A stretch of 37,410 nucleotides of DNA from Flavobacteriales bacterium (GTDB lineage Bacteria > Bacteroidota > Bacteroidia > UBA10329), in the NCBI GenBank assembly GCA_018402015.1, contig JAGYJL010000022.1, positions 1 through 37,410 of the forward strand. Direction: 5' to 3'. The translations under genes and the position numbers were made by a program. Below the pieces are notes generated by a model, which saw only the letters and a program-made list of their open reading frames with translations, was not told where the DNA came from and ran no database searches. Each line of letters opens with the position of its first letter. Position 1 is the first letter of the stretch. This document shows, piece by piece, positions 1-37,410 of the stretch.

Positions 1-15
1 GGCCAAGAATAAGCG

Positions 16-1869
16 CTAAGGTTTAACCCAAATTGGCGATGACCACGCCCGTTCTTGAATGACCAATTCGGCATTTTCAGGGTACTTGATGCCGTAGCGT
101 ATCCGATCCAATAAACGCCAACTTGCGGTTGGCACTTCTAACACGCGGAGGTAGTAAAACGCGTTTACTTCAGGATTGAAATACGGGTCTTGCCAATGCA
201 CGAATAGTTCTTTATCGCCTTTATCGCGAGACCATTCTCCTGTTTCCAAATTCACGGTAGCACCGTTGTTTGGGACCGTTCCGTCTTCGTTCAATTTCCG
301 TCCGTCTGAAAGAGCAACATCAAAGATCTCTTCATATAAAGTACCATCCTCGTACCAACCTTTTATCACTTGGATTCGATCCAATGTAGCAAGCTCTGGG
401 TCTTTTGCAGCCCAGATCAGGAACTCTGGAGATTTCCCCATTACCAACTCAATATCGCTGCCCATCGGAACACCTTTTTCGTAGCCATCGCGCAGCATTT
501 CCTTATGTGAATCATAGGAATTCTGAAAACCGTAGCCCGCAAAAAACCGAAGTTTTATCCGATTGCCGCTGGTTGCGTAGGCTTCTCTTCGGTCTAGCGC
601 GTCATAGATGTGTTCGCGCGCGTTAGCTTCAGCCCAAACGGCTACCAAACCGCCCGGATTCTCTACCTCATAAACTTTCTTGACTCCGCCTGTTTGAAGC
701 GGCCAATTCGCATTCCTCAGACTATCGGCCTTTTCTTTTGTTTCGGATGGTGTTTCTTCAGTAGAACCAGGATTAGCATCATGATTATCGGTGCTGCCGA
801 TAAGACCGTATTTAAAAGGATTGATGCCCAAATGCTCTTCATGCTCCAGCCCTTTTTTAAGCGCGTAGCGAACGTAGTTCTGTTCAATCGGGTCGTGTTC
901 CGTGTAGTTCTCGAAATGAGCAAACTCATCATTTTTCCAAAGCAGGGCGTTTACTTCTGAGTTGCCTTTGATCTGATGCACCTCAACCATACGTTCGAAC
1001 CGTTGACGCAAACGTGCACGCCTCAGGTTAACGGAGTCTTTTTCTGCGCTGTATTCGGTAAATGTTCCACCATTTGACAGGTTGGTGTTGTGCGGTATCG
1101 CCATTACGGTAGCGCCTTGGTCAGAGATATTGGCAAGCCAATCCCATAGGTCATTTTCGTTCTTCAATTCGAACGAACTCAACGGCAATTCCGGTACCAT
1201 CATGTCTCTGAAAATGATGTTGCGGTGCATATGTGTTGTCGCTGCGCCCAGCGTCCATTCGTAGCCTGCCAGCGTGGTAAACACACCTGGCTCATAATTC
1301 TCTTGAGTTGCTTCCAAATGAAGTTGCCAAGCACTTTTTGTGGTTTCATATCCACGGAAGAAGAAAGGATGCGTGAGCTCCTTTGGGTTACGCAAACGTT
1401 TGGCACCGATATTCACCAATTGTTGCTGCCTTTTATGATTGACGGTTGAGTCGGGGTTATAAATTCCTCTGATGTAAGAAGGAATAAGCGCCTTGTGTCC
1501 TGGCGCTCCCTCGTACTGAACCATGTACATCTCGCCTAAGCCTTCTGCATGGTCAGTGACTGCACAGAAATCCAGAGGACGTCTGAGTTTCATAGTTCTG
1601 TCAGCTATTGTAATTGGCTCGCCTTTGGCAAAGCGATAAGCCTGATCTGAACTGGCCAATGTGCCATTCATGAATGCATCTGCAGACAGGGCGGTATGAA
1701 CGTGCAGGTCTCCGAAATAGAGATTGCGCAGTGGGTTTGTTCGCTTTGTGCTATCAGCTTTAGGTCCAAAACGCTCTGAAACAGCGTTTGGCACTTTTGT
1801 GTAATGCTTCACCACACACCCAGACCATGCTATGGTGAGGAATGCAAGGAAAGCTATTGTGAAGCGCAT
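16..1869 (-). CDS. DUF3604 family lipoprotein
   Basis: A 617-residue protein starting at the ATG at 1869. The N-terminus is a lipoprotein signal: a hydrophobic stretch (residues 2-16) ends in WSGC, so Cys18 is the likely lipidated residue. Directly after comes FGDLHVHTALSADAF, the PHP-like histidine motif that opens DUF3604 proteins, with further His/Asp clusters (AVTDHAEGLGE, IPHNTN, GSTDNHDANPG) in the order of a metal-dependent phosphoesterase-like fold. Family members are common in marine bacteria and have no settled substrate, so the reaction is unknown. It lies 22 bases downstream of the deiodinase-like gene on the same strand and may share its transcript. Family assignment is firm; function is open. 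Confidence 0.88.
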   Translation of the reverse strand: MRFTIAFLAFLTIAWSGCVVKHYTKVPNAVSERFGPKADSTKRTNPLRNLYFGDLHVHTALSADAFMNGTLASSDQAYRFAKGEPITIADRTMKLRRPLDFCAVTDHAEGLGEMYMVQYEGAPGHKALIPSYIRGIYNPDSTVNHKRQQQLVNIGAKRLRNPKELTHPFFFRGYETTKSAWQLHLEATQENYEPGVFTTLAGYEWTLGAATTHMHRNIIFRDMMVPELPLSSFELKNENDLWDWLANISDQGATVMAIPHNTNLSNGGTFTEYSAEKDSVNLRRARLRQRFERMVEVHQIKGNSEVNALLWKNDEFAHFENYTEHDPIEQNYVRYALKKGLEHEEHLGINPFKYGLIGSTDNHDANPGSTEETPSETKEKADSLRNANWPLQTGGVKKVYEVENPGGLVAVWAEANAREHIYDALDRREAYATSGNRIKLRFFAGYGFQNSYDSHKEMLRDGYEKGVPMGSDIELVMGKSPEFLIWAAKDPELATLDRIQVIKGWYEDGTLYEEIFDVALSDGRKLNEDGTVPNNGATVNLETGEWSRDKGDKELFVHWQDPYFNPEVNAFYYLRVLEVPTASWRLLDRIRYGIKYPENAELVIQERAWSSPIWVKP

Positions 1870-1891
1870 CTAATGCTAAAGGTCAGCAATC

Positions 1892-2560
1892 TTAGTAGAA
1901 CACAGCTATTTCATCCAACGGTTTGCGCTTCAGATCAGGCACTTCAGCATCATCGGCAGCATAACCAACAGGAATCAACAGAAACGGCTTTTCGTTTTCA
2001 GGCCTTTCCAAAACCTTGGATAGAAAATTCATTGGGCTAGGCGTGTGGGTAAGCGCCACCAATCCTGCATTGTGGATGGCGACAAGCAGGAAACCTGTTG
2101 CGAGACCGACACTTTCGGTTGCATAGTAATTGTTCTTCTTTTCGCCATCTACCAATTCATAAGAACGTTTCATGACGATGATGAGCCAGGGTGCTATTTC
2201 CAGAAACGGCTTGATGTGGTCGGTTCCAAAAGGCTCAAGGTCTTTCAGCCAACGTTCGCTCATACGTCCGTTATAATTCTCGTATTCCTCTTTTTCTGCG
2301 GCCTCGCGAATTTGAGATTTGATTTCTGCCGAACTTACTGCACAGAAAGTCCAAGGTTGCATATGCGCACCACTTGGCGCGGTCGATGCCGTTCTGATCA
2401 GGTTCTCTATCACATCTTTCGGCACGGGTCTATCTGAGAAAACACGTAGCGATCTGCGTTTGTCCATAAACTGGAAAAAGTCTTTCACCCGCTGCTTCAT
2501 TTGGTTTTCTGAAAAGTTCAATGGTTCGTATGGAACGAAACCTTCTTTAGAATCTGCCAT
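1892..2560 (-). CDS. Nitroreductase-fold flavoprotein, probable iodotyrosine deiodinase (IYD) homologue
   Basis: A 222-residue FMN nitroreductase-superfamily protein. The phosphate-binding RRSLR segment (35-39) and the PSGAH loop (62-66) are the usual FMN contacts. Compared from memory with human iodotyrosine deiodinase, similarity runs through most of the chain: KRRS, TAPSGAH-x-PWTF, RM..RW..DL, and a C-terminal VPDLKRKPLD block. The lid residues that hold the halotyrosine zwitterion in human IYD (Glu157, Tyr161, Lys182) align with Glu92, Tyr96 and Lys117, with identical 4- and 21-residue spacing. The inferred reaction is reductive dehalogenation of iodo-, bromo- or chlorotyrosine, as known for IYD homologues including one from the Bacteroidota genus Haliscomenobacter. 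It is soluble and cytoplasmic. A generic nitroreductase is the alternative. Confidence 0.85.
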   Translation of the reverse strand: MADSKEGFVPYEPLNFSENQMKQRVKDFFQFMDKRRSLRVFSDRPVPKDVIENLIRTASTAPSGAHMQPWTFCAVSSAEIKSQIREAAEKEEYENYNGRMSERWLKDLEPFGTDHIKPFLEIAPWLIIVMKRSYELVDGEKKNNYYATESVGLATGFLLVAIHNAGLVALTHTPSPMNFLSKVLERPENEKPFLLIPVGYAADDAEVPDLKRKPLDEIAVFY

Positions 2561-2601
2561 GTTCGGTGCTTTGGGTCATGAAGCTAGTATAAAGATTCCT
2601 A

Positions 2602-2609
2602 TACATTTG
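2602..2609 (+). promoter_or_regulatory. Bacteroidota -7 box (TAcaTTTG)
   Basis: An exact match to the Bacteroidota -7 consensus TAnnTTTG lies 37 bases before the start codon of the trans-sulfuration enzyme, giving a short plausible leader. No TTG sits at the usual 19-23 base spacing upstream. The call is by motif only. Confidence 0.4.
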
Positions 2610-2646
2610 CCGCGAATCCGACTGATGTCGGGCTAAAAATCTCAAT

Positions 2647-3786
2647 ATGAAATTCGGAACCAAAGCAGTACACGCTGGTGTTGAACCAGATCCGTCCACA
2701 GGCGCAATCATGACGCCCATTTACCAAACATCAACTTACGTGCAGGCAGCGCCTGGCGATCATAAAGGATACGAGTATTCTCGAACTGGAAATCCAACAC
2801 GGAATGCGTTGGAAAAAGCCATTGCCGAGTTGGAAAATGGAAACTACGGTGCTTGTTTTGGTAGTGGAATGGCTGCTATTGACTGCGTTATCAAAATGCT
2901 GAAACCAGGCGATGAGGTGATAAGCACGAACGATCTTTATGGCGGAACCTACCGTCTGTTCACGAAGATCTATGAAGGTTTTGGAGTGAAATTCCATTTC
3001 GTACCGATGGGCGATCTGCAAACGGTGAAAGCCAAGGTGAATGCCAACACCAAACTCATTTGGGTAGAAACGCCTACCAATCCGATGATGAACATCATTG
3101 ATATTGAAGCCATGTCGAAGATCGCGAAAGCGGCTGGAGCGCTTTTGGCGGTCGACAATACATTTGCTACACCAGCACTTCAGCAACCGCTTGATCTTGG
3201 TGCCGATATCGTGATGCACTCGGTAACGAAATACTTGGGTGGTCATTCAGATGTGGTGATGGGCGCCTTGGTTGTGAAAGACAAAGCTCTTTCAGAACGG
3301 ATGTACTTCATTCAGAATAGCAGCGGAGCCGTTTGCGGACCGATGGACAGCTTCTTGGTGCTACGCGGATTGAAAACGCTTTCCATTAGGATGAAGCAGC
3401 ATTGTATCAACGGAAAAGAAATTGCCCATTGGCTGAAGGATCATCCAAAAGTGGACAAAGTCTATTGGCCAGGTTTTGAAACGCATCCGAACCATGAGGT
3501 TGCCAAAAAACAGATGAGTGGTTTTGGAGGAATGGTTTCTTTTACTTTGAAGGAAAACACCATCGCGGCAGCAACCAAAGTGCTTTCGAACACACATCTT
3601 TTTGCGTTGGCAGAAAGTCTGGGTGGTGTGGAATCGTTGATCGGTCATCCGGCCAGTATGACCCACGCTTCCATCCCAAAAGAAGAAAGAGAGATAACAG
3701 GCGTGGTCGATTCATTGATCCGTCTTAGCATCGGAATTGAGGATGCGGAAGACCTGATTGCCGATCTGAACAAAGCTTTGGATTAA
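2647..3786 (+). CDS. Trans-sulfuration PLP enzyme (cystathionine gamma-synthase / gamma-lyase type)
   Basis: A 379-residue protein of the Cys/Met metabolism PLP family, full length for the group. Visible motifs are the N-terminal YEYSRTGNPTR, the cofactor-phosphate loop GSGMAAID, the VDNTFATP segment with the ring-binding Asp, and the Schiff-base lysine in SVTKYLGGHSD (Lys195). The C-terminal ESLIGHPASMTHAS and LIRLSIGIED blocks are canonical. The chemistry is gamma-replacement or gamma-elimination on homoserine esters or cystathionine in methionine/cysteine metabolism. Sequence alone does not separate synthase (MetB) from lyase (MetC/CGL), so no symbol is given. It is divergent from the deiodinase-like gene and monocistronic. 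Confidence 0.93.
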   Translation: MKFGTKAVHAGVEPDPSTGAIMTPIYQTSTYVQAAPGDHKGYEYSRTGNPTRNALEKAIAELENGNYGACFGSGMAAIDCVIKMLKPGDEVISTNDLYGGTYRLFTKIYEGFGVKFHFVPMGDLQTVKAKVNANTKLIWVETPTNPMMNIIDIEAMSKIAKAAGALLAVDNTFATPALQQPLDLGADIVMHSVTKYLGGHSDVVMGALVVKDKALSERMYFIQNSSGAVCGPMDSFLVLRGLKTLSIRMKQHCINGKEIAHWLKDHPKVDKVYWPGFETHPNHEVAKKQMSGFGGMVSFTLKENTIAAATKVLSNTHLFALAESLGGVESLIGHPASMTHASIPKEEREITGVVDSLIRLSIGIEDAEDLIADLNKALD

Positions 3787-3828
3787 GCCTTGGTACCTTG
3801 TGTTACATTTCTCGTACAAAGCATGGAT

Positions 3829-3836
3829 TATATTTG
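3829..3836 (+). promoter_or_regulatory. Bacteroidota -7 box (TAtaTTTG) of the first M43 protease
   Basis: TATATTTG matches TAnnTTTG exactly and lies 17 bases before the ATG at 3854. It falls inside the longer frame that opens at 3800, which argues for the ATG at 3854 as the true start. Confidence 0.45.
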
Positions 3837-3853
3837 TGCATAATCGAACTCAA

Positions 3854-5935
3854 ATGAAGAATACTTTCCTATTACTTACTGTGCTGATTTTGAGCACTTT
3901 TACCACAACCGGACAACAGGCACATTGCGGTTTTGACGAGCATTTGGAGAAGATGCTTTCCGCAGACCCCTCTGGTATGCAAGTTATCTTAGAACACAAT
4001 GAGCGTACCGTTGAGTTGAAGCGTGCCCGACTTGCAGGTGAAGCTGAGCGTGGCGGAGGTCCAAGAATCATCCCTACCGTTTTTCACGTCATCCACCAAG
4101 GAGGAAATGAGAACATCAGTCATGAGCAGATCGAGGATCAAATGCGCATATTGAATGAAGATTTTAGAAGATTGAATGAAGACGCAGCGAATACCAGACC
4201 TGAATTTTTGGGCGTTGCTGTAGATGCTAACGTAGAATTCCGTTTAGCAAAACTCGATCCACAAGGAAACTGTACAGATGGAGTTGTGCGTGTGTTTTCT
4301 CCACTCACGAATAATGCGTCAGACGATAATGGTGTAAAAGGCCTGAGTTATTGGGATAGGTCTAAGTACTTCAATGTTTGGGTGGTTAAAACCATCAACA
4401 ATGATGGAGAGCCAGGAACGATCCTAGGTTATGCACAGTTTCCAGGCTTTGGCAATGCTGCAACAGATGGAGTAGTTGTTCGTGCGGATTACATAGGCGA
4501 CATTGGAACGGGCGCCAACAATGGCAGCAAAGGCCGAACGCTGACACACGAGGCAGGCCACTGGCTCGGACTGTTTCATACGTTCCAAGGAGGTTGCAGC
4601 GGTGGTTTTTTCGGAGAACCAATAGATGACACGCCACCGCAAGCAGAGGCCACACAGAGTAACTGCCCGCAGAATGCCAATACCTGCAGTAACGATAATC
4701 CCGATCTTCCAGACATGGTTGAGAATTACATGGATTACTCAAATGGTGCTTGCCAGAACACCTATACACAAGGTCAGAAAGATGCAATGGATGCCGTGCT
4801 TGGAGGTTCGCGTTCTCAGATTCATAGCGTAAACAACTTGAACGCTACTGGTGTACTTTTAGCCGAAACACCTTGCGCTCCCAAAGCACAGTTCTTTGCA
4901 GAAACACGTATTGTGTGCGCTGGAGAACCAATAACGTTTACAGACAACTCGTACAACGGTACAGTTACAGCCTACGATTGGAGTCTTCCAGGAGCAACAC
5001 CAAGTATGTCTTCTTCGGCCAATCCTACAGTTACCTATAGTGCACCTGGGGTTTACAGTGTAACGCAGAATGTGAGCAATGCGCAGGGTTCAGACTCTGA
5101 GACCTTTACAGACTACATAACCGTTATTCCATCAACCGCGGAGGTAACGAGCTATTTCAGTTTCGAAGGTTTTGAGGAAACGGATGAAGATTACATCATT
5201 ATCAGCGATGATCTTGGAAACACTTGGACCGAATCGAACACAGCCTTTACCGATAGCAGATCCATTGTGCTGAACAACTTCAGTGGCAACCCTCTGGGAA
5301 GTGTTGACGAGTTTCAATTACCATCTGTAGATCTTACTCAAATGAGCGATCCTGCCATTCATTTCAGAGTGTCATACAAGCAGCGCTCTGGGCAATCGGA
5401 CAGACTGAGGGTTTTCGTATCGGATGATTGTGGCGAAAGTTGGAATCTACGATTCAATAAGAGCGGTGTTTCCTTGGCTACAGTAAGTGGTACGCAGGGT
5501 TCCCCGTTTACGCCCTCTTCGGCATCAGATTGGGAGTTGATAGAGGTAAACTTGAATGCGTACGTAAATGAAGAACACTTGCTTGTTAAGTTCCAAGGAA
5601 CCAGCGATGAGGGGAACAACATTTACATAGATGATATTCAAATATCTGGTCCTCTTGGAGTTGCAGATGGCGAGCAGAATTTCGCATTCAATGTGAGTCC
5701 GAACCCGTTGTTGACCAATGGAACGGTGAATCTGGAAGTGAAAGAAAGCAACAACTATCTTGTTTCCGTTTTGGATGTAGCAGGTAGAGAGATTGCTGAA
5801 CTTCATCAAGGTTCGTTGGCGTCAGGAGTCCATCGCTTCGATGTTTCGCGCCAAATGTTCTCAAGTGCAGGTGTATACCTGATTCAGGTTCAAGCAGACG
5901 GATTGAGAACCATTAAGAAGTTGATCGTGCAGTAA
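3854..5935 (+). CDS. Secreted M43 (cytophagalysin/pappalysin) metalloprotease with PKD domain and T9SS sorting domain
   Basis: A 693-residue secreted zinc protease. The ATG at 3854 is preferred because it opens a normal signal peptide (MKNTFLLLTVLILS) and a promoter box covers the upstream part of the frame. The propeptide contains HCGFDEHLEKML and ends near AERGGG. The catalytic domain carries HEAGHWLGLFH, the metzincin HExxHxxGxxH signature, with zinc ligands His232, His236 and His242 and general base Glu233. The Met-turn is ENYMDYS. A PKD domain follows (CAGEPITFTDNS to the conserved YDW and GVYSVT), then a jelly-roll-like module. The end is a type A T9SS sorting domain (VSPNP, then GVYLIQVQADGLRTIKKLIVQ), implying export across the outer membrane. 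A paralogue lies at 13192-15279. Confidence 0.92.
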   Translation: MKNTFLLLTVLILSTFTTTGQQAHCGFDEHLEKMLSADPSGMQVILEHNERTVELKRARLAGEAERGGGPRIIPTVFHVIHQGGNENISHEQIEDQMRILNEDFRRLNEDAANTRPEFLGVAVDANVEFRLAKLDPQGNCTDGVVRVFSPLTNNASDDNGVKGLSYWDRSKYFNVWVVKTINNDGEPGTILGYAQFPGFGNAATDGVVVRADYIGDIGTGANNGSKGRTLTHEAGHWLGLFHTFQGGCSGGFFGEPIDDTPPQAEATQSNCPQNANTCSNDNPDLPDMVENYMDYSNGACQNTYTQGQKDAMDAVLGGSRSQIHSVNNLNATGVLLAETPCAPKAQFFAETRIVCAGEPITFTDNSYNGTVTAYDWSLPGATPSMSSSANPTVTYSAPGVYSVTQNVSNAQGSDSETFTDYITVIPSTAEVTSYFSFEGFEETDEDYIIISDDLGNTWTESNTAFTDSRSIVLNNFSGNPLGSVDEFQLPSVDLTQMSDPAIHFRVSYKQRSGQSDRLRVFVSDDCGESWNLRFNKSGVSLATVSGTQGSPFTPSSASDWELIEVNLNAYVNEEHLLVKFQGTSDEGNNIYIDDIQISGPLGVADGEQNFAFNVSPNPLLTNGTVNLEVKESNNYLVSVLDVAGREIAELHQGSLASGVHRFDVSRQMFSSAGVYLIQVQADGLRTIKKLIVQ

Positions 5936-5958
5936 ATGCGCATTCGTTGAAAAGAAAG

Positions 5959-5985
5959 GGGGCTGATAATTCAGCCCCTTTTTTA
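5959..5985 (+). terminator. Rho-independent terminator between convergent genes
   Basis: GGGGCTGA (5959-5966) pairs perfectly with TCAGCCCC (5971-5978) around a TAAT loop, followed by a run of T. An A-rich stretch before the stem lets it serve the BLUF gene from the other side as well. Confidence 0.88.
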
Positions 5986-6405
5986 TTACTTCTTTTTCAT
6001 CTCGTAGAAGTACCGGAGCATTTTCAGTCCAACATGATCATCGTTCAATTCTTGAAGAAATCGGTCGCCTTCGGCCAATGATTCGTACGACTCGATCTTG
6101 GAAAACGTGGCCTCATCAAGCACCTGCAAGGCCATTTTCCAATTTGGGAAATGGCGTTTGTCTGTATCGCCAAAGAACAATTTGATTATCTGTTCGTGTC
6201 GATCGTCATCTCCGATTCGCTCAAATGTCTCCAGCACATCTTCCTTTTTTCCTTCCAACATCTGAATGAACGTTCCATCAAAGTACACAAGTAGTCCGGT
6301 AATGTTCTGCTTTTTGTTCTTCTCATCTGCCTTTGCCAAGATCTCTTTCAAATCGGTTTCGTTCATACCGTCAGAAGCTTTACTCGAGTAGATCAAGTAG
6401 TACAT
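5986..6405 (-). CDS. Short BLUF-domain blue-light photoreceptor
   Basis: A 139-residue protein in which the BLUF domain fills residues 1-93 and only a short helical C-terminus follows. Aligned with cyanobacterial PixD (Slr1694/Tll0078 type) at a constant offset of two residues, all functional positions are present: Tyr6 (PixD Tyr8), Asn30 (Asn32), Gln48 in FIQMLEG (Gln50), Trp89 and Met91 in NWKM (Trp91, Met93). FAD binding and the light-driven Tyr-Gln hydrogen-bond switch are therefore expected. There is no fused output domain, so it should signal through a partner protein. No obvious partner is adjacent; the ArsC-like/EamA pair is divergent and the large histidine kinase is about 1.3 kb further on. 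Confidence 0.92.
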   Translation of the reverse strand: MYYLIYSSKASDGMNETDLKEILAKADEKNKKQNITGLLVYFDGTFIQMLEGKKEDVLETFERIGDDDRHEQIIKLFFGDTDKRHFPNWKMALQVLDEATFSKIESYESLAEGDRFLQELNDDHVGLKMLRYFYEMKKK

Positions 6406-6500
6406 GATGTATTAGGATTGGTTAAGAAACAATACTTTGGCCTGATGTAAAGGTTTCCGCTTGCCCATTACCTTCGTGCTGTCAATTTCACAGAAAGAAA

Positions 6501-6857
6501 ATGCGTAAGATCTATCACCTATCCACGTGCGATACCTGTCAACGAATTATCAAAGAACTCGGTTTGAAGGAAGCAGACTTTGAATTTCAAGATATCAAAG
6601 CAAAGAACATATCTGGAGAGCAGTTGGATGCAGTGAAAGACAAGGTGGGTTCGTACGAAGAACTTTTCAGCAAGCGCGCCATCAAATTCCGAAGTATGGG
6701 TTTGAAGGATCTGAACTTGACCGATGCGGATTATCGCAAGTACATCTTGGAAGAATACACCTTCTTAAAACGACCTGTTATCTGGATAGGCGAGGAGGTG
6801 TTTGTGGGCAATGCCAAGAAAACCGTTGAAGCCGCCAAGGCCACGCTGAATGAATAA
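6501..6857 (+). CDS. ArsC/Spx-family thioredoxin-fold protein
   Basis: A 118-residue ArsC-family protein. The N-terminal strand-loop reads IYHLSTCDTCQRII with Cys10 and Cys13 as a CxxC pair. The family blocks SKRAIKFRSMGLK, a YRKYILEEYTFLKRPVIW segment and a final FVGNAKK are in the expected order. Members include glutaredoxin-dependent arsenate reductases, the Spx regulators and the YffB group; the CxxC is not decisive among them. No other arsenic gene is nearby, so a general thiol-redox role is as likely as arsenate reduction. Its stop overlaps the start of the transporter gene by 8 bases, indicating co-translation. A weak -7-like TACCTTCG lies about 25 bases upstream. Confidence 0.85.
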   Translation: MRKIYHLSTCDTCQRIIKELGLKEADFEFQDIKAKNISGEQLDAVKDKVGSYEELFSKRAIKFRSMGLKDLNLTDADYRKYILEEYTFLKRPVIWIGEEVFVGNAKKTVEAAKATLNE

Positions 6858-7755
6858 GCAGCTTATGGCGCATGTGGCGCTGGTTGGTGCTCAACTTCTG
6901 TATGGGGCCAATTACACCATTGCCAAAGAAGTAATGCCAGAATACATTCAGCCTATGGGCTTTGTATTGCTTAGGTGTTTGGGTGCCGTTTCGCTGTTCT
7001 GGTTTACGGGCCTTTTTGTCAAAGAGAAAGTAGACCCTAAAGACCTACCCAAGTTGGCACTTTGCGCCTTATTCGGCATAGCTATCAATCAGCTTTTCTT
7101 CTTCAAAGGATTGAGTCTTACACATCCGATCAACGCGGCCGTGATCATGATATCTACACCCATTCTGGTGCTCATTATGGCGGCCTTTATCATTAAGGAA
7201 AAGATAACAACCACTAAAGCTCTTGGAATTGGAATTGGTATGGTTGGAACGTTCCTGATACTTGTGATGGGGAAGAAGCTTTCCTTCAGCTCCAACACAT
7301 TTATGGGCGACCTGCTGGTTTTTGTAAACGCATCTTCATACGGAGTATATCTTGTTCTAATTTCACCGATAATGCGCAAGTACAACCCTGTTACGGTCAT
7401 AAAATGGGTTTTCCTTTTTGGGCTTTTCATGGTGTTGCCATTCGGTTATTCCGAGTTTACGGAAATCGAATGGGGCAGCTTTCCGCCAAAGGTTATTTGG
7501 GCAACGGTTTTCGTAGTGGTCGGGCTGAGCTATTTCGCTTATCTGTTCAATATTACTGCGTTGAAGTATGTCAGCCCATCGGTGGTCAGTACATACATCT
7601 ACCTTCAGCCTATCATCGCGTCAGCGTTTGCTATATCCCTTGGTAAAGACCAACTCGATTGGATAAAGGTTGGTTCGGCAGTGCTTATTTGTACAGGTGT
7701 TTATTTGGTCAGCAAGAAGCCGAAAGTGCCTCAGATGGCTGGAAAGGAAACGTAG
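6850..7755 (+). CDS. EamA/DMT-family permease
   Basis: A 301-residue inner-membrane protein with about ten hydrophobic helices arranged as two EamA repeats (roughly 8-137 and 152-290), the usual drug/metabolite transporter layout. The first repeat starts with LLYGANYTIAKEVMP and the second repeat has the corresponding small-residue pattern. Substrate cannot be read from the sequence; relatives export amino acids, nucleosides or other small metabolites. It overlaps the ArsC-like gene upstream by 8 bases. It also overlaps the end of the oppositely oriented histidine kinase by 25 bases, so the two genes converge without a spacer. Confidence 0.9.
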   Translation: MNKQLMAHVALVGAQLLYGANYTIAKEVMPEYIQPMGFVLLRCLGAVSLFWFTGLFVKEKVDPKDLPKLALCALFGIAINQLFFFKGLSLTHPINAAVIMISTPILVLIMAAFIIKEKITTTKALGIGIGMVGTFLILVMGKKLSFSSNTFMGDLLVFVNASSYGVYLVLISPIMRKYNPVTVIKWVFLFGLFMVLPFGYSEFTEIEWGSFPPKVIWATVFVVVGLSYFAYLFNITALKYVSPSVVSTYIYLQPIIASAFAISLGKDQLDWIKVGSAVLICTGVYLVSKKPKVPQMAGKET

Positions 7756-10700
7756 AAAACAGTTCCTTTATTCATCTCTGAATCGAACCAGATCTTTCCG
7801 TTGGTAGATTCAACGATGTTCTTTACCATGGCCAGACCCAATCCCATACCCGATGATTTGGTAGTGAAATTCGGCACGAAGATCCGGTCTTTCAGGTCTT
7901 CAGAAATCCCAGTGCCCTTGTCTTCAATTGAAGCGATCAGTTGACTGTCCTCTTTACGAAGACGAATGGTGATCTCAGGTTTCACACCCGCTTGTGCGGC
8001 CTGTATGCCGTTCTTGACTAGGTTATTGAAAACCCGAAGTAATTGTTCCTTGTCGGCTTTTACAGAACAGTTTCCATCCAGATCAATGTGCAGCGTTACA
8101 TCCGCTTCCGAATTCTGATAAAGTTGTACAATGCCCTGCAATAATTGCCTCAGGTCTACTTGTTCGATATTTGATTTTGGCATTTGTGCGAACGAGGAGA
8201 ACTCCGTGGCAATATTCGAAAGCGTGTCAATCTGTTCGATAAGTGTGCGAGACGTTCTTTCGATCCGTTCATTCAGGTCCTCAGCGCCATCGGCCATACT
8301 ACGCTGCAGCATTTGAATACTCAGTTTCATTGGCGTAAGCGGGTTTTTGATCTCGTGGGCCACCTGTTTGGCCATTTCTCGCCACGCGCTTTCTCGCTCG
8401 GAGCGGGCCAACATTTCGGCACTGCGCACCAACTCATCTAGCGTTCGGTTGTACTCATCAACAAGTTCTCCTATCTCATCATTGCTCTTCCAATCAATGG
8501 TTCGGTTGGTAGCATCCAATTTCAGGTTTCGCAGACTTTCTCTGATAATGCGTAGCGGCTCGGTAATGCGGTTAGAAATGAACAATGCCACTACCACGGA
8601 GATCAGAATCAGGAAGACGTAGATGTTGGTGAGTGTGGCCAACAGCGCAAAGATCTCTTGCTGTAGGCCGTACTGCCGTGCAAAATAAGGTAGACTCATA
8701 AACGCAACAACTTCGCGCTTCTCATTGCGGAATGGCACGTAAGCAGTCAAATAATTCAAGTTCCCAATGGTCTCTTCATGTATGAAACTGCTTCGCTCTC
8801 CGAATCGCATTTCCTCATAGGCTTGTGGGTCGATCACTTCGGCCATCAAGCCTTCATCAAATAACCTTGGGCGAGATGTGGCCAGCAGATGTCCATCCAG
8901 CCTGTATAGGTTTATGTCGGTAAAGAAGACCTTAGAGAACTTGATGAGCAGAGCAGAAAGCATGGTCTTATCATCATCGCTGAAGGCGTCTCTATCGCGG
9001 AGTTTGTGTTCCAATTCTATGAGTACCGAGCGAGATTTCTCCGATATCATCTCTTCATTTCTGTCGTTGTATTCTCGAATAACGTATACCACCGTAAGCA
9101 CTCCAATAAGTAAAAGTGAGATGAACGAAACTGAACTCATTGCCAAGTTGATCCTGTTTCGGAAACTCCTGCGTTGTGCAATTCCGGAAACGAGTTTGCC
9201 GCTGAGTAAAGCTGTAATTGTTGCGCAGGCCAAATAGAAAAGGAAGAGGTAAGAGAATGTGGTTAGGTAGCCGATAAAACCATCAGCATGTTTGCTGATG
9301 ATCACACGTCTTCCGTCTGTACGGCTAGACACAAGATGCTCAAATCCATCGGCCACAAAGAAGCTGTTCTCGTCTTCCAGATCTCGGTAACTGCGGTCGG
9401 TTAGACTGTAAGCAAATTGGCCGTTGTTATCTTGCAACTCGCCATTCTGATAGATTGCAAATGAATAACCTTCCAGCTCGTGTGCTGTGCTGATCTCTTC
9501 ATCTACAAACAGGTCTGTAAAACCCAGAATATCGTCTGTCTTTTCCGGTAAAAGAGAGATGAATAGGATCAGATTCTCCTTCTTTCTTGGATATTGGATT
9601 TCTAAACGGGCCAAGTAACCTCCATGCGGGCCCCATTCTGATACGTAGTGCAGATCGGGCGAAATGGTAGGTTTGGCCGATTCGTATACACCTTGAAGTT
9701 CAAAGTAGTTCGATCCGGTTCGTTCTCGGTCTGACATCATCAGGCCGCCATCTTCGTTATAAATATCAATGAAACTCTGGTATCGGGTCCAATGGTCGTA
9801 GTTCAGTTTCTGGTGCAACAAAGACAGCACTTCTGCAGCATTCACGGCACCGGAACTCAAGGCCAATCGCACTTTACGGTCTTCCTTTATGCCAGTGGCC
9901 AGATCAGCAAAGAGATATTCAGTTATCGGATTCTGTTTCTGATCCAGTTTTCGTGCCAATGAAATGCGCGATTCATGCTCGTTTTCAATAGTTGCCTCGG
10001 TCAGTATCAGGCAAGCTAGAATGGAGAATACAAGCACATTGGGTGCATGATGATAGATACCACTTTTGTTACTGAGCCATGTCTGTCCGACAGCAAGAGG
10101 TCCCAACAGCGATCCGGATACAACGCTGAGCAGAAGTGCATTTTCGTCCAATCCAAGCAGAACGAATAACACAAGAATTCCCACAGCTACCCAAGGTAAA
10201 ACAGTTTTTACTTTTCGGTCTTCTGCGTTGAGCAGGCGCAAAAGAGAACGATATATCAGAAAATGGTTGAGCAGCACTAGAAAACTGGCAATAAGGCCAA
10301 CAATGCTGTATTCATTCAATGAGAAAGGACTGTTAAGATCGAGCGAGAAGGACGAGTTGACTACCAGTATCTGGAAGATATAATGCACTGGCCAGACCAA
10401 TAAAATAGGACCTGTAATGGTCAGCGAGCGTCTTAGCCAATCGTGGTCAATACGGGCGGTGTGTTTTGTTAAACGAACCACCAGTAGCATGACCACCAGT
10501 AAATGAAGAAGCAGATCACCGAGTGATGGTATTAAGGCAGATGTTGCATGCGGAGTAGGACCGAAAAGTTCCAAGGAATAAATGGCTGCGGGCAATTCCC
10601 ACCACAGCATAAGTGAACGGAATGTTAGCAGTAGCAGCACAAACATCGCATCACCGAAAAGCGCAGAAACAGAACTGCTTGCCCAATTGGCCGCATGCCA

Positions 10701-11336
10701 AATGCTTAAAAGTAATAGTAGAATAAAGACCAACCAGATCAAAACATTCCAGTTTCCTGAACTAGGAGCATCAGTATTTTCAATAATTCGAAGACCGATC
10801 TGCGAATTGCCGTCAGTAAGCATCAACGGGTTGGTTTGGAGGTCGGCTTGTGTAAGCACGAACTTGTTGGATCCCGTTATGGCCGAAGCCCAACCATTTT
10901 CAACGTATCGGTTTTCGAAATCAAAATCAGATCGAAGAAGTGCGTAGCCCGCAAGTGTTTGCCCCTCAATTTCTACGGTTCGGCATAGATACCAGGAGTG
11001 TAAAAGACGAACGATGCCTTGTTTGGGAGCGTGGCGGTCATCGTATTCAACAGCAAAGGGAACAGAATTGGTTGTCCAATTGACCGCTTGATTGTTCTGG
11101 TAACTCACAATGCCGATCTGCCGATCGTCCCATAATCCAAGAAAAGTGTTGAGTTCGATGTCTTCTTTGGTGATCCGCGTAACCAGTTCAACCAGTTCTT
11201 CATCCAGCTGAAAGATCGATTTTTGGATAATTGCCGCCTCGGCATCATCTGCATTCTGCTGATTCCTCTCAGAAACGAAATTGCCGAGCAGTCCAACTGC
11301 AATGCAAAGACCAAGAAATACAAGGAATCTTCTCAC
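7731..11336 (-). CDS. NtrY-like multi-span sensor histidine kinase
   Basis: A 1201-residue membrane histidine kinase, about twice the usual length. One N-terminal helix (2-22) precedes a periplasmic segment of about 170 residues. A block of roughly seven helices follows (about 190-450), then a large extracytoplasmic region (about 450-680) and three more helices with a second small periplasmic loop. A HAMP linker follows (ISNRITEPLRIIRESL). The dimerization helix reads VAHEIKNPLTPMKLS with the phosphorylated His994. The ATPase part has the N box (NNLVKNGIQA, from about 1104), G1 (DKGTGIS) and G2 (SSGMGLGLA). The HEIKNPLTP form of the H box is typical of NtrY. The signal is unknown and no response regulator is adjacent, so it is an orphan kinase here. 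Confidence 0.93.
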   Translation of the reverse strand: MRRFLVFLGLCIAVGLLGNFVSERNQQNADDAEAAIIQKSIFQLDEELVELVTRITKEDIELNTFLGLWDDRQIGIVSYQNNQAVNWTTNSVPFAVEYDDRHAPKQGIVRLLHSWYLCRTVEIEGQTLAGYALLRSDFDFENRYVENGWASAITGSNKFVLTQADLQTNPLMLTDGNSQIGLRIIENTDAPSSGNWNVLIWLVFILLLLLSIWHAANWASSSVSALFGDAMFVLLLLTFRSLMLWWELPAAIYSLELFGPTPHATSALIPSLGDLLLHLLVVMLLVVRLTKHTARIDHDWLRRSLTITGPILLVWPVHYIFQILVVNSSFSLDLNSPFSLNEYSIVGLIASFLVLLNHFLIYRSLLRLLNAEDRKVKTVLPWVAVGILVLFVLLGLDENALLLSVVSGSLLGPLAVGQTWLSNKSGIYHHAPNVLVFSILACLILTEATIENEHESRISLARKLDQKQNPITEYLFADLATGIKEDRKVRLALSSGAVNAAEVLSLLHQKLNYDHWTRYQSFIDIYNEDGGLMMSDRERTGSNYFELQGVYESAKPTISPDLHYVSEWGPHGGYLARLEIQYPRKKENLILFISLLPEKTDDILGFTDLFVDEEISTAHELEGYSFAIYQNGELQDNNGQFAYSLTDRSYRDLEDENSFFVADGFEHLVSSRTDGRRVIISKHADGFIGYLTTFSYLFLFYLACATITALLSGKLVSGIAQRRSFRNRINLAMSSVSFISLLLIGVLTVVYVIREYNDRNEEMISEKSRSVLIELEHKLRDRDAFSDDDKTMLSALLIKFSKVFFTDINLYRLDGHLLATSRPRLFDEGLMAEVIDPQAYEEMRFGERSSFIHEETIGNLNYLTAYVPFRNEKREVVAFMSLPYFARQYGLQQEIFALLATLTNIYVFLILISVVVALFISNRITEPLRIIRESLRNLKLDATNRTIDWKSNDEIGELVDEYNRTLDELVRSAEMLARSERESAWREMAKQVAHEIKNPLTPMKLSIQMLQRSMADGAEDLNERIERTSRTLIEQIDTLSNIATEFSSFAQMPKSNIEQVDLRQLLQGIVQLYQNSEADVTLHIDLDGNCSVKADKEQLLRVFNNLVKNGIQAAQAGVKPEITIRLRKEDSQLIASIEDKGTGISEDLKDRIFVPNFTTKSSGMGLGLAMVKNIVESTNGKIWFDSEMNKGTVFYVSFPAI

Positions 11337-11357
11337 GGAGGCGTAACGCTATTCGTT

Positions 11358-11365
11358 CAAAGATA
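11358..11365 (-). promoter_or_regulatory. Bacteroidota -7 box (TAtcTTTG) of the histidine kinase
   Basis: Read on the minus strand this is TATCTTTG, an exact TAnnTTTG match ending 21 bases before the kinase start codon. No TTG at the usual distance was found, so support is the -7 box alone. Confidence 0.4.
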
Positions 11366-11380
11366 AGGTTTGCACAAAGG

Positions 11381-12217
11381 TCATTCCATAATGTAAATGC
11401 GCTGTACCCAATGCTTATCCTCCTCAGCGATATGCGCGAAATAAATACCTGCGGAAATAATTCCTTCTAAATCGATGACCGTGTTGCTGTTGAGATTCGA
11501 ACGGCCGAATACTTGTTTCCCATTCAGATCGAATACCGTTAGGGAGAATGCTCCTGATACCCCATTGACAAACAGCATACCCGAATTCGGGTTCGGATAA
11601 ACGGTTATCGAAGTGTGTTGTTCTTGGTCGATGGAGTTGTTGACCGAACAAATATCTCCGGGAGAGGCAAAAATGGTCAGTCCATCCACCTCGAAGCCTG
11701 CGTTGGTGTTAGACGCGCTCCAGTATAATGGAATTGCATTGTTCAGCGAGTCGTTGCAGAATTCCAGTGAGTATCCTAGTCCAGCAGCAGAAGCAGGCCA
11801 CAATCCAGTGTTCGAGTATGCTACCGAGTCGACTCCTACATTCCCATTTCCAAGCACGATCAATTCACCATCATCGTCAAGGTCACCACTTATCCATTGG
11901 TAAGCTGGTATTCCAAAGGCATTTTCGAAAGCAACAGAATCCTTGGCCACAACAACGAATTCGTGGGGTTGTACAAGAATATTCCCAATAAAGCTGAATT
12001 CTATTCCTGCAAGGAAACGGTAACCCGCTAAACTTCTTTCGTTTACGGCACTCGGATTTCGCAACTCGATGAACTCCAAACTATCAGACCCAGAACCCGG
12101 AAGATCATACATGATCTCGGTTATAACTACAGCCGGCGCTCCGGGAGGTAAAGGTTGCGATAACGCATAAGTGGAAACCACTGCAAGTAGGAAGATGAGC
12201 TGAGCTGTTCTGAGCAT
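11381..12217 (-). CDS. Lamin-tail-domain (LTD) protein with T9SS sorting domain
   Basis: A 278-residue secreted protein. It has a signal peptide (to about residue 20, ending LSQP), then an LTD domain starting at VVITEIMYDLPGSGSDSLEFIELRNPS and passing through a GIEFSF strand and an HEFVVVAKDSVAF segment. It ends in a T9SS sorting domain (VYPNPNSGMLFVNG to IISAGIYFAHI, then WVQRIYIME). LTD domains are immunoglobulin-like beta folds found on many bacterial surface proteins, often beside nucleases or phosphoesterases. No enzymatic domain is present here, so a binding or surface role is inferred. It is a tandem paralogue of the next gene upstream (12296-13144). Confidence 0.9.
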   Translation of the reverse strand: MLRTAQLIFLLAVVSTYALSQPLPPGAPAVVITEIMYDLPGSGSDSLEFIELRNPSAVNERSLAGYRFLAGIEFSFIGNILVQPHEFVVVAKDSVAFENAFGIPAYQWISGDLDDDGELIVLGNGNVGVDSVAYSNTGLWPASAAGLGYSLEFCNDSLNNAIPLYWSASNTNAGFEVDGLTIFASPGDICSVNNSIDQEQHTSITVYPNPNSGMLFVNGVSGAFSLTVFDLNGKQVFGRSNLNSNTVIDLEGIISAGIYFAHIAEEDKHWVQRIYIME

Positions 12218-12249
12218 AGGGTAAAGTTAGTTGAAATTAGAGCCAACAA

Positions 12250-12275
12250 AAAAGGCGACCGATTGGCCGCCTTTT
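12250..12275 (-). terminator. Rho-independent terminator of the upstream LTD gene
   Basis: AAAAGGCGACC and GGCCGCCTTTT pair around a GATT loop with one A-C mismatch. Read on the minus strand a T-run follows directly. It sits 20 bases after the stop of the LTD gene at 12296-13144, so the two LTD genes are probably separate transcripts. Confidence 0.8.
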
Positions 12276-12295
12276 CTATGGATTCTGAGATGGAA

Positions 12296-13144
12296 TCAGT
12301 TCACAGAAAGTTTATGTCTTTCAAGTAGATCTGCCGTTTCCACAGAAAGAATGTATTGTCCGGTTCGTAGTCCACTGTTGATTTCAATCGTGCTTGTACC
12401 TGCTGTAACTGCTTCAGAATACACCAATTGTCCAACTGTGTTGTAGATGGAAATTGTTCCTGCAGATTTCAACGCATCCAACTGAATTCTGAATTCGCCA
12501 TTAGAGGGATTCGGGTAAACCAACGTTGTAATGACATTATCGTCAGCAATACCAGTTGGTGTGCAAGTACTGGCCGCACCTGGGTCTGCATAGATAGCTA
12601 GAGAATTTACCGTAATGCCCGTTGCATTCTCCGATAGCGTCCAGCTAGAAGGTAGGTTATTATCGGCACTTATGTCGCAAAGCACTAAGCTATAACCTGT
12701 GCCATCAGCATCAGCCCATGCATTGGTATCGTCATAGAAAACCGAATCGACAACAATACCGGAAGGTGCACGAAGCGTAATGCCTTCTCCACTGTTACTT
12801 AGCGCTGTTCCACCGGTCCATTCAAAAGCTTCAACTCCGTACCACTCTTCAAAAATGACCGAATCGCCTGATAGAAGAACATATTCTCCAGCACCAAGCA
12901 CAAACCCAGCAGGGAAAGTGAACTCAATTCCTGATGAAAAGTAGAACCCTTCCATCGGAACGGAGGATGCTAGACTTGGATTGTAAATCTCCAAAAACTC
13001 CAATGTATCGTTCCCAGCTTCAGGTGGATTATACATGATTTCTGTTATAACAGGAGGTACCAAACCTCCTGGTCCACCAGGTTGAGCAAAAGCAGACGTT
13101 CCGATCAAAAGAACCAAAAAAGTAAAAAGTAAAGTGTTTTTCAT
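12296..13144 (-). CDS. Lamin-tail-domain (LTD) protein with T9SS sorting domain, second copy
   Basis: A 282-residue paralogue of the neighbouring LTD protein with the same plan: signal peptide (MKNTLLFTFLVLLIGTSAFAQ), a short Gly/Pro segment, LTD domain (VITEIMYNPPEAGNDTLEFLEIYNPS, GIEFTF, GEYVLLSGDSVIFEEWYG) and a T9SS sorting domain (LVYPNPSNGEFRIQL to LRTGQYILSVETADLLERHKLSVN). Both copies share the same order of short motifs, including DTLEF/DSLEF and the PSxWTLSENATG/YWSASNTNAG segment. The duplication is old, because similarity is at the level of motifs rather than DNA. No catalytic domain is visible; a cell-surface or matrix role is inferred. Confidence 0.9.
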   Translation of the reverse strand: MKNTLLFTFLVLLIGTSAFAQPGGPGGLVPPVITEIMYNPPEAGNDTLEFLEIYNPSLASSVPMEGFYFSSGIEFTFPAGFVLGAGEYVLLSGDSVIFEEWYGVEAFEWTGGTALSNSGEGITLRAPSGIVVDSVFYDDTNAWADADGTGYSLVLCDISADNNLPSSWTLSENATGITVNSLAIYADPGAASTCTPTGIADDNVITTLVYPNPSNGEFRIQLDALKSAGTISIYNTVGQLVYSEAVTAGTSTIEINSGLRTGQYILSVETADLLERHKLSVN

Positions 13145-13160
13145 GTGTTGAGTGTTTGCA

Positions 13161-13168
13161 CAAAAATA
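13161..13168 (-). promoter_or_regulatory. Bacteroidota -7 box (TAttTTTG) of the second LTD gene
   Basis: The minus-strand reading TATTTTTG matches TAnnTTTG and ends 16 bases before the ATG at 13144. No -33 TTG at standard spacing. Confidence 0.4.
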
Positions 13169-13191
13169 CGGGATGCAGTAGGTCGTTCGTG

Positions 13192-15279
13192 TTAATGAAT
13201 GATGAAACTTTTAGTTTCTGTTGTTTGCGTTGATATCAACCGGATGAAGTAGACTCCTGGCGCCAGATCTTTTACTTCAAAACGGATGGAATTATTCCCT
13301 GTCGAGAACTTTTTGTTTGGAGTCTGTAGGAGTGTTTTCCCATCTGAACCGAGCAATTGAGCACTAACGGTTTCGGGTTGGGAATTGAAGAATTCGACAT
13401 TCACAACTTCATTGGCCGGATTGGGATATACCACAGAGCCTAGCTTCGTTTCCAGGTTGCTAACGTCTGCGGTTACGTCCACATTCACATCATCAATGAA
13501 GAGTCGGTTATTCCCTCCTGACGTGAACACAAATCGGAATTGAAAATTCTCATCGAAATAGGTTGATGGAATATTGATGTCTTCGGACTGCCACAGATCA
13601 CGTTCCTGCGGTTCGAACGACTCTACCTGAGTGGCTGTTGTAAGGAGATTACTGCCTGAAATGGTTAGCCTTGTCGTCCAATTGGAATCACAGTTCTTCC
13701 GAACCTGTAGTTGCAACTTGGTGGCAGCGGTAGGCGTGTTCTGCGAACTGAACGCGTATTTGAAAGCCAACCGCATTTGCGAAGCATTACTGATATCGAT
13801 CGGGGGAGAATAGAGTTCATCTACCGTTAAATACGTGCTTGACCAATTGTCTACCGTTACAGAGCGCGTGTCGCTGTAAAACCCCAGATCGGTCATCTCC
13901 CACTTGTTTTCAGCATCTAGCGAATGTTCTGTCCATCTTGATGCGTTGAGGGCAGCTCCGCTTTCAAACCAATCCCAAAATGGATACGACCAAGAAGAAT
14001 CTGGTAGAAAAGTGATGTAATCCTCCTTGGTTATCTGCTGGGCTTGTCCATTGGAATATACCGTGAGCGAAACATCAAAAGATCCCGGCTGGTAATACAC
14101 TACCACAGGCTCTTCCATTAATGAGAATGGCGAATCTCCACCAGGGAATTCCCAGTAAACAGAATCGATCTCTCCGTGGTAAGACACGTTTGTAAAAGTC
14201 ACGGCCTCTCCATTCGGATTGCAAATGAGTGTCTTGTCTGCTTCAAAATCAGCAGCACAAAGACCTTCCGTTGGCATTACGCCAGTTGCTGCGAGGTTAC
14301 TTGGTGTCCAGAGGTTATTTCTGTTGGCAATGGGCGAATTCAAGCAGGCATGCATCCGCGTTTTCTGCCCTTCCGTGAACATGATATTGCAGTAGGAGTA
14401 ATCCATGGCATTCTGAACGTTATCGCGCACATTTCCGCACGATGCAGCATTCAGATTGCAATTGCTCCAGCCAATGGAATTCGGAGTGTCTCCCACCAGA
14501 TCATCTTCTCCACAATTTGATTGCTGACCAACTGGTAAGTAGTAGAAGTTTGGAACGTTATTTCCGCCCCAAATGTGATGGAGGTTGAGGTAATGGCCGC
14601 ATTCATGCGCAAACGCGACAGAACGTGTCAGATCAGAAGTGCCAATCGTCCCAACATAACTATGCCCGATAACAATTCCGTCCCAAGCTGGAATCGTATC
14701 TGCATCGGCAGGCCACACACAATGGCCCGCAAGGCCAGCTGCATTCGAAACCACGTAAACGTTCAGGTACATGCTGGGGTCCCAATGCACGAGCTCCTTC
14801 ACGCGATGGTCGCCAGAATTGGTGAGATCTGACGCAATGCGGTTGATGCCGCTGTGGCAATTCCCATCAGGGTCTTTGGTTGCGAGAGCGAACTCAATTT
14901 CTGTATCGGCATGAATCGGTTTAAAATCTTCATGAATATCAGCCGTGTCTTCGCGCGTTTTTCGGAAGGTCTCATTCAGAATCCGAAGGCCATCTAGCAT
15001 TTGCTCGCGCGAGATGTTCTCGGTTCCGTATTTATGGATCACATGGAACACCACGGGGATGGTGTAAACCTGTCCACCCCTTGCCGTACCCTGAGCTTGT
15101 CGAAGGGCAAACTCACGGGTAAACGTTTCCAACACTGCATCGCGCTCAACGACCGCCTGCGCGATTTTCGGATTTGCTTGAAGCGTTTGAATACGCATTT
15201 CATCGGCTCCACAGTGCAGCAGTTCCTGTGCTTGTATAGAAATGGAGAAGAGAAGAAGGAGGGGTAGAAGTTTATGCAT
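13192..15279 (-). CDS. Secreted M43 metalloprotease with PKD-like domain and T9SS sorting domain, second copy
   Basis: A 695-residue paralogue of the protease at 3854-5935. It shares the opening (signal peptide, then LLHCGADEMRIQTL), IPVVFHVIHKYGTENISREQMLDGLRILNE in the prodomain-catalytic boundary, a zinc site, a Met-turn (NAMDYSYCNI), a PKD-like segment (GSFDVSLTVYSNGQ), a jelly-roll-like module and a T9SS tail (VVYPNPANEVVNVEF to APGVYFIRLIS). The zinc site reads HECGHYLNLHH (His225, Glu226, His229, His235): all ligands are kept, but Asn replaces the usual Gly of HExxHxxGxxH. A 19-base interspersed repeat sits in frame just before the catalytic domain (15089-15107) and encodes part of LRQAQGTARGG. 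The protein is exported to the surface or medium, like its paralogue. Confidence 0.9.
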   Translation of the reverse strand: MHKLLPLLLLFSISIQAQELLHCGADEMRIQTLQANPKIAQAVVERDAVLETFTREFALRQAQGTARGGQVYTIPVVFHVIHKYGTENISREQMLDGLRILNETFRKTREDTADIHEDFKPIHADTEIEFALATKDPDGNCHSGINRIASDLTNSGDHRVKELVHWDPSMYLNVYVVSNAAGLAGHCVWPADADTIPAWDGIVIGHSYVGTIGTSDLTRSVAFAHECGHYLNLHHIWGGNNVPNFYYLPVGQQSNCGEDDLVGDTPNSIGWSNCNLNAASCGNVRDNVQNAMDYSYCNIMFTEGQKTRMHACLNSPIANRNNLWTPSNLAATGVMPTEGLCAADFEADKTLICNPNGEAVTFTNVSYHGEIDSVYWEFPGGDSPFSLMEEPVVVYYQPGSFDVSLTVYSNGQAQQITKEDYITFLPDSSWSYPFWDWFESGAALNASRWTEHSLDAENKWEMTDLGFYSDTRSVTVDNWSSTYLTVDELYSPPIDISNASQMRLAFKYAFSSQNTPTAATKLQLQVRKNCDSNWTTRLTISGSNLLTTATQVESFEPQERDLWQSEDINIPSTYFDENFQFRFVFTSGGNNRLFIDDVNVDVTADVSNLETKLGSVVYPNPANEVVNVEFFNSQPETVSAQLLGSDGKTLLQTPNKKFSTGNNSIRFEVKDLAPGVYFIRLISTQTTETKSFIIH
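15089..15107. repeat. Intragenic CCCTTCGACAAGCTCAGGG repeat
   Basis: The 19-base sequence CCCTGAGCTTGTCGAAGGG, reverse CCCTTCGACAAGCTCAGGG, is a partly palindromic motif I recognise as a short interspersed repeat found in many bacterial genomes. Here it lies in frame inside the M43 protease gene, in the linker before the catalytic domain. The other protease copy has no equivalent there. Confidence 0.6.
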
Positions 15280-15371
15280 GGCACTAAGTTAAGCTGTCAG
15301 CCTTTTGTCTCAATGCATTTCAACGCTTATTACAAGACGGTGTTAGTGTAGGAATGCAAAAGTCATCCCTT

Positions 15372-15439
15372 AAGGAGTTGTAGATCGCAAAGTGTTTATC
15401 GGAGATCTATGCCAAAGGGTTTGCGATCTACAACTCCTT
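15372..15439. repeat. Perfect 20-bp inverted repeat, long hairpin
   Basis: AAGGAGTTGTAGATCGCAAA at 15372-15391 is repeated as its exact reverse complement at 15420-15439, with a 28-base loop that itself contains GGAGATCT. Uninterrupted pairing over 20 bases suggests a REP- or MITE-like element, or a strong structure in any transcript crossing it. It carries no coding capacity. Confidence 0.9.
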
Positions 15440-15540
15440 CACCTAGATCTAAGTGTATCAGTTGGAGATCTCGAACTGCTTAACATATTGTTCCGTGAAT
15501 GACTTCGTCCGCTCAGACTGCCTGTCGGAGATCTCCGACA
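15440..15540. repeat. Cluster of palindromes centred on AGATCT
   Basis: Three palindromes follow one another. CAC-CTAGATCTA-AGTG (15440-15455) has one mismatched pair. CAGTTGGAGATCTCGAACTG (15459-15478) has one mismatched pair. TGTCGGAGATCTCCGACA (15523-15540) is perfect over 18 bases. A fourth AGATCT lies in the hairpin loop at 15403-15408. Four such hexamers in 132 bases is far above chance. They may be decayed copies of one interspersed repeat or an operator array. Confidence 0.8.
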
Positions 15541-15700
15541 CAGAGTTTGGACGATACAACTCAATGACCTACGTGTCGGTCATGCAGTTGGCGATCTCGG
15601 GTAGAGTGAAACTCATGTCGGTTAGGTAATTGGAGTGTGCGGGTTGAATAAAGTACGCTTAGGTCGGTCAGTTTGGTTGCCAAGAATGTGTGACAAACAA

Positions 15701-15728
15701 AAACGCCCACTCGTAAGAGCAGGCGTTT
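15701..15728 (-). terminator. Terminator of the stranded atpG 3' end
   Basis: AAACGCC (15701-15707) pairs with GGCGTTT (15722-15728); an inner CTC/GAG pairing closes a GTAA loop. The T-run is on the minus strand (A-rich 15693-15703), so it terminates minus-strand transcription. The only minus-strand coding trace upstream is the atpG C-terminal fragment at 15752-15793, 23 bases away, which makes this the probable original end of the atp operon. Confidence 0.7.
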
Positions 15729-15751
15729 GTAGGTGTCTTGGTTGATTAATT

Positions 15752-15793
15752 CTATCCTTCTTCCAGCGCAGCCGCTCCACCAACAATTTCGAG
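15752..15793 (-). pseudogene. Stranded 3' end of atpG (ATP synthase gamma C-terminus)
   Basis: Fourteen codons on the minus strand read LEIVGGAAALEEG then a stop. This matches the conserved AtpG C-terminus (E. coli ends TEIVSGAAAV). The frame is closed by a TAG six codons further upstream, so nothing expresses it. Its plus-strand sequence 15753-15776 matches 21632-21655 at 20 of 24 positions; the latter is the out-of-frame end still joined to atpG. The fragment has the same orientation as atpG and a minus-strand terminator behind it, as expected of a native operon end cut off by about 5.8 kb of intervening DNA. Confidence 0.72.
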
Positions 15794-15828
15794 TTGATAG
15801 TAAATAGTGAATCCCTAAGACGTTGAAC

Positions 15829-15836
15829 TATCTTTG
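15829..15836 (+). promoter_or_regulatory. Bacteroidota -7 box (TAtcTTTG) of the Crp-like gene
   Basis: An exact TAnnTTTG match 17 bases before the ATG at 15853. It covers codons of the longer frame that opens at 15823 and so supports 15853 as the start. No TTG at 19-23 bases upstream. Confidence 0.45.
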
Positions 15837-15852
15837 GTGCAACACCTATTTT

Positions 15853-16434
15853 ATGCTGAAAGAACTGAAAGAATTTCTTGCTGAGTTTAGTTTTCTAAGG
15901 CCTGCGGATATCAAGGCTTTGGTGAGTGCCTGCAGTGTGCAGCGTTTCAACAAGGGAACAACCATTTTGAAAAGCGGAGATATAGACCGCAATATGTACT
16001 TGGTTGTGAAGGGTGTAACTAGAACATACGTTGTGCGTGAAGATGGAGAAGAAAGAACCGTTTTTCTAGCGAGTGCTGGCGCGGGTTTCGGCTCATCAAA
16101 AACCATATATAAAGACCTGCCGAGCAATGAGAATGTAATGGCACTGGAAAACTGCATGGTCCTTGTTTGGGATTTTCCTGCGTTTAAAAAGGCGTGCGAG
16201 AACCAACCGAACCTGTATAGGTTATATAGCACCATGCTGGAGCGTAGCTTTATTGAAGCGGTGGAACGATTGGAGTTTCACAGCGTTCTGAACCCAGATC
16301 AACGCTACGAATATCTTTTAAAGGAACGCCCAGAAATTCTGGAAAGAGTTCCGCTCAAATACGTTGCCTCATACATTGGCATTACTCCTGTTTCGCTATC
16401 GCGATTACGAGCTAGGTTGGTGCGACCTAAGTAA
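15853..16434 (+). CDS. Crp/Fnr-family transcription regulator
   Basis: A 193-residue regulator; the ATG at 15853 is preferred over an in-frame ATG ten codons earlier, which lies within the promoter. Residues about 10-115 form the cyclic-nucleotide-binding-like beta roll (FNKGTTILKSGDIDRNMYLVVKGVTRTYV). A helix-turn-helix ends the protein (KYVASYIGITPVSLSRLRARL). The phosphate-binding cassette is not canonical: the segment FGSSKTIYKDLPSNENVMALE lacks the GEL and Arg-Ser/Thr-Ala pattern that binds cAMP, as in many Bacteroidota members, so the ligand is uncertain. A 14-bp perfect palindrome lies in the gap to the fibre gene downstream. A class III cyclase lies 3.6 kb downstream on the same strand, which makes a cAMP link tempting but unproven. 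Confidence 0.9.
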   Translation: MLKELKEFLAEFSFLRPADIKALVSACSVQRFNKGTTILKSGDIDRNMYLVVKGVTRTYVVREDGEERTVFLASAGAGFGSSKTIYKDLPSNENVMALENCMVLVWDFPAFKKACENQPNLYRLYSTMLERSFIEAVERLEFHSVLNPDQRYEYLLKERPEILERVPLKYVASYIGITPVSLSRLRARLVRPK

Positions 16435-16458
16435 TTCACACGTAAAAGTGAAATAATA

Positions 16459-16472
16459 TTAGCGTACGCTAA
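16459..16472. promoter_or_regulatory. Perfect 14-bp palindrome, candidate operator
   Basis: TTAGCGTACGCTAA is identical to its reverse complement and lies between the Crp-like gene and the fibre gene, 55 bases before the fibre start. A looser TTCAC-8-GTGAA inverted repeat stands just upstream at the Crp stop codon. A dimeric regulator such as the neighbouring Crp-like protein could bind here. The stem is too short and the following T-run too weak for a good terminator. Confidence 0.45.
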
Positions 16473-16526
16473 CGTCTTTTGGGGTTTGCGGTTAGGAGTT
16501 TTGTGGCTCACATTTTCCATCCCATT

Positions 16527-19500
16527 ATGAAAACTCGTATCACTGTGGCTCTCGCAGCCATTTTCACCCTTTTTCTTTCTTCGGCCAACCTATTTGGTCA
16601 GCAGGGCGCTGGTGTTGGTATTGATGTTACCAATCCACTTGAGAAGCTGGACGTCAATGGCGCCATCAAAATCGGCACAGACATAAACAACTCCAATGCT
16701 GCCCCAACGGGTGGTGCTGGCACCATCCGTTTTAAGGCGGGGGCATTCCAAGGTTGGGATGGAACCTCTTGGATCCCGCTGGGTGGTGGTGCCGACAGTG
16801 ATTGGACCATAAACGGAAATAATCAGTATTCGGCTGTAAGCGGAAACGTTGGTATAGGCGTTACCAACCCGACCGACAAACTACAGGTAAACGGTAGAGC
16901 ACGTTTTCTGAATGACGACCTGATCCTGACCAATAATGCGCAAAGCTTCATACTCCGTGCAAATGAAGGAAGCAACTACATTCAGTTAGATGTAGGCGGT
17001 GGTGGACATGCCTCCGACAACTTCTATATAGGAGACCTTACCACGGCAAATAATGAAGTATATATGATGGGTGCAGTGGGTATTGGAAACGATAACCCTG
17101 GAGAAAAGCTGGATGTAACAGGTTCCATCAGAATGCAAGATGGTAACCAAGCAGCAGGTTTCATACCCGTTTCTGATGCCAACGGAACCATGACATGGAC
17201 CGACCCGGCAACCATTACCACTGCCAGCGATGACGATTGGGCAACCACGGGAAATAACATTTCAAATGCCAACACAGGAAACGTGGGTGTCGGAACCGCT
17301 ACACCAGATAGACTTCTAAATATTGAATCGGCCACAGGACCGCAAATGCTTTTTACACGGAATGACAACAGCACCACGGATGGCGAACTGATGGGAGAAT
17401 TGCTGTTTGATAATAATGACGACACAGCACCATCTTCTGTTGATGCAGCCGTAGTGATAAGAGCCAATGCATCTGGCAACCAGGGTAATAGTAACAAAGG
17501 CGGTTCATTGAGCATCCTTACAAAGAACAATGCGAATGGTTCTGCCAATGCAACCGAACGCATGCGTATTGCAGCCAACGGTAATGTCGGTATAGGAACA
17601 ACTACACCTGCGCAGAAACTGGACGTTGCTGGTAAGATACAGATGCAAACAGGTGCCACGGCAGGTTTCATTCCTGTTTCAGATGCCAATGGAACCATGA
17701 CATGGACCAATCCAACAACAATCACGACAGCGGCAGATGGAGACGGAAGTTCTACAAACGAGCTTCAAACGCTCAGCCAAACAGGAACCAATGTAACGCT
17801 TAGCAATGGCGGAGGAACCATATCTGTTGCTGATAACGACAATAGCGTGTCCAATGAGTTACAGACGCTGAACATAAGCGGAAACGACATTACACTTAGT
17901 AATGGCGGTGGTACTATTTCTATTCCTGATGATGCCGATTGGACCATCAATGGAAACGACATTCACAATGCCAATACTGGAAACGTAGGTATCGGAATTG
18001 CCACACCTAACTACGAGATGGGTATACATGATCCTACCAACGCCAATACTTGGCTTCAGTTCACCCATTCGGCATCAGGAACAACCCCTGGAGACGGATT
18101 TATTATTGGGTTGGATGGTAACTCGGATGCCAAGTTACTTCTGCGCGAAAATCAGAATATGATCTTCAGTACCAACAATACGGAGCGAATGCGGGTTACT
18201 GAGACCGGCAAGGTTGGTATTAATAGCGCAAACCCTTTCGCTCATTTACATATTTATAATCCGGTTGGTCTTACTGACGCCAGTACGGTTGACCAATACA
18301 GTATGCTTTTTGAAAGTGACGCCAGTGAGCACACGGGCATAGGGTTCATCAGCTATTTGAACAACGACCCAACAAAAACCCCGGGCGCTGCCATTGTCTA
18401 CGACCCGTTCAGCAACATTGCAAGTAGAGGCTGGCTTCGATTTAAAACAATTAAACCAAACAACGCATCTTCTCCACTTTCAACAACCATGGTGCTTGAC
18501 GAAAGGGGGTATGTAGGGATAGGGACGGATGACCCATTAACTTCGTTACATGTGTATAGAGACACAGTTGCGTCAGACGATGGCAGGGTGAGAAGTTACC
18601 AGATGGTTTTGGGAGGACGGTCTGCTGTTGGTTCCGAAACAGGGCTGGCTTTCGTTGGAAACCCACAATCTTTAGGTGCCAGTCCAGGCGTTGCTATCAC
18701 GTACGAAGTAGAAGGTTCCTTTAGCAGTGATTATGGTAAGCTTCATTTCAAAACGAAGTCAGCTGCAACAACTACCAGTAGTACACCATTGGTAAAAAGA
18801 ATGACCATAGCCCGAGATGGTAACGTGGGTATTGGTACTACAAACCCAGCGCAGTTGTTAGATGTGCAAGGTTCCATACAGATGGCGGATGGTAATCAAC
18901 AGACAGGTTACATCCCTGTTTCAGATGCCAATGGCACTATGGTTTGGACCGACCCGACAACGATTGCCACAGATGACGATTGGACGGTGAGTGGCAATGA
19001 CATTTACAATGCCAATACTGGAAACGTAGGTGTGGGAACGGCTAATCCAACATCTAAGTTTGAAGTGAATGGGGATATTGAAATTTCGGGTTCTCGGTTG
19101 CATGTAGGCAGCAATGGAAATGTAGGTGTCGGCACATCATCTCCGTCCTCCAAATTGGAAGTAGATGGAGACATTGAAATATCTGGCTCTCGTTTGCATG
19201 TTAACAGCAACGGCAATGTAGGTGTCGGCACATCATCGCCCTCATCCAAGTTTGAGGTGAATGGTGATGTGGAGATATCGGGTTCTCGGTTGCATGTGGG
19301 GAGCAACGATAGGGTAGGTATTGGAACGGCATCGCCAAGCAATCCGCTTGAGGTAAATGGAGGAGCATCTGGCGATAACAGCTATGTTGTGAATATTGAA
19401 AACACTCAAACTGATGCCTCCAATTCAACCAGGTATAACGGCATGCGAATAGAAGCTGGTAAAACGTCTAATAACAATGCTGATTCGCGAATGATATCCT

Positions 19501-19901
19501 TTATCAGGCCTGATAACACCTTTATAGGGTCTATATTTCAGAATAACGCAAGTACGGTCAACTACAGCACCTCTTCTGACATACGTCTTAAAAAGAACAT
19601 ACAACCAACCCATTTCTCGCTTAATGACCTAATGGCTATTGAGGTGAAAGATTATGCATATAAGACCGACCCAGAGGAGATACCAATGACGGGCTTTTTG
19701 GCGCAACAGCTTCATTCTGTATATCCCATTTCTGTACACGAAGGAGGAGAAGATCCTATAGAAGACCCTTGGATGGTTGATTATGGCCAGGTAACCCCGC
19801 TATTGGTAAAGGCGGTGCAAGACCTGAAAGCCGAGAAAGACCAATTGGAAACACTTGTAGAAACCCTTCTGCAACGTGTAGAACAATTGGAGCAGCATTA
19901 A
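16527..19901 (+). CDS. Secreted tail-fibre-like protein with S74 intramolecular chaperone domain
   Basis: A 1124-residue protein. The ATG at 16527 starts a signal peptide (MKTRITVALAAIFTLFLSSA, cleaved near LFGQ); the frame extends upstream only to a TTG. The body is built of recurring GNVGIGTTNPxxKLDVxG units joined by DDWTISGNDIYNANTG-type strands, a beta-rich, presumably trimeric fibre. A tandem set of 32-residue units lies at 19020-19361. The C-terminal S74 domain begins at SDIRLKKN: Ser1017 and Lys1022 match the self-cleavage residues of the endosialidase chaperone. It ends in GFLAQQL, PWMVDYGQVTPLLVKAVQDL and a final coiled coil. No T9SS sorting domain is present. In phages this domain trimerises and is shed; a surface fibre role is inferred here. 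Confidence 0.88.
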   Translation: MKTRITVALAAIFTLFLSSANLFGQQGAGVGIDVTNPLEKLDVNGAIKIGTDINNSNAAPTGGAGTIRFKAGAFQGWDGTSWIPLGGGADSDWTINGNNQYSAVSGNVGIGVTNPTDKLQVNGRARFLNDDLILTNNAQSFILRANEGSNYIQLDVGGGGHASDNFYIGDLTTANNEVYMMGAVGIGNDNPGEKLDVTGSIRMQDGNQAAGFIPVSDANGTMTWTDPATITTASDDDWATTGNNISNANTGNVGVGTATPDRLLNIESATGPQMLFTRNDNSTTDGELMGELLFDNNDDTAPSSVDAAVVIRANASGNQGNSNKGGSLSILTKNNANGSANATERMRIAANGNVGIGTTTPAQKLDVAGKIQMQTGATAGFIPVSDANGTMTWTNPTTITTAADGDGSSTNELQTLSQTGTNVTLSNGGGTISVADNDNSVSNELQTLNISGNDITLSNGGGTISIPDDADWTINGNDIHNANTGNVGIGIATPNYEMGIHDPTNANTWLQFTHSASGTTPGDGFIIGLDGNSDAKLLLRENQNMIFSTNNTERMRVTETGKVGINSANPFAHLHIYNPVGLTDASTVDQYSMLFESDASEHTGIGFISYLNNDPTKTPGAAIVYDPFSNIASRGWLRFKTIKPNNASSPLSTTMVLDERGYVGIGTDDPLTSLHVYRDTVASDDGRVRSYQMVLGGRSAVGSETGLAFVGNPQSLGASPGVAITYEVEGSFSSDYGKLHFKTKSAATTTSSTPLVKRMTIARDGNVGIGTTNPAQLLDVQGSIQMADGNQQTGYIPVSDANGTMVWTDPTTIATDDDWTVSGNDIYNANTGNVGVGTANPTSKFEVNGDIEISGSRLHVGSNGNVGVGTSSPSSKLEVDGDIEISGSRLHVNSNGNVGVGTSSPSSKFEVNGDVEISGSRLHVGSNDRVGIGTASPSNPLEVNGGASGDNSYVVNIENTQTDASNSTRYNGMRIEAGKTSNNNADSRMISFIRPDNTFIGSIFQNNASTVNYSTSSDIRLKKNIQPTHFSLNDLMAIEVKDYAYKTDPEEIPMTGFLAQQLHSVYPISVHEGGEDPIEDPWMVDYGQVTPLLVKAVQDLKAEKDQLETLVETLLQRVEQLEQH
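19020..19361 (+). repeat. Three and a half 96-bp tandem repeats inside the fibre gene
   Basis: Units at 19020-19115, 19116-19211 and 19212-19307, with a partial fourth to about 19361. Each encodes 32 residues of the form GNVGVGTSSPSSKxEVxGDIEISGSRLHVxSN. The copies differ at many third positions, so this is not a fresh expansion. The repeat can change fibre length in steps of 32 residues. Confidence 0.9.
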
Positions 19902-19923
19902 TCTACATCCAGACCAAATACAA

Positions 19924-19955
19924 AAAGCCCCGCCAACTGGCTGGGCTTTCTTTTG
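19924..19955 (+). terminator. Terminator of the fibre gene
   Basis: AAAGCCC, an unpaired C, then GCC pair with GGC, T, GGGCTTT around an AACT loop, followed by CTTTT, 22 bases after the stop. A near-identical hairpin occurs behind the fibre-gene remnant at 21580-21607. Confidence 0.87.
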
Positions 19956-20061
19956 TGATGAAACAGCGAAGAAATAAAAGCTAACCTTCCGATTCAGCAC
20001 GAACACCGTTATCTGCAATGGACTATCTTCGACATTGCGCTGGAAAGAATAGGCGAAACGT

Positions 20062-20652
20062 TTGGAAACACATCAGAATAGGCTAACGCTTGCTTTCAGA
20101 AATAAGGAACTTGAGCATGCGTATAGGGCGGATCAGGAGGAGTTTCTGAGAACGGCTGTGCGGTCTGGTATGATATCTTCTTTGTTCATTTGGTCCGTTG
20201 GTGTTGTAGCCCTTTATTTCATCGTACCTGACAAGTTCCAGATGCTGGCCGCAACCATTATTGGCTCCACATTCCCGTATTTTCTGTTCCTGATATATGC
20301 TACGTACCTAGAACGGTTTCAAGGCTGGTTTCACCTACTTGCCGCTTCTTCTAATCTATTGGCAGGGCTTTTATTGCTGGTCATCTTTTTCCATCTGCAA
20401 GTAAGCGAATACGCCATCCTAACAGCGCTCATCTTTCTGGTCTTCTTCGGGCTCTATTCATATCGGTTCAGGTGGCGGTCTGGTCTGGCACTGGCATCTC
20501 TGTATATGGCGTGCTTTCAGTTTTATATTTCGTTCGTTTCGGGTGCAACGGGTGGAGATTACATATTGATGACCTTTTACGCATGGTCAACCGTAGGACT
20601 TTCGTTGGTTGCTGGACGCATGGTAGAAGCCAATGATCGGCTGGCTTTGTGA
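20062..20652 (+). CDS. Adenylate cyclase, membrane N-terminal part (frameshifted gene)
   Basis: A 196-residue frame holding about six hydrophobic helices (for example IWSVGVVALYFIV, IIGSTFPYFLFLIYATYL, LLAGLLLLVIFFHL, ILTALIFLVFFGLYSY). This is the membrane half of a Bacteroidota-type class III cyclase. No ATG opens it: the frame starts at a TTG (20062) just after an in-frame TAG, and the first internal ATG would remove part of the conserved N-terminus. It ends early at a TGA after ANDRLAL. The continuing coiled coil and catalytic domain lie in the +1 frame from 20633. Removing one base near 20648 would join them as ANDRLACERVTIEEQ. Either the gene is broken or the sequence carries an indel error. 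Confidence 0.75.
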   Translation: METHQNRLTLAFRNKELEHAYRADQEEFLRTAVRSGMISSLFIWSVGVVALYFIVPDKFQMLAATIIGSTFPYFLFLIYATYLERFQGWFHLLAASSNLLAGLLLLVIFFHLQVSEYAILTALIFLVFFGLYSYRFRWRSGLALASLYMACFQFYISFVSGATGGDYILMTFYAWSTVGLSLVAGRMVEANDRLAL

Positions 20653-21340
20653 ACGAGTTACGATTGAGGAACAGAAGAAACAAGTTCAGCAAGCAAAAGA
20701 ACAGGCAGACAGCTTATTACTCAATATCCTTCCTAAGAAGGTGGCCGAAGAACTGAAAACCAAAGGTTCGGCCGAAGCCGTGCACTATGATCAGGTAACC
20801 GTTCTTTTTACCGATTTCAAAGGCTTTACGGCAATGAGCGAGAAAATCACACCCAAAGAACTTGTAAAAGACCTTCATGAATGCTTCTCTGCCTTTGATA
20901 GAATTTGCGAAAAGTATGGCGTAGAAAAAATAAAGACCATTGGTGATGCTTACATGGCAGCTGGTGGTGTACCTGGCCAAAATAAAACGCACGCGGCTGA
21001 TGTGGTTAAAGCTGCATTCGAGTTCCGAGATTTCGTAGAAGAGGGTAAGGCTCGAAAAATAAAAGCAGGATTACCATTCTTCGAGATAAGAATAGGCATT
21101 CACACAGGCCCCGTAGTAGCAGGTATTGTAGGCGTTAAGAAATTCCAATATGACATTTGGGGAGATACCGTAAACACCGCCAGCCGTATGGAATCATCTG
21201 GTGAGGTTGGCAAAGTGAACATCAGCGAAAGCACCTATGCGCTTCTGAAAGACGATGCCTCATTCAGCTTTGAGAACCGTGGTAAAATACAGGCTAAGGG
21301 CAAAGGAGAGATGGAGATGTATTTTGTGCAAGAAGGATGA
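20633..21340 (+). CDS. Class III adenylate cyclase, catalytic part (frameshifted gene)
   Basis: A 235-residue frame. A coiled-coil linker (IEEQKKQVQQAKEQADSLLLNILP) leads into a complete class III cyclase domain. FTDFKGFTAMSEK carries the first metal Asp and KTIGDAYMAAGG the second. NTASRMES gives the Asn and Arg of the transition state. Substrate choice reads as ATP: Lys in EKIKTIGDAY and Asp in YDIWGDTVN are the adenylate-type pair. The ATG at 20633 overlaps the end of the membrane part by 20 bases in another frame and is unlikely to be the natural start of the intact gene. If translated alone it would give a soluble catalytic domain. Confidence 0.85.
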   Translation: MIGWLCERVTIEEQKKQVQQAKEQADSLLLNILPKKVAEELKTKGSAEAVHYDQVTVLFTDFKGFTAMSEKITPKELVKDLHECFSAFDRICEKYGVEKIKTIGDAYMAAGGVPGQNKTHAADVVKAAFEFRDFVEEGKARKIKAGLPFFEIRIGIHTGPVVAGIVGVKKFQYDIWGDTVNTASRMESSGEVGKVNISESTYALLKDDASFSFENRGKIQAKGKGEMEMYFVQEG

Positions 21341-21383
21341 CCTGTCCGAGTTGAAATTCAGACTACCGGTTTTTGAGCATTAA

Positions 21384-21560
21384 GAAAATGCCGTAAGCGT
21401 GGGTGGCGATGATGCCAAAACCGACCCTTGGATGATGGACTACGGCAAAATGTCGCCATTGTTGGTACAAGCGATTCAGGACCTGAAGGCTGAGAAAGAC
21501 CAATTGGAAACACTTGTAGAAACCCTTCTACAACGCGTAGAACAATTGGAGCAGCATTGA
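21384..21560 (+). pseudogene. Remnant of a second S74 fibre gene (C-terminal 58 codons)
   Basis: The frame runs ENAVSVGGDDAKTDPWMMDYGKM and on to SPLLVQAIQDLKAEKDQLE and the final coiled coil VEQLEQH-stop. The last 27 residues (DLKAEK onward) are identical to those of the intact fibre protein. It lacks a start, the fibre body and the catalytic Ser-Asp-Ile-Arg-Leu-Lys segment, and an in-frame TAA lies directly upstream. Its terminator is conserved too. It is the 3' end of a lost paralogue, or a duplicated end, lying antisense under the extended atpG frame. Confidence 0.88.
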
Positions 21561-22495
21561 TCTGCACCCAAACCAAACAAAAAGCCCCGCCAACTGGCAG
21601 GGCTTTTCAATTGTCTTAAACCGAGTTTGATTATCCGTCTTCCAAAGCAGCTGCTGTAACTGTTCAAAATTTCGTTGGTAATGGAAGCTTGACGCGCCTT
21701 GTTGTAAGATAGTTTCAATGCTTTCAAAATGTCTGAAGCGTTGTCTGTTGCCTTGTGCATGGCCGTCATTCGAGCTCCGTGCTCAGAAGCATGGCTATCA
21801 AGCGTTGCAGCATACAATTGCGTTTTCAACGAACGAGGAATAAGGTCAGCAACGATCTCGGCCTTGGCAGGTTCAAAGATGTAATCTGTTGCAGACGTGT
21901 TTTCAGTTACTTCTGGTGGCGCAACAGGCAAGAACTGCTCGGCAACACACAATTGCGTAGCGGCATTCTTAAACTGATTGTAAACCACATCCACACGGTC
22001 GTACTTTCCTTCAACAAACGCGTCCATGATGCTTTCAGCAATGGGAGCGATGACATCGAAGGTCAAGCTGTCGTAAACACTATCGTGACGTTCAATGACA
22101 TTGAAGTTTCTACGCTTCAAGAATTCGCCTGATTTCTTTCCGATGGAAAGAACATCAATTTCCTTTCCTGCGTAAACGCCATTGGCCAAACTCAACACCT
22201 TCTTATTGATGTTTGAGTTGAAACCACCGCACAATCCACGATTGGAGGAAACAGCTACGATAAGCACTTTCTCAATCGGACGCTCGGTAGAATATGCTCC
22301 GCCTTCAGAAGAGTCTAAGCTTGCGCTTAGGTTGGCAAGAATCTCTGACAATTTACTGGCATACGGACGCATACGTGTGATTGCATCTTGCGCTCTACGC
22401 AATTTTGCAGCGGACACCATCTTCATGGCAGAGGTGATCTGCATGGTAGAACCGATGGATGTAATCCTTTCGCGTACTTCTTTTAATCCAGCCAT
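21476..22495 (-). CDS. atpG: ATP synthase F1 subunit gamma, C-terminus frameshifted
   Basis: The central rotor stalk of F1. Residues 1-277 are normal AtpG: MAGLKEVRERITSIGSTMQITSAMKMVSAAKLRRAQ at the start, SSNRGLCGGFNSN, and MTAMHKATDNASDILKALKLSYNKARQASITNEIL near the end. After Leu277 the frame leaves the family. It runs 62 codons to 21476, antisense through a terminator and the fibre remnant. The expected ending (VTAAALEDG-stop, 21631-21660) is present but in another frame; deleting one base near 21661 would give a normal protein of about 288 residues. A second AtpG-like ending is stranded at 15752-15793. The gene follows atpA across a 118-base gap containing a large hairpin repeat. Confidence 0.9.
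   Translation of the reverse strand: MAGLKEVRERITSIGSTMQITSAMKMVSAAKLRRAQDAITRMRPYASKLSEILANLSASLDSSEGGAYSTERPIEKVLIVAVSSNRGLCGGFNSNINKKVLSLANGVYAGKEIDVLSIGKKSGEFLKRRNFNVIERHDSVYDSLTFDVIAPIAESIMDAFVEGKYDRVDVVYNQFKNAATQLCVAEQFLPVAPPEVTENTSATDYIFEPAKAEIVADLIPRSLKTQLYAATLDSHASEHGARMTAMHKATDNASDILKALKLSYNKARQASITNEILNSYSSCFGRRIIKLGLRQLKSPASWRGFLFGLGADQCCSNCSTRCRRVSTSVSNWSFSAFRS
21580..21607. terminator. Bidirectional terminator between the fibre remnant and atpG
   Basis: AAAGCCC-C-GCC and GGC-A-GGGCTTT pair around AACT, flanked by A-rich sequence on one side and TTTT on the other, so it can work on both strands. It lies 24 bases beyond the out-of-frame atpG stop at 21631 on the minus strand. The extended atpG frame would have to be transcribed through it. 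Confidence 0.8.
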
Positions 22496-22508
22496 TTTCG
22501 ATAGTTAG

Positions 22509-22599
22509 TTCTCGATACGATTGTCGTTCCTCCAATCACTCGAAATGACAACTAGGGTCACTTCGAGTAACTCTGACGAAGGAAGAATTGTATCGAGAA
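22509..22599. repeat. 91-base imperfect palindrome between atpA and atpG
   Basis: TTCTCGATACGATT (22509-22522) pairs with AATTGTATCGAGAA (22586-22599) at 13 of 14 positions. Inside it, CACTCGAAATGAC pairs with GTCACTTCGAGTA at 11 of 13. The wording (TCGAGAA arms, GTCATTTCGAG core) resembles the REP-like palindromes scattered between genes in many Bacteroidota. Lying inside the operon, it could form a large hairpin in the mRNA and alter expression of atpG relative to atpA. Confidence 0.85.
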
Positions 22600-22613
22600 G
22601 TCGCATTAGTTGA

Positions 22614-24188
22614 TTAGTATTTTCCTGCCAAGTCAGCGGCAACTTTTTCCAATGTATCGGTGATCTCGTCAGTCAGTTTACCTGCTTTCAATCCATCAAG
22701 AACATCACGGTGCTTTGCGTCCATGTAATCCAAGAATTCCGTTTCGAAAGCTCTCACTTTCTCTACAGGAACTTTTCTCAAAAGACCTTTTGATCCAAGA
22801 TAGATGATGGCAACTTGCTTCTCAACAGAAACAGGAGCGTACTGTCCTTGCTTCAAGATCTCCACGTTACGTTTTCCTTTTTCAAGAACGTTCATGGTAG
22901 CAGCATCAAGGTCAGAACCGAATTTGGCAAATGCCTCAAGCTCACGGTACTGTGCTTGGTCAAGCTTCAATGTACCTGCAACTTTCTTCATCGACTTGAT
23001 CTGAGCCGATCCACCAACACGCGATACCGAAATACCTACGTTGATTGCTGGACGAACACCAGAGTTGAACAAGTTCGACTCCAAGAAGATCTGACCATCC
23101 GTAATCGAAATTACGTTGGTTGGGATGTATGCAGAAACGTCACCCGCTTGTGTTTCGATAATTGGAAGTGCAGTCAAAGAACCACCACCTTTCACTTTGT
23201 CTTTCAAAGAAGGAGGAAGGTCGTTCATGTTCTTCGCAACTTCATCATCGTTGATCACCTTGGCAGCGCGCTCTAGCAGACGGCTGTGTAGGTAGAAAAC
23301 GTCTCCCGGGTAAGCCTCACGACCTGGAGGTCTTCTCAAAAGAAGAGATACCTCACGGTAAGCAACGGCTTGTTTCGATAAGTCATCATAAATGATCAAT
23401 GCTGGACGACCAGTATCACGGAAATATTCTCCGATGGCAGCACCTGAGAATGGAGCGTAAAACTGAAGTGGAGCTGGATCAGAAGCTGTTGCAGCAACAA
23501 CAACCGTGTAGGCCATTGCACCTGCGTCTTCCAATGTTTTCACGATTCCAGCAACAGTAGAACCTTTTTGTCCGATAGCAACATAGATACAGAATACAGG
23601 CTCGCCTCTGTCGTAAAATTCTTTTTGGTTGATGATGGTATCGATCGTCACAGCAGTTTTACCTGTCTGACGGTCACCAATGATAAGCTCACGTTGTCCA
23701 CGACCAATTGGAATCATCGCATCGATTGCTTTGATACCTGTTTGAAGTGGCTCAGTTACCGGCTGACGGAACACAACACCTGGTGCTTTACGCTCCAATG
23801 GCATTTCGAAAAGTTCTCCTGAGATAGGTCCTTTACCATCAATTGGCTCACCCAACGTGTTCACAACACGACCTAGAAGACCTTCTCCTACTTGAATGGA
23901 AGCAATCTTTCCAGTACGCTTTGCAGTAGAACCTTCAGCAATACCGCTTGAAGAACCAAGCAATACCGCACCAACGTTGTCCTCTTCCAAGTTCAAGATG
24001 ATACCTCGTGTACCTCCGTCAAATTCGATAAGCTCACCAGCTTGAACGTTTGAAAGACCGTAAATACGAGCAATACCATCACCCACTTGGAGTACGGTAC
24101 CTACTTCTTCCAGTTCAGCTTCGCTTTTGTAGCCTGAGAGTTGTTCTCTTAAAATACCTGAGATCTCTGCTGGTTTGATGTCTGCCAT
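22614..24188 (-). CDS. atpA: ATP synthase F1 subunit alpha
   Basis: A 524-residue protein, the normal length. It contains the P-loop [10 protein letters not shown] near residue 170, a Walker B-type strand [12 protein letters not shown], and the [13 protein letters not shown] block with the conserved Ser-Arg. The N-terminal [14 protein letters not shown] is the usual delta-binding segment. It forms the non-catalytic nucleotide sites of the F1 hexamer. Genes for beta and epsilon are not in this cluster, as is common in Bacteroidota, where atpDC sits elsewhere. The gene is 35 bases after atpH. Confidence 0.98.
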
Positions 24189-24223
24189 TTTATTAGTGTT
24201 TGTTCGGAATCGCTTCCGCTTAA

Positions 24224-24781
24224 TTAAATTCCTTTAGCAAATGATTTATTCATGAATTCTTGGCGTAGGTCACCGATCTTACTCAAGATCGAAGTGTCCA
24301 ATTGTTTGTCGCCAATGCGGAGTATGAATCCTCCAATAAGTTCCGGATTGATCTCTGTTTCAAGTTCAACCGTTCCACCAACTTCTTTCTGAACAAGGTC
24401 AGTGATTTTCTTCTTCGCATCGTCAGCCAGAACCGAAGCCGAAGTAACAACCGCAGTTGTAATTCCTTTCATCGCCTTGTATTGCGCCACAAACGCATCA
24501 GCAATTTCTGGAAGTGCCCCCTCTCTTCTGTTCTTGGTAATAAGTGCAATGAAAAGCATGGTCACTTTACTCACATTCTTCTCATAGATGCTGGTCAGAA
24601 TGCTCACCTTTTTCTCTGTGTTCACCACAGGACTTTTGAGTAGAACAACCAGGTCGCGATTTTCAGAACAGGTCTTTTTGATCAACATCATGTCGTTGAA
24701 AGCCTCTTCCAGATTTCCCTTCTCGGCCACAAGTCCAAGGAGCGATTTCGCGTATCGTGTTGCAACCTTTGTCTGAGCCAT
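24224..24781 (-). CDS. atpH: ATP synthase F1 subunit delta (OSCP)
   Basis: A 185-residue OSCP/delta protein. The six-helix N-terminal domain starts at [17 protein letters not shown]. The C-terminal domain ends in the conserved [26 protein letters not shown] and a short LRQEF tail. It joins the top of F1 to the peripheral stalk. The start is one base after the stop of atpF, so the two are probably translationally coupled. Confidence 0.96.
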
Positions 24782-24782
24782 T

Positions 24783-25277
24783 TTAGTTCAGCTTGATGTC
24801 TTCAAGTAGATTATCAACAAGTTGTTTCTGCTTTGCAGCATCACCCAACTCAGCTTTCAGAATCTTCTCTGCAATTTCAATTGAAAGTGCAGCAACATGA
24901 TTCTTGATCTCAGCCATTGCAGCTGTTTTCTCTGTTTCAATGCTCTCACGAGCGTCAGCCACGATTTTCTCAGCTTTCGCTTTCGCATCTCCTTCAGCGT
25001 CAGCAATCAGTTTTTCACGGATCTCCTTCGCATCCTTCAGCATGTTGTCGCGCTCTTCGCGTGCTTCTTTCAGGATCTGCTCATTATCAGACTGAAGTTT
25101 TTGCATTTCAGCCTTGGCATGTTCAGCCGATTTCAACGCGTTGGAGATGTTCTCCTCTCGCTCTTTGATCGTTTCAAGAATGGCTGGCCATGCAAATTTG
25201 CCCAATCCCACCCAAACAATAAGGAAGGCTATGGTCATCCAAATGATGAGGCCTATTCCAGGAGTTACTAATCCCAT
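24783..25277 (-). CDS. atpF: ATP synthase Fo subunit b
   Basis: A 164-residue stator subunit. A single N-terminal membrane helix (GLIIWMTIAFLIVWVGLGKFAW, about 8-29) includes the usual Pro-Ala-Ile-Leu exit. The rest is a long charged coiled coil (KEREENISNALKSAEHAKAEMQ, then Ala/Glu/Lys-rich heptads) that dimerises as the peripheral stalk and binds delta. Length and layout are standard. It lies 90 bases after atpE and directly before atpH. Confidence 0.96.
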   Translation of the reverse strand: MGLVTPGIGLIIWMTIAFLIVWVGLGKFAWPAILETIKEREENISNALKSAEHAKAEMQKLQSDNEQILKEAREERDNMLKDAKEIREKLIADAEGDAKAKAEKIVADARESIETEKTAAMAEIKNHVAALSIEIAEKILKAELGDAAKQKQLVDNLLEDIKLN

Positions 25278-25367
25278 TTCTGTGTGTTTTTCTAATTCAG
25301 ATCAATTTGTGGAATCCCACGGTGCTGACCAACCGTCAGCACCGGGATTCCGAACCCTTTATTCGTC

Positions 25368-25619
<252 letters not shown>

Positions 25620-25655
25620 TTATTATTGTTTTGGGTTAATTGATTACTGATTTGA

Positions 25656-26882
25656 TTAATGATGTTCCTCCACTGCGCTACCGAAATAGAGAGCAGAAAG
25701 AAGTGTGAATACGTATGCCTGAAGGAATGCTACGAGCAATTCCATTACGTTCATGAAAACTCCGAAAAGCAACGATACGATTGATGCTCCATAACCTGCA
25801 CCAGCACCATAGATATCGGCAAAGATGAAGATGAGACTCATGAATGACAGAATGATAATGTGACCAGCAGTGATGTTGGCAAACAATCGAAGGCAAAGTA
25901 CCAATGGCTTGGTGAAGACGCCTAAAAGCTCGATCGGAATCATCAATGGCAACAACCATCCTGGAACACCAGGTGTTGCAAAAATATGACCCCAATAAGT
26001 TTTGTTTCCATTTACTGTGGTCATTACAAAGGTGAACAATGCCAATACCATCGTTACTGCAATGTTTCCAGTAACGTTGAATCCTCCAATGAATGGAATA
26101 AGACCTAGGATGTTGGCGATCCAAATAAAGAAGAAGATGGTAAGCAAGAATGGCATGAAACGCTCGTACTTGTGCCCGATAGATGGTTTTGCAATTTCGT
26201 CTCTGATGAAAAGAATAATCGTTTCCATGAGCGCCTGAAATCCTTTAGGTGCTTCGTTAGAACCTTCTCGTTTATATGCACCTGCAACTTTGCTGAAGAT
26301 GATGAACATTAGCAAAACAGTGATCAGAATTCCAGCTACGGTCTTAGTAATGGAAAGATCTATGAATGCACCATTTTCGCCTCTGAATACTCCGCCCCAA
26401 CTTTGCTCCGAATATCCCATGCTCATAGCTTCTTCCAAGTGAATTTCTTCTGAAGAAGCAAATGGATTGTTCAAGCCTAGACGATAGATATGTCCATGGT
26501 TCAATACATAACGGTTTTTGGCAGCATGTCCGTGATGAAAGCTAGAGGAAAGAAACACACTCAATCCATCTTCGGTACTGTAAAGTATTACTGGCAAAGG
26601 AATGCTAACGGAATGACCGCCAATATCCATCAAGTGAATATCGTACGCATCCATTACGTGGTGCATGATCATATCACCAGCATTAAAAGCTTCAGCTTCG
26701 TGTTCAGAATGGTCGGTCGCATGGGCCGAAGCTTCCTCGTTTACACCATGCTGATGAGTAGAATCCTCGGCATGAACATCATAATCTTCCGAAGCCAACA
26801 AACTTCCTGATGTTAAAAAGGCAAGGGAAATAAGAAGGAAAAACGGCTTGAAAGCCTTGTGTGGTCTATGTTTCAGCATCAT
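25656..26882 (-). CDS. atpB: ATP synthase Fo subunit a with His-rich N-terminal extension
   Basis: About 408 residues from the ATG at 26882. A longer frame to 26951 exists, but the promoter at 26920-26951 lies in it. A signal-peptide-like helix (FFLLISLAFLTSGSLLAS) is followed by about 40 residues rich in His, Glu and Asp, then the canonical subunit a. The essential half-channel Arg is in LRLFANITAGH, and PLMIPIELLGVFTKPL is typical. The exported acidic/His-rich extension is seen in other Bacteroidota AtpB proteins and is not in E. coli. The subunit forms the proton path with the c ring. Alternative start: the adjacent ATG at 26879. Confidence 0.94.
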   Translation of the reverse strand: MMLKHRPHKAFKPFFLLISLAFLTSGSLLASEDYDVHAEDSTHQHGVNEEASAHATDHSEHEAEAFNAGDMIMHHVMDAYDIHLMDIGGHSVSIPLPVILYSTEDGLSVFLSSSFHHGHAAKNRYVLNHGHIYRLGLNNPFASSEEIHLEEAMSMGYSEQSWGGVFRGENGAFIDLSITKTVAGILITVLLMFIIFSKVAGAYKREGSNEAPKGFQALMETIILFIRDEIAKPSIGHKYERFMPFLLTIFFFIWIANILGLIPFIGGFNVTGNIAVTMVLALFTFVMTTVNGNKTYWGHIFATPGVPGWLLPLMIPIELLGVFTKPLVLCLRLFANITAGHIIILSFMSLIFIFADIYGAGAGYGASIVSLLFGVFMNVMELLVAFLQAYVFTLLSALYFGSAVEEHH

Positions 26883-26919
26883 CGAAACGGGGATTTTATA
26901 CCGCCTGATTTTTCGGGCG

Positions 26920-26951
26920 CAAATATAGACAAAAGAAAAGGTAAGGAACAA
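26920..26951 (-). promoter_or_regulatory. Bacteroidota promoter of the atpB operon
   Basis: On the minus strand TTG (26951-26949) is followed by 21 bases and TATATTTG (26927-26920), which fits the TTG-N19-23-TAnnTTTG rule completely. This is the best promoter match in the window. Transcription would start near 26915 and give a leader of about 33 bases to the atpB ATG at 26882. Confidence 0.72.
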
Positions 26952-27004
26952 CGTTTTTTAACGTCTTTCTACTAACGTTCAAACTATTGACCTGTAAGTG
27001 CTAG

Positions 27005-27376
27005 CTACTTCTGGTTTTTCAGCACTTTGAGAGCAGAAATCACCTCTAGAATCGTGTAGGTCACATAAAGGGTTAAAAACATGACGACCATCGGAATAGC
27101 TTCCGATTGATAAGCGAAAACGTAGACTCCTAATGCCACGATATAAACCAACATTTTGATTCCAGTAATTGCCATGAAATAGGGAGGAAACAGTTGCGGC
27201 CTTTGGTGCGATGCTTTGATTGTGAAAAGATGGACAGCTATGCTTGTTCCGAACATGAAGAGACCACAAATAGAAAGGTGAAGTGTGTTCAATTCAATAT
27301 CCATTGTTTCATTAACAATAGCCAAAATGCCCATTGCAACGAAATAAACAACAAGAGCTTTTACCGGGTACTTCAT
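27005..27376 (-). CDS. Small four-helix membrane protein of the atp cluster
   Basis: A 123-residue protein from the ATG at 27376; an upstream frame without a better start was discounted. Four hydrophobic segments are visible (VVYFVAMGILAI, LSICGLFMFGTSIAVHLF, ITGIKMLVYIVALGVYVF, MVVMFLTLYVTYTILEVI). It has the position and topology of an AtpI-like accessory protein between AtpZ and subunit a in Bacteroidota, but sequence similarity is not clear enough for a name. Its start overlaps the end of atpZ by 4 bases, so they are translationally coupled. A role in Fo assembly is inferred from position only. Confidence 0.75.
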   Translation of the reverse strand: MKYPVKALVVYFVAMGILAIVNETMDIELNTLHLSICGLFMFGTSIAVHLFTIKASHQRPQLFPPYFMAITGIKMLVYIVALGVYVFAYQSEAIPMVVMFLTLYVTYTILEVISALKVLKNQK

Positions 27377-27603
27377 CCTTTTAGAAGGTCTTTTATTGCA
27401 AAATACATGGATAGAAAAACGGCCAGAATTGTGAATCCACCCGTAAACCACGGTGTTTGTGTCTCCAAATATTTATCCAGTTGAATTCCACCTAGTGCAC
27501 CAGCCACAATAATAAGGGCCATTTGCGTTGCTAGTGAAGAATACTTGATGAAAGCGTTAGGCTGTTTTTTCCTGCCGTTCTGCTTGTCTTGATTGTCCGG
27601 CAT
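27373..27603 (-). CDS. AtpZ/AtpI-family protein
   Basis: A 76-residue protein with a charged N-terminus and two membrane helices (ATQMALIIVAGALGGIQLDKYL and FTGGFTILAVFLSMYFAIKDL). The conserved GxxLDKxL between them is the AtpZ/AtpI signature. Relatives help c-ring assembly or import magnesium/calcium next to the ATP synthase genes. Its start lies 47 bases inside the end of the bactofilin gene in a different frame, and its end overlaps the next gene by 4 bases. Confidence 0.85.
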   Translation of the reverse strand: MPDNQDKQNGRKKQPNAFIKYSSLATQMALIIVAGALGGIQLDKYLETQTPWFTGGFTILAVFLSMYFAIKDLLKG

Positions 27604-27988
27604 TAGAAGTTATGTCTTTAACCACACCGCCCATGCTGCAAGAACCTGTGAACGTTGCTCCTGGTTCAATTGCCAGTTTCTTGGTAACAATATCACCTTG
27701 CACCTTTGCGGTTGATTTCAAAGAAAGAAGGTCAGAAACGGTAATGTTAGCCTTAATGCTTCCTTCGATCTCGGCATTTTCGCAGCGTATATCTCCCTCA
27801 ATTGTTCCACTGGCCCCGACAACAACACGGCCTTGGCATTCTAGAGAGCCGGTAAGCTTACCATCAATACGCAGATTACCACGTGCTTTAATGCTGCCTT
27901 CAATTACCGTATCGCTGTTTATATGGTTCGGCATTCCAGATCCAGAATTGCCTTTTGAGCTGTCGCTCGATGTTTTGTTGTTGAACAT
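27557..27988 (-). CDS. Bactofilin
   Basis: A 143-residue bactofilin (DUF583). A disordered Ser/Gly/Asn head of about 25 residues is followed by the right-handed beta-helix core, seen as repeating strands (DTVIEGSIKARGNLRIDGKLTGSL, GTIEGDIRCENAEIEGSIKANI, AKVQGDIVTKKLAIEPGATFTG), then a short charged tail. Bactofilins polymerise without nucleotide into cytoplasmic filaments at the membrane. The gene stands at the head of the atpZ/atp cluster, an arrangement known in Bacteroidota, and overlaps atpZ by 47 bases. Confidence 0.93.
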   Translation of the reverse strand: MFNNKTSSDSSKGNSGSGMPNHINSDTVIEGSIKARGNLRIDGKLTGSLECQGRVVVGASGTIEGDIRCENAEIEGSIKANITVSDLLSLKSTAKVQGDIVTKKLAIEPGATFTGSCSMGGVVKDITSNAGQSRQAERQEKTA

Positions 27989-28031
27989 TTTTCCTTTCCC
28001 TTTGTAACTTGCTCCGCTGCGCGAAGGATGC

Positions 28032-28039
28032 CAAATATA
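28032..28039 (-). promoter_or_regulatory. Bacteroidota -7 box (TAtaTTTG) of the bactofilin gene
   Basis: The minus strand reads TATATTTG, an exact TAnnTTTG match ending 43 bases before the bactofilin ATG. No -33 TTG at the standard spacing was found. It lies in the divergent gap with the thioesterase gene. Confidence 0.4.
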
Positions 28040-28100
28040 GTGATCCTTCGTAAAGTGCTGTTTTTACGCATGTTGCATTAACAATCGTTATCATATTAAT

Positions 28101-28547
28101 ATGGCAGATAGTCCGATAAGAGAATATTTCCGGTCGCAGATAGGAAAAGATGTGGCCTCAACGCCTCCTGGTTTTAGCGAATGGCTGCAACCAAAAATGA
28201 TTTCGGTAGAGGAAGATTCCCTTACCATAGAGGTGATGGTGAGACCTGAAATGTGTAACCCCGTAGGGACACTTCATGGCGGAATTCACTCCGCTATTCT
28301 AGACGAGGTGATCGGAATGACAGTGGCGGCCATGGGTAACGATACTCACTTTGTGTCTTTGAATATGACTACCGATTATTTGAGGGCCGCTAGGGCAGGC
28401 GAGGCAGTCCGTGCTACAGGCCAAGTAATCAGAAAAGGCAGAAGTGCTATTCATCTTATCGGTCAGATAACCAATTCCGAAGGCAAGGAACTTTCGCGTG
28501 CCACCCAGAACATGGTTTCAGTAGGTGTCCCTATGAAAATCCAATGA
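28101..28547 (+). CDS. Hotdog-fold acyl-CoA thioesterase (PaaI-like)
   Basis: A 148-residue hotdog protein. NPVGTLHGGIHSAILDEVIGM is the PaaI-type signature: the HGG turn, then the central helix with Asp as the probable catalytic residue. TDYLRAARAGEAVRATGQVIRKGRS forms the later strands. It probably hydrolyses an acyl- or aryl-CoA in the cytoplasm; the substrate is not readable. The stop overlaps the start of the next glycosyltransferase gene (ATGA), so the three plus-strand genes 28101-30123 form one operon. Confidence 0.9.
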   Translation: MADSPIREYFRSQIGKDVASTPPGFSEWLQPKMISVEEDSLTIEVMVRPEMCNPVGTLHGGIHSAILDEVIGMTVAAMGNDTHFVSLNMTTDYLRAARAGEAVRATGQVIRKGRSAIHLIGQITNSEGKELSRATQNMVSVGVPMKIQ

Positions 28548-29296
28548 GAAAGCTCTCAGCCGTCATCATCACACATAATGAAGCGCGCAACATAAAACGT
28601 TGCATAGCATCGCTGCAAGAAGTTGCAGACGAGATCGTGGTGGTAGACAGTTTCTCTACAGATGCTACGCCAAGTATCTGTAAAGGTCTTGGTGTACAAT
28701 TTCATCAGCGCGAATGGAAGGGCTACAGTAAGCAGAAAAATTATGGTAATGGTTTAGCGTCTAACGATTGGATCCTTTCCATAGATGCTGATGAAGCCTT
28801 GTCTGAAGACCTTCGGAACTCGATCCTGTTCGAGAAAACGCACAGTAAGGGGTTCAATTATTCTTTCAATCGGCTAACTAACTACTGCGGAAAATGGATA
28901 CGTCACTGTGGTTGGTATCCCGACACGAAGATCCGCATGTTCGACCGTAAAGAGAATGATTGGCGCGGAGATGTGCATGAAAAGCTTACGGTTGACCCTT
29001 CTACGGTTAAGAAGTTGAAGGGCGACCTGCTTCACTACAGTTACCATTCAATTAGCGACCACGTTTTACGGACCGACCGCTATTCTACCTTAGGAGCAAA
29101 CGAAATGTTTGACGCAGGAAAAAAAGCGAGCTTGTTCAAGATACTTTTCAACCCTTGGCTCAAGTTCAATCGCATGTATTTTCTGCAAATGGGATTTCTT
29201 GATGGACTATCTGGATTGACCATCTCGGTCGTAACGGCTTACGGCACGTTCCTTAAGTATGTTAAGTTGCGGTTTCTCATTCAGAATCAGCATTGA
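28544..29296 (+). CDS. GT2 glycosyltransferase (WaaE/KdtX-like)
   Basis: A 250-residue family 2 glycosyltransferase. The GT-A fold opens with LSAVIITHNEARNIKRCIASL and VVVDSFSTDAT; the metal-binding motif is SIDADEAL. The segments KQKNYG, WIRHCGWYPDTKIRMF and DVHEKL are shared with the WaaE/KdtX-like group that adds sugars to lipopolysaccharide core. A C-terminal hydrophobic stretch may anchor it to the inner membrane. It overlaps its upstream neighbour by 4 bases and the next gene by 1 base, indicating tight coupling. Confidence 0.93.
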   Translation: MRKLSAVIITHNEARNIKRCIASLQEVADEIVVVDSFSTDATPSICKGLGVQFHQREWKGYSKQKNYGNGLASNDWILSIDADEALSEDLRNSILFEKTHSKGFNYSFNRLTNYCGKWIRHCGWYPDTKIRMFDRKENDWRGDVHEKLTVDPSTVKKLKGDLLHYSYHSISDHVLRTDRYSTLGANEMFDAGKKASLFKILFNPWLKFNRMYFLQMGFLDGLSGLTISVVTAYGTFLKYVKLRFLIQNQH

Positions 29297-30123
29297 TGTC
29301 GTTCTCTATTCTCATTCCAACTTGGAATAATCTGGCCTTTTTGCAATGTTGCATTCGTAGTATTCGGCAGAACTCGACCTATGATCATGAGATTCTAGTG
29401 TATGTAAATGAAGGTTCTGATGGAACGGCTGAATGGTGTACGCAAGAACAGATCAAGTTCATTCATTCCGGAAGCAACGTTGGTGTTTGCACAGCTTTGA
29501 ACGCGCTGTTTGAGATCAGCACGAAAGAGATCATCTGCTACGTGAATGACGACATGTACCTGTGTCCCAATTGGGACGCGGTATTGGCCGATGAAATTGA
29601 AGGTATCGGGCACGAAAAGTTCTATCTCAGCGCTACCATGATTGAACCGGAGGAAACAGGAAATAAATGTGTTCTGGCTCCATTTCCGTTTGGGAAAACA
29701 CCATCAGAATTCAAAGAGTCAGAGTTGATTGCGGCATTACCGAACATGAAAAAGGCGGATTGGAGCGGTTCCACGTGGCCTCCAAACCTCATGCACCGAA
29801 GCATGTGGAAAGCCATTGGTGGCTATGGCGAAGAGTTCAGTCCAGGGCTGTATTCCGATCCAGATGTAAGTATGAAACTTTGGCAACAGGGTGTTCGGAT
29901 TTTTAAAGGTTTGGGTGAAAGTCGTGCGTATCATTTCATGTCCAAATCCACTGGACGAGTGAAGATGAACGATGGGAAGAAGACCTTCTTACAGAAATGG
30001 GGCGTTAGTTCATCTTGGTTCGTCAAAAAGGTGCTGCAGCAAGGACAACTATATGGAGGTCCACTATCGGAAAAGACCATCCGTCCTACGCTGAAGGATT
30101 GGCTTAAGCGCAAGTTGCTTTGA
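29296..30123 (+). CDS. GT2 glycosyltransferase
   Basis: A 275-residue family 2 glycosyltransferase. The ATG at 29296 shares its A with the stop of the preceding gene (TGATG), which is preferred over an in-frame TTG one codon earlier. The fold opens with FSILIPTWNNLAFLQCCIRSI and carries the metal motif VNDDMYL. A W-G-x-x-E-like acceptor region follows (IGGYGEEFSPGLYSDPDVSMKL). It probably acts on a surface polysaccharide with its neighbour. It ends at 30123, and the oppositely oriented O-antigen-ligase-like gene starts its stop codon at 30124, leaving no spacer. Confidence 0.92.
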   Translation: MSFSILIPTWNNLAFLQCCIRSIRQNSTYDHEILVYVNEGSDGTAEWCTQEQIKFIHSGSNVGVCTALNALFEISTKEIICYVNDDMYLCPNWDAVLADEIEGIGHEKFYLSATMIEPEETGNKCVLAPFPFGKTPSEFKESELIAALPNMKKADWSGSTWPPNLMHRSMWKAIGGYGEEFSPGLYSDPDVSMKLWQQGVRIFKGLGESRAYHFMSKSTGRVKMNDGKKTFLQKWGVSSSWFVKKVLQQGQLYGGPLSEKTIRPTLKDWLKRKLL

Positions 30124-31695
30124 TCACTTCACGTCCGAAAATTCTTTCCTCAATATCAGCAAGGAGCTGAAAAACGAAAACAATGCAACGCCAGATTGTC
30201 GAGAGAATGTGTTGTCTGTCATGAATGAAACCAACATGATAACCATGAAGATCTGGAACAGAAAATCGGATCGATAATACCACATTGGATATGCCAAGGA
30301 GAGCAGAAATAAGGCAAATCCGATTGTGCCGAGCGCTATGGCAATGGTAAGAAATTGGTTATGCGAAATTCCTTGGAATTGCTGTTCCAACCCGCGGTCG
30401 TCTATTGCGTACTCAGTTTTGTATGCATTGATCACATCACCGGTTCCAACGCCAAAAACCGGATGCTTCTTGAAGATTTCCCACCCTATTTCCATGTAAA
30501 CCCAGCGCTGCATGGCGGAGGAATTGTTGGCGTTCCGATGCCAAGAGTATTCCTCAAGCGCCCAAAGCAGTTGGTCAATTCTGCGAGAAAAACCAAGCTT
30601 GTCTGTATACAGGTAATTGGTGAATCCAGCCTCAATGTGTTCAATGTCCTCATCACTCAACTGATGAATACCTACTGAGTCTTTCAATAGACCTTTGGAT
30701 GTCATGTATCGCACTACCGTGAATTTGATCGGTTGACCCTTTCTGTCCAATCCCTCAAAATCAACATCGCTTCTAGTTGGCCATTCATTTCTCAATTCTT
30801 CCAGGCACACAAAGTTCCAAACGCGATGTCCGTTTTCGCGGTAGAGCACATCCTTCTGGTGTGCGTAATAATTGCCATTCAGCGTTTTTACCGTGAGCGT
30901 TAGGTAATTGAAAGGCACTTCTTGATTGTGAGTTACAGTTATCGTTCTTATGTACAAGGAAAGAGCAGTTATCGCGATGACAGAAACCACAAACCCACTC
31001 AAGCCAAAGGAGAATTTTCGGTGTTTGAAAATGAACCATGGAATGCTGAAAACGAGAACGGCAATCAACGATACGTATGCGGTGAATGCTTCTAAAATGA
31101 CCAGGAACCAACCCAACCACAGCATTGTGAATAGATAGATTCCTTTCTCGGTAACTGAAAGTTGCTCCCAATTGCTGTGGCAGTGATGGATGAGGATAAA
31201 TAGGGCCAGAACCACCATCAACCCGAAACGGATATGTGAAATGAAAACAGAAAGTTGGCGGTTATTCAGTAACTCATTACCGAACAATTCGAAGTATTGT
31301 GCAGCTCCGAAAAGCGAACCGATGACGCAGGCCAGAACAAATAGTTTAAGGAGGTCATGAATCCGTTCAATTGTAGGCAGTTTGCTGGTAAAGAGGAAAA
31401 GAGGAATGGCTAAAATCGGAATCGTCAGTCGGAGTTCTTTCCACCCTTGAGCCAGATCTGTAGTATGCAACATTCCAGCAGCATAGAGCACAAAAACTGC
31501 TGATACGGATAAGGATATGGGATCTTTGAAAAACCTTTGAAGATTGCTTTTGAAATTTCCTTGCAGGAGAAAGTTACCGGCCAGTACAAACGTTCCAACA
31601 CTTACCAGAAAAATAGACAGCGGCAGCCCAATGGCTATTATTGCCATGCCCCAAAAGGCAATGTTGCGGTGCTGCTGTTCTTTAAGTAAGGGCAT
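30124..31695 (-). CDS. O-antigen ligase/polymerase-like membrane protein
   Basis: A 523-residue inner-membrane protein with about ten helices and a large periplasmic loop of about 160 residues between the middle and the last helices. The Wzy_C/WaaL region reads HPVFGVGTGDVINAY then GISHNQFLTIAIALGTIGFALFLL, the usual ligase signature with the catalytic His in the HNQF part. The role is transfer or polymerisation of lipid-linked glycans at the periplasmic face; the two GT2 genes immediately adjacent fit this. It lies 18 bases behind the S41 protease gene and probably shares its transcript. Confidence 0.88.
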   Translation of the reverse strand: MPLLKEQQHRNIAFWGMAIIAIGLPLSIFLVSVGTFVLAGNFLLQGNFKSNLQRFFKDPISLSVSAVFVLYAAGMLHTTDLAQGWKELRLTIPILAIPLFLFTSKLPTIERIHDLLKLFVLACVIGSLFGAAQYFELFGNELLNNRQLSVFISHIRFGLMVVLALFILIHHCHSNWEQLSVTEKGIYLFTMLWLGWFLVILEAFTAYVSLIAVLVFSIPWFIFKHRKFSFGLSGFVVSVIAITALSLYIRTITVTHNQEVPFNYLTLTVKTLNGNYYAHQKDVLYRENGHRVWNFVCLEELRNEWPTRSDVDFEGLDRKGQPIKFTVVRYMTSKGLLKDSVGIHQLSDEDIEHIEAGFTNYLYTDKLGFSRRIDQLLWALEEYSWHRNANNSSAMQRWVYMEIGWEIFKKHPVFGVGTGDVINAYKTEYAIDDRGLEQQFQGISHNQFLTIAIALGTIGFALFLLSLAYPMWYYRSDFLFQIFMVIMLVSFMTDNTFSRQSGVALFSFFSSLLILRKEFSDVK

Positions 31696-31713
31696 TCTGC
31701 CTTGCTGAGGGCC

Positions 31714-33390
31714 TTACTTTTCTAGACCTTTGTCGGAAAGTATGCGGTTGTATTCTGCCGTATCGTCAAGGATTTTCAGCGCTTTCAAAACTTCCGTATC
31801 ATCTTCCAGCATAGCCTGTATTCGGCCCTTTTGATGGTAATAACGAGAAACCAATTCGCCTCTAAGTAGCTCTTTCACTTCGCTGCTGAATTCTTCCAGA
31901 TCATGCTCCTTATTGTGTTTCACCTGATTTAGTAGTGCGGTGTATTCCGTCTCAATTCTGCTGAAATATTTTTCTTCATCTGCCACCTCCTTCAGCTTTT
32001 CCATCATTTTCTCGCTGTCGGTCGTATAATCGAAGTCTTTCGACTCTAACCACGTTTTGAATTCCGCGTAAATCTCATCGTTCACACGAAAATCATTCAC
32101 CGATGGAATTTCCTTGTTTCTATGGTAGAACTCCGTTGCAAAATCGAAGTACAGCATCTTCATACCCAGGTTGAAAGCTACTTCAGATAGTTTTCTTGGC
32201 TCCATTTTTACATCTGGGTTAATACCACCGCCATCGAAAACGGGCCTACCCGCTTTGGTTTCGTATCGGGTAATAAGCGAATCGGGAACTTTTCCAACGC
32301 TTCCATCTTCGTTTCTATTTGAGTAGTCAAGTGCCTGAATACAGCGTCCGCTGGGAATGTAATATTTGGCGGTGGTCACTTTAAGTTGAGAGTTGTAGCT
32401 AAGCGGGCGAGTGGTCTGAACGAGGCCTTTACCGAAGGTACGCTGACCGATGATAACGCCTCGGTCCAGATCCTGAATAACCCCAGAAACGATTTCTGAT
32501 GCCGAAGCAGATCCGCTGTTAACCAACACCGCCAATGGCATTTCTTTATCAAGTGGCGTTTGCATGGCCTTATAGTCCTTGTTCCATTCTTCTACCTTGC
32601 CTTTTGTGCTTACGATCAACTCGCCTTTTGAGACGAAAAGATTACTCAGTTCTACAGCTTCTTTAAGTAGACCTCCAGGATTTCCTCGAAGATCCAGAAC
32701 CAGTTTCTTCATTCCTTTTGTCTTCAATTCCTCAATGGCCGCCCGAACGTCCTGAGAGCAATTGTCTGTAAAGCTTGATAGGTTCACGTAACCGACCTCT
32801 TCGTTCAACATTCCCGAGTAGGGCACGCTATTTATCTTAATCTCTTCACGCGTAATGGTCACGTCCATAGGTTTTGTCTCCCCGTAGCGCTGAATCTTGA
32901 CCTTCACTTCGGTTTGTGGTTGACCCTTGAGTACCGAGCTGATATCTTCGGTCGATTTTCCTTCAGTAGATTTTCCGTTTACCTCGAGAATAATGTCACC
33001 AGCCAAAAGTCCGGCCTTCATTGCTGGGAAGTTCTCGTATGGCTCGGCCACTACAACAAGGCTGTCCTTTTTCCTGATCAAAGCTCCAATACCGCCATAC
33101 TGACCTGTGGTCATGAATCGGTAATCCTCTATGTCGGTCTCTGGAATGTAGTTGGTATAAGGATCCAGCGATTCCAGCATGCCCTCAATTCCTTTTTCAA
33201 CCAGTTGTCCTGGTTGTGTTTCATCTACGTAATAAAGGTTCAATTCCTTGAACAGCGTAATGAAAATGTCGAGGTTCTTACTTATCTCGAAATACGAATC
33301 AACGTAACTGCTGGTAAGCAGCGACAACATTATAAGTGGCACTATCACAAGTACCGATCTGATTTTTCTCCAAGTTTTCTGAAAAGTCAT
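31714..33390 (-). CDS. S41 C-terminal processing peptidase
   Basis: A 558-residue CTP/Tsp-type serine protease. One N-terminal membrane helix (SVLVIVPLIMLSLLTSSYV) anchors it to the periplasmic face. A PDZ domain follows (GGIGALIRK to AGLLAGDIILEVNGKS). The catalytic core has VLVNSGSASASEIVSG with the nucleophilic Ser and RTFGKGLVQT with the general-base Lys. A helical C-terminal extension of about 150 residues is typical of Bacteroidota members. It trims or degrades envelope proteins. Its start overlaps the end of rnpA by 4 bases. Confidence 0.95.
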   Translation of the reverse strand: MTFQKTWRKIRSVLVIVPLIMLSLLTSSYVDSYFEISKNLDIFITLFKELNLYYVDETQPGQLVEKGIEGMLESLDPYTNYIPETDIEDYRFMTTGQYGGIGALIRKKDSLVVVAEPYENFPAMKAGLLAGDIILEVNGKSTEGKSTEDISSVLKGQPQTEVKVKIQRYGETKPMDVTITREEIKINSVPYSGMLNEEVGYVNLSSFTDNCSQDVRAAIEELKTKGMKKLVLDLRGNPGGLLKEAVELSNLFVSKGELIVSTKGKVEEWNKDYKAMQTPLDKEMPLAVLVNSGSASASEIVSGVIQDLDRGVIIGQRTFGKGLVQTTRPLSYNSQLKVTTAKYYIPSGRCIQALDYSNRNEDGSVGKVPDSLITRYETKAGRPVFDGGGINPDVKMEPRKLSEVAFNLGMKMLYFDFATEFYHRNKEIPSVNDFRVNDEIYAEFKTWLESKDFDYTTDSEKMMEKLKEVADEEKYFSRIETEYTALLNQVKHNKEHDLEEFSSEVKELLRGELVSRYYHQKGRIQAMLEDDTEVLKALKILDDTAEYNRILSDKGLEK

Positions 33391-33767
33391 GCTTCCAGCG
33401 TATTTAGTTTGTCAATCACCCGTTTCATAACAACCGTCAAGTCATCGAATTCAGGAATCTCGTTGCCAATGTAAACAAATGCCAACGCAAAATATTTCTC
33501 CGAATTGTGCCAATTTTCAATCAATTCCGATTTATTCAATCGATACGTTTCTCTGATCAGTCTTTTAATATGGTTCCGAGACACGGCTTTTTTAAATCTT
33601 TTTTTAGGAACAGATATCAACAGTTTTGCATTGGCAGAGCTGTCTTCTAAACTCAGGTACATCACTCTTATTGGGAATTCCTTGAACGACCTGCCGTCTT
33701 TGAAAAGCGCATCGATTTCCAATTTGGAGCAGAGTTTTTCCGCCTTTCCGAACGTATATCTGCCCAT
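33387..33767 (-). CDS. rnpA: Ribonuclease P protein component
   Basis: A 126-residue basic protein from the ATG at 33767; a GTG two codons earlier is the alternative. It opens with FGKAEKLCSKLEIDALFKDGRSF and carries the RNA-binding helix SVPKKRFKKAVSRNHIKRLIRETYR, the RNP-1-like signature of RnpA. It binds the catalytic RNA of RNase P for tRNA 5' maturation. It is not next to rpmH or dnaA, its common neighbours in other phyla; instead it is coupled by a 4-base overlap to the S41 protease gene. Confidence 0.96.
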   Translation of the reverse strand: MGRYTFGKAEKLCSKLEIDALFKDGRSFKEFPIRVMYLSLEDSSANAKLLISVPKKRFKKAVSRNHIKRLIRETYRLNKSELIENWHNSEKYFALAFVYIGNEIPEFDDLTVVMKRVIDKLNTLEA

Positions 33768-33789
33768 TTTCACTGAAAGTAGAAAACAA

Positions 33790-33818
33790 AAAGGGGCATT
33801 GATCCCAAAGCCCCCTTT
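33790..33818 (-). terminator. Terminator of the hemD transcript
   Basis: AAAGGGGC (33790-33797) pairs with GCCCC, a bulged C, and TTT (33810-33818). On the minus strand the stem is followed by TTTTTGTTTT. It lies 25 bases after the hemD stop and just before rnpA, so rnpA needs its own promoter. Confidence 0.82.
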
Positions 33819-33842
33819 CCCTTAAGTATTTTTAACAAGCAA

Positions 33843-34595
33843 TTATTTTTTCTTGTTGGCCTGAGTGATGTATTGATCGAGAGCCATGGTCATTGATGGA
33901 GCATTTGGCACTGGTGCTCCAATGTCCAGTTTTAAATTGTGCTCTTTGACTGCATGCGTTGTTGTTGGTCCAAAAGCGGCAATGCGCGTTTTATTCTGTT
34001 TGAAATCAGGGAAATTCTCGAACAACGATTTGATTCCCGATGGGCTGTAGAAAACAAGCACATCGTAATTCACATCAGCTAGGTCGGAGAGGTCACTGCA
34101 AACAGTTTTGTACAGAACAGCGCGGGTATAGTCCACACCCAAAGCATCCAAAGATTCCGGAACCGTTTGCTTCAGATCATCGATGCAAGGAAGAAGAAAC
34201 TTCTCGCCCTTGTGTTTTTTCAGAACCTCTACAAGATCGCGGAATGTATTTCCTCCGTAAAAGATCTTTCGCTTTCTATACACTACGTAGTTCTGTAGGT
34301 AGTAGGCAATAGCTTCAGAAACGCAGAAATACTTCATGCTTTCTGGAACAGTAACACGCGTTTCTTCACAAATGCGGAAAAAGTGATCGGCCGCGTTCTT
34401 ACTCGTAAAGATCACAGCAGAGTGATCGAGAATATTGATTTTCTGAGTGCGAAAGTCTTTTGCCTCTACTCCTTCAACATGAATAAACGAACGGAAATCG
34501 ATTTTAAGGTTGTGCTTTTCAGCAAGGTCGAAGTATGGGTTTTTGTCTCCTTCAGGTTTTGGTTGAGAAACCAGGATACTTTTTACTTTGTCCAT
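33843..34595 (-). CDS. hemD: Uroporphyrinogen-III synthase
   Basis: A 250-residue two-domain HemD. It starts ILVSQPKPEGDKNPYFDLAEKHN. The first domain has AVIFTSKNAADHFF, the hinge region VSEAIAYYLQ, and the second domain KFLLPCIDDLKQTVPESLDALG, VLVFYSPSGIKSLFENF and IAAFGPTTTHAVKEHNL, the standard order. It closes hydroxymethylbilane to uroporphyrinogen III in tetrapyrrole synthesis. Sequence conservation in the family is low, but all blocks are present. It lies 18 bases behind the DUF4271 gene, which is a frequent partner in this phylum. Confidence 0.92.
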   Translation of the reverse strand: MDKVKSILVSQPKPEGDKNPYFDLAEKHNLKIDFRSFIHVEGVEAKDFRTQKINILDHSAVIFTSKNAADHFFRICEETRVTVPESMKYFCVSEAIAYYLQNYVVYRKRKIFYGGNTFRDLVEVLKKHKGEKFLLPCIDDLKQTVPESLDALGVDYTRAVLYKTVCSDLSDLADVNYDVLVFYSPSGIKSLFENFPDFKQNKTRIAAFGPTTTHAVKEHNLKLDIGAPVPNAPSMTMALDQYITQANKKK

Positions 34596-34613
34596 GGGTC
34601 GATTGAACGTTTT

Positions 34614-35447
34614 TTACTGCATTCCCTGTACCAAACGGATCAGTACAAAAACAGGCAGGATTTCAAGCGCGCAAAGGTAGTAAAACAAATGCAGCAACGA
34701 TATGCGAGAGGCATACACAGCAAGTTGCATTCCGCGAAGCAAACCTTGTAAATAGAACAGACCTGCAACTAGCAGCCCCATGGTTACTAACCAAGTTGAA
34801 GGTATAATGGAGTTGTAGAACATTAATAATGAGAGAGGTAGCAATAGAAGCCCCGCCATGGAATGGAGTAGATTCTGATTAAAAGAATGAATCTTTAATT
34901 CCTGATGGAGGTCAAAAAGAAATGAAATTCCAAAAAGAACAATTCGTTTTATGCCGAACATCAGCAGCAACAATCCCAGAACCTTGAAATAGAACGCACT
35001 GAAAGATCCGGAAATTTGAAATTTCGAAAAGCCAACTGATGCTAAGAAAAGTGAGATGGAAGTTCCTCCAACTACTAACAGCAGAAAACGATTTCTAGTG
35101 CGCTGAGAGTTTTCTACCCGAGCTTCTTGCATGGCAAGATTCCTATCTACAGTTGCCTTGAATACCGATGAGAAGATTCCTTCCGAGTTCTTCTGAAGGT
35201 AGATCAGAATAGCTCCACAGATTGCAATCAGTACAAACACGAATGTGTTGCCTGTATCGATGCGCTCTAACCATGTCAGGTCGGTAGTTTGCAACAAGTG
35301 ATCATGAAAAAGGCTTTCTGTCGGCTTGTCAAGTATTGTTACATCAATAGAGTCAAGCTCGGAAACGAATCCAACGGAATCGCTTGCTAAGAATTGAACA
35401 GTATCAACAGCAGCCTCTTGCATGGCGCAAAGGTAGCGCTGATTCAT
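34614..35447 (-). CDS. DUF4271 integral membrane protein
   Basis: A 277-residue membrane protein whose C-terminal two thirds carry about six helices (for example [96 protein letters not shown]). The pattern and the position just before hemD identify it as DUF4271, a Bacteroidota family of unknown function. The start is uncertain: ATGs exist at 35447 and 35423, and a -7 box lies between them, which favours the shorter form (269 residues). Confidence 0.82.
35428..35435 (-). promoter_or_regulatory. Bacteroidota -7 box (TAccTTTG) at the DUF4271 start
   Basis: The minus strand reads TACCTTTG, an exact TAnnTTTG match, ending only 5 bases before the ATG at 35423 and inside the frame that opens at 35447. 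If used, the mRNA would begin at or very near the ATG, leaderless or nearly so. No -33 element was seen. Confidence 0.3.
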
Positions 35448-35464
35448 TTCTACATTTACCGAAC

Positions 35465-37410
35465 ATGAAGACCGTTTTATCTGTTCCGTTCGTTTTCATT
35501 ATTGCAATGTTTCAATCTTGCGGACAACAAAATTCATCTATGACAGACCATAAACACACCAACGCACTTATCAACGAAACGAGTCCGTACCTGCTTCAGC
35601 ATGCGCACAATCCGGTCAATTGGGTGGCTTGGAATGATGAAAGTCTTGCCAGGGCGAAAGCAGAGCAGAAACCGATCTTGGTGAGCATTGGCTACAGCGC
35701 ATGCCATTGGTGCCATGTAATGGAGCACGAGAGTTTTGAGGACAGCACCGTTGCCGCTTACATGAATGCGCATTTCGTTTGCATCAAAGTCGATCGGGAA
35801 GAACGGCCAGATGTAGATCAGGTTTACATGAATGCCGTGCAATTGATGACTGGACGCGGAGGTTGGCCACTCAACTGCTTCGCCTTGCCCGATGGCAGGC
35901 CGCTTTACGGAGGAACTTATTTCCCCAAAGAACAGTGGATGGATGTGATGGGAAAAGTGGCTGGCATTTGGGAAAACGACCGCGAAAAGGCTTTTGAATA
36001 TGCCACCAACCTTACCAGAGGAATCAAGGAAAGTGAGCTCATTCAAAGAAATGCTGATGATGCTGAGTTCACTGCAGAAGATGTGAAATCCTACGTCCAA
36101 AAGTGGAAATTGGATTTTGATAATCGCGAAGGCGGCCCAAACCGCGCACCTAAATTTCCGTTGCCGAATAACTACGAATTCCTGTTGCGCTACGCGTTCT
36201 TGAATGATGATCAAGAAGTCAAGAATCACGTTGACTTGACGCTGGAAAAAATGGCCTTCGGAGGCATTTACGACCAGATCGGTGGAGGGTTTGCGCGCTA
36301 TTCTGTGGACGGACTTTGGAAAGTGCCTCACTTTGAGAAAATGCTGTACGATAACGCACAGTTGGTTTCGCTCTATTCAGAAGCTTATCAAGCCACTAAA
36401 AACCCACTTTACAAGGAAATTGTGGATGAAACCTTGGCGTTCATCCAACGCGAAATGACCTCGGAAGAAGGCGCATTCTATTCTGCTTTGGATGCAGATA
36501 GCGAAGGCGAAGAAGGCAAGTTTTATGTGTGGAAAGAGGATGAATTGAAAATTGTTTTGGGCGATGATCTCAATTGGGTAAAAGCCTACTACAACATCAA
36601 CTCAAAAGGATTTTGGGAGCACGGAAATTACATTTTGCTTCGCGATAAGACGGATGAGGATTTTGCAAAGAAACAAGGCTGGTCTGTCGATGAACTGAAA
36701 GCGAATGTTGTTGATGTGAAAAGTCGATTGCTGGCCGAAAGAAGCAAACGTATTCGCCCAGGATTGGATGATAAACAACTCACTTCTTGGAACGCGCTGA
36801 TGCTGAAAGGCTACGCTGATGCATATCGCGTTTTCGGAAATCAGGAATACCTGAAAACAGCTTTGAAAAGTGCCGATTTCATTCTCAAAACGCAGCGCAA
36901 AGAAGATGGCGGACTGTGGCACAATCACAAAGGGAAACGTTCCACCATCAACGGGTTTTTGGAAGATTACTGTTTCACCATCGAAGCTTTGATTTCGCTT
37001 TATCAGGCAACGTTTGACCGAAAATGGTTGGATGAAGCAGATACTCTGGCGAAGTACACCATCGAGCATTTCCACGATCCGGAATCAGGTATGTTCTTCT
37101 TCAATTCCAACAGCGATGCGCAACTTATTGCCCGCAAAATGGAGTTGACCGATAACGTTATTCCATCATCAAACTCCAGCATGGCGAAGGGACTTTTCTA
37201 TCTCGGACATTACCTTGATAAGAAGGAATATCTCGAAATCTCTGAGCAGATGCTGCACAACGTCAAACCAAGTATTTCGCAAGGCGCGAGCTGGTATTCC
37301 AATTGGTTGGAATTGATGCTGCACCATACAAGTCCGTTCTACGAAGTGGCAATAGTTGGCCCAGAAGTGGAACAGAAACGCGCAGCATTGGAGCAATACT
37401 ACAAGCCAAA
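35465..37410 (+). CDS. Thioredoxin-domain protein of the YyaL/SSP411 (DUF255) family, cut by window end
   Basis: At least 648 residues; no stop before the window ends. The N-terminus ([16 protein letters not shown]) is a lipoprotein signal with Cys18 as lipidation site. The DUF255 thioredoxin-like domain follows: [17 protein letters not shown], then [15 protein letters not shown] with Cys80 and Cys83, [13 protein letters not shown] and GGWPLNCF. The rest is an alpha/alpha-barrel region ([46 protein letters not shown]). Relatives include human spermatogenesis-associated protein 20; the biochemical role is unknown. Most family members are cytoplasmic, so a lipid anchor is notable. It is divergent from the DUF4271 gene, with 17 bases between the outermost ATGs. 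Confidence 0.92.

What the first reader, a model, noticed from the sequence alone, without database searches (positions are those of the whole stretch)
15752..21660. Two atpG 3' ends flank a 5.8-kb regulator-fibre-cyclase island
The minus strand carries LEIVGGAAALEEG-stop at 15752-15793 with an operon-type terminator behind it, and VTAAALEDG-stop at 21631-21660 directly behind the body of atpG. The DNA matches at 20 of 24 positions (15753-15776 against 21632-21655) in the same orientation. A gene 3' end displaced to the far side of foreign DNA and replaced by a similar one is the signature of elements that target conserved gene 3' ends. The interval contains only plus-strand cargo genes (Crp-like, S74 fibre, cyclase, fibre remnant) and no recombinase, so it may be a decayed or non-autonomous element. 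An alternative is an assembly join of two strains.
Basis: partly seen in the sequence, partly recalled or inferred. Interest (0 to 1): 0.75.

Follow-up and report, generated by a model that had tools for sequence, protein, structure and literature searches.

The report
Foreign gene block splits atpG's end
In one uncultured Bacteroidota genome a 5.9-kb block of surface-fibre and signalling genes sits inside the last codons of the ATP-synthase gamma gene, pushing the gene's own end far away and putting a foreign, out-of-frame end in its place, with no recognisable integrase.

Summary
LEIVGGAAALEEG-stop at 15752-15793(-) is a perfect atpG 3' end (14/14; rest of window and 20 shuffles at most 7). 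All 7 same-genus relatives with an atpG match have this end uninterrupted; in G003 the two window pieces abut with a 1-nt gap. So about 15794-21667 is an insertion at NEI|LEIV with no visible target loss. The second end, AAALEDG-stop at 21631-21654, is also an atpG end: in 395 class genomes its pattern hits only the window and another genome's atpG end, and its five differences from the displaced end all lie at degenerate positions (p=0.003). But it is out of frame; the ORF runs 62 codons past NEIL. No recombinase, common core, terminal repeats or target duplication were recognised. The cargo is chromosome-like: Crp, S74 fibre and cyclase relatives stand together at other loci of the genus. 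Best reading: 3'-end displacement by one-sided homologous capture of DNA from a related chromosome, now decaying. Site-specific integration and an assembly join are not excluded. Separately, the atp operon was probably exchanged with the G003 lineage.

The parts
21668..22495 (-). atpG body up to codon NEI; 91-98% identical to G003 except near the start of the gene and its spacer
21631..21660 (-). foreign atpG-type 3' end VTAAALEDG-stop, out of frame with the body
21476..22495 (-). atpG open reading frame as assembled (339 codons), running 62 codons past NEIL
21578..21609 (-). terminator-like hairpin behind the foreign end; nearly the same 30 nt stand behind the first fibre gene
15794..21667 (.). 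inserted block (ends uncertain by a few nt)
   Evidence: absent between the two atpG pieces in G003
15853..16434 (+). Crp-type regulator (cNMP_binding); an upstream TTG at 15823 is an alternative start
16479..19901 (+). S74 (endosialidase-chaperone) fibre; ATG at 16527 is an alternative start
20062..21340 (+). cyclase in two overlapping frames (20062-20652 without a Pfam match, 20633-21340 Guanylate_cyc), probably one frame-shifted gene
21393..21583 (+). 3' remnant of a second fibre gene
   Evidence: 79% identical to 19734-19924
15752..15793 (-). displaced resident atpG 3' end LEIVGGAAALEEG-stop
15701..15728 (-). terminator-like hairpin behind the displaced end

Best explanation
A 5.9-kb piece of chromosome from a related bacterium was inserted into the 3' end of atpG between codons NEI and LEIV. 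It carried Crp, an S74 surface fibre, a cyclase, a fibre 3' end, a terminator and the last codons of that bacterium's atpG. The most likely route is one-sided: the donor's atpG end paired with the resident atpG (homologous anchor), and the other end, just upstream of crp, was joined illegitimately at the resident tail (homology-facilitated illegitimate recombination). The resident tail and its terminator were thereby displaced 5.9 kb downstream, as in the C-terminal displacement described for rhs genes. Shown: empty site in relatives, precise split of the resident gene, atpG-type second end, broken frame as assembled. Inferred: the donor, the anchor, the illegitimate join, and that the frame break arose at or after the join.
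For: Empty site: window 15741-15793 and 21669-22495 align to adjacent stretches of G003 (L031 15329-15379 and 15381-16207). 7 of 8 same-genus relatives have an AtpG match (G001 has none) and all 7 read LEIVGGAAALEEG, LEIVGGAAALEKG or LEIVGGAAALEG then stop, uninterrupted. The island's end is of atpG type: in 395 class genomes the AAALEDG* pattern hits only the window and the atpG 3' end of G053. Its 5 differences from the displaced end all fall at the 9 degenerate positions of 24 (p=0.003), so it looks like a once-working coding end, not a decayed duplicate. A short spacer and a terminator-like hairpin follow it, the layout of a native gene end. The cargo looks like this genus's own chromosome: island GC 0.459 against 0.44-0.46 in the flanks; Crp relatives next to S74 fibre and/or cyclase genes at other loci in G008, G007, G003 and G002. 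No integrase among the island's genes; the 3 PF00589 matches of the genome lie on other contigs. Mechanism class: passages of PMC5361080 and abstract of PMC3240628.
Against: One-sided joining usually loses resident DNA (recalled); here nothing is lost and both joins fall at the same point, which better suits a single-site event. No Crp/fibre/cyclase block directly behind atpG was found in 117 sequences (about 109 distinct loci, 29 of the sequences with only about 1.5 kb of flank), so the donor is hypothetical. The frame break in an essential gene is unexplained and may signal a sequence or assembly error. The recognisable part of the foreign end is only 7 codons plus stop.
Confidence: 0.42

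Rival explanations
1. Site-specific integration: a circular, non-autonomous element with an atpG 3' end as attachment site integrated by one crossover (as e14 does at icd, recalled), with the recombinase supplied in trans or lost.
For: Both joins fall at the same codon boundary with no visible loss of target, and two direct tail copies flank the block, as a Campbell-type crossover predicts. The carried end shows a coding-constraint signature.
Against: No integrase among the island's genes; no common core recognised by eye; no long inverted repeat at the two ends; the carried end does not restore the frame; no convincing second atpG end in 77 readable flavobacterial loci; AtpG and both tail patterns gave nothing in viral contigs, nor did Crp and the cyclase N-terminal part.
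Confidence: 0.2
2. Assembly artefact: reads of two co-occurring species were joined at conserved atpG sequence, and the frame break marks the bad join.
For: The window is a contig of a fragmented, 83% complete assembly (208 contigs). The frame of an essential gene breaks at the join. Similarity to G003 drops close to the join: 5 differences in the last 60 bp of the body, 4 in the 340 bp before (p=0.005; the 60-bp bound was among those printed, so it is partly chosen after the fact).
Against: Two separate chimeric joins would have to hit complementary ends of one gene, the tail resuming where the body stops. GC is alike inside and outside. The displaced tail is followed by a terminator-like hairpin and by the M43 gene that also follows atpG in G003 and G006.
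Confidence: 0.25
3. The island entered together with the atp operon in one block replacement from a G003-like donor; the tail at 15752 is what was left of the resident atpG.
For: From 21669 to 26468, 10 of 12 steps of 400 bp are 91-98% identical to G003; from 26869 on the steps are 72-84%, and aligned pieces left of the island 66-79%. dS to G003 is 0.15-0.43 in atpG to atpB against 0.76 to saturated in the flanking genes measured, except metB (0.44).
Against: The G003-like tract seems to end about 60 bp inside atpG: last 60 bp plus displaced tail have 10 differences in 102 nt, the 340 bp before have 4 (p=0.0001). G003 itself has no island and a normal tail.
Confidence: 0.1

Closest known systems
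3'-end (C-terminal) displacement, perhaps by homology-facilitated illegitimate recombination, as proposed for Vibrio T6SS effector modules and, cited there, rhs genes (PMC5361080, passages)
   Same: Conserved upstream part kept, new DNA with new downstream genes inserted, older 3' part left displaced downstream, no integrase known.
   Different: Here the target is a housekeeping gene with one match in the genome, the new end is out of frame, and no resident DNA was visibly lost.
Elements that integrate in the 3' end of protein-coding genes and carry a replacement end, e.g. e14 / phage 21 at icd (recalled; the one paper search for it failed)
   Same: Gene end displaced to the far side of the insert and replaced by a diverged copy in the same orientation.
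   Different: No integrase, no recognised common core, the replacement end does not restore the frame, no second case found.
Crp / S74 fibre / cyclase neighbourhoods of the same genus
   Same: Same kinds of genes side by side: Crp with fibre in G008:C24, G007:C11 and G008:C12 (the last also with a cyclase further along), Crp with cyclase in G003:C17 and G002:C73.
   Different: Crp only 36-45% identical; these loci are not at atpG; the three of them tested (L074, L075, L078) and a cyclase locus (L090) show no duplicated gene end.

Membership tests
3'-end-targeting integrative element (icd/e14 type; definition recalled) | Uninterrupted target gene in relatives | tested here: met
   7 of 7 same-genus genomes with an AtpG match (8 relatives in all)
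3'-end-targeting integrative element (icd/e14 type; definition recalled) | Carried end restores the gene in frame | tested here: not met
   ORF runs from NEIL into NSYSSCFGRR..., stop at 21476. Not met as assembled; a sequence error is possible
3'-end-targeting integrative element (icd/e14 type; definition recalled) | Recombinase gene in or next to the element | tested here: not met
   Pfam on the four island ORFs gives cNMP_binding, S74, Guanylate_cyc and one without a match; 3 PF00589 matches in the genome, all on other contigs
3'-end-targeting integrative element (icd/e14 type; definition recalled) | Identical core at both junctions | tested here: inconclusive
   By eye: no common core at the join points; CGAAATT occurs near both, but both copies belong to the resident gene. 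A diverged core cannot be excluded
3'-end displacement by homology-facilitated illegitimate recombination | Homologous anchor on one side | tested here: inconclusive
   Foreign atpG-type end of 7 codons plus stop; similarity to G003 drops about 60 bp inside the body; donor unknown
3'-end displacement by homology-facilitated illegitimate recombination | Old 3' end retained downstream of the new DNA | tested here: met
   15752-15793 plus hairpin 15728-15701
3'-end displacement by homology-facilitated illegitimate recombination | Non-homologous join on the other side | tested here: met
   Window from 15794 on has no BLASTN match in the atpG loci of the 7 relatives until 21623-21669
Assembly chimera | No single read or molecule spans the joins | not testable with these tools
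   No reads available

The most novel reading that the evidence does not exclude
The atpG 3' end is an attachment site for small, integrase-less cargo islands of Bacteroidota that bring their own atpG tail and are moved in trans; here such an island also rewrote the gamma subunit's C-terminus, giving a living cell a gamma subunit with a 62-residue non-homologous tail.
Probability: 0.1. Interest if true: 0.7.

Novelty: new variant of a known kind. Interest (0 to 1): 0.42.

Why it matters
In what I saw, 3'-end displacement is discussed for toxin and effector loci. A clear case in an essential housekeeping gene would show that recombination between related chromosomes can add kilobases of surface and signalling genes behind conserved operons without a mobile element, and leave a fossil, the displaced gene end, by which such events can be found. 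If the frame break is real, it is also a natural test of how much of the ATP-synthase gamma C-terminus can be replaced.

Tried and rejected
Chance similarity of the two ends: rejected. Decayed target duplication as the source of the second end: disfavoured, since all 5 differences sit at degenerate positions. Hotspot survey: genome-contig scan returned the best 80 of 575 relatives; 77 had a readable tail (L110, L126, L154 did not); within the up to 10 kb held downstream two regex hits (L129, L158) came up and neither resembles AtpG. AtpG in viral contigs: none of 36 stretches. Tail patterns in viral contigs: 0 and 0. Tail duplication at other modules: L074, L075, L078, L090 score 16-17 of 24, shuffles 15-19 (the L079 row is a self-match and says nothing). 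Crp/fibre/cyclase directly behind atpG: none in 117 sequences; two distant hits, a Crp in L108 and a cyclase in L033. Island DNA as a query: apart from itself only fibre and cyclase similarity and one 32-nt match in the own genome, no second copy of the block in 20 genomes. Crp in plasmids (81 records) and phages (8 records): all under 60% identity. Fibre in phages: 62 records, all under 60%, none covering 80%. Cyclase N-terminal part: no match in the other 58 genomes. rpoB as a conserved control failed: the window's genome and G002 have no match. Papers: 0 papers; 2, seen as a listing and unrelated by title and abstract; others (5 papers, listing; 0 papers) gave nothing used; listing led to the two papers.

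Full report
What is there. The window is contig C124 of a 208-contig, 83% complete assembly; close hits in named collections are Bacteroidota. On the minus strand atpG runs from 22495 to codon NEI, ending at 21668. Seven of the eight same-genus genomes have an AtpG match, and in all seven the gene continues LEIVGGAAALEEG, LEIVGGAAALEKG or LEIVGGAAALEG and stops. In the window the next codons are unrelated in frame; LEIVGGAAALEEG-stop and a terminator-like hairpin appear 5.9 kb further on, at 15752-15793 and 15728-15701. Against G003, the nearest relative by AtpG (97%), the two pieces lie side by side with a 1-nt gap, and the M43 gene that follows in the window also follows in G003 and G006. 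So about 15794-21667 is an insertion that split atpG after NEI without visible loss.

The second end. Directly behind NEI(L) comes a sequence whose last 24 nt read AAALEDG-stop in another frame. It is not chance: the pattern hits 2 of 395 class genomes, the window and G053, and the G053 hit is that genome's own atpG end. In the 9 genomes of the order only the window has it. Its 5 differences from the displaced end are all at the 9 degenerate positions of 24, p=0.003, so it was probably a working coding end in another lineage. A spacer and a terminator-like hairpin follow. As assembled it is out of frame, and atpG reads on 62 codons beyond NEIL to a stop at 21476. Whether cells carry this frame break, or the assembly is wrong there, cannot be told without reads.

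The cargo. Plus strand: a Crp-type regulator (cNMP_binding, 15853-16434), an S74 fibre (16479-19901), a cyclase lying in two overlapping frames (20062-20652 without a Pfam match; 20633-21340 Guanylate_cyc), and the last 191 nt of a second fibre, 79% identical to the first fibre's end, with a terminator stretch 97% identical over 30 nt. No recombinase. GC equals the surroundings. Elsewhere in the genus Crp relatives (36-45% identical) stand next to S74 fibres (G008:C24 and G007:C11, by Pfam; G008:C12, by DNA match, with a cyclase further along) or next to cyclases (G003:C17, G002:C73). A cyclase, a cyclic-nucleotide-binding regulator and a surface fibre may form a sensing-and-adhesion unit; that function is inference. 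The cyclase's N-terminal part has no match in the other 58 genomes searched, so that the two frames were once one gene is also inference. The split cyclase, the truncated fibre and the frame-broken atpG end suggest decay.

How it got there. Three facts bear on mechanism: the target is preserved; an atpG-type end travels with the block; nothing enzymatic is visible. A one-sided capture, anchored in the atpG end and joined illegitimately beyond crp, explains the foreign end and the lack of an integrase, and has a proposed precedent in displaced 3' regions of T6SS effector and rhs loci (PMC5361080, passages seen; process described in the abstract of PMC3240628). A site-specific crossover explains the exact target better but lacks enzyme, recognisable core and in-frame repair, and no second case was found. 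An assembly join would need two errors at complementary ends of one gene, but stays possible without reads.

A second event next door. From 21669 to 26468, 10 of 12 steps of 400 bp are 91-98% identical to G003; the exceptions are 22469-22868 (73%, start of atpG and the atpG-atpA spacer) and 26069-26468 (89.5%). The next step is 86%, and from 26869 on the steps are 72-84%; aligned pieces left of the island, other than the 53-nt tail piece (87%), are 66-79%. At an unrelated locus G003, G004 and G006 are about equally far from the window's genome (77, 76, 74%; 76, 75, 73% for the best matches). dS to G003 is 0.15-0.43 in atpG to atpB but 0.76 to saturated in the flanking genes measured, except metB at 0.44. 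This points to exchange of the operon between lineages. Close to the island the G003-like tract fades: 5 differences in the last 60 bp of the body against 4 in the 340 bp before (p=0.005), and 5 in the 42-nt displaced tail, which is equally far from G004 (5). So island and operon exchange look like separate events, though the 60-bp bound was chosen among those printed. Strong conservation of atp genes weakens but does not remove the inference, since G004 is more distant in the same genes (dS 0.41-1.87).

Verdict. Observation confirmed, insertion well supported, mechanism open. Ordinary cargo in an unusual place, with a foreign, frame-broken gene end that deserves a read-level check before more is made of it.

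Noticed in passing
window 21669-26468: The atp operon is 91-98% identical to G003 in 10 of 12 steps of 400 bp while its flanks are far less alike: probable exchange of the whole operon between lineages.
   Followed up: partly
window 2647-3786: The metB-like gene also has low dS to G003 (0.44) among saturated neighbours, perhaps another exchanged tract.
   Followed up: no
window 20062-21340: Cyclase lies in two overlapping frames; its N-terminal part has no match in the other 58 genomes searched.
   Followed up: partly
L033 3780-4397: In G006 a cyclase-like stretch lies between the nitroreductase and metB matches of the same neighbourhood, where the window has only about 90 bp between the genes.
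   Followed up: no
L083 4510-11594: Three cyclase-domain genes within 7.1 kb in G005:C7.
   Followed up: no
window 19734-19949 and 21393-21606: The two fibre 3' ends (79%) and their terminator stretches (97% over 30 nt) are alike, suggesting duplication followed by loss of the second fibre's body.
   Followed up: partly
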